From the NCBI GenBank assembly GCA_020832345.1, contig JAFIEY010000068.1:1-47132 (forward strand): a stretch of 47,132 nucleotides of DNA, given 5' to 3'. The notes beneath the pieces were generated by a model. It ran no database searches. It was not told where the DNA came from and saw only the letters and a program-made list of their open reading frames with translations. A program made the translations under genes and the position numbers. Shown here in pieces: positions 1-47,132 of this stretch. The stretch comes from Cryomorphaceae bacterium (GTDB lineage Bacteria > Bacteroidota > Bacteroidia > Flavobacteriales > Schleiferiaceae). Within the stretch, counting starts at the first letter, position 1. Every line of letters begins with the position of its first letter.

Positions 1-102
1 ATTTATGGGGCTTAGCGAGGTTTTTTGCGAAAATTCAAAAAAGTTTCGGATGCTAGTGGTTGCAAGTCTATTATTTCCATAAAAAATTTTATTTTGATTT
101 AA

Positions 103-134
103 TTTGTGTACTTAAATTTTTTATTATAACTTTG
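103..134 (+). promoter_or_regulatory. Bacteroidota-type promoter for the M43 protease gene
   Basis: A TTTG at 103-106 and TAACTTTG at 127-134 are separated by 20 nt, which fits the Bacteroidota consensus (TTTG or TTG, about 19 nt, TAnnTTTG). Transcription would start near 141 and leave a leader of about 65 nt before the ATG at 206. Bases 1-100 hold no gene I can recognise. Confidence 0.65.
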
Positions 135-205
135 GATTTCCTTAAACTAATAATTAAAGATAAAATTTTAATCTTGTGTTTTGTCTTTTTAAATGTCGTG
201 AAAAT

Positions 206-2629
206 ATGAAAACATTTTCTATCAATTTTGTCATTTTCCTATCAATTTTGTCATTTTCCTTAAAAGCTCAGTCTTATTGTGATACCCATGATACTATCAA
301 TCCACCTTTATTAAATTTTCCAGAAACAGGTACTGATGATACTTTAATTTTTAAAGTTTATTTACATTCAATTAAAACCACATCTGGGGAAAATGGACAT
401 TCAGATGAAATAATTGAAATTGCAAAATGTAATTTAATTAAGGATTACCAAGAACATAATATTTTTTTTGATTTTCAGCCTATTAATCATATAAATGACA
501 CATACTATACATGGCAGAAAGACACAACAATTATTAATGCATTTGCTCAAAGTGATGGATTAAATATTTTTTTTACTAAAATAAATTCTATCGGTAATAG
601 TTTTGCTATTGGTATTCCAAGTAATAGTTGCTTTATTCGTGGAATAAAAACTTTTATTGATACTTCGATGAATACTACAAAGGTTATTCCTCAGGCAATA
701 ACCTCAATTGTATCTCATGAGGTAGGCCATATGCTAGGTTTATACCACACCCATCATGGCACCAGTGGTCCATGGAATCCTTTTCCTGCTGCAACTTGCG
801 CAGAGCTTGTGGACGGTTCTAATTGTGATACTTGCGGTGATTATGTTTGTGATACCCCTGCTGATAGATATGGTTCAGTCGACCAAACTCATATTAATTA
901 TGATTGTTCGTATAATTGGGATAGTGTTTATTCTCTTATTTCTATTGATTCAATTTACGAGTATAGAGCATTTGATGCGAATGGGGATACAATTAATCCT
1001 GATCGATTAAATATAATGAGTTTTTCATATGTTCATTGCTATAATAGTTTTACAAATGGTCAAATATCTCGAATTAGAAATGTTGTGGCAAACAGCCCAT
1101 TATTACAAGCATGTTTAAGTTCTGGAAGCCAATTTGATGTTGCTTCAAACTTTGATTTAATGATAAAGACTACAATTGATGATTATGGCCAAGAACCTTT
1201 ATATGCAAATGTATTATGGAAAAGTCCAGATATTTGGATACGAAACTCGCCTGATGGATTTGACAATCAAGTTCATCAAAGTCCCGTTTACGATTCTCTA
1301 AACCCTTCGCCAGTTTATGTTTATGTAAAGGTAAGAAATATTGGATGTCAAAGTTATGAGGAATCAGGCTTTTTAAAATTATACTGGGCAAAAGCAGCAA
1401 CAGCATTATCATGGCCTTCACACTGGATTGACAATTTTCAAAATGGATTACCTATGGGGGATATAATTGACTCTGTTCCTCTTTCAGTTATTCATGGTAA
1501 GGACAGTGTTATTTACGAATTTGAATGGCATTTAGAAAATCCAGAGCAATATACAAGTTTATTCAGCGGTCAACAACCATGGCATTATTGTTTACTTGCT
1601 CGCATTGTTTCAATTGAGGATCCGATTTTAATGGAAAATAGTCGTATTCATTTAAATGTATCAAATAGTAATAATATTGCATGGAAAAATGTATATATTA
1701 TTTACCCCAGTAATCTATCCATTAATTATCCGGGAGGTCTGGTTAATATTGGAAGCATTGAAGAGGAGGACACAGAAGAATCTTATGATTTTTATTTTTC
1801 AACTAAAGAAGTTGATCAACATTTTTTAACAGAAGAAGCCGAGGTTTATATAATTCTAGATGAGGAGGCTTGGCAAAAATGGGATGACGGTGGAAGAGTC
1901 AGCACAAATATTGAAATTTATGATGAGGAAAATCGAATGTTGTTGATTACTCAAAATGAGGCAAGTATTGAAAATTTAGTTTTTCCTCCTCAAGAACGAA
2001 ATTTAATGGGTTTAGTATTTAATTTCTTGACAGAAGAGGTTACTGAGATTGATACTTTTGAACTTGATGTTGTCCAAAAATATAACAATGAGGATATTAT
2101 TGCTGGTGGAGAAACCTATGTTATTATTAAAGATCCTGATCGTATTTTATTTTTTGCAGAGGGAGGAGGTGATAAGTATATTGATATAGGTGATAGTGTC
2201 ATTTTATCAGGCAATAATTTAAATGAAAGTGTCATTTACAAATGGTACGAAAATAACACATTAATATCTGACTCACAGTCAATATCAATTTCTCCAAATC
2301 AAACCTCTCTTTATAAGTTAGAAATAATTGCTGAGGATGGTTATAAAGATTATGATTCATTAACTGTTTTTGTTGCGACAAACTACATTAAAAATATTAG
2401 TCCGAATCCTGCAAACCAAGAAATATCAGTGCAATATTTAGTTGACGAAGTTAATTCTTTTAGCATTAGTTTAATTAATAGCTCTGGTATTTTAATTAGT
2501 AACCAAAATCTTTCAAATAAAACAGGAACAATAACCTTTGGAATTCAAGGATTACCTTCTGGGACTTACTATTGTCAAATTAAAAGCGGACAGCAAATTT
2601 TAGATTCCAAATCATTTCTTAAATTGTAA
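206..2629 (+). CDS. Secreted M43-family (cytophagalysin/pappalysin-like) metalloprotease with T9SS sorting domain
   Basis: The 807-residue product has an N-terminal signal peptide ending near AQS, then a zinc-protease domain with HEVGHMLGLYH (His171, Glu172, His175, His181) and a Met-turn at Met271 (MSFSY). The CDTCGDYVCDTPAD segment between them is typical of family M43. The C-terminal ~75 residues (from SPNPANQ, ending in a short lysine/leucine tail) form a type A T9SS sorting domain, so the enzyme is probably exported across the outer membrane. I chose the ATG at 206 over the frame opening at 176 because it starts the signal peptide directly. The signal-peptide codons contain an exact 20-bp tandem duplication (221-240 and 241-260). 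The gene is visibly more AT-rich than those after lplA, which suggests transfer. It lies 4 bp before the next T9SS gene, probably one operon. Confidence 0.9.
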   Translation: MKTFSINFVIFLSILSFSLKAQSYCDTHDTINPPLLNFPETGTDDTLIFKVYLHSIKTTSGENGHSDEIIEIAKCNLIKDYQEHNIFFDFQPINHINDTYYTWQKDTTIINAFAQSDGLNIFFTKINSIGNSFAIGIPSNSCFIRGIKTFIDTSMNTTKVIPQAITSIVSHEVGHMLGLYHTHHGTSGPWNPFPAATCAELVDGSNCDTCGDYVCDTPADRYGSVDQTHINYDCSYNWDSVYSLISIDSIYEYRAFDANGDTINPDRLNIMSFSYVHCYNSFTNGQISRIRNVVANSPLLQACLSSGSQFDVASNFDLMIKTTIDDYGQEPLYANVLWKSPDIWIRNSPDGFDNQVHQSPVYDSLNPSPVYVYVKVRNIGCQSYEESGFLKLYWAKAATALSWPSHWIDNFQNGLPMGDIIDSVPLSVIHGKDSVIYEFEWHLENPEQYTSLFSGQQPWHYCLLARIVSIEDPILMENSRIHLNVSNSNNIAWKNVYIIYPSNLSINYPGGLVNIGSIEEEDTEESYDFYFSTKEVDQHFLTEEAEVYIILDEEAWQKWDDGGRVSTNIEIYDEENRMLLITQNEASIENLVFPPQERNLMGLVFNFLTEEVTEIDTFELDVVQKYNNEDIIAGGETYVIIKDPDRILFFAEGGGDKYIDIGDSVILSGNNLNESVIYKWYENNTLISDSQSISISPNQTSLYKLEIIAEDGYKDYDSLTVFVATNYIKNISPNPANQEISVQYLVDEVNSFSISLINSSGILISNQNLSNKTGTITFGIQGLPSGTYYCQIKSGQQILDSKSFLKL
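221..260 (+). repeat. 20-bp exact tandem duplication inside the protease signal-peptide codons
   Basis: ATCAATTTTGTCATTTTCCT occurs twice head to tail. Since 20 is not a multiple of three, the two copies are read in different frames, and removing one copy brings a stop codon in frame shortly after the signal peptide. Confidence 0.95.
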
Positions 2630-2633
2630 CAAA

Positions 2634-3890
2634 ATGAAAATTTTTTATATTTTCTTGCTCTTTCCAATCCTTACCCATGGACAGTGGGTGGAAAGAAATA
2701 CCACGTCACCAAACATCTTGCAATATGTTTATTTCCTCAATGACAGTGTTGGGTATTGTGGCAACAATAATATTATGCACCAAACCGCTGATGGTGGATG
2801 GACATGGCAACCTGCAACCGGCGATTATGCTGATTTCCAAAAAGCTTGTTTCATAGATAGCCTAAACGGTTTTGCCATCAGCGATAGTGATCTGTTCCAA
2901 TCCTCAGATGGAGGAGCGACCTGGATAAATATTTCTGATTCCGTAGAAATAACGGAGTTTTATGGTCTTGAAGAACGAAATGGTCACCTAATTATCAACG
3001 GAGGAAATCCAAACAACGGATATTATTGGTATGTTTCACCCAATGGCGGGCAACACTGGGAAATGCGAAATCATCACCCTTTGTATGCACCAAAAATTTA
3101 CCATGTACTTGACGAAAATCACTTTTACGCCATCGCAGAAGATCCCGTTATCTTCCGAAATTTCAAATTCTTATCTTCAGATGATGGTGGTATTACATGG
3201 AACTCAAGAAACTTGAACGCCGGGGTACATTCCTTCTTTACCTCTGTGTATTTCATAACCCCGGACACGGGGTTTATCGGACGATCTGAAGATTTATTGG
3301 ATCCCAATTCTTTCGGAGAAGTTATTTACAGCCACGATCGCTTTCAAACCATTCAATCGGTTGGAGAGCCAATTACTCACGGAATATTTTTTATAGAAGG
3401 TAGTGGTTCAACCATTTGCGCGGGCGGAATAAATGGTCATCTGTTTTGTTCACCCGATTCGGGCGTACATTGGTTTTCACAATCCGTAAACGTACAAGGA
3501 TTCTTTGAGTCTTTATTTGCAGCTTATTTTTGGGATGAAAACAGAATAGCCATAGTGGGTAACTCAGGGCGCGTACTGCTCTCTGATTCCGGTATTTTCC
3601 ACGCATTGGGCAATGTCTCATTTAAAAACCCAGGGGCGACATTGGCTGTTTTTCCCAATCCGGCAAATACCACACAAAATCTGGTGATAACCGGAATGGC
3701 CATGTATTCCGAATTGCAAATTTCCTTGGTGGATATGCATGGAAAAAAGATAAAAGAGCTGTTTTCCGGTGAATACACCACCGACGAATTTCGAATGGAA
3801 ATTTCACTCAATGATTTAGCCGCCGGGGTTTATTTTTATGAAGTTTCCCATGGAGCAGGAGTAATTCGTGAAAAGATAATTGTAAATTAA
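2634..3890 (+). CDS. Secreted Asp-box (BNR/Ycf48-like) beta-propeller protein with T9SS sorting domain
   Basis: The 418-residue product begins with a short signal peptide (MKIFYIFLLFPILTHGQ). Several Asp-box motifs of the type SxDxGxTW follow (SSDGGATW, SPNGGQHW, SSDDGGITW, SPDSGVHW), which mark a sialidase/VPS10/Ycf48-like beta-propeller. The last ~75 residues (FPNPANTTQNL to the end) are a T9SS type A sorting domain. It starts 4 bp after the protease gene on the same strand, so the two are probably co-transcribed and may work together at the cell surface. Asp-box motifs are structural, so no enzymatic activity should be assumed. Its base composition is nearer to the surrounding chromosome than that of the protease gene. 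The 3' end overlaps the convergent next gene by 4 bp. Confidence 0.85.
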   Translation: MKIFYIFLLFPILTHGQWVERNTTSPNILQYVYFLNDSVGYCGNNNIMHQTADGGWTWQPATGDYADFQKACFIDSLNGFAISDSDLFQSSDGGATWINISDSVEITEFYGLEERNGHLIINGGNPNNGYYWYVSPNGGQHWEMRNHHPLYAPKIYHVLDENHFYAIAEDPVIFRNFKFLSSDDGGITWNSRNLNAGVHSFFTSVYFITPDTGFIGRSEDLLDPNSFGEVIYSHDRFQTIQSVGEPITHGIFFIEGSGSTICAGGINGHLFCSPDSGVHWFSQSVNVQGFFESLFAAYFWDENRIAIVGNSGRVLLSDSGIFHALGNVSFKNPGATLAVFPNPANTTQNLVITGMAMYSELQISLVDMHGKKIKELFSGEYTTDEFRMEISLNDLAAGVYFYEVSHGAGVIREKIIVN

Positions 3891-4315
3891 CCATTTGGGT
3901 TTAACCATCGCTCTTTCAGATCATCCTGTTTGGCCTCCTTGATGGAAAAAAAGGCCGCAATCCATATCACGATTAAAAAGATAGAAATCGATGTAGTTGG
4001 TTGTAGCGCAATATTGAAGACATCAAAAATGATGGATTCTGATGGATTATCTGGGTTGTATTTTAAAGTCAATCGCTCACCTTTATAGTAATCTGCATTT
4101 TTAATACTGTACATTTCATATTTCACATCGTTTACCTCATAACTTACTATAGTTCTGAAGTAATTACTCATTTTACCCCGCCCTTGAAAAAATTTACTTC
4201 CCAAAACTTCTCCTTGAACCTTTTCGCCAAAGAGTAAAACTTTATAATTTATTGCTACGGGAAACGAAATAATCAAGATCAATAAAAAGAAAAAAATTGC
4301 ATTTTTGTTTTTCAT
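3887..4315 (-). CDS. Small two-helix membrane protein (DUF3592-like)
   Basis: The 142-residue product has a hydrophobic helix at residues 6-25 and another near 108-125. Between them lies an extracytoplasmic beta-rich domain with the pattern GEVLGSKFFQGRGK...VSYEVNDVKYEMYS...YKGERLTLKYNPDNPSESII, which resembles DUF3592 proteins, where a variable K.NP.NP motif is common. The function of that family is unknown. It converges on the preceding gene with a 4-bp overlap and lies 27 bp downstream of lplA on the same strand, so it may be the last gene of a short lplA operon. Confidence 0.6.
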   Translation of the reverse strand: MKNKNAIFFFLLILIISFPVAINYKVLLFGEKVQGEVLGSKFFQGRGKMSNYFRTIVSYEVNDVKYEMYSIKNADYYKGERLTLKYNPDNPSESIIFDVFNIALQPTTSISIFLIVIWIAAFFSIKEAKQDDLKERWLNPNG

Positions 4316-4342
4316 GTTTTTGAGGTTTTATTTCAAAGACCT

Positions 4343-5326
4343 TTAAAAGAAGGTGGTTAACAAGTCATCAACTCCAATATCCTTAAAGTATTTTTCCGGT
4401 TCAATTTTTCGCAATTTTTCCCGTAATGCATTTTCCTCGTGAGGACAACCCACCAATTGAGATTCAAAGTCTTCTACCGGACGCAAATGGAAATAGTCAC
4501 CAAGGATTTTAACCGCAGTAATAATGCCCCGATCTGCGTTTAGATGCACTTCAATGGTGCCGCCCTTGGTACGCACCCCTTGACTAAAATCGTATTTTGG
4601 AGAGTAACCGAAATTCCAGTCCCATGTTGCATATTTCTCATCTCGAATTTTTTGAATGCGCTGCAAATCATTTTCGGTAAAGGAATACATTTTGGCATTT
4701 TCAAACCGAGACAATACGTGTTCCATTATTTTTTCTCGAAAGTTTTCGAGGGTTATGGGCGTTCCCAGATGATCAACAATATTGGTCACTCTTTTGGGTA
4801 CACTTTTTATCGCTCGATCTTTGTATTTTAACGGGTTTATTTTTAGAGCACCGCTAATATCCCGCATTTCCGAGGAAAATAATAGAGTTCCGTGGTGCAA
4901 CACTTTTTTCCCGATGACGTGTTCGGCATTTCCAGAAAATTTCTTTCCCTTTATCATTAAATCGTTTCGTCCTTCAAAAGTGGCTTCAACACCCAACGAC
5001 TGAAGCACATCAATGATAGGCTGGGTATATTTTCGGAAATCCACCATTTTGCTGCTATCGGTGCCGGTGTGGGTAAATGAAAAATTTAGGTTGCCCATGT
5101 CGTGATATACCGCGCCACCGCCCGAAAGTCGGCGCACCACGTGAATGCCCTTTTTCTTTACGTATTCGACATTGATTTCTGCCAGCGCATTTTGATGTTT
5201 CCCCACGATAATGGCGTTGTCATTTTGCCAAAGCATAAAAACATCCTCGTCAATATGTTTAAAAATAAACTCATCTGTCGCGATATTGAAGTACGGATCG
5301 GTACTGGAATGTTGGATGCAAAGCAT
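4343..5326 (-). CDS. lplA: Lipoate-protein ligase
   Basis: The 327-residue product attaches lipoate to the E2 subunits of 2-oxoacid dehydrogenases and to GcvH. The lipoate-ligase core is clear: an N-terminal PYFNIATDEF segment, the RRLSGGGAVYHDMGN signature (about residues 64-78), NDLMIKGKKFSGNAE and the HGTLLF motif. A C-terminal accessory domain follows (about residues 235-327, from the YATWDWNFGYSPKYDF segment), as in full-length LplA rather than the shorter LipB/LipM types. The ATG at 5326 gives the expected N-terminus. A perfect -7 box is present at 5378-5385 on this strand. Confidence 0.92.
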   Translation of the reverse strand: MLCIQHSSTDPYFNIATDEFIFKHIDEDVFMLWQNDNAIIVGKHQNALAEINVEYVKKKGIHVVRRLSGGGAVYHDMGNLNFSFTHTGTDSSKMVDFRKYTQPIIDVLQSLGVEATFEGRNDLMIKGKKFSGNAEHVIGKKVLHHGTLLFSSEMRDISGALKINPLKYKDRAIKSVPKRVTNIVDHLGTPITLENFREKIMEHVLSRFENAKMYSFTENDLQRIQKIRDEKYATWDWNFGYSPKYDFSQGVRTKGGTIEVHLNADRGIITAVKILGDYFHLRPVEDFESQLVGCPHEENALREKLRKIEPEKYFKDIGVDDLLTTFF

Positions 5327-5377
5327 AAATATTTTGTTAGAATATAGGGGTGAAAAAATAGCGATTTGTCAATACCA

Positions 5378-5385
5378 CAAATATA
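5378..5385 (-). promoter_or_regulatory. Candidate -7 box for lplA
   Basis: TATATTTG on the minus strand matches TAnnTTTG exactly and lies about 52 bp before the lplA start. I found no convincing -33 TTG at the right distance, so this is a partial promoter call. Confidence 0.4.
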
Positions 5386-5405
5386 CCACCCATGATATAA
5401 ATCAG

Positions 5406-5435
5406 TTTGAAAAAACAATATGTGTGCTAATTTTG
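5406..5435 (+). promoter_or_regulatory. Bacteroidota-type promoter for pdxH
   Basis: TTTG at 5406-5409 and TAATTTTG at 5428-5435 are 18 nt apart. The predicted start near 5442 gives a leader of about 85 nt before pdxH. It lies back to back with the candidate lplA promoter. Confidence 0.6.
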
Positions 5436-5526
5436 TCAATTGATATGAGTGCAATGAAAACATTCACTTTGGCGTAGAGAAGACTTTGATCTTTCTTATT
5501 CCAAACTTGTTAAAAATCAAAATAAT

Positions 5527-6180
5527 ATGGCCATGAACCAAGATTTGAGAAATGCACGCGAAAGGTATGAAAAGGGATATTTGAGGCGCGCCAATATGCT
5601 GGATAACCCTATGGAGCAATTTGATCATTGGCTAACCGAATACAGTAATCTTCAGGTTTCTGATTTTAACGCAATGTCGTTAACCACGGTGGGAAAGAAT
5701 GGCCAACCCCACAATCGCATTGTATTGCTAAAGGGCATTGAACACAATGGCTTTGTTTTTTACACCAATTACGAAAGTGATAAAGGAAAGGAGATGGCGG
5801 AAAATCCCTTTGTGGCGCTGACTTTCTTTTGGCCTGAAATGGAACGTCAAATTAGGATAGAAGGCAGGGTGGAGAAAATGCCGGAGTCAGATTCGGAAAT
5901 ATATTTTCGCATGCGACCGCGTGAAAGTCAAATTGGTGCATGGGCATCTCCGCAGAGTAGGGAAGTAGATGGCGAAAGCGATTTAAACGAACGCTTTGCT
6001 GAATTTGAGAAAAAATTTTCCGGGATAAATGAAATTCCTCGTCCGCCGCACTGGGGCGGATATTTGGTCATTCCGAAAATGATGGAATTTTGGCAGGGGA
6101 GACCCTCGCGTTTACACGACCGATTTCGTTACCAACTTCAGGATGATCAAACCTGGACCTTACATCGTCTCGCACCCTAA
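5527..6180 (+). CDS. pdxH: Pyridoxamine 5'-phosphate oxidase
   Basis: The 217-residue flavoprotein makes pyridoxal 5'-phosphate from PNP or PMP. Family landmarks are visible in order: LRNARERYEKGYL near the N-terminus, FNAMSLTTVGKNGQPHNRIVLLKGIEHNGFVFYTNYESDKGKEM for the FMN-binding barrel, FFWPEMERQIRIEGRVEKMP, the RPRESQIGAWASPQS segment, and the C-terminal EFWQGRPSRLHDRFRY and LHRLAP substrate/FMN motifs. Length matches the family. The ATG at 5527 is used; a second in-frame ATG two codons later (5533) is equally possible. It converges on the RsmI-like gene with a 2-bp gap. Confidence 0.95.
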   Translation: MAMNQDLRNARERYEKGYLRRANMLDNPMEQFDHWLTEYSNLQVSDFNAMSLTTVGKNGQPHNRIVLLKGIEHNGFVFYTNYESDKGKEMAENPFVALTFFWPEMERQIRIEGRVEKMPESDSEIYFRMRPRESQIGAWASPQSREVDGESDLNERFAEFEKKFSGINEIPRPPHWGGYLVIPKMMEFWQGRPSRLHDRFRYQLQDDQTWTLHRLAP

Positions 6181-6182
6181 TT

Positions 6183-6911
6183 TTAAGGGGTGGCCAACAA
6201 TAGAAATATCGTAGGCCGTTTGTGATAACGCTCTAAGTCCTCTTTTTCCCATACCGAAATGGGCTGGGTTTTAATTTCCTCATTTTGCGAAGTAATATCA
6301 CAGGCAACACACAGTTTGGTATCACTTTTACAATGGCGAAGCAGCTCCTTTAAAAACTTGACATTTCGATAGGGCGTTTCGATAAAAATCTGTGTTTGCT
6401 GGTATCTTCGACTATTGGTTTCAATTTCTTTGATCCGAATTCGGCGTTCATTTTTTTCAATGGGGAGATAACCCAAAAAAGAAAATGACTGACCGTTTAA
6501 TCCGCTGGCCATAAGCGATAATAGGATAGAGGAGGGGCCAACGAGGGGAATTACGCGTATGCCTTTTTCGTGGGCAAGTGCGACGATTTCTGCTCCGGGA
6601 TCCGCTACGCCCGGACAGCCGGCTTCCGACATAATTCCCACAGCAGCACCCTGAAGGCAAGGGTTTAGGTACATTTCATATTCCTCGCGCGGCGTAAATT
6701 TATTGAGCGGGTGAATGATGATTTCGGATTGCGATAAGTTGGGCGCAATTTTCTTGATGTTCTTTCTGGCGGTTTTTTCATTCTCCACAATAAAGTGACG
6801 AAGATTTTCCACAATTTTTTTTACCGACATAGGAAGCACGCCAAGTGCCTGTGTATCACTCAAAAAAGTCGGAACTACATATAATACACCTTTTTGTTTT
6901 TGCTCATCCAT
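6183..6911 (-). CDS. RsmI-family SAM-dependent methyltransferase (tetrapyrrole-methylase fold)
   Basis: The 242-residue product carries the tetrapyrrole-methylase signatures of RsmI, the 16S rRNA C1402 2'-O-methyltransferase: GIMSEAGCPGVADPGAEIV (about residues 92-110), IRVIPLVGPSSILLSLMASG and FSFLGYLPIEKNERR, then QIFIETPYRN. It is shorter than E. coli RsmI and lacks the C-terminal extension, as is usual for the Bacteroidota form, so rRNA methylation is likely but the exact substrate is inferred. It overlaps the phosphatase gene upstream by 8 bp, which indicates one transcript with translational coupling. Confidence 0.8.
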   Translation of the reverse strand: MDEQKQKGVLYVVPTFLSDTQALGVLPMSVKKIVENLRHFIVENEKTARKNIKKIAPNLSQSEIIIHPLNKFTPREEYEMYLNPCLQGAAVGIMSEAGCPGVADPGAEIVALAHEKGIRVIPLVGPSSILLSLMASGLNGQSFSFLGYLPIEKNERRIRIKEIETNSRRYQQTQIFIETPYRNVKFLKELLRHCKSDTKLCVACDITSQNEEIKTQPISVWEKEDLERYHKRPTIFLLLATP

Positions 6912-7356
6912 GGCCTATTTTTTTTACGATTTCGTCGGTGGCCTTGTCGAGAAAATCAAAAACTTCTTCAAATCCGCGGTCGCCGCCGAAATACGGATCC
7001 GGTACTCCCATGTTCTCCTCCGGATATATTTCATTTAAAATGAGAAAAACCTTTTCTTTATCCGATTCGGTTTTTGCCATCGACAAAATGTTGTTATAGT
7101 TGTCGTTGTCCATGGCGTATATCCTGTCAAATCGGGCAAAATCTTCATAGACAAATGGTCTGCTTCTGATTTGTCGCAAATCGATACCGTGTTTTTTGGC
7201 CGTGCGAATCATACGGGAATCCGGTGGCTCTTGAAAGTGAAACCCCGAAGTACCGGCGGAATCGACTTCAACGTTTTTATCGACTTTAGATTTTAATAAA
7301 CCTTCAGCCAAGGGCGACCTGCAAATATTTCCCAGGCAAACCATTAATATCTTCAT
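6904..7356 (-). CDS. Low-molecular-weight protein-tyrosine phosphatase
   Basis: The 150-residue cytoplasmic enzyme has the P-loop CLGNICRS (C-x5-R-S) at residues 7-14 and the general-acid loop DPYFGG (Asp near residue 118), both in the positions expected for this family. The conserved SAGTSGFH segment near residue 33 is also present. It sits between dnaA and the RsmI-like gene, an arrangement often seen in Bacteroidota. It overlaps the methyltransferase gene by 8 bp and is separated from dnaA by about 62 bp. Confidence 0.9.
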   Translation of the reverse strand: MKILMVCLGNICRSPLAEGLLKSKVDKNVEVDSAGTSGFHFQEPPDSRMIRTAKKHGIDLRQIRSRPFVYEDFARFDRIYAMDNDNYNNILSMAKTESDKEKVFLILNEIYPEENMGVPDPYFGGDRGFEEVFDFLDKATDEIVKKIGHG

Positions 7357-7418
7357 AGGGTCAATATTGTTTTTCAGCTGTCAATTTTGCAATATCCCGA
7401 CATGGAAAATCGCATCCC

Positions 7419-8858
7419 TTAATTCATGCTGAGTTTTTTCTTTAATTCATCTACATAAGACCTAAAACGCTTATCGGTTTCCATCAGGTTATTTACGGTT
7501 CTACAAGCGTGTAATACGGTAGCATGGTCCTTATTTCCGCATTGCGCCCCTATACTTGCGAGGGAGGATTTTGTCAATTGCTTGCTAAAGTACATGCTTA
7601 ACTGACGGGCCTGAACAACCTCACGCTTACGGGTTTTAGACTTCATCAAGTCGATGGGCATGTCAAAATAATCACACACCACTTTTTGGATATAATCGAT
7701 GGATAATTCCCGATTGGTATTTTTGACAAACTTATCGATCATTTGTCGGGCCAGGTCGATGGTAATTTTCTTTTTGTTGAGAGATGATTGTGCCAAGAGG
7801 GATATTAAGCCACCTTCGAGTTCACGAACGTTATTGTTGATGGAATAGGCCAGATATTCGATCACATCCTCGGGCATTTCAATTCCGTCATTGTAAAGTT
7901 TTTGTTGGAGGATGGCAATACGTGTCTCCAAATCAGGAACTTGTAGGTCTGCGGACAATCCCCATTTAAAACGACTGAGCAATCGCTGTTCCATACCCTG
8001 CATGTCCACCGGTGGGGTATCACTTGTCAAAACGATTTGCCGACCGCTTTGGTGCAGGTGGTTGAAGATTTCAAAAAACACGTCTTGGGTTTTCTCTTTT
8101 CCGGACAAACGGTGGACATCGTCGATGATCAGAACATCCAACATTTGGTAGAAATGAACGAAGTCGTTTTTGGTATTGTTGCGAATGGAATCGATGAACT
8201 GGGAAGCAAAAGTTTCCGAGCGCACGTAGAGCACAGTTTTTTCAGGGTACTTATCTTTAATTTCAATTCCGATAGCGTGCACCAGGTGGGTTTTACCCAG
8301 TCCGGTAGCTCCGTATATCATCAGGGGATTAAATGATGTCCCACCGGGCTTATTGGCCACGGCAAAGCCTGCGGAGCGGGCCAGACGATTACAATCGCCT
8401 TCCACGAAATTATCAAAAGTATATCGCGGATTTAATTGAGAGTCCACGGTAATTTTTCTCAATCCGGGAATGATAAAAGGATTCTTCACCCCGGTTGCAT
8501 TTCCTTCGGGAAGGGTTTGCATGCGATCGTTTTTGGTGTTTCCCCGGTTTGAGCTGGGGATTTTCATGGTTTGGGGCTGCCGATTGCCATAGTTGTTTTC
8601 CATGACAATACTGTAAACCAATTTTGCGGAATCTCCTAATTCGCGATTAATGGCAGCCTTGAGCAATTTGATATAATGTTCCTCCAGCCACTCGTAAAAA
8701 AACTTACTCGGCACTTGAATACTGAGTACATTATTTTGGAGTTTAATCGGCTTAATCGGCTCAAACCAGGTTTTGTAATTTTGTACACTAATGTTGTCCT
8801 GAATAAAATCCAGACATCTCTTCCAAACTTCGGGGGCGGTTTGTATTTTTTCAGTCAT
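7419..8858 (-). CDS. dnaA: Chromosomal replication initiator DnaA
   Basis: The 479-residue protein has all four DnaA domains: an N-terminal DnaB/DiaA-interacting domain (VWKRCLDFIQDNISVQNYKTWFEPIKP), a low-complexity linker with NRGNTKNDR, the AAA+ core with Walker A GATGLGKTH (Lys189), Walker B LIIDDVH and a sensor region LTSDTPP, and the C-terminal DnaA-box-binding domain with the signature GNKDHATVLHACRTV. The open frame extends 27 codons upstream to 8939, but the ATG at 8858 (MTEKIQ) gives the normal N-terminus. I searched both flanks by eye for a cluster of TTATCCACA boxes and found none, so oriC is not obviously adjacent. Confidence 0.97.
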   Translation of the reverse strand: MTEKIQTAPEVWKRCLDFIQDNISVQNYKTWFEPIKPIKLQNNVLSIQVPSKFFYEWLEEHYIKLLKAAINRELGDSAKLVYSIVMENNYGNRQPQTMKIPSSNRGNTKNDRMQTLPEGNATGVKNPFIIPGLRKITVDSQLNPRYTFDNFVEGDCNRLARSAGFAVANKPGGTSFNPLMIYGATGLGKTHLVHAIGIEIKDKYPEKTVLYVRSETFASQFIDSIRNNTKNDFVHFYQMLDVLIIDDVHRLSGKEKTQDVFFEIFNHLHQSGRQIVLTSDTPPVDMQGMEQRLLSRFKWGLSADLQVPDLETRIAILQQKLYNDGIEMPEDVIEYLAYSINNNVRELEGGLISLLAQSSLNKKKITIDLARQMIDKFVKNTNRELSIDYIQKVVCDYFDMPIDLMKSKTRKREVVQARQLSMYFSKQLTKSSLASIGAQCGNKDHATVLHACRTVNNLMETDKRFRSYVDELKKKLSMN

Positions 8859-9054
8859 TCTTAGGCAGTTACTTGGGTCAGTTTTTTGGTGTTGTTTTAT
8901 TGAGTAGGTTGTTTTTTTTGATGGGGCAAAAGTGTGCAAAAAAAAGTGATAAAAAAAATGAAATTCCCATTGACTTTTCAGTTTTTTTGTTGCAATATTA
9001 CCCCAACGTAAACAGCGGCATTCCGCGCCAATACAGGTAAACCATTAAAAACTA

Positions 9055-9471
9055 ATGAGTATGTACACGCATTGTAGTAAAGTGAGGGTAAGGTACGGGG
9101 AAACTGACCAAATGGGTTATGTATATTATGGAAATTATCCCCTTTATTATGAAGTTGGAAGGGTTGAAGCCATGAGAAATTTAGGTATTCCGTATCGCCT
9201 TTTGGAGGAAAAAGGTGTCATGCTTCCGGTAAAATCTATGGAGATAAATTATAGGGCCCCGGCCAAATATGACGACCTGCTCACCATCGAAACTTCCATC
9301 GAAAACAACCCCGGTACCCGACTAAAATTTCACCACAAAATTTTTAATGAAAAGGGAGATTTACTCAATACCGCTTCTCTGGTTTTGGTGTTTGTGGATA
9401 TGAATACCAAAAGACCGATCAATATGCCGGATTGGATTTTGGAAACCATAGAACGGGAAATAAAAAAATAA
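9055..9471 (+). CDS. Acyl-CoA thioesterase, YbgC/FadM type (hot-dog fold)
   Basis: The 138-residue product has the 4-hydroxybenzoyl-CoA thioesterase signature RYGETDQMGYVYYGNYPLYYEVGR, with the catalytic Asp in the DQMG motif near residue 18, followed by the hot-dog strands VKSMEINYRAPAKYDDLLTIET and LKFHHKIFNEKGDLLNTASLVLVFVD. It is the expected size and presumably cytoplasmic; the substrate is unknown. It is divergent from dnaA across a 196-bp AT-rich gap in which I saw no clear promoter of the Bacteroidota type. Confidence 0.85.
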   Translation: MSMYTHCSKVRVRYGETDQMGYVYYGNYPLYYEVGRVEAMRNLGIPYRLLEEKGVMLPVKSMEINYRAPAKYDDLLTIETSIENNPGTRLKFHHKIFNEKGDLLNTASLVLVFVDMNTKRPINMPDWILETIEREIKK

Positions 9472-9550
9472 CACAATATTTCTACAAAGTCTTTTTTTTA
9501 GAAATGGCTACCTTTACAATGTTAAAATAATAGTCTAAATCCTTTGCCTC

Positions 9551-11062
9551 ATGACAATCTTTGACCGCAAAAGTCTTGTATTAATCATTGTTTCAGCCGT
9601 GATTGCTCCGGTTTTATCTTTTGCCCAACTCGACACGTCTCAGCTTATTAATTGGAAATATGCCGGCGTCGATGAATTTTTCTGGCCAGAACACGAAATT
9701 CAAACTTTAAATTGTGACAATACCGGCAAACAACCCTGTGACCAGGCACTTCAATCCATTTTAAATCAAAAGCGTAAAAAGCCCTTGGTGCTTTTTATTC
9801 CCAATGGTACATATTTATTTAAAGAGCATATTACAGTTCCCTCCAATGTTTTAATTCGCGGTGCTTCACCAACAAAGACGGTTTTAGTCTTTGAGGTTCC
9901 AGAAAACCACCATTGCTTTCGGGCAAACGGCAGGGCCATCAGAAAGGATTTTCCACTTTCAAATGCGCCCAAACTGGGAGATACCGTATTAACCGGAATT
10001 CCCAATGGCAGCTTTGTCCCCGGTGATCAAATTGCGCTTATGCACAACGACAAACACTTGGTTACCCGAGAGTGGGGAGAAAACAATACCGGTCAGATTT
10101 TCATCGTCAAAGGACAACGCGGAAACCGGGTTACGGTAGATGTGCCGGTGCGTCTGGATTATGAAATGCGAAACCAACCGAGGGTTCAGCCTTTGGAAAT
10201 GGTCCACCACATTGGGTTTGAAAATTTTTCCATCATTCGTCGTTCCGCATCTTCAAGGCAAGTGAGCAACTTCTATTTTCGTCATGCCCACAACATCCAT
10301 CTATATGGAATTATGAGCGACAGTTGTCATTATGCACATGTGGATATTCGGAACTCCAAAAACGTAAAAATCGAAAAGAGCTATTTTTGTGATGGCCACG
10401 ACCACGGAGAAGGAGGGAAGGCTTACGGTGTAATCATTCACGCAGGAAGTTGTGATGTGTTGGTGGTGGACAATATTTTCCAAAATCTGCGCCATTCCAT
10501 GATCATTCAAAGTGGAGGGAACGGAAATGTTTTTGCCTATAATTACTCCACCGATGTCAAAGCCACCCGGAGTTTATTCGGTTTTTCCATGGGCCACGAT
10601 ATAAGTGGAGATATGGTGGTTCACGGAAATTATGCTTACCGCAATTTATTTGAGGGAAACCATGGCCACATGGGAATCATAGACAATGCACACGGAACCA
10701 ACGGGCCAGGCAATACCTTTTATCGCAATTGTATTGTGGGTTATGGAATTACCGTTACCAATAACCGTTCTCACAATCAGATTTTTATAGAAAATAAGGT
10801 GAATGGCCCATCCTTCTTCATGGCCCAAAATCATTATTTTTACAACAATACTTTTAATAATTTCGACAACGATGCCAATCGACCTAATGCACAAATCACA
10901 TCTTTGGGTCTCGATGTTTTCCCTGAAGGAATTGATGAAGATTTGGTTTGGAAAATGGGAAATCCACTTTGTGAGGAATTGGCATTGCCTGCGGAAAAAC
11001 GTTATGTTTCGGGTTTATATGTACCCACTTCAGGAAGGTCGATTATGCGGGATAGAGAGTAA
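9551..11062 (+). CDS. Secreted right-handed parallel beta-helix protein (pectate-lyase-like superfamily)
   Basis: The 503-residue product has a signal peptide (cleavage near FAQ, residue 27). A pectate-lyase-3-type N-terminal segment follows: CDQALQSILNQ...LVLFIPNGTYLFKEHITVPSNVLIRGAS. After it come repeated beta-helix turns rich in N, H and G (NIHLYGIMSDSCHYAHVDIR, NVKIEKSYFCDGHDHG, DVLVVDNIFQNL, GNVFAYNYSTDV, NTFYRNCIVGYG, NQIFIENKVNG, NHYFYNNTFNNF). The His/Asp-rich CDGHDHGEGGKAYG loop might bind metal. There is no T9SS sorting domain, so it is probably periplasmic or exported another way. Polysaccharide lyase or isomerase activity is possible but not shown. Confidence 0.7.
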   Translation: MTIFDRKSLVLIIVSAVIAPVLSFAQLDTSQLINWKYAGVDEFFWPEHEIQTLNCDNTGKQPCDQALQSILNQKRKKPLVLFIPNGTYLFKEHITVPSNVLIRGASPTKTVLVFEVPENHHCFRANGRAIRKDFPLSNAPKLGDTVLTGIPNGSFVPGDQIALMHNDKHLVTREWGENNTGQIFIVKGQRGNRVTVDVPVRLDYEMRNQPRVQPLEMVHHIGFENFSIIRRSASSRQVSNFYFRHAHNIHLYGIMSDSCHYAHVDIRNSKNVKIEKSYFCDGHDHGEGGKAYGVIIHAGSCDVLVVDNIFQNLRHSMIIQSGGNGNVFAYNYSTDVKATRSLFGFSMGHDISGDMVVHGNYAYRNLFEGNHGHMGIIDNAHGTNGPGNTFYRNCIVGYGITVTNNRSHNQIFIENKVNGPSFFMAQNHYFYNNTFNNFDNDANRPNAQITSLGLDVFPEGIDEDLVWKMGNPLCEELALPAEKRYVSGLYVPTSGRSIMRDRE

Positions 11063-11071
11063 TTTAGAAGG

Positions 11072-11476
11072 TTATTGGGTACACTGGGCACAATACCCCT
11101 TCACCAAAAGATTCGTCTCACTAACCTTGTAACCATCAGGTAAATTCAGACTCACCTTTTCATCCAAACACTCCACCGTATTACATTGCGTACAACGAAA
11201 ATGAATGTGATTGTGTTGATGACTGTGGTCGTGGTCGCAATCGTTACAAAGAGCAAAGTGCAACACCCCGTCGTCGCTCATTACTTTGTGAACAATGCCA
11301 TCTTCTTCAAAGGATTTTAATATCCTGTAAATGGTCACACGGTTCATTTCTCCGTCCAAAGCATGTTGAATCATCTCGTGGCTTACCGCTTCATTTTTGC
11401 TTTGTAAATACGCCATTAGTTTCCTTTTAGACGGTGTGCTGCGGCGGCTTGGGGAGGATTCTGAGACTTTTCGCAT
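11072..11476 (-). CDS. Fur-family transcriptional regulator (Zur-like)
   Basis: The 134-residue protein has a winged-helix N-terminal domain (AVSHEMIQHALDGEMNRVTIYRILKSFEEDGIVHKV) and the metal-binding C-terminal half. The histidine-rich CNDCDHDHSHQHNHIHFRC stretch and two CxxC pairs (CTQC near residue 95 and CAQC at the C-terminus) are intact, which is the structural-zinc arrangement of Fur and Zur. The His-rich linker makes a zinc sensor plausible, but the metal is inferred. A well-formed promoter lies directly upstream (11507-11538). The window contains a second Fur paralogue at 27080-27550 with different metal ligands. Confidence 0.85.
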   Translation of the reverse strand: MRKVSESSPSRRSTPSKRKLMAYLQSKNEAVSHEMIQHALDGEMNRVTIYRILKSFEEDGIVHKVMSDDGVLHFALCNDCDHDHSHQHNHIHFRCTQCNTVECLDEKVSLNLPDGYKVSETNLLVKGYCAQCTQ

Positions 11477-11506
11477 GATAATGGGGTATGACCGAATTTA
11501 ATTCTA

Positions 11507-11538
11507 CAAAAGTAAAATAACTTTTATCCCCCAACAAA
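11507..11538 (-). promoter_or_regulatory. Bacteroidota-type promoter for the Zur/Fur-like gene
   Basis: On the minus strand TTTG (11535-11538) and TACTTTTG (11507-11514) are separated by 20 nt, an exact match to the consensus. It lies 31 bp upstream of the start codon and just after the stop codon of the upstream gene. Confidence 0.65.
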
Positions 11539-11541
11539 ATT

Positions 11542-14385
11542 TTAAAACCACCCCCGACGTAAGCGTTGGATTAAGCTGTTGAAATCCATATTAAGCACAA
11601 AGCGGATCTCGCTCGGATAGGCGTGATCCCACATGATGCGGTCGTGATTTTGAATGGGAAAATACAACTCTAGGAAATCCGTAAAAATGGATACCCGAAC
11701 CCCGTAGTCCCAATACAATGTGTTTAAATTATCCACAAATCCAACATCGCCAAATACACCGATAAACTGATATAGCGGCACATTCACGTTAAAAGCAGTA
11801 ATCCAACTGCCGGCAAATACATCCGTTCGGGATTTAAATCCACCATCAGTGATGATCATTTGCTGGCTCCAAAATCCACTGGTTTCCGAACGCCCAAGCA
11901 GGTAATAATCGAAGGCATAATCCAAGGTTCCACTTAAACCAAATCGAAAAAAATCTTGGTTTGCAGGTAGATTATTGTAAGCAAAAACACCGGCGAATAA
12001 TCGCGTCGTCAACCATTTTTTATTGGGCAACATCCACCGCTGGTCGAAATCTGCTTGTAACTTCACAAATTGCTCCGAAACTTCAACCAAGGTGCGCAAT
12101 GAACACGGACGAAGGATATTGGTGTTTTCATAATCGTGGGAAACTTGCGCCAACCAGTAACTGGCGTTTTCCATTCCACCCAACATGTCCTGATTGCCTT
12201 CACGGGCCAATTGTAAAAACCGAAATCGCGTGCGGTGAATGTTTTCACTTCGCGGATGAGATTTTCGCCACCAAAACCGAACAAATGGTGAATAGCGGTA
12301 ATATCTCAAATCTGTATCGTAGTGGTAGTTGGTGAAAAACACCCCGGAAGTAATGCGGTGAAACCATCCTGAGGATAGTCGTTGGTTGTTGACAAAAGAT
12401 GCTCGCCCCGTTAGACGCATCGGCAGGGTAGAGAGGGTAGGTTCAATTCTGTACTCGTATTTTTTCGGTATAATGGTGTTGTTGAAAAAAGCCACACCAC
12501 CGTAAATTCCGTCGTATGCATTTAGACCACCGACCGGTTGGAAAAAGATTTGATTCTTTTTGGGATCTTCAATACCGGTGTAAAGCTGAAAGCGCAATGG
12601 GTTTGTACTTCGGAAAAGTCCTTTTTCTTTCATCCTGTGATTCCGGTGGTTGTAGTCCGCAGTTTCGAGGTTTCGGTCGAGAATGATTTCATCATAATCA
12701 TCGAGATTAAACTGAATCGTCTTTTTATCGATATGACCATCAAACCAAATAGAAATTACCGCTTCCCCATTTTTCACCCCGGTGAGTTTATAGGGCAATG
12801 GCGCTTTCCCATGATTTTTTACGGTAACGGCATATACATAGTTGCACTTATCGATGGACGTGATTTCGTAATCTACAATATCCGACTTGTCGAGATAATG
12901 GTTAAAAAACCAATCCACCGATTTGCGGCTGTTGTCACGCAACGACTGTTCTAATGCTACTCGTCCCAAATAATTGGTGGTATCCAGGGCTTTAAACCAA
13001 TGCTGAAAGGCGGTGTAAAAACTCCGCGGGCCGATATAACCTTTAAGATGTCCAATAGCGATGCTGGTTTTACCCTCCGTAATCGCTAAATAATTTGCCA
13101 TGGAAATGTCCGGATATGCGTCCCCAATGGGTTGATCCAAACCCTTTCTAGCCAGATAGGTGTACATCAAATGGTTTTGATAATCAAAATCCAAATCGTC
13201 GAGCCATAAGAAAAACCGCGACCATATACTACCGGTAAGTTTTCCACTGAGGGCTAGGTCAAAATCATTGGTTCGTAAAAAGTCATCTCTAAGGAAATGG
13301 GCCAAACCATCACCCAGCCAAGGCTCGATAAAGAAATTAACGGGTACTTCCGTTTTTACAAAAGTTTGGAAATAAGCCAAGGCATGGGAAACTTCACTGC
13401 TGAGATAACTTTGAAATGCGGACAAAACGCCCGAAACGGCAAAATCAAATCTTTGGTCGTTTTCCGGTAATAAAACAACCCCAAGTCCGGGATCAAAGTA
13501 ATTGACTCTGTACGGGACGGAAATTACACCGTAGTCTGAACCCGGATTTTGGGCAAATCGTTCGTTCAGATACACTTCGGATTGTTCGGCAATATTAAAG
13601 AAAAAATTACTGTACGGTCCGGGATTTATTGTGCTCCAAATATTCCCGCGGTTGGTTAAATGATCCTTTATATAGGCGCTTTTACTCACAATCAAAAAAA
13701 CATCTTGTTTGTTTTTTATGTGAATTTGCTTTGATTCCCCTGAGCCGGGTGTGACAAATCCATTTGAGAAAACTTCGTAATCTTCGGGAAATAAAAAGGA
13801 AAGCGTAAAATCCGCCCTTCTTCGGACAAAATTTGCTTTTTCATTTAATGGAGTAAAAAGCCATTTTTTTTCCGGGTGGTGTGGTGGCAAAAGGAAGGTA
13901 AAGTATTGCAACCAAAGGTCTTGTTCGACAAAACCAACAGGAAATAAACTTCCATCACCGAGTAAAACCGAATATATGGCGTGAAGCCAAACCTTTTCCC
14001 CCGGTTGAATAGGTCGGTCGGGAAAAACCCAAAGAATTTCCGAATCGGGTGCGAATTTTGCGCGAACGGGTATTTTGCCTAACAAGAAAGAAAACGTGTC
14101 TAATCGACTTAATTTGGAATCATGGGCAAAGTGCAAAGTCTTATCTTGATTTTCCAATTTTTCCTTGCGAAAAAAAGAACTGGGGTTTCCCACAGATTGC
14201 AATGGAAAAACCAAAGGGAAACTATCCAGTTGTTCGCCCGTATCGTTTGTCCATTCTAAATTCCACAAAACGCTGAGGCTGCTGTTTTCTTCGTCGAAAG
14301 TAAGGTCAATTTGGTATATGGGCTGTGCTTTCGCCGAAAGGGCAATACATAAAATTACCACACAAGAAAATCCGACTCTGCTCAT
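11542..14385 (-). CDS. M1-aminopeptidase-like protein with degenerate active site and C-terminal outer-membrane barrel
   Basis: The 947-residue product begins with a signal peptide (cleavage after AKA, about residue 20). Residues ~25-560 resemble the N-terminal beta-saddle and gluzincin domain of M1 peptidases. Where HExxH should be, the sequence is SEVSH (residues 330-334): the first His is Ser. The downstream zinc ligand in the usual NEG motif is replaced in WLGDGLAHF. From about residue 590 to the end there are alternating aromatic beta-strands and a terminal Phe (RRGWF), which suggests an outer-membrane barrel. It is therefore probably a catalytically dead, surface- or periplasm-exposed binding protein. 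The function is unknown. It is 16 bp from the TANGO2-like gene on the same strand. Confidence 0.65.
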   Translation of the reverse strand: MSRVGFSCVVILCIALSAKAQPIYQIDLTFDEENSSLSVLWNLEWTNDTGEQLDSFPLVFPLQSVGNPSSFFRKEKLENQDKTLHFAHDSKLSRLDTFSFLLGKIPVRAKFAPDSEILWVFPDRPIQPGEKVWLHAIYSVLLGDGSLFPVGFVEQDLWLQYFTFLLPPHHPEKKWLFTPLNEKANFVRRRADFTLSFLFPEDYEVFSNGFVTPGSGESKQIHIKNKQDVFLIVSKSAYIKDHLTNRGNIWSTINPGPYSNFFFNIAEQSEVYLNERFAQNPGSDYGVISVPYRVNYFDPGLGVVLLPENDQRFDFAVSGVLSAFQSYLSSEVSHALAYFQTFVKTEVPVNFFIEPWLGDGLAHFLRDDFLRTNDFDLALSGKLTGSIWSRFFLWLDDLDFDYQNHLMYTYLARKGLDQPIGDAYPDISMANYLAITEGKTSIAIGHLKGYIGPRSFYTAFQHWFKALDTTNYLGRVALEQSLRDNSRKSVDWFFNHYLDKSDIVDYEITSIDKCNYVYAVTVKNHGKAPLPYKLTGVKNGEAVISIWFDGHIDKKTIQFNLDDYDEIILDRNLETADYNHRNHRMKEKGLFRSTNPLRFQLYTGIEDPKKNQIFFQPVGGLNAYDGIYGGVAFFNNTIIPKKYEYRIEPTLSTLPMRLTGRASFVNNQRLSSGWFHRITSGVFFTNYHYDTDLRYYRYSPFVRFWWRKSHPRSENIHRTRFRFLQLAREGNQDMLGGMENASYWLAQVSHDYENTNILRPCSLRTLVEVSEQFVKLQADFDQRWMLPNKKWLTTRLFAGVFAYNNLPANQDFFRFGLSGTLDYAFDYYLLGRSETSGFWSQQMIITDGGFKSRTDVFAGSWITAFNVNVPLYQFIGVFGDVGFVDNLNTLYWDYGVRVSIFTDFLELYFPIQNHDRIMWDHAYPSEIRFVLNMDFNSLIQRLRRGWF

Positions 14386-14401
14386 GCGGACAAATATACC
14401 G

Positions 14402-15100
14402 TTAATGATTTAGCTTATTTTGCGAATGTACTTCTTCGTATCGGTATTTTACCCGGGATTGTGAAAAGTTTATTTGCATCACGGCAAGCGTTTTTACTTC
14501 CTCCCTTTCCATGAGAATTCTATAATGTTTTGGTGCATGCGCTCCACCACGATGATGAAAATCCCAGAGATCATCAGGGCTGGGCGAGGGGTTTTGATTT
14601 AGAAATTGTTCAAACCAACTTTCTCTTTCCACCTGCATCTGTTGTGTATATAACATGGCTGAGGACCAAATGTGGTTCTTATTGCGTGCAAAAATTTTGT
14701 AATGGGAATTTTCACCATCCCACCGAATTTCTTCAATGTCGGTTCCGGGGACAAATCGCACCAAGGTAAATGGTTCAATATTTTTGAGAAAATACTTGTC
14801 GGCCATTTCCCTTAGACTGTTAAATCCAAAACTCTTTAGTACCAGAAGTCCCCGGGAGTGTCCATAAGGCGGTCTGCGTTTATGTTTTGAAAAAGCCCCG
14901 TTGAGCAGTACACTTACCGCTCCGGAGTCGTTATGGGCAATCCATGATCCGGAGCCAATAATATCGGTAGGGTAGGTAATCCATTCGGGATGGTGATATA
15001 ATTTCCTTGGAGTAAGTGCAGGTCTTTTGGGAGATTCATCACGATTGGACGTAATCGTAAATTCATTTCCAGACCGGGGAAAATAGGTAAGCGTACACAT
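14402..15100 (-). CDS. TANGO2/NRDE family protein
   Basis: The 232-residue product starts MCTLTYFPRSGNEFTITSNRDES, with the Cys2 and NRDE motif (about residues 19-22) that define the TANGO2/NRDE family of Ntn-hydrolase-like proteins. Further family features are GSGSWIAHNDSGAVSVLLNGAF and SRGLLVLKSF. Eukaryotic TANGO2 is linked to haem trafficking and lipid homeostasis; the bacterial role is unsettled, so I make no specific claim. It lies 8 bp downstream of the response regulator gene on the same strand. Confidence 0.85.
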   Translation of the reverse strand: MCTLTYFPRSGNEFTITSNRDESPKRPALTPRKLYHHPEWITYPTDIIGSGSWIAHNDSGAVSVLLNGAFSKHKRRPPYGHSRGLLVLKSFGFNSLREMADKYFLKNIEPFTLVRFVPGTDIEEIRWDGENSHYKIFARNKNHIWSSAMLYTQQMQVERESWFEQFLNQNPSPSPDDLWDFHHRGGAHAPKHYRILMEREEVKTLAVMQINFSQSRVKYRYEEVHSQNKLNH

Positions 15101-15108
15101 AAAATATT

Positions 15109-15768
15109 TTACAAATGGTTTCGCACACGCATGGCAAATTTGAGCAAAACCCCCTGACCTTTTAAATCAAGTTTTCTGGTGATGCTATATCTGTGGTTTT
15201 CTATGGTTTTGGGACTAATAAATAATTCCTCACTCATTTCTATGGTTCGTTCACCATTGGCAATTCTCTTCAGAATTTCTTTCTCTTTGGGCGTCAAAAA
15301 TTTGATTTTTGAAAGTGACTGCTTGTCTTCTTCAGAAATTTCCATAGACTCCAAAGCAGAATCTGAGGATAATTCTTGTTTACGGGCCAATCTGGTTTTA
15401 ATAGCGTTTAATAACTCCACAAAGGAAAAGGGTTTGGTAATATAATCATCAGCGCCAAACTCCATTCCTTTTCGCAGGTCACTTCGGTCGGTTTTTGCGG
15501 TAAGGAAAACAAAAGGAATGCTTTTTAATTCCGGATTGCGGCGCACACTTTGCAAAACCTCGATACCGTCGGTACTTCCCGGCATCATGACATCGCACAT
15601 GATAAAATCTGGTTTGTTTTTTAGAATCATATCCAGTCCATCCTTTCCGCTATACGCAACCAAAACGTGAAATTTTTCCATTTCCAGAAACTCAACGATA
15701 CTATCGGCCAACTTCTTTTCATCTTCAATAAGGGCAATTGTCAAATTACCGGATTCAATTGCGGTCAT
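15109..15768 (-). CDS. Response regulator with LuxR/NarL-type DNA-binding domain
   Basis: The 219-residue protein has a complete receiver domain: acidic pocket at Glu15-Asp16, phospho-acceptor Asp59 in CDVMMPG, Thr90 and Lys112 in TKPF. A C-terminal LuxR helix-turn-helix follows (FLTPKEKEILKRIANGERTIEMSEELFISPKTIENHRYSITRKLDL). It is divergent from the sensor kinase that starts at 16115, so the two are probable partners. A palindromic repeat element (15941-16072) lies between them, upstream of the response-regulator promoter. Confidence 0.9.
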   Translation of the reverse strand: MTAIESGNLTIALIEDEKKLADSIVEFLEMEKFHVLVAYSGKDGLDMILKNKPDFIMCDVMMPGSTDGIEVLQSVRRNPELKSIPFVFLTAKTDRSDLRKGMEFGADDYITKPFSFVELLNAIKTRLARKQELSSDSALESMEISEEDKQSLSKIKFLTPKEKEILKRIANGERTIEMSEELFISPKTIENHRYSITRKLDLKGQGVLLKFAMRVRNHL

Positions 15769-15796
15769 AGTAAAGATAGAATTAATGATTGTGGTA

Positions 15797-15825
15797 CAAA
15801 ATTACGGGGAAATCATTTCTCCAAA
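15797..15825 (-). promoter_or_regulatory. Promoter for the response regulator gene
   Basis: On the minus strand TTTG (15822-15825) and TAATTTTG (15797-15804) are 17 nt apart, close to the consensus spacing. The box lies 29 bp before the start codon. Confidence 0.5.
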
Positions 15826-15940
15826 AAGTTTTTCACGGTATTATCATTGTGGAATGGCCATAAAATATGGAAACCTTATGTTTTCTATCGGGCACTACAT
15901 TTCCGGATATAGTCAATAGAGTAGTGGTGAAGCAATTACA

Positions 15941-16072
15941 GAGTCCACTCCAAAAAGTCTTTGTCTGCCAAAATCTTTCTTGTTGCTAGATTTTTGAATC
16001 CGCACTTGCTCCGTTTCAAAAATCCCCTCCGCGTAGATTTTGATTGAAATCATCCTTTTTTGGAGTGGACTC
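15941..16072 (+). repeat. Palindrome-ended MITE-like repeat, copy 1
   Basis: This 132-bp copy has the best terminal inverted repeats of the family: GAGTCCACTCCAAAAAG at the left, and its reverse complement with one extra A at the right. It carries the short internal form without the small hairpin. I see no flanking direct repeat, so it may be an old insertion. It sits in the divergent promoter region of the two-component pair. Confidence 0.9.
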
Positions 16073-16089
16073 AATATATATTTAATGCT

Positions 16090-16097
16090 TAGATTTG
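16090..16097 (+). promoter_or_regulatory. Candidate -7 box for the sensor kinase
   Basis: TAGATTTG matches TAnnTTTG exactly, 18 bp before the kinase start and 17 bp after repeat copy 1. No -33 element is at the proper distance; that region would fall inside the repeat. Confidence 0.35.
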
Positions 16098-16114
16098 CGG
16101 TAAATTGAATAAGC

Positions 16115-18361
16115 TTGAAAGCCAACCAAACACATGATTTGATTTCCTTATTTCCCAAAGTCAGCGAAATCGTTTTGCGGGAAAAAAAACTGGATCGCGG
16201 ATTGCAGGAGGTGCTAACTTTATTAGGAGAGGCAACCGGAGTAGATCGGGTTTATTATTTTAAAAATTACAAAAAGGATGGTGTTCTTTATGGGGTTTAT
16301 CATCTGGAATGGTGTGTTGAGGGTGTAGAGCCCCAGATTGACCAACCGGATCTCAATCATTTTTCCTATCCGAGTTTGGAAGGGTTTTATACCGATTTTG
16401 TAAAGTCTAAAAGTCTTGTTTCAGAAGATGTTACAAAGCTTCCGTACAATCGTTTTCGGGAATTAATGATTGAACAAAATATCCTTTCGGCGCTTTTAAT
16501 CAAAGTTTCATTCGAAAAGGACTTTTTGGGTTTTGTCGGGTTCGACAGTTGTAAGAGCAAACGAAAATGGAAACCCGAAGAAGTCCGCATTCTGGAGCAT
16601 CTGGCTGATATCATCGCACACCGAATTGTACGGGAGTCAGCTTTGGAAGCATCTCAGGCGTATTTGAACCGAATAGAGCGGAGAAATGAATTTCTCGCCG
16701 AAGTTCGCTCTGCGCAATCGGCATTTATAGAAAACCCTAAAAGCAACACCGTTTTTGAAAAATTACTTACGGCCATTTGCACCTATACCGATTTTGAAAA
16801 AGGAATAATCGTTTCTTATATTGCGCCGCATACGAACCGAAAGAAGGGAAATCCAACCATCATAGCGAAGTCCACAAAAGCGTCAGATGCAGATATGGAT
16901 GCGGTATATTTAATAAACGAAAAATGCACAGAGGTGTATTTGGATAAAAAAGGTCAAAAGTATTTAAGGTGGGCAAATCGACACAAAAAGCCCATTGTGT
17001 TCGATTTTTTTTCCGAAAATTTTGAATTGGAATTTGATTTAAAAAAAGCTGGTGAAAACAAAGCCGGCAATAAAAGTCTAGTTTTCCCGGTATTTTTTGG
17101 AAATATTTTGATGGCCACCGTGTATCTCATCAATGCCCGCCAAATCCAGAAGTCCATACCCGCATTGATGGAGGAGTTGGGATCTGTTACCGATTCAATG
17201 GTTCACATTTTTACCAGTATTCGATTTAATTATGAAAAAAGTGTTGTTGAGGATTTGGCTGAAAACCAGCGGAGATCCTTTCGGCAACTCATCGAAAAAA
17301 CCCTAAGTGGTTATTGGGAAATCAGTCCTAATGGAAATTTTACCAGTCGAAAGTTACTCCAAACGCTGGGTTATAGTGATGTTTTCAGATTAGAAAATGA
17401 AATATCAACACGCTGGACAGACCATGTCGTAAAAGAAGATGTAGATGCGTTTTACTTTATGGTAGAAAAGAAAATTGTCAAAGCACGTCGCATTAACCAA
17501 ACCATTTCCATGGAAATGAGGTTTAAGCACCGTAAAGGAAAAATTTTAACCATGCTGGTGGGCGCCATCATTAATGTTACAGAAAATGGGGCATTGCAAA
17601 TATTTGGCTGTAATGTGGATATCAGTAATGCCGCTGATTTGTCTAGGACATTAAAAATTAATCTCAAGAAAGAGCAAGAACTCAACAAGTTAAAATCACA
17701 TTTTATTTCGGTGGTTTCTCATCAGTTTAGAACACCTATGTCGGTCATTCAAAGCAATACTGAGATTATAGCCAAGAAATCAGAAGAAGTAATTGATTTG
17801 CATAAAAACATTCAGAGAATTTATGACGAAATAGCGAGAATGAATCAGCTGATTGAAAAAGTTCTTACCATGGAGAGGTTGCAATTAGAAGAATCATCCG
17901 ACCAAATTTCACAATTTAGCTTAAAGGAACTTATCGAGTCTCTTATAGCGAGATATGATGACAATGGAGATAATTTCTTTTTGTTTAACACAGACTTAAA
18001 TGGTGAAAAGTCAATTATTTCTTCAGACAAGGAAAAATTGGAAGCCATTATCGACAACATCCTTTCCAATGCGATAAAATATGGTGGAAATAGGCAGCGA
18101 GAGGTGAATTTAATACTAGATAACAAGCATAAAAAATTTATACTAAGTGTTAAAGATTTTGGCATGGGCATCCCTAAAAGCAATCTTGAAAGTATTTTCA
18201 CCCCATTTACACGTGCAGAAAATGTATCTCATTTAGAAGGAACAGGTTTAGGATTATCTATAGCCAAAGAATACGCCCAAAGACTTAATATACAAATAGA
18301 AGTAAAAAGCAAACTAAATTCATTTTCGGAATTTTTACTTTACATTCCATCCGATTACTAA
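16115..18361 (+). CDS. GAF/GAF/PAS sensor histidine kinase
   Basis: The 748-residue product has no membrane segment and is probably a cytoplasmic sensor. Two GAF-like regions (about residues 20-170 and 195-375) are followed by a PAS-like segment (about 385-510), then the HisKA domain with SHQFRTP (His536) and a HATPase domain with N-box NILSNAIKYGG, G1 DFGMGIP and G2 GTGLGLSIA. The frame opens after a TGA at 16106 and the first usable start is TTG at 16115; there is no early in-frame ATG, so the exact start is uncertain. Its likely partner is the divergent response regulator. Confidence 0.88.
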   Translation: MKANQTHDLISLFPKVSEIVLREKKLDRGLQEVLTLLGEATGVDRVYYFKNYKKDGVLYGVYHLEWCVEGVEPQIDQPDLNHFSYPSLEGFYTDFVKSKSLVSEDVTKLPYNRFRELMIEQNILSALLIKVSFEKDFLGFVGFDSCKSKRKWKPEEVRILEHLADIIAHRIVRESALEASQAYLNRIERRNEFLAEVRSAQSAFIENPKSNTVFEKLLTAICTYTDFEKGIIVSYIAPHTNRKKGNPTIIAKSTKASDADMDAVYLINEKCTEVYLDKKGQKYLRWANRHKKPIVFDFFSENFELEFDLKKAGENKAGNKSLVFPVFFGNILMATVYLINARQIQKSIPALMEELGSVTDSMVHIFTSIRFNYEKSVVEDLAENQRRSFRQLIEKTLSGYWEISPNGNFTSRKLLQTLGYSDVFRLENEISTRWTDHVVKEDVDAFYFMVEKKIVKARRINQTISMEMRFKHRKGKILTMLVGAIINVTENGALQIFGCNVDISNAADLSRTLKINLKKEQELNKLKSHFISVVSHQFRTPMSVIQSNTEIIAKKSEEVIDLHKNIQRIYDEIARMNQLIEKVLTMERLQLEESSDQISQFSLKELIESLIARYDDNGDNFFLFNTDLNGEKSIISSDKEKLEAIIDNILSNAIKYGGNRQREVNLILDNKHKKFILSVKDFGMGIPKSNLESIFTPFTRAENVSHLEGTGLGLSIAKEYAQRLNIQIEVKSKLNSFSEFLLYIPSDY

Positions 18362-18453
18362 CCGTAAAAAGGCGTAAAGTATTACAAATTTATGTCGAAA
18401 AAAAATTTGACGAAAAAAACTAAAAAAACCACAGAAATGAGTATTATCACGTA

Positions 18454-18485
18454 TTGGGTGGATAAATGGTTTGTTTATATATTTG
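18454..18485 (+). promoter_or_regulatory. Promoter reading into the leader-hairpin cluster
   Basis: TTG at 18454-18456 and TATATTTG at 18478-18485 are 21 nt apart. It lies in the 485-bp gap after the sensor kinase and points toward the three leader-hairpin units, with no protein gene downstream on this strand. A transcript would begin near 18492. Confidence 0.5.
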
Positions 18486-18593
18486 TAACAGAAATTTAAA
18501 GCACATATATAATTTCTCCAAGAAAAAGTATATTGCTTGTTTTTATTGCAAAAAAGTTCTTTTAATTACAAAACCAGTTTTGGTTTTAAAATA

Positions 18594-18650
18594 AGTGAGT
18601 AGGAGTGTTTTCATGATGCCGTCGATGTGAAAACATCGACGGTTTTCTCC
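18594..18650 (+). ncRNA. Leader-hairpin unit A (possible small RNA or terminator module)
   Basis: The unit starts with a 23-nt leader (first 20 nt AGTGAGTAGGAGTGTTTTCA), followed by a perfect 10-bp stem at 18619-18642 with a GAAA loop and a TTTTC tail. Here the AGGAG of the leader can also pair with CTCCT after the stem. The leader is identical in units B and C. The type is uncertain: it could be a small RNA with its own terminator. Confidence 0.45.
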
Positions 18651-18691
18651 TAATCAAAATAATATACAGCCGATATATTTCGGTTTGCAGC

Positions 18692-18749
18692 AGTGAGTAG
18701 GAGTGTTTTCATGAGCCGACGATGTACATTAGTACGTCGTCGGTTTTTT
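18692..18749 (+). ncRNA. Leader-hairpin unit B (possible small RNA or terminator module)
   Basis: The same 23-nt leader precedes a 12-bp stem at 18716-18743 (one G-U pair, loop ATTA) and six T residues. The stem sequence is unrelated to that of unit A but nearly the same as in unit C. Six Ts after a GC-rich stem is a standard intrinsic terminator. Confidence 0.5.
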
Positions 18750-18773
18750 AGAAAACCTTTGAAATTTGAAAGC

Positions 18774-18836
18774 AGTGAGTAGGAGTGTTTTCATGAGCCG
18801 ACGATGTACATATAGTACGTCGTCGGTTTTTTTTTT
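18774..18836 (+). ncRNA. Leader-hairpin unit C (possible small RNA or terminator module)
   Basis: This is the third copy of the 23-nt leader. The stem at 18798-18826 equals that of unit B with a loop of ATATA in place of ATTA, followed by ten T residues, a strong intrinsic terminator. It ends 11 bp before the stop of the convergent ABC1 kinase gene. The rest of the 18362-18593 gap is AT-rich and holds a 7-bp hairpin at about 18570-18587. Confidence 0.5.
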
Positions 18837-18846
18837 GTACTAAATT

Positions 18847-20157
18847 TTAAATTGGTTGCAATAACGCACTGTGCGTATTGATTTTAGCTTTGAGCTTATT
18901 TAAAATACTGTAAAGACCAAAATAGGTTCGATTCAAATAGATTGCATCACGAGGACCTCTGGCGCCTCCTGCATTTTTCAGGGTTTTGTCCTTACTGTAT
19001 TTGTTGCTCAATCCATAAATCTGATCAAAAAACGCATCTGAACCAAAATCAAATGTTTCGGTGTGGAATGGACGCGCCAATAGCTCAATCATTTCGTGGA
19101 AAACATCGTATAGATAGGCGCGGAGCTGGGCGTTATCTTTGCTGAGGATGAAGCTCAACTCTGCTAATATTTCTTCAAACTTGGCTTTATTCTCCAACAC
19201 GTCCGGACGAAGAAGTTGGAAATATACTTGATAAAATTCTTCGGGGATGACTTTAACGCAGCCAAAATCAATTACCCCAAGCGTTCCATCTTCGCTAAAC
19301 AAAAAATTACCGGGATGTGGGTCGGCATGTACTTGCTTTAATGTGTGGATCTGAAATTCATAAAAATCCCAAAGTCGTTGCCCAAGTAAATTCTTTGTCT
19401 CCTGCGAAGGATTGGTGGCTAAAAATTCATCCAAATGCTTTCCGTGTATCCAATCCATGGTCAGGATTCGTTCAGCACTCAGCGCTGGATAGTATTTGGG
19501 AAAACGCATTCCCTCTAAACCGGCGCAAGCTTCGCTAATTTCAATGGAACGATTCATTTCTAAAGCGTAATCTGTTTCTTCCAGCAATCGACTTTTTACC
19601 TCAACCAAGTAGTGGTTTAATTCTTCGGAATTGAGGTCAAACATTCTGAGCACAAATGGTTTGATAATCCTCAGATCCGATTCGATACTGTCGGCAACAC
19701 CGGGATACTGAATTTTTACAGCTAATTTTTTTCCATCTTTATGGGCAATGTGTACCTGACCAATCGACGCCGCATGTTTACTGGATTTCTCGAATTCATC
19801 GAAAAGCGATTGGGGCGAGGCGTTGAAATACCTATTAAAAGTATTTACCACCAAAGGGTAGGAGAGTGGGGGTGCACTGTATTGCGAAAGGGCAAATTTT
19901 TCTGAATAAGCCTGTGGAAGTATTCCTTTATCCATACTTAGCATTTGAGCAACTTTTAAGGCACTTCCCTTTAATTCACTCAGGGAATTGTAAATGTCTT
20001 CCGCGTTGTCCAAATTGAGCTGCTCCCGGTCATCAGTACCACTCAATATTTTTTTTGAGTAATACTTTAGGTAGTTTCCACCAACTTTTCCGCCCGTGGA
20101 AACAAATTTGGTGGCCCGTTGGATTTTTCCGGTTGGAATTTTATTTTGTTCCTTCAT
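18847..20157 (-). CDS. ABC1/UbiB (AarF) family atypical kinase
   Basis: The 436-residue product has the ABC1 signatures in order: the KxGQ-like segment SELKGSALKVAQMLSMD (here KVAQ) at about residues 57-73, the Ala-rich loop AASIGQVHIA, the ATP-binding lysine in AVKIQYPG, the catalytic-loop motif HADPHPGNF and the metal-binding VIDFGCV. Family members act in quinone or isoprenoid lipid metabolism; the substrate here is unknown. A TetR-like gene lies upstream on the same strand, separated only by repeat copy 2, so the pair was probably an operon before the insertion. Confidence 0.88.
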   Translation of the reverse strand: MKEQNKIPTGKIQRATKFVSTGGKVGGNYLKYYSKKILSGTDDREQLNLDNAEDIYNSLSELKGSALKVAQMLSMDKGILPQAYSEKFALSQYSAPPLSYPLVVNTFNRYFNASPQSLFDEFEKSSKHAASIGQVHIAHKDGKKLAVKIQYPGVADSIESDLRIIKPFVLRMFDLNSEELNHYLVEVKSRLLEETDYALEMNRSIEISEACAGLEGMRFPKYYPALSAERILTMDWIHGKHLDEFLATNPSQETKNLLGQRLWDFYEFQIHTLKQVHADPHPGNFLFSEDGTLGVIDFGCVKVIPEEFYQVYFQLLRPDVLENKAKFEEILAELSFILSKDNAQLRAYLYDVFHEMIELLARPFHTETFDFGSDAFFDQIYGLSNKYSKDKTLKNAGGARGPRDAIYLNRTYFGLYSILNKLKAKINTHSALLQPI

Positions 20158-20172
20158 GGTTAATTATTATCG

Positions 20173-20192
20173 TTTTTTATTACCCAAACTTT
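20173..20192. repeat. 20-bp direct repeat, left flank of repeat copy 2
   Basis: TTTTTTATTACCCAAACTTT here is identical to 20316-20335, on the other side of the element. The right copy contains the stop codon and last codons of the TetR-like gene, so the left copy looks like a duplicated piece of that gene end. Confidence 0.9.
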
Positions 20193-20314
20193 GAGTCTGC
20201 TAAAAGTCCCTTTCTGCCAAAATCTTCCTTGTCGATAGACTTTTGAATCCTCACTTGTTCCGGTTCAAAAATCCCCTCGATTTTGATTGAAATCATCCTT
20301 TTTAGAGTGGACTC
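20193..20314 (+). repeat. Palindrome-ended MITE-like repeat, copy 2
   Basis: This 122-bp copy lies between the TetR-like and ABC1 kinase genes. It is the short internal form without the hairpin, with a small deletion in the left terminal repeat. Instead of a 6-bp target duplication it is bracketed by a 20-bp direct repeat. Confidence 0.9.
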
Positions 20315-20315
20315 A

Positions 20316-20335
20316 TTTTTTATTACCCAAACTTT
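20316..20335. repeat. 20-bp direct repeat, right flank of repeat copy 2
   Basis: This is the partner of 20173-20192. It includes the TAA stop and last four codons of the TetR-like gene read on the minus strand. Confidence 0.9.
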
Positions 20336-20982
20336 TGATTGACCAAAAATTTGGCAAAGTCTGAAATGGATTCTATCGCTCCTCGCTCAATAAGATCAAA
20401 CCACATGTTTGTCGCCTTTTCGATGGCCGCATCTGTATTTTCGAATCCATTGCTCGTGTCATCAATCCAGAATGTCAGTAGAAATTGGAATTGAAACCAC
20501 ATCATTTCATCGTAATATTTATTGATAAATTGCCGATTGGCTATTTCTCCATTTTCCATACCTTCGATGATCAACGGATTTGCAAAATCCTTAAAAATCT
20601 TATTGGAAGTGTGGACAGGCGACTTACCCTTCATCCATTCTTTGGGATTTTTAGGTGTACTGTATATGATGAAACTCCGCATTTTTATTGCCTCTTGAAA
20701 AAAGGTGAAATAAAATGCCAGGGCTTTTTCACGTGCAGAAAATGACGCGTAAGTCGCATCGTTATGGATTAAATCAACGGTGGATTGAACGAGATTCTTC
20801 CAAATTTTTTCCTCAATATGATTGAAAGAGGTAAACTCTTGGTAGAAAGCTTCTTCACCAATGCCTAATTCGTGGCAAAAGGCAAATACACTTTCGGGCT
20901 TTTTACCGTGCAATAACACGTGTGTCATGTAAGCATCCTGGATGCTAACTTTTTTCTTTTTAACGGGACTTTTTGTTGCCAT
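20323..20982 (-). CDS. TetR/AcrR-like regulatory protein
   Basis: The 219-residue protein starts with a lysine-rich segment and a helix-turn-helix-like region (IQDAYMTHVLLHGKKPESVFAFCHELGIGEEAFYQEFTSFNHIEEKIW), then an all-helical C-terminal ligand domain with many aromatic residues (ALAFYFTFFQEAIKMRSF, MMWFQFQFLLTFWID). TetR-like proteins of this type often sit beside ABC1 kinase genes in Bacteroidota, as here. The HTH is weak by eye, so a role as a DNA-binding repressor is likely rather than proven. The 3' end carries the direct repeat that brackets repeat copy 2. Confidence 0.7.
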   Translation of the reverse strand: MATKSPVKKKKVSIQDAYMTHVLLHGKKPESVFAFCHELGIGEEAFYQEFTSFNHIEEKIWKNLVQSTVDLIHNDATYASFSAREKALAFYFTFFQEAIKMRSFIIYSTPKNPKEWMKGKSPVHTSNKIFKDFANPLIIEGMENGEIANRQFINKYYDEMMWFQFQFLLTFWIDDTSNGFENTDAAIEKATNMWFDLIERGAIESISDFAKFLVNQKFG

Positions 20983-21039
20983 TGTTCTTTGCTTTATGGT
21001 TATAACGTAAAATTTCCCAAAGGGTTCCCCGATGGCAAA

Positions 21040-22071
21040 TTATTTTTTAATTTCAAAAGCAATCCTTGAAACAACTTCATCGACTGCTTGAAAGGGATCG
21101 GTTTTAAGCGCCTCTACCTGTGTCCTGGTGGTGTCCATCATTTGTTTAAACTCGGGATTTGCCCGCAACAATTGCAGCGTTTGAGACTGAATGTTTTGTT
21201 CAAACCAATACAGTGCTTGCCTGCTTCGTTTTTCCAACCAATACCCGTTTTCTGTACAAAGTGTGTGGTATTGTTTCATCCATTGCAAGGCTTTATCCAT
21301 GCCCAACTTATTTAGGGAAGAGGAAGTTGCAACTTTGGGGATCCAATTACCTTCGTGAGGCGGCATTAGGTGAAGTGCTCTACGATATTCCTGGGCTGCA
21401 TTATTTGCCAGCGCTATATTATCTCCATCTGCTTTGGTAATCAGAATGGCATCTGCGGTTTCCATAATGCCTCGCTTAATTCCTTGTAATTCGTCGCCAG
21501 CGCCTGCAAGCATCAATAACAGGAAAAAATCTGTGAGTTGAAGGGCCTCAATTTCCGATTGTCCCACACCAACGGTTTCCACGATGATTAGATCGTAACC
21601 TGCGGCCTCACACAGCATGATGCTTTCTCGTGTACTTCGCGCCACACCGCCGAGGTGAAGACCTGAAGCACTAGGTCGTACGTAGGCTTTTGGGTGTAGG
21701 CTCAGTTCGTTCATTCGCGTTTTGTCACCGAGAATACTGCCTCCACTTCGCGAACTGCTGGGGTCTATAGATAAAACAGCGGGTTTATATCCCGATTGAA
21801 TGGCTGCTAAACCAAAGGCTTCGATAAATGTGCTTTTTCCCACACCGGGAACTCCTGTTATACCCAAACGATACGATTTGCCTGAATGTGGAAAAAGGCG
21901 TTTGATCAAATCACTTCTCAATTGCCGATCCTCATTGCGACTGCTTTCCGCCAGGGTAATGGCGCGTGAAAGTGCGGAAATATTACCAGAAAGCACATCC
22001 TCTGCCAGTTTGGGAATGTCCTTTTTGGCATTTTTGGGAAGACCCCGGCTTTTGAGTTTTGGATTGAGCAT
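21040..22071 (-). CDS. meaB: MeaB-type GTPase, methylmalonyl-CoA mutase chaperone
   Basis: The 343-residue G3E GTPase loads and protects the adenosylcobalamin enzyme methylmalonyl-CoA mutase. The P-loop is GVPGVGKSTF (about residues 74-83), followed by LSIDPSSSRSGGSILGDKTRM, YVRPSASGLHLGGVARST, the switch VETVGVGQSE and the base-recognition ITKADGDN. Length and motifs match MeaB/ArgK. No mutase subunit is encoded in this window. It starts 8 bp downstream of the thioredoxin-fold gene, so the two are probably co-transcribed. Confidence 0.93.
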   Translation of the reverse strand: MLNPKLKSRGLPKNAKKDIPKLAEDVLSGNISALSRAITLAESSRNEDRQLRSDLIKRLFPHSGKSYRLGITGVPGVGKSTFIEAFGLAAIQSGYKPAVLSIDPSSSRSGGSILGDKTRMNELSLHPKAYVRPSASGLHLGGVARSTRESIMLCEAAGYDLIIVETVGVGQSEIEALQLTDFFLLLMLAGAGDELQGIKRGIMETADAILITKADGDNIALANNAAQEYRRALHLMPPHEGNWIPKVATSSSLNKLGMDKALQWMKQYHTLCTENGYWLEKRSRQALYWFEQNIQSQTLQLLRANPEFKQMMDTTRTQVEALKTDPFQAVDEVVSRIAFEIKK

Positions 22072-22079
22072 AATCCGCG

Positions 22080-23309
22080 TTAATCGTCTTTTTCCTTTTT
22101 TTGTTCGGCTTCTAGTTTTAACCTGCGAACATCGCTAATATATTCGTCTATAATGGGGCGATCATAAGGGTCTTTAATGGCTTCCCGAACGCGTTGAAGT
22201 TGCTTGATGGCATCGTCAAATTGTTTTAAGTTGACCAATGCCTGAACGATAAAAAGCTGTTTCTCTAATGTATTTCTAGCTTCTACAGATTTCTGCATCA
22301 ATCTGATGGCAGCTTTTAGGGCGTCGGCATCCATAAAGTTTTCGATGAGAAAACGGGACTCCAGGGCCAAAACCGTTTCGCGCCCACTCGACGCATTGTC
22401 GGCAATGGTATTTACAATTCGCTCAAAGTTTGTCCAATCACCGATTCCCAAATAGTACGTGCGGTACATTTCTCTGGCCAATTCGGACTTTTGATTGCCA
22501 CCGACCTCGCTCCAGGAAAAAATATCGTCTTCTAATCGCTGTAAAATAGTGCTGTCCTGCCTTCGTACTGCCAAGGCCATCGAGTGGTTGAAACTGCTTT
22601 CAAAATATTTTTCTCCGTCAAATTCCGGATTGATTCGGAGATTATCTCGATTCTCCAAAACAAATTCATATACTTCCTCGCCGGGCGCACTGCCAAAGGT
22701 GCAAATTAATGCGAGGTTGTAGCCATTTCTCCATTTGTCTTTGGATTTATTGCTTATATACTCTTCAAAAAGCGGACGAGCACCTTCAGGACCTTCATTG
22801 GCGAGTTCTAATTCTATGAGTGTTCGCCATCCCTTTGGTGACAGACCACCTTGCACATAAGCTTCTCTCAATCTTGGATATTCGCGATATACTAAGTAGG
22901 CTTTTCGGCCACTTTCAATGATGGTCGAATCCAACTGGTATCCTTCCAACCGTTCGATAATTCGTTCTCCCGGTGTCATATAAAACAAATACGGGTATCC
23001 GGGCACTTCATACTTATCGCGCCAAACATCACCAAACTCACTATCGCCATCTATGTAAATTGGAACAAAGTTGTTGGAAATAAACCGCCCCATGGTTCGG
23101 GTATTAAAAACCTCAGAGGTCAATCGCTTACAGACCTGACTCCATCCAGAACAAATATTTATAAAAAGAAGTCGCTTGTTGTCTTTTGCCATTTCTAAGG
23201 CATCTTCCCATTCCTCTATGTTTTTTACTTCAATAAATCGAACCCGACGTTGTGCCTCGGTCGGAAGGGAAAAGGCTAACAATAAAAGGGAAACTACAAG
23301 GTATCGCAT
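22080..23309 (-). CDS. Periplasmic thioredoxin-fold protein with helical-repeat C-terminus
   Basis: The 409-residue product has a signal peptide ending at AQ (residue 20) and a thioredoxin-like domain at about 25-140 (KRLLFINICSGWSQVCK...VPIYIDGD...VPGYPYLFYMTPGE, with the usual cis-Pro region). In the active-site position, WSQVC replaces WCxxC: the first Cys is Ser57 while Cys60 remains, and Cys53 lies just before. It therefore cannot form the normal disulphide. Residues ~150-409 look like TPR-type helical repeats. It may bind partner proteins rather than act as an oxidoreductase. It is the gene before meaB. Confidence 0.65.
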   Translation of the reverse strand: MRYLVVSLLLLAFSLPTEAQRRVRFIEVKNIEEWEDALEMAKDNKRLLFINICSGWSQVCKRLTSEVFNTRTMGRFISNNFVPIYIDGDSEFGDVWRDKYEVPGYPYLFYMTPGERIIERLEGYQLDSTIIESGRKAYLVYREYPRLREAYVQGGLSPKGWRTLIELELANEGPEGARPLFEEYISNKSKDKWRNGYNLALICTFGSAPGEEVYEFVLENRDNLRINPEFDGEKYFESSFNHSMALAVRRQDSTILQRLEDDIFSWSEVGGNQKSELAREMYRTYYLGIGDWTNFERIVNTIADNASSGRETVLALESRFLIENFMDADALKAAIRLMQKSVEARNTLEKQLFIVQALVNLKQFDDAIKQLQRVREAIKDPYDRPIIDEYISDVRRLKLEAEQKKEKDD

Positions 23310-23386
23310 AAATTTAATTTTTTATTGTTTAAACTGGGCATTTAAAAGGCCAAAGCATGTGATTTTTGGTTCAAAATGTATAGCAT

Positions 23387-24049
23387 TCATTGGGGTTTGG
23401 TCATAAACACTTGTGTTGCATAAAATACCATTTCATCTTTGCGGGGTGTTTGGTCGCTAATATAACATGAAATCCCGGTAAAAACGTAATCGGGATTAAT
23501 AATGTTTTGAAAATGTCCACGGCTGTTTAACCATTGATTTACAAACTGGTCTGCCAGTGAATCTATGGTAGATTTCAAAATCATATTCTTGTCATCAACA
23601 AACAATTCCCGTGCGCCATAAATTTTTGCGATGTTTTCACCAACGACAGTCATTTCCATTAAGCCGGTAGTCTCAACCCGGTGTTTTGGTGTTTGAAGTT
23701 TTTTATTTCTCGGGTGAATATGACTAAAGAATTTGAATTTCACCATTTCAATATTGTGTATTTCTGCTGCACGAGCAAGACGGTTGTCATGGGTAAATTC
23801 CGGCAAACCTCTTTTTGCCCTTTCAGATTGAATCCCGGAAAAAATTCCCGTCTCAATACGTTCGGATGCATCCTTTAAATTAAAGGAATTGTTTTGACTG
23901 TTTAATCTTGATTTATTGGAACTTAATTCCGATAACTTAAAGTCAAAGTTTATGCTTGAAATATGATTATTTTCCATAATACCATACTCGGAATTTCCCA
24001 ATAAAAAAATGGAAATAATCACAAGTGATAGTTTAATTGGTGCGCTCAT
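23387..24049 (-). CDS. CAP (SCP/PR1) domain protein, exported
   Basis: The 220-residue product has an N-terminal hydrophobic signal segment and a CAP domain from about residue 70: ERAKRGLPEFTHDNRLARAAEIHNIEMVKFKFFSHIHP, then VVGENIAKIYG, VNQWLNSRGHFQNIINPDYVFTGISCY. His residues in the AAEIH and SHIHP segments and the GEN motif are the cavity residues typical of the family. CAP proteins are secreted or periplasmic and have varied roles, so no function is assigned. The start codon lies 1 bp from the stop of the OstA-like gene, which indicates co-transcription. Confidence 0.8.
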   Translation of the reverse strand: MSAPIKLSLVIISIFLLGNSEYGIMENNHISSINFDFKLSELSSNKSRLNSQNNSFNLKDASERIETGIFSGIQSERAKRGLPEFTHDNRLARAAEIHNIEMVKFKFFSHIHPRNKKLQTPKHRVETTGLMEMTVVGENIAKIYGARELFVDDKNMILKSTIDSLADQFVNQWLNSRGHFQNIINPDYVFTGISCYISDQTPRKDEMVFYATQVFMTKPQ

Positions 24050-24050
24050 T

Positions 24051-25769
24051 TTACTTTTCCTGATTTTTTTCGTCCAAACTCAATTCCGATTCCGTTTCTT
24101 CATTTATAGGTGTTTCTTCTTCTTCAATTGGTGCTTCGTTCTCTCCGGATTCCTCTTTGAGTTGTTGTTCAGCCTCCTTTTTTTTCACAGCCAACATTTC
24201 TTCAATGGCCGCATATTTTATCCGCATTTCCTTTCGTATTTCCACTGGGTAAATATCTGCCCGAACTTGGGGTCTTTCATCAAAGCGGGGATAAAAACCC
24301 TCTAATTTCTTTTGGGCTTCGGTGACGTCCTTCATTGGGATAGTTTTGGTTTCAGCCTGTTTGATGTAAACAATTTGGTCAATTTCTCCTTCCATAAATT
24401 TAATAAGGATTTCACTGCAATCGGCGCGACTGATACCTACATAGGGCGGATTTTCCTCGTCAGTATCCTCGCGAATCACGTAAAGAGACTGTCCATTTCC
24501 CTTGACCAAAATCCGGTGTATTTCGTCGTCGATAAACTTCCCAAACATATCTCGTCCCTTCACCTGATGGTAAAAATCATAATCCTCCTTACTCAATACG
24601 AAGGCGTCTTGAAAGATCTTCAAACTGTCGGTCTTTTGATTGACCATGGAAATCACGATGGTTTTGCCCGTAAGCTGAATGGAGTCGTTCCAAATCACCG
24701 GGTCTTTAAAAAAATAAAAAGAAGAGTCGCTCTGTTGATAAATCAAGGAGTCACATTTACCCTGCATGTCTTGTTTGAAGAACTTCACCCTAGGCCAAAT
24801 ATTGAGCACCTTTTGCCCGATGGAATCAACGACTCGACTGTAGAGCGTGTCACCATATATATGAAGACTATCTTCCTCGGTTTTGATGGAATAGGTTGGA
24901 TAACCAGTTACATAAGAGTATTCGGGGTCGCGCAGGTATTCACCGTACTGGCCTCGAATGGTATAATTCTCTGTGGTATCATAAATCATGACATTTTCAA
25001 AGGTTTGTCCGAATCCTCTTTGTTGTTCAAAATAGATACTATCTCCGGTAAGAAAAGTGTTTTTGTCCTGGACTAGCGCATTTTTTTCAAACTGTGCAAT
25101 ATCGGTAAGCATATTATATGTTCCGTTTTCACAATAAATAAAACTACTGTCACCGGTAATGGTAGAAGGTCCTTTGAAGTGGGTTACTTTTTTTTCGGCG
25201 TGATAGTGAAGGGTATCACTTTTTATGAGGTATTCCGGGTTTGTGACTTCCACATCTCCTCGAAAGTGATACCATTTTGAAATATTAAAATAAACGCCTT
25301 CTTTGCTGATCAAAGTCGTTTCGCCATCTTCAATTCGTCCACCAGTGTTGTAAAAGGATTGAGATTTTTCCCGATCAAAGTAGAGTTTTTCGGTAAAAAG
25401 GCGCATACTGTCATCCACCATGCGAACATTTTTCCGCATAACGGCGAGTTTTGTATCCCCGTTATAATCCAAAAACTGACTGTATAAAAACAGGGTATCC
25501 CCTTGATTAATGCGAACATTACTAAATGCCTTTAGGGTATTGGTTGCGGAAAAAAGCCAGGCACTATCACAGTACATTAAGGCACCCTCGTGTTCAAATA
25601 CGACATTTCCCACGAGGGTATTTTTTTCCTGTCCTTTTATTTTTCCGGAACGGTATTTACCCACATCAGCAGATTTGATGAGAATTTTCTTTTGCCCAAA
25701 GGAAGAAATTGACACCGACAAAAATGTGGTGACAGCAAGCAATCGGACCAAAGATAGATGGGTTGACAT
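24051..25769 (-). CDS. OstA/LptA-like protein (LPS transport family)
   Basis: The 572-residue product has a signal peptide ending near FGQ (residue 26). Repeated OstA-type beta-jellyroll motifs fill the middle: LVGNVVFEHEGALMYCDSAWLF, LKAFSNVRINQGDTLFLYSQFLDYNG, RKNVRMVDDSMRLFTEKLYFDRE, RGDVEVTNPEYLIKSDTLHYH, FKGPSTITGDSSFIYCENGTYN. Bacteroidota have such long OstA-like proteins, thought to carry lipopolysaccharide across the periplasm. The last ~50 residues are very glutamate-rich and probably disordered. It is part of the conserved fur-purA-ostA order, all on the minus strand here. Confidence 0.85.
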   Translation of the reverse strand: MSTHLSLVRLLAVTTFLSVSISSFGQKKILIKSADVGKYRSGKIKGQEKNTLVGNVVFEHEGALMYCDSAWLFSATNTLKAFSNVRINQGDTLFLYSQFLDYNGDTKLAVMRKNVRMVDDSMRLFTEKLYFDREKSQSFYNTGGRIEDGETTLISKEGVYFNISKWYHFRGDVEVTNPEYLIKSDTLHYHAEKKVTHFKGPSTITGDSSFIYCENGTYNMLTDIAQFEKNALVQDKNTFLTGDSIYFEQQRGFGQTFENVMIYDTTENYTIRGQYGEYLRDPEYSYVTGYPTYSIKTEEDSLHIYGDTLYSRVVDSIGQKVLNIWPRVKFFKQDMQGKCDSLIYQQSDSSFYFFKDPVIWNDSIQLTGKTIVISMVNQKTDSLKIFQDAFVLSKEDYDFYHQVKGRDMFGKFIDDEIHRILVKGNGQSLYVIREDTDEENPPYVGISRADCSEILIKFMEGEIDQIVYIKQAETKTIPMKDVTEAQKKLEGFYPRFDERPQVRADIYPVEIRKEMRIKYAAIEEMLAVKKKEAEQQLKEESGENEAPIEEEETPINEETESELSLDEKNQEK

Positions 25770-25811
25770 GCCCGAATGGTTTCAAAAATTAGCCCACAAA
25801 TAAGGTCTCAC

Positions 25812-27080
25812 TCATATTTTAAGCGTTTGTTGACGATCGGGACCAACAGAGACGAGGGAAATTGGTACACCAACATGTTTTTCAATGAATTTGACATAAT
25901 TGACAAGGGCTTCCGGTGCGTCTTTCCAATTGGTTAATGCCGTGAGATCGCAATTCCATCCCGGTAAACTTTCGTATTCGGGTTTAAGAAATTCGGGGTC
26001 AGATGCATAGGGTAGGTGATCGATGCGCTGGTTGTGATAATTGTATTCCGTACACACATTTATTTCATCAAAAGTGTCTAAAACATCGGCTTTCATCATC
26101 ATCAGCTCGGTTACCCCATTGATTTGCACAGCGTATTTTAAAGCGGGAAGATCGAGCCATCCACACCTTCGTGAGCGTCCGGTGGTACTTCCAAACTCAT
26201 TGCCATTTTTGCGAAGCATTTCACCTGTATCATCAAATAGCTCAGTAGGGAAGGGGCCACTGCCCACGCGGGTACAGTAGGCTTTAAAAATTCCCAAAAC
26301 ATTTTTTATGGTGTTGGGCGCTACACCCAGTCCGGTACAAGCCCCGGCAGCAGTTGTTGTGGAAGAAGTTACAAAGGGATAGCTTCCAAAATCGATGTCG
26401 AGCAAGGAACCTTGAGCTCCTTCGGCTAAAATCCGTTTATTTTCACGCAAAGCGCCATGAAGGTAGTGTTCACTATCTACGAGTTGAAGTTTTCTAAAAG
26501 CTTCGATGGCGTCCATCCATTTTTTTTCCAGTTCGGGAAGTTCTGCGTAATCGAAGCCGTAATTGTCGAGGAGCTGACAGTGTTTTTCAACCAATTGTTG
26601 GTATTTTTCCAAAAAATACGGTTGTTCAATATCGCCAACGCGCAAGCCATTTCTACCGGTTTTATCCATGTAAGTAGGACCGATACCCTTTAGTGTACTA
26701 CCAATTTTCAATTTTCCCTTGGCTTTTTCTGATGCGGCATCCAAAAGGCGATGGGTGGGTAAAATTAAATGTGCCTTTCTGGAAATGAGTAGTCTTTCCG
26801 AGGCCTTTGGTTCAATTTTTTTTAAGGCATCTATTTCCACGAGAAAAATTACGGGGTCTATTACCACGCCATTTCCGACCAGATTAATAGCGGATTTGTG
26901 AAAAATGCCAGAAGGGATGGTGTGTAAAACGTGTTTAAATCCTTCAAATTCCAGCGTATGACCGGCATTTGGGCCACCTTGAAAGCGGGCAATTATATCG
27001 TAATCACGCGTAAGTACATCTACAATTTTTCCTTTGCCCTCGTCTCCCCATTGGAGACCAAGAAGTACGTCAATGTTCAT
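25812..27080 (-). CDS. purA: Adenylosuccinate synthase
   Basis: The 422-residue enzyme converts IMP, aspartate and GTP to adenylosuccinate in AMP synthesis. Its motifs are GLQWGDEGKGK (residues 8-18, with the catalytic Asp), PNAGHTL, KGIGPTYMDKTGRNGLRVGD, EGAQGSLLDIDFGSYPFVTSS and TTGRSRRCGWLDL. Length fits the family. Its start overlaps the stop of the upstream fur gene by 1 bp, which indicates translational coupling. Confidence 0.97.
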   Translation of the reverse strand: MNIDVLLGLQWGDEGKGKIVDVLTRDYDIIARFQGGPNAGHTLEFEGFKHVLHTIPSGIFHKSAINLVGNGVVIDPVIFLVEIDALKKIEPKASERLLISRKAHLILPTHRLLDAASEKAKGKLKIGSTLKGIGPTYMDKTGRNGLRVGDIEQPYFLEKYQQLVEKHCQLLDNYGFDYAELPELEKKWMDAIEAFRKLQLVDSEHYLHGALRENKRILAEGAQGSLLDIDFGSYPFVTSSTTTAAGACTGLGVAPNTIKNVLGIFKAYCTRVGSGPFPTELFDDTGEMLRKNGNEFGSTTGRSRRCGWLDLPALKYAVQINGVTELMMMKADVLDTFDEINVCTEYNYHNQRIDHLPYASDPEFLKPEYESLPGWNCDLTALTNWKDAPEALVNYVKFIEKHVGVPISLVSVGPDRQQTLKI

Positions 27081-27550
27081 TATTTAGGTTGATTGATATC
27101 GTTGGTATTGGTTTCTTTTTTATTTCGATTGGCATAAAAGTAAAGGGAATGAGACTCTACCTCAACGCCAAAGACCTCTTCAATGGTATCTCGAATTTGT
27201 TGGATTCTGGGATCACAAAATTCAATTATTTCATTGGTGTCCATACAAATAATGTGATCGTGCTGTCTGCTGTAAAAAGATTTTTCGTAGAAAGCTTGAG
27301 TTTGTCCAAATTGGTGTTTTCTAAGCAAATGGCAATCGAGCAGAAGGTCGATGGTATTATAAAGCGTAGCGCGGCTTACCCGGTATTTTTTATTTTTCAT
27401 CGCCACATACAAGGACTCTACATCAAAGTGGTCTTCTTTGGCGTAAATTTCTTGTAGAATAGCGTACCGTTCGGGGGTTTTTCGATGACCTTTATCTTCC
27501 AGATATTTGGTAAACACCTCTTTAACCCGCGCAAAATCTTGCTGCTTCAT
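27080..27550 (-). CDS. Fur-family transcriptional regulator lacking the CxxC zinc motifs
   Basis: The 156-residue protein has the Fur winged helix ([16 protein letters not shown]...[29 protein letters not shown]) and the metal-site segment [22 protein letters not shown]. In the usual CxxC site (HDHLICLxC), the second Cys is replaced (CMDTN), and the second CxxC is missing from the C-terminus. It therefore lacks the structural zinc knot of Zur-like paralogues but keeps HDH residues for a regulatory metal. It is translationally coupled to purA, as in many Bacteroidota. Confidence 0.88.
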
Positions 27551-27566
27551 ATTCTTTTGAAAACGT

Positions 27567-27574
27567 CAAATATA
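27567..27574 (-). promoter_or_regulatory. Candidate -7 box for the fur-purA operon
   Basis: TATATTTG on the minus strand matches the -7 consensus exactly, 17 bp before the fur start. No well-spaced -33 element is visible. Confidence 0.4.
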
Positions 27575-27727
27575 CAATGGGCAAAAGTTCTGAGACTTCA
27601 CAACTTAGATTTTTCGTAATCTTTAGGATTAATGGGAAATGCGTACATTTTTGTTGGAAAAGCGGGAGAAAATTATTGGAGTATAAAAAGGTATTGGGAC
27701 TTTGGAATTGGATTTCTCTTCCAGGTT

Positions 27728-28414
27728 TTATTTACGACAGTTTTCATTTAGAAATTCAACAAGCTTGTAAACTATGGTAATAGGATTTTGATTGTGATAG
27801 GGTAATTTTTTTTGATTTTCGTGCAGTTTTCTAGATCTATTGATAGCATCCTTTTGAGATGCATTACCATCTGCTTCTAAAAGTGAATATATTTTTAAAC
27901 AGAAATCATATTTTTTACCCTCATTTTCATAATTACAATTCCATTTTTCTCCCAATTGTTTATAATAAAAATTTCGGTTATTTATTTGGTCTGTAAAATT
28001 ATAATGCAAATAAAACCAAATTTCAAAGCAATCATTAGAATATGCAATATTATAACCCTTGGACAGCCCACTTTCAATCGCATTGTCAAAATCGGAATAT
28101 TCCTTTTCCCCTTGTTTAATATCCATATCAAATACGCACCAAACGGCATCAAATTGAGTTTCATGTTCCTCAATTATACTTTCAGTTGATTCAATTAACT
28201 TTAGCTTGCTCTGTCCTTGCAGGTCAATTGCTTTCACGGTTAAGGTCAGAACTGGAAATGATTCAAAGTAAAGTTTTTCAGTTTGCCCTTCCCCAACAAT
28301 GAGAATTGTGCGATTTACTTCCTTGGTTTCCAACTCATACATTGATGGCTTAACCTTTTTCAACCATGCCTTTTTTCTGTCTGTCTTTTTTATGGCTTTA
28401 GTTTTTTTTGGCAT
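27728..28414 (-). CDS. RloB-family protein (TOPRIM-like), second gene of an abortive-infection-like pair
   Basis: The 228-residue product has a basic N-terminal segment (PKKTKAIKKTDRKKAWLKK) followed by RTILIVGEGQTEKLYFESF, the EGxTE signature of RloB-type TOPRIM-like domains, then WCVFDMDIKQGEKEYSDFDNAI with the acidic DxD cluster, and the conserved SNDCFEIWFYLHY segment. RloB (AbiLii-like) proteins are paired with an ATPase in phage-defence modules. That is the arrangement here: its ATG overlaps the ATPase stop (TAATG). The TOPRIM-like part may be a nuclease, which is inferred. It is strongly AT-rich. Confidence 0.78.
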   Translation of the reverse strand: MPKKTKAIKKTDRKKAWLKKVKPSMYELETKEVNRTILIVGEGQTEKLYFESFPVLTLTVKAIDLQGQSKLKLIESTESIIEEHETQFDAVWCVFDMDIKQGEKEYSDFDNAIESGLSKGYNIAYSNDCFEIWFYLHYNFTDQINNRNFYYKQLGEKWNCNYENEGKKYDFCLKIYSLLEADGNASQKDAINRSRKLHENQKKLPYHNQNPITIVYKLVEFLNENCRK

Positions 28415-29730
28415 TACTCATTATAATTTAAAACTTTATTGAAATGAGCAAGGTAGGGTATTGCCCCATATTTTCCCTGAATATAATCTTTTTCAAATGA
28501 AGCATTATTTCTAATTCCTTTGAATTGTACCAAGGAATATAATCGACTAGCACCATACTGATCTTTTTCAACAAATTCAATTTGATCTCTCCTTAAAAGA
28601 TTAGACGACAAAAGGTTTGTATCATGGGTTGTGAAAATCAATTGAGCTCCCTTATTTTCGCTAGAATTGAATAATTCTAGAATTTTTTTTGTTAGTAAAG
28701 GATGGAATCGCGCATCAAATTCATCTATGATTAATGTCCTATTTTCTTTTAGGGCTTTATAAATGAATGGGCTTAATTCAAATAATTTTCGAGTTCCTTC
28801 AGACTCATGTTCAATAAATGAAAAGCTTTCATCTTCAACAAACTTATTGTTTTTATCATACTTTTTCCTTAACGAAATCAACAATTTTTTCTTTTTATTT
28901 TTATCGAAATTAGTTAATTCATCACCCTCAAAATCAGCAGGCAAATCATTGGAAGAAATCTCTATTGTATCCAGATCTTCTATGCCAACATCACCAAATT
29001 TCAAGAAGTTTAAAATATACTTTTTCTTTTTGTCATCAGACAAAGATTCCCCTGCGATACTATACATTCCTTTGCTGCGTAATCCACTAATGACAAAAAC
29101 CGAAGTTAAGCCCTCAATTAATTGTTTTGATAGTTTGGCGAATCCAAAAGTGGCTAGTGTTGATAAGAATAATGAGTTTTTCCTAAATATTTCATTTTCA
29201 GTAGAACCACCATCAAATAATAAAGTTTTGAGCTTAGCTCCTTCAGAAAAATTGGTTTTATCAAGCTCAATAATTTCCATTCCTTCTCTAATAAAAAAGC
29301 AAAGTTCCCTTTCACCGGGTTTTCCATAAAGCCATTCAGAATAGACACTTTCTTCACTTAATTCAAAACCATATCTGTATCTTACGCTTTTTTCCCAAAA
29401 AATCATTTGAAAAAAACTGGGTTCATTCTCCGTCTCAGTCGATAATTTAAAGGAGTCAACCATGCTCAATACTTTATCATCCTTTACAGAATTCTTGATA
29501 ATTTTAAAAAAGGTAATAAAAGCTTTGACAACATTGCTTTTTCCACTAGCATTAGCTCCATAAATTGCTTTAGATTTTAGAAAGGAATTTTTTTTGATCT
29601 TTTCATCTATGAATACATTGTTCAAATCAATGCTTTCATATTTTGATTTTATTTTGGCAGCTGATAAATTCAGGGTATTTAGGTCTTTAAATGATCTGAA
29701 ATTTCCAAAACTAAACTCTTGTAAAATCAT
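28414..29730 (-). CDS. AAA15/SMC-like ATPase, first gene of an RloA-RloB/AbiL-like pair
   Basis: The 438-residue protein starts with the typical FSFGNFRSFKDLNTLNLSA strand-loop of overcoming-lysogenization-defect type ATPases. Walker A is GANASGKSN (about residues 59-67). The C-terminal half has Walker B TLIIDEFDARFHP and the switch motif FTTHDTNLLSSNLLRRDQIEFVEK. This is the architecture of RloA, AbiLi and the PARIS ATPase, which act with a small effector encoded next door. It is far more AT-rich than fur, purA or fabH and is bordered by repeat copy 3, so horizontal gain is likely. It has its own promoter. Confidence 0.8.
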   Translation of the reverse strand: MILQEFSFGNFRSFKDLNTLNLSAAKIKSKYESIDLNNVFIDEKIKKNSFLKSKAIYGANASGKSNVVKAFITFFKIIKNSVKDDKVLSMVDSFKLSTETENEPSFFQMIFWEKSVRYRYGFELSEESVYSEWLYGKPGERELCFFIREGMEIIELDKTNFSEGAKLKTLLFDGGSTENEIFRKNSLFLSTLATFGFAKLSKQLIEGLTSVFVISGLRSKGMYSIAGESLSDDKKKKYILNFLKFGDVGIEDLDTIEISSNDLPADFEGDELTNFDKNKKKKLLISLRKKYDKNNKFVEDESFSFIEHESEGTRKLFELSPFIYKALKENRTLIIDEFDARFHPLLTKKILELFNSSENKGAQLIFTTHDTNLLSSNLLRRDQIEFVEKDQYGASRLYSLVQFKGIRNNASFEKDYIQGKYGAIPYLAHFNKVLNYNE

Positions 29731-29760
29731 ATTGTTATTTTCTTATTTACATTTATGTTG

Positions 29761-29789
29761 CAAATATACAAATAACAAAACAAACACAA
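29761..29789 (-). promoter_or_regulatory. Promoter for the ATPase-RloB pair
   Basis: TTG (29787-29789) and TATATTTG (29761-29768) on the minus strand are 18 nt apart, 30 bp before the ATPase start and 8 bp from the end of repeat copy 3. Confidence 0.55.
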
Positions 29790-29797
29790 CAATAATT

Positions 29798-29940
29798 GAG
29801 TCTGCTCCAAAAAGTCCCTTTCTGCCAAAATATTCGTTATTGGTATATTTATTTAACTCTCATTAACATCTAGTTAGCTTCGGTTCAAAAATCCATTCCG
29901 CATCGATTTTGATGGAAATCATTTTTTTTAGAGTGGACTC
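29798..29940 (+). repeat. Palindrome-ended MITE-like repeat, copy 3
   Basis: This 143-bp copy is the long form with the small internal inverted repeat (TTAAC...GTTAG). The flanks AATAATT and AATACTT agree at six of seven positions, possibly a decayed target duplication. It lies between the defence pair's promoter and a secreted hypothetical gene. Confidence 0.88.
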
Positions 29941-29954
29941 AATACTTAAACTCC

Positions 29955-30923
29955 TTACTCTCTCGCAGATAAAATAAATTCATAAATGAGTTGTATTTGT
30001 TTCTCGTTTAAATCAAGGTAATCGTCTTTCATTTTTTTAGCTTCATTTATAATCGATTGGAGATCTTCATTTGGCATAATGCTTACCACCTTTTCCATAA
30101 TATTATATGCCATGGAAAAATTTGCGTATCCCGGATTTCTAAGCAGGAATTCTAAATTTTTTAATAAGTGTTTTTTAAGTTTAGGGTAATTGTTATTTGA
30201 AATTAACTCTGTAAAAAAAAGATGTTGTTCGCCAATGGTGTCAATGGAAAAAAACACATTTTCAAGTCGTTCTTTTTGAATTTTAGTAAGCTGGTTAAAA
30301 TGATAATTTTCTTTGGGATTGTCATCAATAGGTTCAACAAGTTTACTACTTGTTAATTCATTTACTCCCTCCCAAAAGGTATATTTATTTTCGCTGCACT
30401 TAACAAGCCATTCAAGAGTTGCTTTTTTCCGCTTACTTTTATTTTTTATTTTTTGGATATCAATATATTCCAAAATCCTAATCTTATATGCATTGAGTAC
30501 TTTATCACTTTTAATAATTTTGGAACCGTATGAAAATCCAACCGTTTGGTAGGTTTGACTTGATTCATCTTTACTCAGAAACGCAATCACCTTTTTTTTG
30601 TCAGGGTAATGCGCCGGTGTGGGACAAATCAATCCAGGCAAATCCTTTACCTGAATATGATTAACATGGATGGGTGATCCCTTTAATACTTCCTCAATGT
30701 AGAGATTAGCCACACCATCTCCTCCAACGCTATATACTTTTACCGAGTCATTCTTTTCCCTATCAAAATAGACTTTTATTGGCTTCTCGGGGTTGTCTAT
30801 TTTTGCGATAACTATTAATTGACTTTTTTCAATAAGCGTTTTTAGGGTTTGAGTAGGTATTGGGTAGGAAAAAACCAATTGGGGGGAAATAATCAAAAAA
30901 AGTATTTTCAAAAATAGTTTCAT
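29955..30923 (-). CDS. Secreted protein of unknown function
   Basis: The 322-residue product has a clear signal peptide (cleavage near VFS-YP, residue 19). The N-terminal domain (TLKTLIEKSQLIVIAKIDNP...GDGVANLYIEEVLKGS...LICPTPAHYPDKKKVIAFLSKDE) resembles periplasmic domains in which a signal-like opening is followed by a VLKG and a FL strand, but I cannot name a family. The C-terminal ~150 residues are charged and helical, with LTKIQKERLENVFF and AYNIMEKVVSIMPNEDLQSII segments. It is AT-rich like the adjacent defence pair. The only cysteines beyond the signal peptide are in the LICPTP segment and the VKCSEN segment. No function is assigned. Confidence 0.6.
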   Translation of the reverse strand: MKLFLKILFLIISPQLVFSYPIPTQTLKTLIEKSQLIVIAKIDNPEKPIKVYFDREKNDSVKVYSVGGDGVANLYIEEVLKGSPIHVNHIQVKDLPGLICPTPAHYPDKKKVIAFLSKDESSQTYQTVGFSYGSKIIKSDKVLNAYKIRILEYIDIQKIKNKSKRKKATLEWLVKCSENKYTFWEGVNELTSSKLVEPIDDNPKENYHFNQLTKIQKERLENVFFSIDTIGEQHLFFTELISNNNYPKLKKHLLKNLEFLLRNPGYANFSMAYNIMEKVVSIMPNEDLQSIINEAKKMKDDYLDLNEKQIQLIYEFILSARE

Positions 30924-31137
30924 TTCAATTTATTTTTTTATCGACAAACCAATTTGGCAAACTTAGCAATTTTTTCTAAACTTATATACTCAAAAGGATT
31001 TTCAATACAATTCATTTATACATCGACAAATCTGTGGGTATCGAATATTATTATTTTTTGCGTAAATTCAAAATCAAACGCAAAATTTGTAATTTCCATA
31101 GTTGTGGGTGTATATTGCACCTTCTAAATTTATCAAG

Positions 31138-32148
31138 ATGTACAGTTCAAAGATTTCCGGGGTAGGCCATTATGTGCCTGAGCGTGTTGTAACCAATGAT
31201 GATTTATCTAAAATAATTGATACCAATGATGCATGGATAACGGAAAGAACCGGCATTAAGGAACGTCGATTTGCCGACTTAGAGGCCGGTGAAACGCCTT
31301 CGGTGATGGGGACAAAAGCAGCGGAATTGGCCTTAAAACGAGCAAATATTTCTAAACACGATATCGATTTTATCATTTTTGCCACGCTGAGCCCCGACTA
31401 TTATTTTCCCGGACCAGGTGTGATGGTACAGGATCAATTGGGTATTGGGGAAATCGGAGCACTCGATGTGCGCAACCAATGTTCCGGGTTTGTTTATGGC
31501 CTTTCTGTGGCCGACCAGTTTATTAAAACCGGGATGTACAAAAACATTTTGTTGATTGGAGCAGAATTGCATAGCGGCGGATTAGACATGACCAGCAGGG
31601 GTAGAGGTGTTTCGGTTATTTTTGGTGATGGCGCTGGTGCGGTTGTGATTTCACGAGCGGAAAATGGGGAAGAGGGTATTTTGTCAACCCACATGCACAG
31701 CGAGGGAAAATATGCGAAGGAATTGGCTTTGCTTTCGCCAAACACCAGCCATTGGGTGCCGGAAATTATGCAAAAAAATGATCCTGAAGATCTTTCCTAT
31801 TACCCTTATATGAACGGGAATTTTGTGTTTAAACACGCAGTCGTTCGCTTTTCTGAAGTTATTGAAGAGGCTTTACAAACGAATAATTGTTCCGTTTCCG
31901 ATATTGACTTACTGATTCCCCACCAAGCTAACCTACGTATAAGTCAGTTTATTCAGAAAAAAATGGGCATGCGTGACGATCAGGTTTTCAACAACATTAT
32001 GAAATACGGCAACACCACAGCCGCATCAATTCCCATCGCAATGAGTGAGGCCTGGGAGGAGGGAAGATTACAACCCGGAAAACTCATTTGCCTCGCCGCA
32101 TTTGGAAGTGGGTTTACTTGGGCGTCCGCATTATTGCGATGGCATTAA
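31138..32148 (+). CDS. fabH: 3-oxoacyl-ACP synthase III (KAS III)
   Basis: The 336-residue enzyme starts fatty-acid synthesis by condensing acyl-CoA with malonyl-ACP. The catalytic triad is complete: Cys115 in NQCSGF, His262 in IPHQAN and Asn292 in YGNTTAA. Other family features are SGVGHYVPERVVTNDDL, TGIKERR and FGDGAGAVVI. I chose the ATG at 31138; the frame also opens from a TTG at 31102, but the extra 12 residues are not family-like. Bacteroidota often carry more than one fabH; this may be the secondary copy, as it is not next to other fab genes. Confidence 0.93.
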   Translation: MYSSKISGVGHYVPERVVTNDDLSKIIDTNDAWITERTGIKERRFADLEAGETPSVMGTKAAELALKRANISKHDIDFIIFATLSPDYYFPGPGVMVQDQLGIGEIGALDVRNQCSGFVYGLSVADQFIKTGMYKNILLIGAELHSGGLDMTSRGRGVSVIFGDGAGAVVISRAENGEEGILSTHMHSEGKYAKELALLSPNTSHWVPEIMQKNDPEDLSYYPYMNGNFVFKHAVVRFSEVIEEALQTNNCSVSDIDLLIPHQANLRISQFIQKKMGMRDDQVFNNIMKYGNTTAASIPIAMSEAWEEGRLQPGKLICLAAFGSGFTWASALLRWH

Positions 32149-32192
32149 ATGTTAATTTTTCTTTTAGAGTTTTTGATAAAAATTCCCTGACC

Positions 32193-32209
32193 TTGGCACG
32201 TATGTTGGG
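32193..32209 (+). promoter_or_regulatory. Sigma-54-like promoter sequence before the prohibitin-like gene
   Basis: TTGGCACG, four bases, then TTGGG resembles the sigma-54 consensus (TGGCACG, N4, TTGCW) except that the critical C of the -12 GC is G. A start near 32219 would leave a leader of about 40 nt. The mismatch keeps this tentative. Confidence 0.3.
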
Positions 32210-32258
32210 ATAAATAATTCAGTTTTAAGTTTTTGTTTCATTTTTAAATTATAAGGGT

Positions 32259-33140
32259 ATGAAAAAGTTAAAGTTAATTCTTGTACTGGCATTGTCGATT
32301 ACCATGCTAGACAGTTGTATGATCATTCGTCAGGGTGAAGTAGGGGTCAAACGAAAATTGGGAAAAGTAAATTATGTACCACTAGATCAAGGCCCCAGGT
32401 TTTTTAATCCGTTCCTAACCTCAATTTTTAAAGTACCGGTAAATACGGTAAATATGGAAGTTGTAGTTCCTTTACCCAGTCGGGAAGGACTAACCATTTC
32501 GGCTGAGGTTTCCATCCTCTACAGATTGCAAAAATCCGAAGTCCCCAGAATATTTGACGAAATTGGTATGAGATACGAACGCACTGTATTGCTTCCGGTC
32601 TTTCGCTCAGCTGTAGCAGACGTAAGTTCACAGTATTATGCAAAAGATATGCACAGTGGTGCCAGAGCGGAAATTGAAGAAAATATTCGAGAAACGATGA
32701 TGAAAGTACTCGGTCCAAAAGGGTTTATTATCGAAAATGTACTGTTAAAAACCATCCGTCTTCCAGACGACTTGGGAAGAGCGATTGAAGAAAAACTCCG
32801 CGCAGAGCAGGAAGCACAACGTATGGAATTTACCAAACAACACGAAGTACTTGAAGCCGAACGTTTATTGATTGCTGCCGAAGGTGAGCAAAAGGCTAAA
32901 ATTGCCAGAGCAGAAGGATCAAAACGCGTGGCCGAAATTGATGCCGAAGGTGATGCGAACGCGATTAAGATTCGAGCAAAAGCGCAGGCCGAAGCCAACG
33001 AAATGATTAGCCAAAGTTTGACGCCAACCGTTCTACGCAACAACCAGATTGAAGCGTTTAGACAACTTTCCGGTTCGCAAAACAGCAAAATTATTATTAC
33101 AGATGGGAAAACGCCATTGCTCGGAATACCGACAAATTAG
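32259..33140 (+). CDS. Prohibitin/Band-7 (SPFH) lipoprotein
   Basis: The 293-residue product has a lipoprotein signal with lipobox LDSC (Cys about residue 20) and an SPFH domain from IRQGEVGVKRKLGKV to about residue 190, including GLTISAEVSILYRL and SSQYYAKDMHSGARAEIEENI. After it comes a long alanine/glutamate-rich coiled coil (residues ~195-265). SPFH proteins assemble into membrane-associated rings. A lipid anchor in place of a transmembrane helix is common in Bacteroidota. An intrinsic terminator follows at 33174-33202. Confidence 0.88.
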   Translation: MKKLKLILVLALSITMLDSCMIIRQGEVGVKRKLGKVNYVPLDQGPRFFNPFLTSIFKVPVNTVNMEVVVPLPSREGLTISAEVSILYRLQKSEVPRIFDEIGMRYERTVLLPVFRSAVADVSSQYYAKDMHSGARAEIEENIRETMMKVLGPKGFIIENVLLKTIRLPDDLGRAIEEKLRAEQEAQRMEFTKQHEVLEAERLLIAAEGEQKAKIARAEGSKRVAEIDAEGDANAIKIRAKAQAEANEMISQSLTPTVLRNNQIEAFRQLSGSQNSKIIITDGKTPLLGIPTN

Positions 33141-33173
33141 TCTGTGCAAACAATCACCTTAATTTTAATGCTA

Positions 33174-33202
33174 AAGCCGTACTTCAAGTGCGGCTTTTTT
33201 TT
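33174..33202 (+). terminator. Intrinsic terminator after the prohibitin-like gene
   Basis: The stem AAGCCGTACTT/AAGTGCGGCTT has a one-base loop (C), or a longer loop if the T-G pair is left open, and is followed by eight Ts. It ends the rightward transcript about 35-60 bp after the stop codon. Confidence 0.75.
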
Positions 33203-33243
33203 GCCTCAAAATTACACAGGCTTTTCGCGGCTATTTAAAAATT

Positions 33244-33298
33244 GAATCTGCTCCCAAAAGTCCCTTTCTGCCAAAATCTTCCTTTTTGGAGTGGACTT
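33244..33298 (+). repeat. Palindrome-ended MITE-like repeat, copy 4 (55-bp short form)
   Basis: Only the two ends of the element remain (left GAATCTGCTCCCAAAAG, right TTTTTGGAGTGGACTT), with the middle missing. It has an exact 6-bp flanking repeat AAAATT (33238-33243 and 33299-33304). The rest of the 33141-33477 gap holds the terminator and a small open frame (33306-33392, 28 codons, basic) that I cannot support as a gene. Confidence 0.85.
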
Positions 33299-33477
33299 AA
33301 AATTGATGGCCAAGGAGAAAAGTCGGGTACGGATGTATTTTAAAGGAGTAAAACTGGAAATCGGCTGCACCAAGCGTTTAAAAAAATCGTAATATCACCA
33401 ATTTATTGTGGTTAAAACGTTTTATCGTTTTACATTCGTGCCAACAAATTAATGTTCAATAAAAACGTCTTTCTAAA

Positions 33478-33951
33478 ATGAAAAAAATATTTGCGCTTCC
33501 GCTCTTTTTAATATTGTTCGCAGCTTGTTCCGGTGGATCTTCTAATGAAATTATTGTTCGTGAAAAAAACCAGCCATCATCAGAAGGTGTTGAATTACAA
33601 ACCGAAGGTATTGCTTTTCGGAAAATGTCTTTAGATGATGCCATCAAAATGGCTGCAAGTCAGAATAAACGTGTGTTTATTGATTATTATGCCGACTGGT
33701 GTGCACCATGTAAAATGATGGAAAAGAATGTTTTTACCCAGGCTGAGGTTTACGAATACTTCAATGAGAAGTTTATTAATGTGAAAATGGATGTCGAGGA
33801 CAATAGCTTTGGAAGTGAAGCTGCGGCCAAACACAATGTCATGGCCATGCCAACGCTTATGGTCATCGATCCGGAAAAGGGTGTCGTTCTCAATGAACGC
33901 GGATACCGCGATGCGAATGGTTTATTAGCAGCAGTAAAATCCATCGAGTAA
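33478..33951 (+). CDS. Thioredoxin-family lipoprotein
   Basis: The 157-residue product has a lipoprotein signal peptide with lipobox FAAC (Cys17) and then a thioredoxin fold with an intact WCAPC active site in DYYADWCAPCKMMEKNVF and the cis-Pro motif AMPTLMVIDPEKG. It resembles DUF255/thioredoxin-7 and DsbD C-terminal domain-like redox proteins. It probably reduces or supplies electrons to periplasmic thiols, which is inferred. It converges with the FAD oxidoreductase with an 8-bp gap. Confidence 0.88.
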   Translation: MKKIFALPLFLILFAACSGGSSNEIIVREKNQPSSEGVELQTEGIAFRKMSLDDAIKMAASQNKRVFIDYYADWCAPCKMMEKNVFTQAEVYEYFNEKFINVKMDVEDNSFGSEAAAKHNVMAMPTLMVIDPEKGVVLNERGYRDANGLLAAVKSIE

Positions 33952-33959
33952 ATCTGATC

Positions 33960-35120
33960 TTATGAGAAGTACTTACTTGTAATATAGGGCGCTAAAGCAA
34001 CACCCATGCCGCCCAAACGGACGATATAGTGAATATTTCCCTTTCGACCAACCAAGGGTGTTTTTTCGTTTTTCGATCCAAAAGCCATGGTGCCTGCCCA
34101 TCGGAAATCAATTTGATAGTCCGCATCCGGAAGGAAGACTTCTTTTAAAACCCTTTCCAAATCATTTTGAATTCGCTCTGTGGTCTCCATGGAATCAGTT
34201 TGTTCATTTTCTTTGTCCAAATGCCTTCCGCCACCAATCAAAACCCGCATATCCGGCAAATGTCGAAGGTAATAATAGCCCTGTTGGTAATGAAAATTGC
34301 CCGGACGGTAATGGTTGGGCAGGGGAGAGGTCACTAGAATTTGTCCGCGATTGGGGTAAACATCAAGCTCCGGTAATAATTGCTGCGCCAATCCATTGAC
34401 AGCAATCACACATTCTTGGGTAATTATTGTCCCTCGGTCGGTATCCAATTCCACCTTGTCACCGATATTCTGAACCGCGGTTACTGCTATATCCCGATAA
34501 AATTCAACGCCTTTTTGATGAAGCATTCCGTAAAGTTGTTGCAACATTAGCCCAGAATGTATAGCGCCTTCTATTTGATTGTAAATAACTTGAGTTCCTC
34601 TACTTAAATTAAATTCACAGACTACTTCATTTTTTACTTTAAATGGTTGAAGGGATAATCCAAACCATTGGTTTACCTCAAAAAGGTGATCTGCGCATTC
34701 CTGGAAAAGCGACACTTCTTGCGGGGTGAATATTTCCAGTCCTCCGTTTTGTTCCCACTGAATGTTTCTTACTTTAAATATATCTTGTAAAATCTGCAAT
34801 CCTTCATATCGCTGCATCATGAGTTCACCGGCGTATTGTTTCCCGTGCTTGTCTGCGTCGTCGAGATACTCTGAGATACTTCCAAAGCACGCAAATCCTG
34901 CGTTTCTGGTGGTTGCACCTTGAGGCTGTCCGTGTTTGTCTAAAATAGCAATTGTGGCATTGGGATGTTTGATTTTCAAAAACCAAGCAGAAAGTGCCCC
35001 GGTAATACCACCCCCTACAATGCAAAAATCCCAGCGCTTGTCAACACTGGGAAATTGCCAAAATGAAAGATGGGGTTTATGATTATGCAATGGCTGGATA
35101 TTTTTTGGTAAATAAACCAA
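33960..35120 (-). CDS. FAD-dependent oxidoreductase of the DAO family
   Basis: The 386-residue protein has the FAD-binding motif CIVGGGITGALSAWFL (about residues 33-48), followed by IAILDKHGQPQGATTRNAGFACFGS, and the second Rossmann strand near CVIAVNGLAQQLLPEL. The RWAGTMAFGSKNEKTPLVG segment at the C-terminus is typical of glycine/D-amino-acid oxidases. The substrate is unknown. The ATG at 35120 lies 38 bp inside the upstream DUF6580 gene; a later start would remove part of the nucleotide-binding domain, so I keep the overlap. Confidence 0.82.
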   Translation of the reverse strand: MVYLPKNIQPLHNHKPHLSFWQFPSVDKRWDFCIVGGGITGALSAWFLKIKHPNATIAILDKHGQPQGATTRNAGFACFGSISEYLDDADKHGKQYAGELMMQRYEGLQILQDIFKVRNIQWEQNGGLEIFTPQEVSLFQECADHLFEVNQWFGLSLQPFKVKNEVVCEFNLSRGTQVIYNQIEGAIHSGLMLQQLYGMLHQKGVEFYRDIAVTAVQNIGDKVELDTDRGTIITQECVIAVNGLAQQLLPELDVYPNRGQILVTSPLPNHYRPGNFHYQQGYYYLRHLPDMRVLIGGGRHLDKENEQTDSMETTERIQNDLERVLKEVFLPDADYQIDFRWAGTMAFGSKNEKTPLVGRKGNIHYIVRLGGMGVALAPYITSKYFS

Positions 35121-35634
35121 AGGCGCCGAACAAGACCACGCCGTAAATCATGGTAAACAAGAGCTGATTTAATGCAAAAGGAATCCCGGCAGCATAGGCG
35201 GTTAGCAGTCCACTAAATGTTTTTGGATACAAGGGGAGGGACAACCATGCTCCGAAATTAGTCAACAGGAAAAAGACGAGTACACTGGAGACAAAAGCGC
35301 CACCCAGTCTGGAGATTGTAAAACCTGATTTAAGAAAAATACCCAGAAGAATACTAAGGGCAAAACCGGCGTAGATAAATCCAAATCCACCAGTGAACCA
35401 TACAAAGCCGCTGTTTAGACTGCCGTACACCACATTGTTTATTAACAAGTCACTGATAAATAACGATATGAACAAAATACCAAAGGCTAGCAACTTATTT
35501 CTAAAGGCGAATCCACCAAAGATGGCAACTGCACCAATGGCTGTAGCATTGGGAGGGTGGGGGATGAAGCGAGAGAAAATACCCAAAACGACCAGACTAA
35601 CTATAAGGAGTAAAGATTGATTTTGCTTGCTCAT
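35083..35634 (-). CDS. DUF6580-like integral membrane protein, putative transporter
   Basis: The 183-residue protein has about six hydrophobic helices, starting at residue 8, with the typical RFIPHPPNATAIGAVAIFGGFAF motif near the N-terminus and ISDLLINNVVYGSL. This family resembles the S-component of energy-coupling-factor vitamin transporters, but no substrate is known. It overlaps the FAD oxidoreductase gene by 38 bp, so the two are translationally linked. Confidence 0.7.
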   Translation of the reverse strand: MSKQNQSLLLIVSLVVLGIFSRFIPHPPNATAIGAVAIFGGFAFRNKLLAFGILFISLFISDLLINNVVYGSLNSGFVWFTGGFGFIYAGFALSILLGIFLKSGFTISRLGGAFVSSVLVFFLLTNFGAWLSLPLYPKTFSGLLTAYAAGIPFALNQLLFTMIYGVVLFGAFGLFTKKYPAIA

Positions 35635-35742
35635 GGAAACATGTTTTTAATATTAGGCAAAAGTAATCCGATTTTCATCAATCTCAAAATGGAATGGTGT
35701 TTTTTTCTAAAGTTCAATTCTTTAATAATAATGTAGTCTATA

Positions 35743-35752
35743 TACAAATGTG
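35743..35752. promoter_or_regulatory. Operator-like site 1 upstream of the XRE gene (TACAAATGTG)
   Basis: This is one of five near-palindromic TACAAnTGTA-type sites in the 422-bp gap before the XRE regulator. It is preceded by TATA (TATATACAAATGTG). Confidence 0.4.
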
Positions 35753-35765
35753 AATATTGTTAATA

Positions 35766-35775
35766 TACAAATGTT
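35766..35775. promoter_or_regulatory. Operator-like site 2 upstream of the XRE gene (TACAAATGTT)
   Basis: The site has the same 9-base core (TACAAATGT) as site 1. The two cores start 23 bp apart. Confidence 0.4.
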
Positions 35776-35808
35776 TTACTGTATTTATGTAAATTCGCAT
35801 GTGTTATA

Positions 35809-35818
35809 TACAACTGTA
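35809..35818. promoter_or_regulatory. Operator-like site 3 upstream of the XRE gene (TACAACTGTA)
   Basis: TACAACTGTA is identical to the site at 36044-36053 and differs by one base from the perfect palindrome at 35842-35851. Confidence 0.5.
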
Positions 35819-35841
35819 TTTAATTCTCAAACCAAAATTTA

Positions 35842-35851
35842 TACAATTGTA
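35842..35851. promoter_or_regulatory. Operator-like site 4 upstream of the XRE gene (TACAATTGTA)
   Basis: This is a perfect 10-bp palindrome and the best match in the array. Confidence 0.55.
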
Positions 35852-35978
35852 GAATCAAACGCTAAAGCCAATTATTATTTATCTAATATATTGTAATTCA
35901 ATAATTAAAATGCGACTACTTAAATTAAATTGTTGGCTTCGCCGTCTTAGAATATCGAACAAATATTTTCAAAACAAA

Positions 35979-35990
35979 ATGTATATACAT
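35979..35990. promoter_or_regulatory. 12-bp palindrome at the -33 region of the XRE promoter
   Basis: ATGTATATACAT is a perfect palindrome located where the -33 element of the XRE promoter should be. Its half-site TATACAT resembles the TATACAA of the other sites. Confidence 0.4.
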
Positions 35991-36004
35991 TGAATTTTAA
36001 TTTA

Positions 36005-36012
36005 TACTTTTG
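36005..36012 (+). promoter_or_regulatory. -7 box of the XRE regulator promoter
   Basis: TACTTTTG matches TAnnTTTG exactly. The -33 region is occupied by the palindrome at 35979-35990 and has no TTG, so the promoter may need activation or be weak. Transcription would start near 36019, inside an operator-rich leader. Confidence 0.5.
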
Positions 36013-36043
36013 TTGCAGAAAACCTTGTTTACATTATTATATT

Positions 36044-36053
36044 TACAACTGTA
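36044..36053. promoter_or_regulatory. Operator-like site 5, touching the XRE start codon (TACAACTGTA)
   Basis: TACAACTGTA ends three bases before the ATG at 36057. A protein bound here would block transcription or early translation of its own gene, which suggests autoregulation. Confidence 0.5.
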
Positions 36054-36056
36054 GTC

Positions 36057-36482
36057 ATGGATAAAATAGTTCAGCGCATCAAAGAAATTCAAAAAACGGA
36101 AGGATTGAGTAACGCGGAGTTTGCCGATGCCTTACATGTCAGTGCCGGATCTTTGAGTCACATGTACACTGGGAGAAACAACCCAAGTTTATCAGTCATC
36201 ACCAGAATGGCGGAAAGATTTGGCGTTTCTGCGGATTATTTACTTTTTGGAAAAGTGACAGAAGGAGAAACCCCGAAGTTAAAGTCTAGAGAAATTCAAG
36301 AACCGGAAAAGGAAATTAAAAAAGAAAAAACCGATTTATTTACCAATTCACCAAAGGAAGCACGGGAAGAAAAGCCAAAAACCCTAGATTCCCAACCAGA
36401 AGTTATTTCAAGGGGCATCACCTCTGTGATTACCACCTATGATGATGGGCATTTTGAGGTATATTATCCGAAAAGAAGTTGA
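36057..36482 (+). CDS. XRE-family transcriptional regulator (Cro/C1-type HTH)
   Basis: The 141-residue protein has a Cro/C1 helix-turn-helix at residues 5-65: IVQRIKEIQKTEGLSNAEFADALHVSAGSLSHMYTGRNNPSLSVITRMAERFGVSADYLLFG. A charged, lysine/glutamate-rich linker follows (about 68-115), and a short C-terminal segment (ISRGITSVITTYDDGHFEVYYPKRS) may form a beta-sheet for dimerisation. Five TACAAnTGTA-like sites and one further palindrome lie in its 422-bp upstream gap, including one next to its start codon. It may control itself and genes elsewhere. No phage or toxin gene is adjacent. Confidence 0.88.
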   Translation: MDKIVQRIKEIQKTEGLSNAEFADALHVSAGSLSHMYTGRNNPSLSVITRMAERFGVSADYLLFGKVTEGETPKLKSREIQEPEKEIKKEKTDLFTNSPKEAREEKPKTLDSQPEVISRGITSVITTYDDGHFEVYYPKRS

Positions 36483-36532
36483 AAATGCTGGGAGGTGTTT
36501 TGGGGAATGTTTTCCATTCCTTCACTATTTAT

Positions 36533-36657
36533 GAGTCTGCTCTAAAAAGTCCCTTTCTGCCAAAATATTCCTTGTCGATAGACTTTTGAATCCTCACTTG
36601 CTGCGGTTCAAAAACTCCCTAGATTTTGATTGAAATCATCCTTTTTAGAGTGGACTC
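36533..36657 (+). repeat. Palindrome-ended MITE-like repeat, copy 5
   Basis: This 125-bp short-internal-form copy has an exact 6-bp flanking repeat ATTTAT (36527-36532 and 36658-36663). It is followed 10 bp later by copy 6. Confidence 0.92.
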
Positions 36658-36667
36658 ATTTATTATT

Positions 36668-36722
36668 GAGTTTGCGCCAAAAAGTCCCTTTCTGCCATCA
36701 TCATCCTTTTTGAAATGGATTC
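36668..36722 (+). repeat. Palindrome-ended MITE-like repeat, copy 6 (55-bp short form)
   Basis: This copy has both ends but no middle, like copy 4, and an exact 6-bp flanking repeat ATTATT (36662-36667 and 36723-36728). The two 55-bp copies have the same length and breakpoint region but different sequence drift. Confidence 0.82.
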
Positions 36723-36750
36723 ATTATTACCTGCTAAATTTGTAATTGAA

Positions 36751-37260
36751 TCAAGGTTTTCTAACAATCTTCACATTTCCAAAAACAACATTGCCCTCAA
36801 TCAGAAGTTTTCCCGAATCCATATTTTCAGTGTTTGACGGCGGAGCAGGGGAGGACGTGTTACCTAAAACATTATTGAAGTTAACCTTAATCTTGTGATT
36901 TTCTCCGATAATGACTTTGGCCGAACCGAAAACCACATTAAACTGGATTTTATCGGTATCATTTTCCAAGGTTACATTGGAAAGGTCAATGGTTTGTGAG
37001 CCAAAAATGATGGTATATTCTTTTTGTAATTCATCCACATTTTCAATGTACACCTTTGAATCTCCAAATACACTGGCGGTTTCCGTGCCTTTGGGTGTAA
37101 AGGTCCCACTCATGATGCGCACACCTATGTAAATAAAGAAGACCGCAATGATGATTTTAAAGAGGGGGATGTTGATTTTAAAAACGTCATTTAGAATCAT
37201 TGATAAGCCGATGAGCACCACAATGATACCCCAAACAAATTTTGATTGTAAAAATTCCAT
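36751..37260 (-). CDS. LiaF-like membrane protein with beta-helical C-terminal domain
   Basis: The 169-residue product has two N-terminal membrane helices (about residues 8-25 and 29-48) followed by the beta-rich domain typical of LiaF-type proteins (SVFGDSKVYIENVDELQKEYTIIFGSQTIDLSN...VVFGSAKVIIGE...VVFGNVKIVRKP). Repeated FGS/FGN turns mark a short parallel beta-structure. In Firmicutes such proteins modulate cell-envelope stress kinases; here there is no adjacent kinase, so that role is not implied. It is separated from TerC by about 60 bp on the same strand. Confidence 0.75.
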   Translation of the reverse strand: MEFLQSKFVWGIIVVLIGLSMILNDVFKINIPLFKIIIAVFFIYIGVRIMSGTFTPKGTETASVFGDSKVYIENVDELQKEYTIIFGSQTIDLSNVTLENDTDKIQFNVVFGSAKVIIGENHKIKVNFNNVLGNTSSPAPPSNTENMDSGKLLIEGNVVFGNVKIVRKP

Positions 37261-37319
37261 GGTTGGTTAAGGTTTAAAATATTACGGTGTAAATATACAA
37301 TTTGCAATAAATTGAACAA

Positions 37320-38291
37320 TCATTTAAACTCAGCATTTTTTCGGGCCAGTAGCGAACCAAAAATCGCAAATCCCAGCACACTGCCAATTACGATTAGTGA
37401 TGTGGTAGGCGAGAGGTGGTAAAATGGCGCGATGAGCATTTTAGCGCCGATAAATAACAGAATAAACGCCAGTCCCTGACGGAGATACACAAACATGTGC
37501 ATGCTGTTGGCCAGTAGAAAATACAAGCTTCTCAGTCCCAGAATGGCAAAAATATTAGAGGTGTAAAGCACCACCGGATCTTGAGAAATCGTAAAGATGG
37601 CCGGAATGCTGTCAAGCGCAAAAAGGATGTCAGAAAACTCAATGACCACCACCGCTAAAAACAATAAGGTGGCAGCGCGTTTCCCGTTGATTTTTACAAA
37701 AAAAGCATTTCCCTGAATGACCGGGTGAATGGGGACAAACCGTTTGACGATGCGGACTGCGATATGTTCCTCAATATTGGGATCGTCATGAGTTGGCTTT
37801 TTAAAAGTTTTTATACCAGTAATCAAAAGGAAAATTCCAAAGCCAAAAAGCAAGACATTAAATTCATCGATGTGCAGGGAACCGATGTCAAATCCGGGTA
37901 GATAGGTCAAGCGGATCAGCTCAACGCCGGAAAAGATCAGAATGGCCCTAAAGACAATGGCGCCCATAATCCCCCAAAACAGTACGCGATGCTGATATTT
38001 ATCGGGAATACTGAAAAATTTAAACACCAACACGAAGATAAAGAGGTTGTCCATTGACAGCGCTTTTTCGATAAGAAATGCCGTGTAATATTCCGTTGCT
38101 GCCTGGGAAGAATATGTGTATTTGAGGAATTGCCCGAAAATTAAACCCAGTCCGATCCAGACACAACTCCAAATCAGCGCTTCCTTATTGGAAACCTTGT
38201 GGTCGTCTTTGTGAAACACACCGAGGTCTAAAGCGAGTAAGCCAACAATGATCGACGAAAAGATTCCAATTGAAAGCCAAGATATTTCCAT
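37320..38291 (-). CDS. TerC/Alx-family integral membrane protein
   Basis: The 323-residue protein has about eight or nine hydrophobic helices. Family landmarks are LLALDLGVFHK near the N-terminus, EKALSMDNLFIFVLVFKFFSIP, FWGIMGAIVFRAILIFSG, ...VVVIEFSDILFALDSIPAIFTISQDPVVLYTSNIFAILGLRSLYFLL, with conserved acidic residues in the membrane (ALDLG, SMDN, FSDILFALDS). The family exports manganese or protects from metal stress. I see no yybP-ykoY-type riboswitch upstream. Confidence 0.92.
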   Translation of the reverse strand: MEISWLSIGIFSSIIVGLLALDLGVFHKDDHKVSNKEALIWSCVWIGLGLIFGQFLKYTYSSQAATEYYTAFLIEKALSMDNLFIFVLVFKFFSIPDKYQHRVLFWGIMGAIVFRAILIFSGVELIRLTYLPGFDIGSLHIDEFNVLLFGFGIFLLITGIKTFKKPTHDDPNIEEHIAVRIVKRFVPIHPVIQGNAFFVKINGKRAATLLFLAVVVIEFSDILFALDSIPAIFTISQDPVVLYTSNIFAILGLRSLYFLLANSMHMFVYLRQGLAFILLFIGAKMLIAPFYHLSPTTSLIVIGSVLGFAIFGSLLARKNAEFK

Positions 38292-38431
38292 TTAAAATAT
38301 ATTTCGTCAAAAGTACTAAAAGATTTTGTGTAAATTCGGAGGGTTTTTATGATCCAAACAAACATTTTTTTCGTAAGTAATAAAGAACGCTAAATGCAAG
38401 AACAATTTGCCGCATACATCATCGTGAGCCT

Positions 38432-38699
38432 TTAAAATGGAATAGAAATGCCCACCATTGCGGAAAAGTAAACCGACACCAAACGATTGCCTTCAATATC
38501 AATACGCAAGCGGTCGATGCTTGCTGTCTGGAAAATGGGGAAATATGAAACCCGAATCGTTGGAATGTGCGGAACTTTGGCGCATATATACTGTCTTGTT
38601 TTTCCTCTTGATCATCGAGTCATATTCAGATTGAGCATACAGCTTACCTCCAAAAACACTCAATCCAAACAGAAGCCAGGCCAAAGTAAGGTTTTGCAT
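38432..38699 (-). pseudogene. Decayed outer-membrane-protein gene
   Basis: A signal peptide starts at 38699 (MQNLTLAWLLFGLSVFGGKL, then YAQ) but the frame runs out after about 66 codons. A second frame on the same strand, ending at 38432, encodes a tail with RVSYFPIFQTASIDRLRIDI, then EGNRLVSVYFSAMVGISIPF, a barrel-like C-terminus ending in Phe. The two pieces are far too short for a complete protein, so an internal deletion and frameshift are likely. Repeat copy 7 lies 10 bp upstream and continues in frame into the signal-peptide frame. Confidence 0.5.
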
Positions 38700-38709
38700 A
38701 TCAATTTTT

Positions 38710-38851
38710 GAGTCTGCTCCAAAAGTTCTCTTTCTGTCAAAATCTTCCTTGTCGGTAGATTTTTGAATCCTCACTAACAGAAAGTTAGCTCCGAATCAAA
38801 AATACCCTTCGCGTCGATTTTGATTGAAGTCATCCTTTTTAGAATGGACTC
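38710..38851 (+). repeat. Palindrome-ended MITE-like repeat, copy 7
   Basis: This 142-bp long-form copy has the internal hairpin (CTAAC...GTTAG) and an exact 6-bp flanking repeat ATTTTT (38704-38709 and 38852-38857). It borders the haem locus on the left and lies in the same orientation as copy 8. Confidence 0.9.
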
Positions 38852-38944
38852 ATTTTTTTTAATCAAAAAGCACGTAAGGTACTTTTCTCGTTCAGAAGTT
38901 TATTGTCAAATAAAACTTTGTGTGAATCCTGAAGTTAGGACAAT

Positions 38945-38993
38945 AAAAAACTAAACCCCCTGAAACCTACATAAGAAAGTGGTTTTCAGGGGG
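38945..38993 (-). terminator. Intrinsic terminator after the haem operon
   Basis: A 12-bp stem (CCCCCTGAAACC at 38956-38967 paired with 38981-38993, one bulged T) is followed on the minus strand by TTTAGTTTTTTAT. It is 30-80 bp downstream of hmuY and ends leftward transcription of the haem locus. Confidence 0.75.
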
Positions 38994-39026
38994 CAACTAA
39001 TCTAATCAACTACAAAAAGATGAGTT

Positions 39027-39641
39027 CTAAAACTTCCTGCCACCATCGGCAGCTACGGCAAAGCGGAAGGTGTGATAACGCGATGGCGGACGGGTTTGCA
39101 AATTGGCAAACGCCTGCGTGCCGGTGTCGGGATTTCCCTTGTAGTAGCTCAGTAGTTCAATCTTCGCATACTGTCCATCCGCAGTCTTTACGAAAATAAC
39201 TCTTCCCGGAGTCATAATGATGGAGTGGGGCGGGGTGCCGGCACCGTCATTATAGATATACCAAGTGTTTCCGGCTGCGGCTGAAATGGCGGGCAGACCT
39301 ACTTTATCTTTGATATACCCATTTTCCGGTGCTTCGTCAGCTTCGTCAAACAAGGTGGCTTTTACTTGTCCTGCCGCGTCTCCGGGGCCGCTTACGCCGC
39401 CGTTGAGGTAGATGTTGGTGCCGTCGAAAGCAATGTCCCATTTGGTAGTGGCAGAATCCTCTGCGGCCACCAAAGATTGGGTACGCAAACTGTAGTACGC
39501 CTTGCCATCAACAGATGAAATATCCTCAGCTGTATAGACTTTGGCAGGCGGGGTGTTGGCGTTTCCGCCGTTGTTGTCATCGTCACTGGAACAACTGATG
39601 ATGGTTGCGGCCAGCAGGGTAAAAAGAGAAATTCGCTTCAT
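39027..39641 (-). CDS. hmuY: HmuY-family haem-binding lipoprotein
   Basis: The 204-residue product starts at 39641 with a lipoprotein signal (MKRISLFTLLAATIISC, lipid Cys17) and a spacer rich in D and N. The HmuY-like beta-domain follows (YSLRTQSLVAAEDSATTKWDIAFDGTNIYLNGG...IIMTPGRVIFVKTADGQYAKIELLSYYKGN...RYHTFRFAVAADG). The frame opens 9 codons earlier, but the ATG at 39641 gives the lipoprotein signal. In relatives this surface protein takes haem and hands it to the TonB receptor HmuR, encoded 28 bp upstream. Haem ligands cannot be assigned with confidence. Confidence 0.85.
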   Translation of the reverse strand: MKRISLFTLLAATIISCSSDDDNNGGNANTPPAKVYTAEDISSVDGKAYYSLRTQSLVAAEDSATTKWDIAFDGTNIYLNGGVSGPGDAAGQVKATLFDEADEAPENGYIKDKVGLPAISAAAGNTWYIYNDGAGTPPHSIIMTPGRVIFVKTADGQYAKIELLSYYKGNPDTGTQAFANLQTRPPSRYHTFRFAVAADGGRKF

Positions 39642-39669
39642 GGTAAATTGAAAAATTAAATTAAACATA

Positions 39670-41775
39670 TCACTTTCCTTCCCAGTTCAGGTTCATTTTA
39701 AGTCCGGCAAACCAAATTCGGCCTGCCACGGTAGGCTCAAATCGATTGACCTGCCCGAGAAGATTCATCACTCCGGTTTCCACCAGAAATTTCTTGTAAA
39801 TGGTTTTGCTCACGCGCATGTTGAGCAATACGGTTGCCGGGGCCATTTCGTCCTGTACATCGGCGATGTTGTTGCCGTTGATGTCGCCGAAGGGGAAAGG
39901 ACCTCTGTAAATGCTGCGCAGCGAAACATTCCACCCGCTGTTGTTGCTGTAGGTAACTTTGACATTTCCACTGTGCCGGGCACGGTTAAATAGTCCGAAA
40001 TAGTCCCCGCGTTCTATGCGTTCGGTTACACCCTGAGGATTGCGACGAAATATTTCGCCATTTTCAATCTGTTCCAGTACGTCGAGGTCTTCGGCGCGTA
40101 AATACTCGTAACCCGCAGCGAATGACCAGTTTTTAGTTGCCGTATAATTGGCGTTGAATTCTGCGCCGCAGGTCTGTACGCGGGCAATATTGCGATAGCT
40201 GAAAATATTACTGCCGTTTACATTGCGCGCCACGGGGGTTGTCTCTATCAAATCGCTGATGTTGTTGTAAAAGAAATTTCCGGTGAAACACAAAGACGTG
40301 ACGGGAGCATACCGCCAACCCAGGTTATAGGCCATGGAGTGCTCAGGGCGCAAATCCTGTATCTGATGGGGAGAGAAATAGAGGGCCTCAATTAAGCCCA
40401 TTTCCTGCATTTCACTTATTCTGCGATTGGCCGTTTTCGCTCCGAATACGCTGTATCCTGCAATGGGATTGGTAAAGTCGAGTAGGAGATGGCGAAAATC
40501 GGGTGCTTTATAGCCGCCCCCAAGTGAGGCGTTGATTGATATTTTTTTGGTCGCTTTGTACTGCGCAGCCAATTTGGGACTCAGTCGGTTGCGGTATGCT
40601 GAATGTATGTCGTACCGCCCGCCGTAAAGAAAGTAAAGTTTGTTGGTGGCCTGCCAGGAGTGTTGAACAAAGGCATAGGCTGCCCGGAAGGTGCCTTCAT
40701 CGGCATAGCGGGTGGCTTCTACCAACTCGGGTGCATAGCCCATCCCGGAGGTGAGGGTATGAAGGCTGTTGTGAAAATAATCGTGCTGGAGTTCGGTGCG
40801 GAAAAATTGCTGCGTAAATATCGAGGTGCTGTACAGTGCGCCGTCGCTCTCGTAATTCATTTCTTCTTCAAACTGATAGTAGGTTGCGTATTGCCGCAAT
40901 TGAATCTTATTTCGGAGGTTGGGGGTGAATATCAGTTTAGGGAGTAAGGTGTATTCCTTGCGGTATCCCGAGGAAATGATGTTATGTGTCACATCATCGG
41001 AACCGGCCACTGTAAATAAGGAAGCTTGTTGCTCGTCGTACAAGCGGGCGCTGACATCGAGTTTCCATTTTTTATGCATTTGCCATTCCGCATACGGACT
41101 CATCGTATATGCAGTAGTGGCGGGAAATGAAATCTGAACCTCGTCACTTTGTTCCAATTGAATACCGTCGGATGCAAAGCGGTTGATGACGATGCCGGTA
41201 TTGAGGTTTTTCTTCTTTACACCGTAGTCGAGATTGAAATCGGAGGTATTGAATGTTCGGTAGTTGGCACTTAGGTTGAGGTGTTGTCCTTCCGACGATT
41301 TCTCGGTGATGATATTGATTACACCGGCCATGGCTTCACTTCCGTACAATGCAGAAGCAGGCCCTTTAAGTATTTCAATGCGCTTGATATTTCCAACAGC
41401 AATCCTGTCGAGGTCGAGGGTACCAGCAGTCCGTCCGATCAACGGCTCACCATTAACCAAGATCATGACATAATCCGAGCCCATGCCCTGCATTTGCACG
41501 CCAGTTCCGTGACCCGATACGATCTGAATTCCTGTTTGCTCGCGTAAAACATCGGTTAAGCGGGGAGCACCTATATTGGCTATTTCTTCACTCGTTATCA
41601 CCGACATAGGAACAGGTACGTCCTCAAGATCCATTTCCGTTCGCGAGGCTGTCACCACTATTTCTTTGATGTTTTCCGTTTTTGCCGTCGAATCAGAAGG
41701 GGCCAATTGAGCGCGAAGCCCAATTGGTCCCATAGCAGCGGTGAGTAATAATAAAAAGGGTGTTTTGGACATCAC
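39670..41775 (-). CDS. hmuR: TonB-dependent haem receptor
   Basis: The 701-residue product has a signal peptide (cleavage near LRAQ, residue 23), a TonB-box-like segment (IKEIVVTASRTE) and a plug domain with PVPMSVITSEEIANIG, LREQTGIQIVSGHGTGVQMQG and GPASALYGSEAMAGVINIIT. The rest (from about residue 170) is a 22-strand barrel. Position between hmuY and hmuS indicates haem as substrate. It begins 8 bp after hmuS on the same strand. Confidence 0.88.
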   Translation of the reverse strand: MMSKTPFLLLLTAAMGPIGLRAQLAPSDSTAKTENIKEIVVTASRTEMDLEDVPVPMSVITSEEIANIGAPRLTDVLREQTGIQIVSGHGTGVQMQGMGSDYVMILVNGEPLIGRTAGTLDLDRIAVGNIKRIEILKGPASALYGSEAMAGVINIITEKSSEGQHLNLSANYRTFNTSDFNLDYGVKKKNLNTGIVINRFASDGIQLEQSDEVQISFPATTAYTMSPYAEWQMHKKWKLDVSARLYDEQQASLFTVAGSDDVTHNIISSGYRKEYTLLPKLIFTPNLRNKIQLRQYATYYQFEEEMNYESDGALYSTSIFTQQFFRTELQHDYFHNSLHTLTSGMGYAPELVEATRYADEGTFRAAYAFVQHSWQATNKLYFLYGGRYDIHSAYRNRLSPKLAAQYKATKKISINASLGGGYKAPDFRHLLLDFTNPIAGYSVFGAKTANRRISEMQEMGLIEALYFSPHQIQDLRPEHSMAYNLGWRYAPVTSLCFTGNFFYNNISDLIETTPVARNVNGSNIFSYRNIARVQTCGAEFNANYTATKNWSFAAGYEYLRAEDLDVLEQIENGEIFRRNPQGVTERIERGDYFGLFNRARHSGNVKVTYSNNSGWNVSLRSIYRGPFPFGDINGNNIADVQDEMAPATVLLNMRVSKTIYKKFLVETGVMNLLGQVNRFEPTVAGRIWFAGLKMNLNWEGK

Positions 41776-41783
41776 GTGGTCAA

Positions 41784-42827
41784 TTATGAATTGCTGAATG
41801 TATCAATCAATGCCTTCCATTCTGTCGGCTGCGCAATCCCGGGCTTTCTCAGTCCGAAAAACTGCACGGCGAGCTGTTGGTTTTCGTCATAACATTCGAT
41901 CGACCAAACTGGCCCGTCGGCAGATGGCTTATACACAACCCAGCTGTCGCGCAACAGATCCATGCGCAAGTGCATGTTAAATTCGGAGTCCATCACGTTG
42001 ATCCAATGCTTGCCGTTGGGCTGCTCCAAAGGCACCACTTGTTTGATGACGTCCTGGTGGATTTGAATATTACCGCGGTTTCCGGCAAAAATCATGATGG
42101 GCATGGATTCTGCAGCCACCCGCTTGAGCAATTCGGGAATGGCATCCGTAGGGAAGTTGTAGGTACACGCACCCTCAGCTACTTTCATGGCACTGTACCG
42201 GCCGATGTTGTACGTCCGCAACATCCCGAAGAAGTCGTGTGGATCGCCAATCTTTTTCCAACTGTCCACAAATGACTGTTTGTCAAAGTCTGAGGGAATT
42301 TCTTCTGTTGTTGCTTCCGGGCCACTTTCTACGGTGAAGTGATCGGTCGATTTGACTTGTGATGTAAGCAGATTGTAGGCCTCGGGGTTTTCATCTTCGA
42401 GCAAATACACTTTGGTTACGGCATCTCCAAAGCGGTCAAATACCTGAATACTTCGCATTTGTCTGTTTCCCTTGGCAAATTCAACCGCAAAGAAATGTAT
42501 CCATCCGTGAAAAAATGCCCGCGTTTCAATGGAGCCGATCACGGTGGCAACCTGACCGTGGATATCGACTTTTTTAAATGTTCCTTTGTGTTCCAGCACA
42601 CAACTTTGGTTGCGGGTGAGCGACATGACGTGCCCCATTTTTTCAAAGGTTTGAATACATGCCGTGGGCGTAGTATCCAGCAGCTTTCCCTGACCGGTGT
42701 AAAACAGCAGTTCGGCTTCAGAGCATCCCAAAGCATCTGCGGCATCGCGTATGCGCAAATTGGGATTTTTAGCTATTAACGCCTCGTATTTCTCAGCGAG
42801 ATGTTGTGTTTGCAATGTGGTGTTCAT
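41784..42827 (-). CDS. hmuS: HmuS/HemS-family haem-degrading or haem-carrier protein
   Basis: The 347-residue cytoplasmic protein has the two tandem HemS domains. The first includes CVLEHKGTFKKVDIHGQVATVIGSIETRAFFHGWIHFFAVE and the second GNRGNIQIHQDVIKQVVPLEQPNGKHWINVMDSEFNMHLRMDLLRDSWVVYKPSADG. An N-terminal segment resembles a helix-turn-helix (RIRDAADALGCSEAELLFYTG). I chose the ATG at 42827; the frame also runs 33 codons back into repeat copy 8, which is not part of the protein family. Confidence 0.85.
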   Translation of the reverse strand: MNTTLQTQHLAEKYEALIAKNPNLRIRDAADALGCSEAELLFYTGQGKLLDTTPTACIQTFEKMGHVMSLTRNQSCVLEHKGTFKKVDIHGQVATVIGSIETRAFFHGWIHFFAVEFAKGNRQMRSIQVFDRFGDAVTKVYLLEDENPEAYNLLTSQVKSTDHFTVESGPEATTEEIPSDFDKQSFVDSWKKIGDPHDFFGMLRTYNIGRYSAMKVAEGACTYNFPTDAIPELLKRVAAESMPIMIFAGNRGNIQIHQDVIKQVVPLEQPNGKHWINVMDSEFNMHLRMDLLRDSWVVYKPSADGPVWSIECYDENQQLAVQFFGLRKPGIAQPTEWKALIDTFSNS

Positions 42828-42855
42828 GATGAAATAGATTAGAGTTGGTACGATT

Positions 42856-42996
42856 GAGTCTGCTCTAAAAAGTCCCTTTCTGCCAAAATCTTCCTTGTCG
42901 GTAGATTTTTGAATCCTCACTAACAAATGTTAGCTCCGGTTCAAAAATCCCCTCCGCGTCGATTTTGATTGAAATCATCCTTTTTAGAGTGGACTC
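42856..42996 (+). repeat. Palindrome-ended MITE-like repeat, copy 8, inserted in the 3' end of hmuV
   Basis: This 141-bp long-form copy has an exact 6-bp flanking repeat ACGATT (42850-42855 and 42997-43002). Its minus strand is read in frame by hmuV for 43 codons up to the TAG at 42865-42867. It lies between hmuV and hmuS. Confidence 0.95.
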
Positions 42997-43776
42997 ACGA
43001 TTTGATTGTGGAATAATGAGCGGACAACTGGAACAGGGGTGGTGTAATACTGTGACCGGATGGCCCAGTGCTTCTTCCAGTATATCTTCTTTCAGACACT
43101 GATCTGCTGCACTGCAACGGAGGAGTCTGCCGCTTTTGAGGAAGATTATATCATCTGCATATCGCGCAGCGAGGTTGATGTCGTGAACAATGGCCACTAC
43201 CGAAAGTCGGTTTTGCACACATTCCTGCTGCAAGAGCGAAAATATCTCGTGCTGACAGGTGATGTCGAGGTTGTTGGCCGGTTCGTCGAGGAATACGGTG
43301 GGGCACGGGTGAGGACTGAGTTTTGCCTGCAGCCAAACGCGTGCAAAGTGTACTTTTTGGCGTTCCCCGCCGGAGAGTGTCGTTATTTCTCTCTTTCGCA
43401 TACGGGCGATGTCCAGTTTGTCGAGGATATCGGAGATGATTGCTCTTTTTATATCCCCGGAAACGGCAAAGGGAAATGCGCCGAGTTCTACCACCTGCTC
43501 CACGGTAAAGGCAAAGCCGGGTTGGTTGGATTGGGGCAATACCGCGCGCATCTTCGCCAGTGTTGACAGACTGTAGGTCTGTATGGGGCGACCGTTTAAT
43601 GTCACTTCACCCGAAAATGCCTTTTCTTCACCGGAGAGAATGTTTAGCAGGCTTGATTTCCCTGCGCCGTTGCGACCGGCAATAACGGTAAATCTTCCGG
43701 ATCGCACGCGCAGCGACACATTTTGTAAAATGGGCGTTCCCTTTTTCGCCAGACTTACATTGTTCAGTTCAATCAT
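42865..43776 (-). CDS. hmuV: Haem ABC transporter ATPase with repeat-derived C-terminal tail
   Basis: The 303-residue product has Walker A GRNGAGKSS, the signature LSGGERQKVHFARVW and Walker B TVFLDEPANNLD, as in HmuV. The open frame continues upstream to 44040 inside hmuU, but the ATG at 43776 gives the family N-terminus and a 4-bp overlap with the hmuU stop. The family-like part ends at about residue 260 (SCPLIIPQSNR). Residues 261-303 and the stop codon are encoded by repeat copy 8 and include ISIKIDAEGIF. Removing the element and one 6-bp flank would let the frame run on 18 codons, overlapping the hmuS start. Confidence 0.88.
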   Translation of the reverse strand: MIELNNVSLAKKGTPILQNVSLRVRSGRFTVIAGRNGAGKSSLLNILSGEEKAFSGEVTLNGRPIQTYSLSTLAKMRAVLPQSNQPGFAFTVEQVVELGAFPFAVSGDIKRAIISDILDKLDIARMRKREITTLSGGERQKVHFARVWLQAKLSPHPCPTVFLDEPANNLDITCQHEIFSLLQQECVQNRLSVVAIVHDINLAARYADDIIFLKSGRLLRCSAADQCLKEDILEEALGHPVTVLHHPCSSCPLIIPQSNRESTLKRMISIKIDAEGIFEPELTFVSEDSKIYRQGRFWQKGTF

Positions 43777-44795
43777 TGCATTCTTCTTTTGTGTTTGAAC
43801 AACAGATACATAAAGAACGGCCCGCCGATGACGGAGGTAATAATGCCAATGGGAAGTTCGGAAGGCATGACAATGGTGCGGGCAAAGATGTCGGCCAGCA
43901 GGAGTAAGATGGCGCCACCGAGTACCGACATGGGAATGACGAAGCGGTGAGCGGGGCCAAATATTGTGCGGATGATGTGGGGAACCACCAGACCGACAAA
44001 TCCGATGGAGCCACAAAAAGCGACACTTACGCCCACACACATTGCGCTGGCTATAATGATGTTGCGGTTGGTTAGTTTAAGTGAAATGCCAAGGTGACCG
44101 GCTTCAGATTCACCCAGCGAAAGAACGTCCAGTGTATGTTGAATGCGATGGAAATAACGCAGTGTAAGGACAAATACCGGCAACATAAAGAGCAGCTTTT
44201 CCCAGCTAATTCCACCCACATCACCCATAGACCAGAAAGTAAAGGTGCGGATGGCGGCATCATCGGAGAAGTAAATGACCAGGCCGGTGAGGGCGCTGAA
44301 AATGGCGTTGAAGGCAATCCCCGCCAAAATGAGCATGCTGATATCGGTTTTGCCAAAGCGTTTGCTGAAGTGATATATGGCATAGCAAACCCCAACACTC
44401 CCCGAAAAGGCAAAGAACGGCAGCAGGTAATAGCCCAGTATTTTTTGCAATACCACTGGAAATAGTGTGGAAAAGGCAATCACGAGCACTGCGCTGAACG
44501 TAGCGCCTGTGGTAATTCCGATGATGCCGGCGTCCACGAGCGGATTTCTGAATAAACCCTGTAACGCAGCTCCGCTTACCGCGAGCATGGCGCCTACAAT
44601 CATTGCGCCTATGGTGCGCGGGAGACGAATATTGAGCAAAACGCCCCTTTCCAGATCACTCAGTTGTCCGGTGAGCAAACGCCCCGGCTGTATGTGCATC
44701 GCACCCACCTGAAGCGAGATAAATGCAATCACCACCAATGCGGATAGTAAAATCAGCAGCGGTAGCCCGACGATTCTGTTGATAAGAGCAATCAC
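43773..44795 (-). CDS. hmuU: Haem ABC transporter permease (FecCD family)
   Basis: The 340-residue membrane protein has about nine or ten helices and FecCD family features: LNIRLPRTIGAMIVGAMLAVSGAALQGLFRNPLVDAGIIG (residues ~50-90), WSMGDVGG, and the coupling region near GFVGLVVPHIIRTIFGPAHR. It dimerises and pairs with two HmuV subunits. The start overlaps hmuT by 4 bp and the end overlaps hmuV by 4 bp, so all three are translationally linked. Confidence 0.93.
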   Translation of the reverse strand: MIALINRIVGLPLLILLSALVVIAFISLQVGAMHIQPGRLLTGQLSDLERGVLLNIRLPRTIGAMIVGAMLAVSGAALQGLFRNPLVDAGIIGITTGATFSAVLVIAFSTLFPVVLQKILGYYLLPFFAFSGSVGVCYAIYHFSKRFGKTDISMLILAGIAFNAIFSALTGLVIYFSDDAAIRTFTFWSMGDVGGISWEKLLFMLPVFVLTLRYFHRIQHTLDVLSLGESEAGHLGISLKLTNRNIIIASAMCVGVSVAFCGSIGFVGLVVPHIIRTIFGPAHRFVIPMSVLGGAILLLLADIFARTIVMPSELPIGIITSVIGGPFFMYLLFKHKRRMQ

Positions 44796-45649
44796 AGTTC
44801 GGCAGTGATTTTGGTTCGGAGTTCATCGACGGCTTCGCCCAGGCGTGGACCGAAATTGGAAAGCAGACTGCTGTCCATATAAATAAATGCCTTGTTTTTG
44901 CCCGCACGGGTTTCTTTTACCCCCGGAATTTTGAGAATACCTTCAGTGCCGCCCATGGATTCGTAGCCTGAAGTGAAAAACAACAAGTAGTCGGGATTGG
45001 CGGCAGCGAGTGCTTCCGGGGTAAGTGCGCGGAAATCGGTAAACGCATCTACCGCATTTTCTCCGCCCGCCAGTGCAATGATGGAAGCGGCAAACGTTTC
45101 CCGTCCGGCAATGTTGAGCGCTCCAGCGCCGCGTGCATATACAAATAATACACGGGGCTTGTTTGCCTGAGGTGTACTCTCAGATAAAGCGGGTAAATTG
45201 TCGATGAGGGCAGTTGCCTTATCCGCAAGATTCAGCGTACGTCCGATGGTGCTGATCATTTTTTTGGTCGAACTCAGGCTGAAATGGTTTTCCACCTCGA
45301 TCAATTCAATTTGGTAGCGCGTCAGCATCTCTTTGTTTTCGTCTGATAGAAAATCCTTTAGCGAAATGATCACATCCGGTTTTTGCGCCAGTATGGATTC
45401 TATTTTCACCTGTGATTGATGTCCGAGATTTGGTTTTTCGCGAAGGGTAGGGGGGTACACCGAAGTGATGTCTGTGGCAACAATGTGGTTTTCCGCGCCC
45501 AGTGCAGCTACAATTTCCGAAACCGCACCGCCAAGGGTAATGATACGTTGATGCGAATGTTCATCAGTGGTTGCGGATGGGCTGCATCCTGAGATGAGAG
45601 ATGTCAGTATTATGATTGCAGATATGAGATGGAGGCGAAAATTCAGCAT
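44792..45649 (-). CDS. hmuT: Haem ABC transporter substrate-binding lipoprotein
   Basis: The 285-residue product has a lipoprotein signal with lipobox ISGC (Cys22) followed by a class III (helical-backbone) binding fold: QRIITLGGAVSEIVAALGAENHIVATDITSVYP, LREKPNLGHQSQVKIESILAQKPDVII and the second lobe FVYARGAGALNIAGRETFAASIIALAGGENAVDAF. It is the haem-binding component for HmuUV. A 288-bp gap separates it from the LuxR-type regulator upstream and contains a 13-bp palindrome at 45810-45822. Confidence 0.9.
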   Translation of the reverse strand: MLNFRLHLISAIIILTSLISGCSPSATTDEHSHQRIITLGGAVSEIVAALGAENHIVATDITSVYPPTLREKPNLGHQSQVKIESILAQKPDVIISLKDFLSDENKEMLTRYQIELIEVENHFSLSSTKKMISTIGRTLNLADKATALIDNLPALSESTPQANKPRVLFVYARGAGALNIAGRETFAASIIALAGGENAVDAFTDFRALTPEALAAANPDYLLFFTSGYESMGGTEGILKIPGVKETRAGKNKAFIYMDSSLLSNFGPRLGEAVDELRTKITAEL

Positions 45650-45809
45650 ATTGGTTTACGATTAAGCTTTTTAATATTTAAAGTCTTTGAAAAGAAAAAC
45701 TCAAGTACGAGGCTTTCGAGTTTTTGAATTTAAGGAGTTTACAAAGGGTAAATGACTGATTCAAAAACGAGAATAACGAAGTAATTGTGGTTTTCTTGAG
45801 AAGACTATT

Positions 45810-45822
45810 TAGAATCATTCTA
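45810..45822. promoter_or_regulatory. 13-bp palindrome upstream of hmuT, candidate iron-regulator site
   Basis: TAGAATCATTCTA is a perfect inverted repeat around a central C, the same layout as the core of a Fur 7-1-7 site. The half-site TTTAGAAT also occurs in both 21-bp repeats around the promoter of the LuxR-type gene. No clear -7/-33 promoter was found between it and hmuT. Confidence 0.45.
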
Positions 45823-45914
45823 TGCGGCAAAAGTATGGTGGTGATATCTACTCAAAGCCACTAATGGTGGTTGAAATGATATACTATTGGTAGTGAAAAA
45901 ATGTGTGAATTTGC

Positions 45915-45936
45915 TTCCCGGGAAATAATCCGGGAG
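45915..45936 (-). terminator. Weak hairpin after the LuxR-type regulator gene
   Basis: TCCCGG and CCGGGA pair around an 8-nt loop directly after the stop codon at 45938. On the minus strand a T run (ATTTTTTC) follows only after about 13 nt, so termination would be inefficient and read-through into hmuT is possible. Confidence 0.35.
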
Positions 45937-45937
45937 A

Positions 45938-46546
45938 TTACAATTGAATAAAACCCTCTTTGATGGACTTAACGACCAATTCCACCGGGGTGCGGACATC
46001 GAATTTACGGAGCAGGCGTTTGCGGTAGGTATTGATGGTATGTGTGCTCAGGAAGAGTTCTTCCGCGATTTCTGCCGTTTGTTTACCCTGCGTTATTTTT
46101 TGGAGTACTTCGTATTCGCGTTTGTTGATGTCGATGCGGGCATTGTCGGTATCCGGACTGAGTGCATCCAGTAATTTTTCGCAGAAGAATTTTTTGCCAT
46201 TGCGGAGGGAGTGGAGCGCGTATTGAATTTCTTCAAGCTGGCAATCGCGGGTAATAAACGCCTTTACCGGCATATTCCACGCGGATACGTCAAACAGTTT
46301 GGGATTATCAACAATGATCATCCAGGCGTGTGTTTCGGCGGAATGCGTATGTACCGGCGATTGATTGATGCCAAAATGCTGATCTGTAACAATGATGTGT
46401 GCTTTTTGAATGATGCCCGGCGAAAGTTCAGCGTTGGTGGTTGCGTTGAACACCACATTCAAGTCTGTTACGCCCTTGATAATCCCCTTAAAAGCCTCGC
46501 GCAACAGGTCGTCTGACAAGGCGAGAATAACATTTTGTCTGCTCAT
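45938..46546 (-). CDS. LuxR/NarL-type regulator with a degenerate receiver domain, linked to the haem locus
   Basis: The 202-residue protein has a receiver-like N-terminal half in which an Asp sits in the phospho-acceptor place (IIVTDQHFG, Asp55), but the conserved Lys is replaced by Arg (FITRDC). It may therefore not be controlled by normal phosphorylation. The C-terminal LuxR HTH is intact (INKREYEVLQKITQGKQTAEIAEELFLSTHTINTYRKRLLRKFDV). It is encoded upstream of hmuT on the same strand and is likely to regulate haem uptake. Its start codon lies inside one of two 21-bp repeats, so it is probably under operator control itself. No kinase gene is adjacent. Confidence 0.8.
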   Translation of the reverse strand: MSRQNVILALSDDLLREAFKGIIKGVTDLNVVFNATTNAELSPGIIQKAHIIVTDQHFGINQSPVHTHSAETHAWMIIVDNPKLFDVSAWNMPVKAFITRDCQLEEIQYALHSLRNGKKFFCEKLLDALSPDTDNARIDINKREYEVLQKITQGKQTAEIAEELFLSTHTINTYRKRLLRKFDVRTPVELVVKSIKEGFIQL

Positions 46547-46565
46547 TATTTTGATTCATTCTAAA
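46545..46565 (-). promoter_or_regulatory. 21-bp repeat, copy overlapping the LuxR-type gene start
   Basis: Bases 46545-46565 are identical to 46601-46621. The plus-strand core is TTTGATTCATTCTAAA. It covers the start codon and the predicted transcription start, a repressor-like position. Confidence 0.5.
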
Positions 46566-46568
46566 GAG

Positions 46569-46599
46569 CAAAAATGCAACACGGGAGAGAAACACGCAA
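46569..46599 (-). promoter_or_regulatory. Candidate promoter of the LuxR-type regulator
   Basis: TTG (46597-46599) and CATTTTTG (46569-46576) on the minus strand are 20 nt apart; the -7 box has one mismatch. The two 21-bp repeats flank it on both sides. Confidence 0.4.
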
Positions 46600-46600
46600 T

Positions 46601-46621
46601 ATTATTTTGATTCATTCTAAA
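46601..46621 (-). promoter_or_regulatory. 21-bp repeat, copy upstream of the LuxR-type gene promoter
   Basis: This is an exact second copy of 46545-46565, starting 56 bp further upstream, just beyond the -33 element. Confidence 0.5.
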
Positions 46622-46706
46622 TAAACGCTAATGGTAGTGATTATAATTCCTGTGGAATAGGAAATTTACAGCAATTTATATTGAATATTTTATAAAAAGA
46701 ATATAT

Positions 46707-46849
46707 GAAGCCATTTCGAAAAGGATGATTTCAATCAAAATTAATGTGGAGGGAATTTTTGAATCGAAGCTGACTAAATTGTTAATGAGGATTTGAAAAT
46801 TTACCGACAAGGTAAAATTTAACTGAAAGGTGTTTTTTAGAGCAAACTC
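46707..46849 (-). repeat. Palindrome-ended MITE-like repeat, copy 9 (reverse orientation, degenerate)
   Basis: This 143-bp copy reads in the opposite direction to the other eight. It is the long form but with many substitutions, and no flanking direct repeat is left. It borders the haem locus on the right. The rest of the 46547-47004 gap is AT-rich with no other gene. Confidence 0.8.
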
Positions 46850-46973
46850 AAAAATATAGATTTCACATCAGTATTACGCAGCATTTAATACAAGGATTTT
46901 AGAACGTACAGCTGTACAGGTATAAATCTATGTTTAAATAACCGCAATATAATTTGTCCTATAATTTATATTA

Positions 46974-47016
46974 TGTTAAGTAGAAAATTTAAAAACAAAG
47001 GAACATGATTACGCAC
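46974..47016 (+). repeat. Duplicated gene-start segment, first copy
   Basis: This segment of about 43 bp (including GAAATTTAAAAACAAAGG-type leader and the start ATGATTAC) is repeated with a few changes at 47087-47129, 113 bp further on. Both copies carry AAAGGA before an ATG. Confidence 0.85.
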
Positions 47017-47121
47017 GTCCCTTCTTTAAAACTTATACAAGGTCTAAATAGAATCGATTTGCTTGCTAATTTTCATATCACGCTTTTGTTAAGTAGAAAT
47101 TTTAAAAACAAAGGAACATGA
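47005..47121 (+). CDS. Short 38-codon frame, probable remnant of a duplicated gene start
   Basis: An ATG at 47005 with AAAGGA five bases upstream opens a frame of 38 codons (MITHVPSLKLIQGLNRIDLL and 18 more). Its TGA overlaps the ATG of a second frame that also begins MITH (47118, cut by the window end). It looks like a truncated first copy of the gene that starts at 47118. No family can be assigned. Confidence 0.35.
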   Translation: MITHVPSLKLIQGLNRIDLLANFHITLLLSRNFKNKGT

Positions 47122-47129
47122 TTACCCAC
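47087..47129 (+). repeat. Duplicated gene-start segment, second copy
   Basis: This is the partner of 46974-47016. It may extend beyond the window end. Confidence 0.8.
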
Positions 47130-47132
47130 TTC
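47118..47132 (+). CDS. Start of a gene cut by the window end
   Basis: An ATG with AAAGGA upstream begins MITHF, matching the first codons of the short frame at 47005. Only five codons are visible, so the product cannot be named. Confidence 0.3.

Follow-up and report, generated by a model that had tools for sequence, protein, structure and literature searches.

A Predicted Tandem Small RNA Family Linked to a Two-Component System in a Genus of Cryomorphaceae

The Locus and Its Gene Neighborhood

The window, meaning the whole 47,132-nucleotide stretch of Cryomorphaceae DNA that was analyzed, contains a gene-free gap (18362–18846) between the stop codon of a histidine kinase gene at 18361 and the end of a convergent ABC1 kinase gene at 18847. 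Three repeated leader-hairpin units and a predicted promoter lie in this gap, which an earlier note on the sequence had rightly described as free of genes. The kinase gene is divergent from a gene for a LuxR/NarL-type response regulator, a two-component linkage that the note did not mention. Coordinates are collected in Table 1.

Table 1. Features of the small RNA (sRNA) locus and its two-component genes, in window coordinates.
Feature	Position	Strand	Description
LuxR/NarL-type response regulator gene	15109..15768	-	Pfam Response_reg 2.1e-26, GerE 1.2e-14; candidate sRNA activator
Histidine kinase gene (GAF, HisKA, HATPase_c)	16115..18361	+	Immediately upstream of the sRNA
Imperfect inverted-repeat box ATGAGTATTATCACGTAT, 18 bp	18437..18454	+	Candidate response-regulator site; similar box in 3 other genomes
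Predicted promoter TTG-N21-TATATTTG	18454..18485	+	From sequence; TATnTTTG common to 4/4 loci
Unit A	18594..18651	+	Invariant 19-nt leader 18594-18612, hairpin 18618-18643, interrupted T tail
Unit B	18692..18752	+	Leader 18692-18710, hairpin 18713-18746, T tail
Unit C	18774..18836	+	Leader 18774-18792, hairpin 18795-18829, strong T tail

The gene order TANGO2, LuxR-type regulator, divergent kinase and sRNA is kept in all four genomes that carry the element, with the regulator orthologue at the equivalent position in the other three and the sRNA directly downstream of the kinase on the same strand in each. The gene beyond the sRNA is always convergent but varies, being an ABC1 kinase gene in the window, a gene judged by eye to be DNA-polymerase-I-like in two relatives (G316 and G173), and another gene in the third (G164). 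Since the upstream order is kept while the gene beyond varies, the sRNA remains linked to the two-component genes even where gene order breaks. At the thresholds used, no full-length orthologues of the regulator or kinase were found outside the genus among 88 genomes of the family; the kinase of G164 fell under the E-value cut of this search, yet is present at the locus. In a fifth genome of the genus (G368, 92% complete), the regulator, the kinase, the RNA, and a 947-aa neighbor all went undetected. This neighbor, encoded at 11542–14385 of the window and having no Pfam match, adjoins the TANGO2-regulator-kinase-sRNA cluster in 4/4 genomes.

Two further observations concern the two-component genes. 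The kinase gene of G173 (L025 6223–8463, G173:C1) carries a single in-frame TAA at codon 387, which reflects either decay or an assembly error; the regulator and the sRNA units of that genome are intact. In the space between the regulator and kinase genes of the window (15941–16072), the two arms of a perfect 16-bp inverted repeat, GAGTCCACTCCAAAAA, stand 100 nt apart. Single copies of the GAGTCCACTCYAAAA type occur at 20300, 29926, 33284, 36643, and 42982 of the window, as well as on other contigs of the same genome, and these repeats are read as dispersed MITE/REP-like sequences.

Architecture of the Repeated Units

Each unit begins with an exact copy of a 23-nt leader, AGTGAGTAGGAGTGTTTTCATGA, followed by a T-tailed hairpin. 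The three identical leaders reported by the earlier note were thus recovered by a scan of the window, which held no further copy at ≤3 mismatches; no copy arose in 100 dinucleotide-preserving shuffles. The hairpins of units A, B, and C have fold z-scores of -5.6, -5.3, and -6.4, respectively, and those of units A and C were listed by a terminator scan. The T tail of unit A is interrupted (TTTTCTCC), so only units B and C have the look of strong terminators. The note had also taken the hairpin of unit A to be completely different in sequence. In fact, the 5′ arms can be aligned (GCCGtCGATGT / GCCGaCGATGT), and the differences are compensated changes. Units B and C differ little along their whole length and look like a recent duplication. 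Unit C is probably the end of the full predicted transcript. In structure predictions, roughly half to two thirds of the leader is unpaired, with weak alternative pairings that vary between units. A search of the window against the Rfam 15 families, a check that the note had proposed, gave no matches at the gathering threshold, and all sub-threshold matches of the sRNA region were far under it.

Promoter and Upstream Box

The promoter that the earlier note had placed at 18454–18485 fits the form typical of Bacteroidota, present here as TTG-N21-TATATTTG. The -7 element, TATATTTG at 18478–18485, is kept as TATnTTTG at all four loci. Measured from its center, the inverted-repeat box precedes the -7 element by ~31–33 nt in 4/4 genomes, which would be a normal position for an activator touching polymerase. 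From this position and the genetic linkage, we infer that the neighboring regulator may control the sRNA. A wider regulon was also sought by means of the box; the extra best matches that were inspected fall inside long reading frames, and the candidate was set aside.

Occurrence and Conservation in Relatives

An exact 22-mer search of the genome collection, following the earlier note's suggestion to look for the leader in relatives, found it in just three further records, each of them a Cryomorphaceae MAG (G164, G316, and G173). Each of these congeneric species has two tandem units, as against three in the window genome, for a total of nine units in four species of one genus. A 19-nt core, AGTGAGTAGGAGTGTTTTC, is unchanged in all nine. 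It is followed by ATGA in seven, the second units of G316 and G173 having TAAG instead. Between sRNA-bearing genomes, one close genome pair excepted, the regulators share 47–57% identity and the kinases 32–44%. That the leader core is invariant while the kinases have diverged to this degree suggests strict recognition by some partner.

The stems behave differently from the leader. Both sides have changed in 7 of 11 pairs, and the covariation score is 0.530 compared with 0.217 after shuffling (0/500). The T run is longer in the last unit of each array and weaker in the first, making read-through to longer RNAs likely. The earlier note's proposal of an sRNA whose single-stranded part is conserved while its terminator can be exchanged is thereby supported, with the three other species, the invariant core, the covarying stems, and the conserved promoter all pointing to such a gene.

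These data bear on two DNA- or transcript-level alternatives. One is that the units are merely the tail of the kinase mRNA, that is, stacked terminators in which the leader is accessory and has no role in trans. The position directly downstream of the kinase on the same strand in 4/4 genomes would suit such a tail, as would the terminator-type hairpins that end the units. However, a conserved separate promoter and box stand between the kinase and the units, and it is the leader rather than the hairpin that is invariant; intrinsic terminators have no need of 19 nt of conserved upstream sequence. This makes the tail an unlikely explanation. The other alternative supposes no RNA gene at all, the units being a DNA-binding site or a DNA repeat that is mobile or duplicated; it draws on the near-identity and recently duplicated look of units B and C. 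It is very improbable given that the locus is common to 4/4 genomes, that the stems covary in the RNA sense, and that no copies occur elsewhere in the four genomes (≤1 mismatch) or, as exact matches, in viral contigs. The viral search likewise disposed of a phage origin.

Beyond the genus, an 18-mer search with ≤1 mismatch across 396 genomes of the order yielded the four genus genomes and a single match in G176, which, when read at the sequence level, is about what chance would give (~2 chance matches expected by calculation). A covariance model built from the nine units scored those of the genus at 66–78 bits in the same 396 genomes, the best other match reaching 32.8 bits; the outside matches that were inspected proved to be plain terminators or sequences resembling the leader, in some cases at start codons. 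With no members beyond the genus by exact 22-mer in the genome collection, and none convincing by one mismatch or by RNA model in the order, the element is genus-restricted within the searches made.

The Search for a Target

Pairing of the leader with mRNA, as suggested by the earlier note, is plausible, although the long antisense sites that would make the case were not convincing. The 13-nt antisense core did not recur as an exact match anywhere else in five genus genomes. A G:U-tolerant 19-nt antisense turned up outside the sRNA in no genome but that of the window, where none of its four sites was convincing. In gene samples from two genomes (241 and 298 genes), the full 23-nt leader paired better with start regions than did shuffled leaders (z -2.5 and -3.7), a preference absent from upstream or internal regions. 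It vanished when shuffling spared only the leader end, and no start-site bias was seen with the invariant 19-nt core by itself. The preference is therefore due solely to CAU, the anti-AUG presented by the leader end AUGA, which lies outside the invariant core. CAU is present in 7/9 units, and a CCUCC-type anti-SD is absent from the leader.

Specific candidates fared no better. Pairing with the neighbors (regulator, kinase, TANGO2, and the 947-aa gene) did not exceed that of shuffled leaders. The idea of an antisense to the start of a secreted-protein gene (reverse complement ATGAAAACACTCCTACTCACT, MKTLLLT) was rejected, as convincing long sites were not found and the start bias stems from the anti-AUG end. 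Base-pairing near start codons nevertheless remains plausible by analogy with the csRNAs and FopS (PMC3091779, PMC11697453). No target turned up in the searches that would account for the invariant core.

The same segment could be viewed as a ribosome decoy or the start of a leader peptide, with AGGAG 7 nt before ATG recruiting ribosomes. AGGAG-N7-ATG does occur in 7/9 units, but the ATG is missing from the second units of G316 and G173, reading frames differ between units with none conserved, and there is no downstream gene to attenuate. Moreover, Bacteroidota ribosomes hardly use the anti-SD. The mimicry of a ribosome-binding site raised by the earlier note is correspondingly weak, and this reading is highly improbable.

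A Protein Partner as the Main Rival

Invariance over 19 nt exceeds the usual seed, and protein binding would fit it too; among the alternatives to base-pairing, a protein bound to the leader is the strongest. In one form, the repeated and exposed leader (UAGGAG) would act as a sponge, titrating an RNA-binding protein new to the group under a GacA-like LuxR-type regulator. The precedents are RsmX/Y/Z of the Gac/Rsm system, sRNAs that have a LuxR-type regulator, an upstream inverted-repeat box, and repeated exposed GGA segments; CsrB/C likewise titrate CsrA. The present element resembles RsmX/Y/Z in all three features. The two to three identical GGA-bearing copies, the 19-nt invariance, the LuxR-type regulator with its box, and the failure of the searches to find an mRNA target are all as a sponge would have them. 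In contrast, CsrA/RsmA (PF02599) was not found in five genus genomes, with positive controls in E. coli and B. subtilis, which argues against a sponge for CsrA itself. Hfq (PF17209) was also not found in these five genomes, again with positive controls. The leader has TAGGAG and lacks ANGGA, TAGGA being without the first A of that motif; TAGGA is not consistently placed in a hairpin loop in structure predictions; and the box sequence is unlike the GacA box. A sponge is thus a possible but minority explanation. Somewhat more doubtful still is the specific idea of a Gac/Rsm-like circuit of independent origin in Bacteroidota without CsrA, in which a LuxR-type two-component system would drive a tandem sRNA whose 19-nt leader titrates an RNA-binding protein.

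Comparison with Known sRNA Families

CiaR of streptococci is an OmpR-type regulator, as opposed to the LuxR type found here. The CiaR-dependent csRNAs comprise several similar sRNAs with two-component activation and intrinsic terminators, and csRNA1-1/1-2 of S. sanguinis are in tandem (PMC3091779, PMC8186281). The csRNAs possess an unpaired region with an anti-AUG CAU, and their primary conservation is limited (PMC3091779, PMC8186281). The CAU of 7/9 present units may correspond to theirs, whereas the core here is invariant. The csRNAs differ further in belonging to another phylum and in build, each present unit having one leader and one hairpin. The direct repeat of CiaR promoters, TTTAAG-N5-TTTAAG (PMC3091779), is absent from the present promoter region, which has the inverted-repeat box and TATATTTG instead. 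The csRNA UCCUAAA nonamer is absent from the element as well.

Closer in taxonomy is the FopS/GibS family of Bacteroides, made up of multicopy ~65-nt sRNAs that are alike in their 5′ part and more variable beyond it, in which FopS binds mRNA start regions (PMC11697453). Compared by description, the two have in common their phylum, their multicopy nature, and a common 5′ part. However, the 14 FopS paralogues lie at separate places and are not described as tandem or two-component-linked (PMC11697453). None of the known families compared (Rfam 15, CiaR csRNAs, and Rsm/Csr sponges) matches the element in full.

Proposed Mode of Action

Judged by its sequence features, the element is a real and undescribed tandem sRNA family with a two-component linkage. 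The best explanation, with a probability of roughly 0.58, is a trans-acting sRNA gene of two to three units, probably activated by the regulator, whose leader most likely pairs with mRNA starts. Transcription would begin near 18490 from the element's own promoter. A signal sensed by the GAF-domain kinase would probably pass to the nearby LuxR-type regulator, which would then activate the sRNA. Stops could occur at each hairpin, so that RNAs of one, two, and three units would coexist; the strongest terminator is in the last unit. The active part would be the exposed 19–23-nt leader, identical in every unit, and repetition of the units would raise the dose. Through its CAU anti-AUG (7/9 units), the leader would most likely pair with mRNAs around their start codons and block translation.

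Regulator, kinase, and sRNA would then form a compact, self-contained module, and this in a group with few characterized sRNAs and with neither Hfq nor CsrA found in the five genus genomes. Finding the partner of the leader would reveal a regulon of mRNAs or, alternatively, a novel protein that binds RNA.

A minor observation is that the -7 element and unit A are separated by a region (18486–18593) that is ~70 nt longer in the window than in the relatives. It contains AATTACAAAA/ATTGCAAAAAAG stretches that resemble the inter-unit spacers, and may be what is left of a lost unit.
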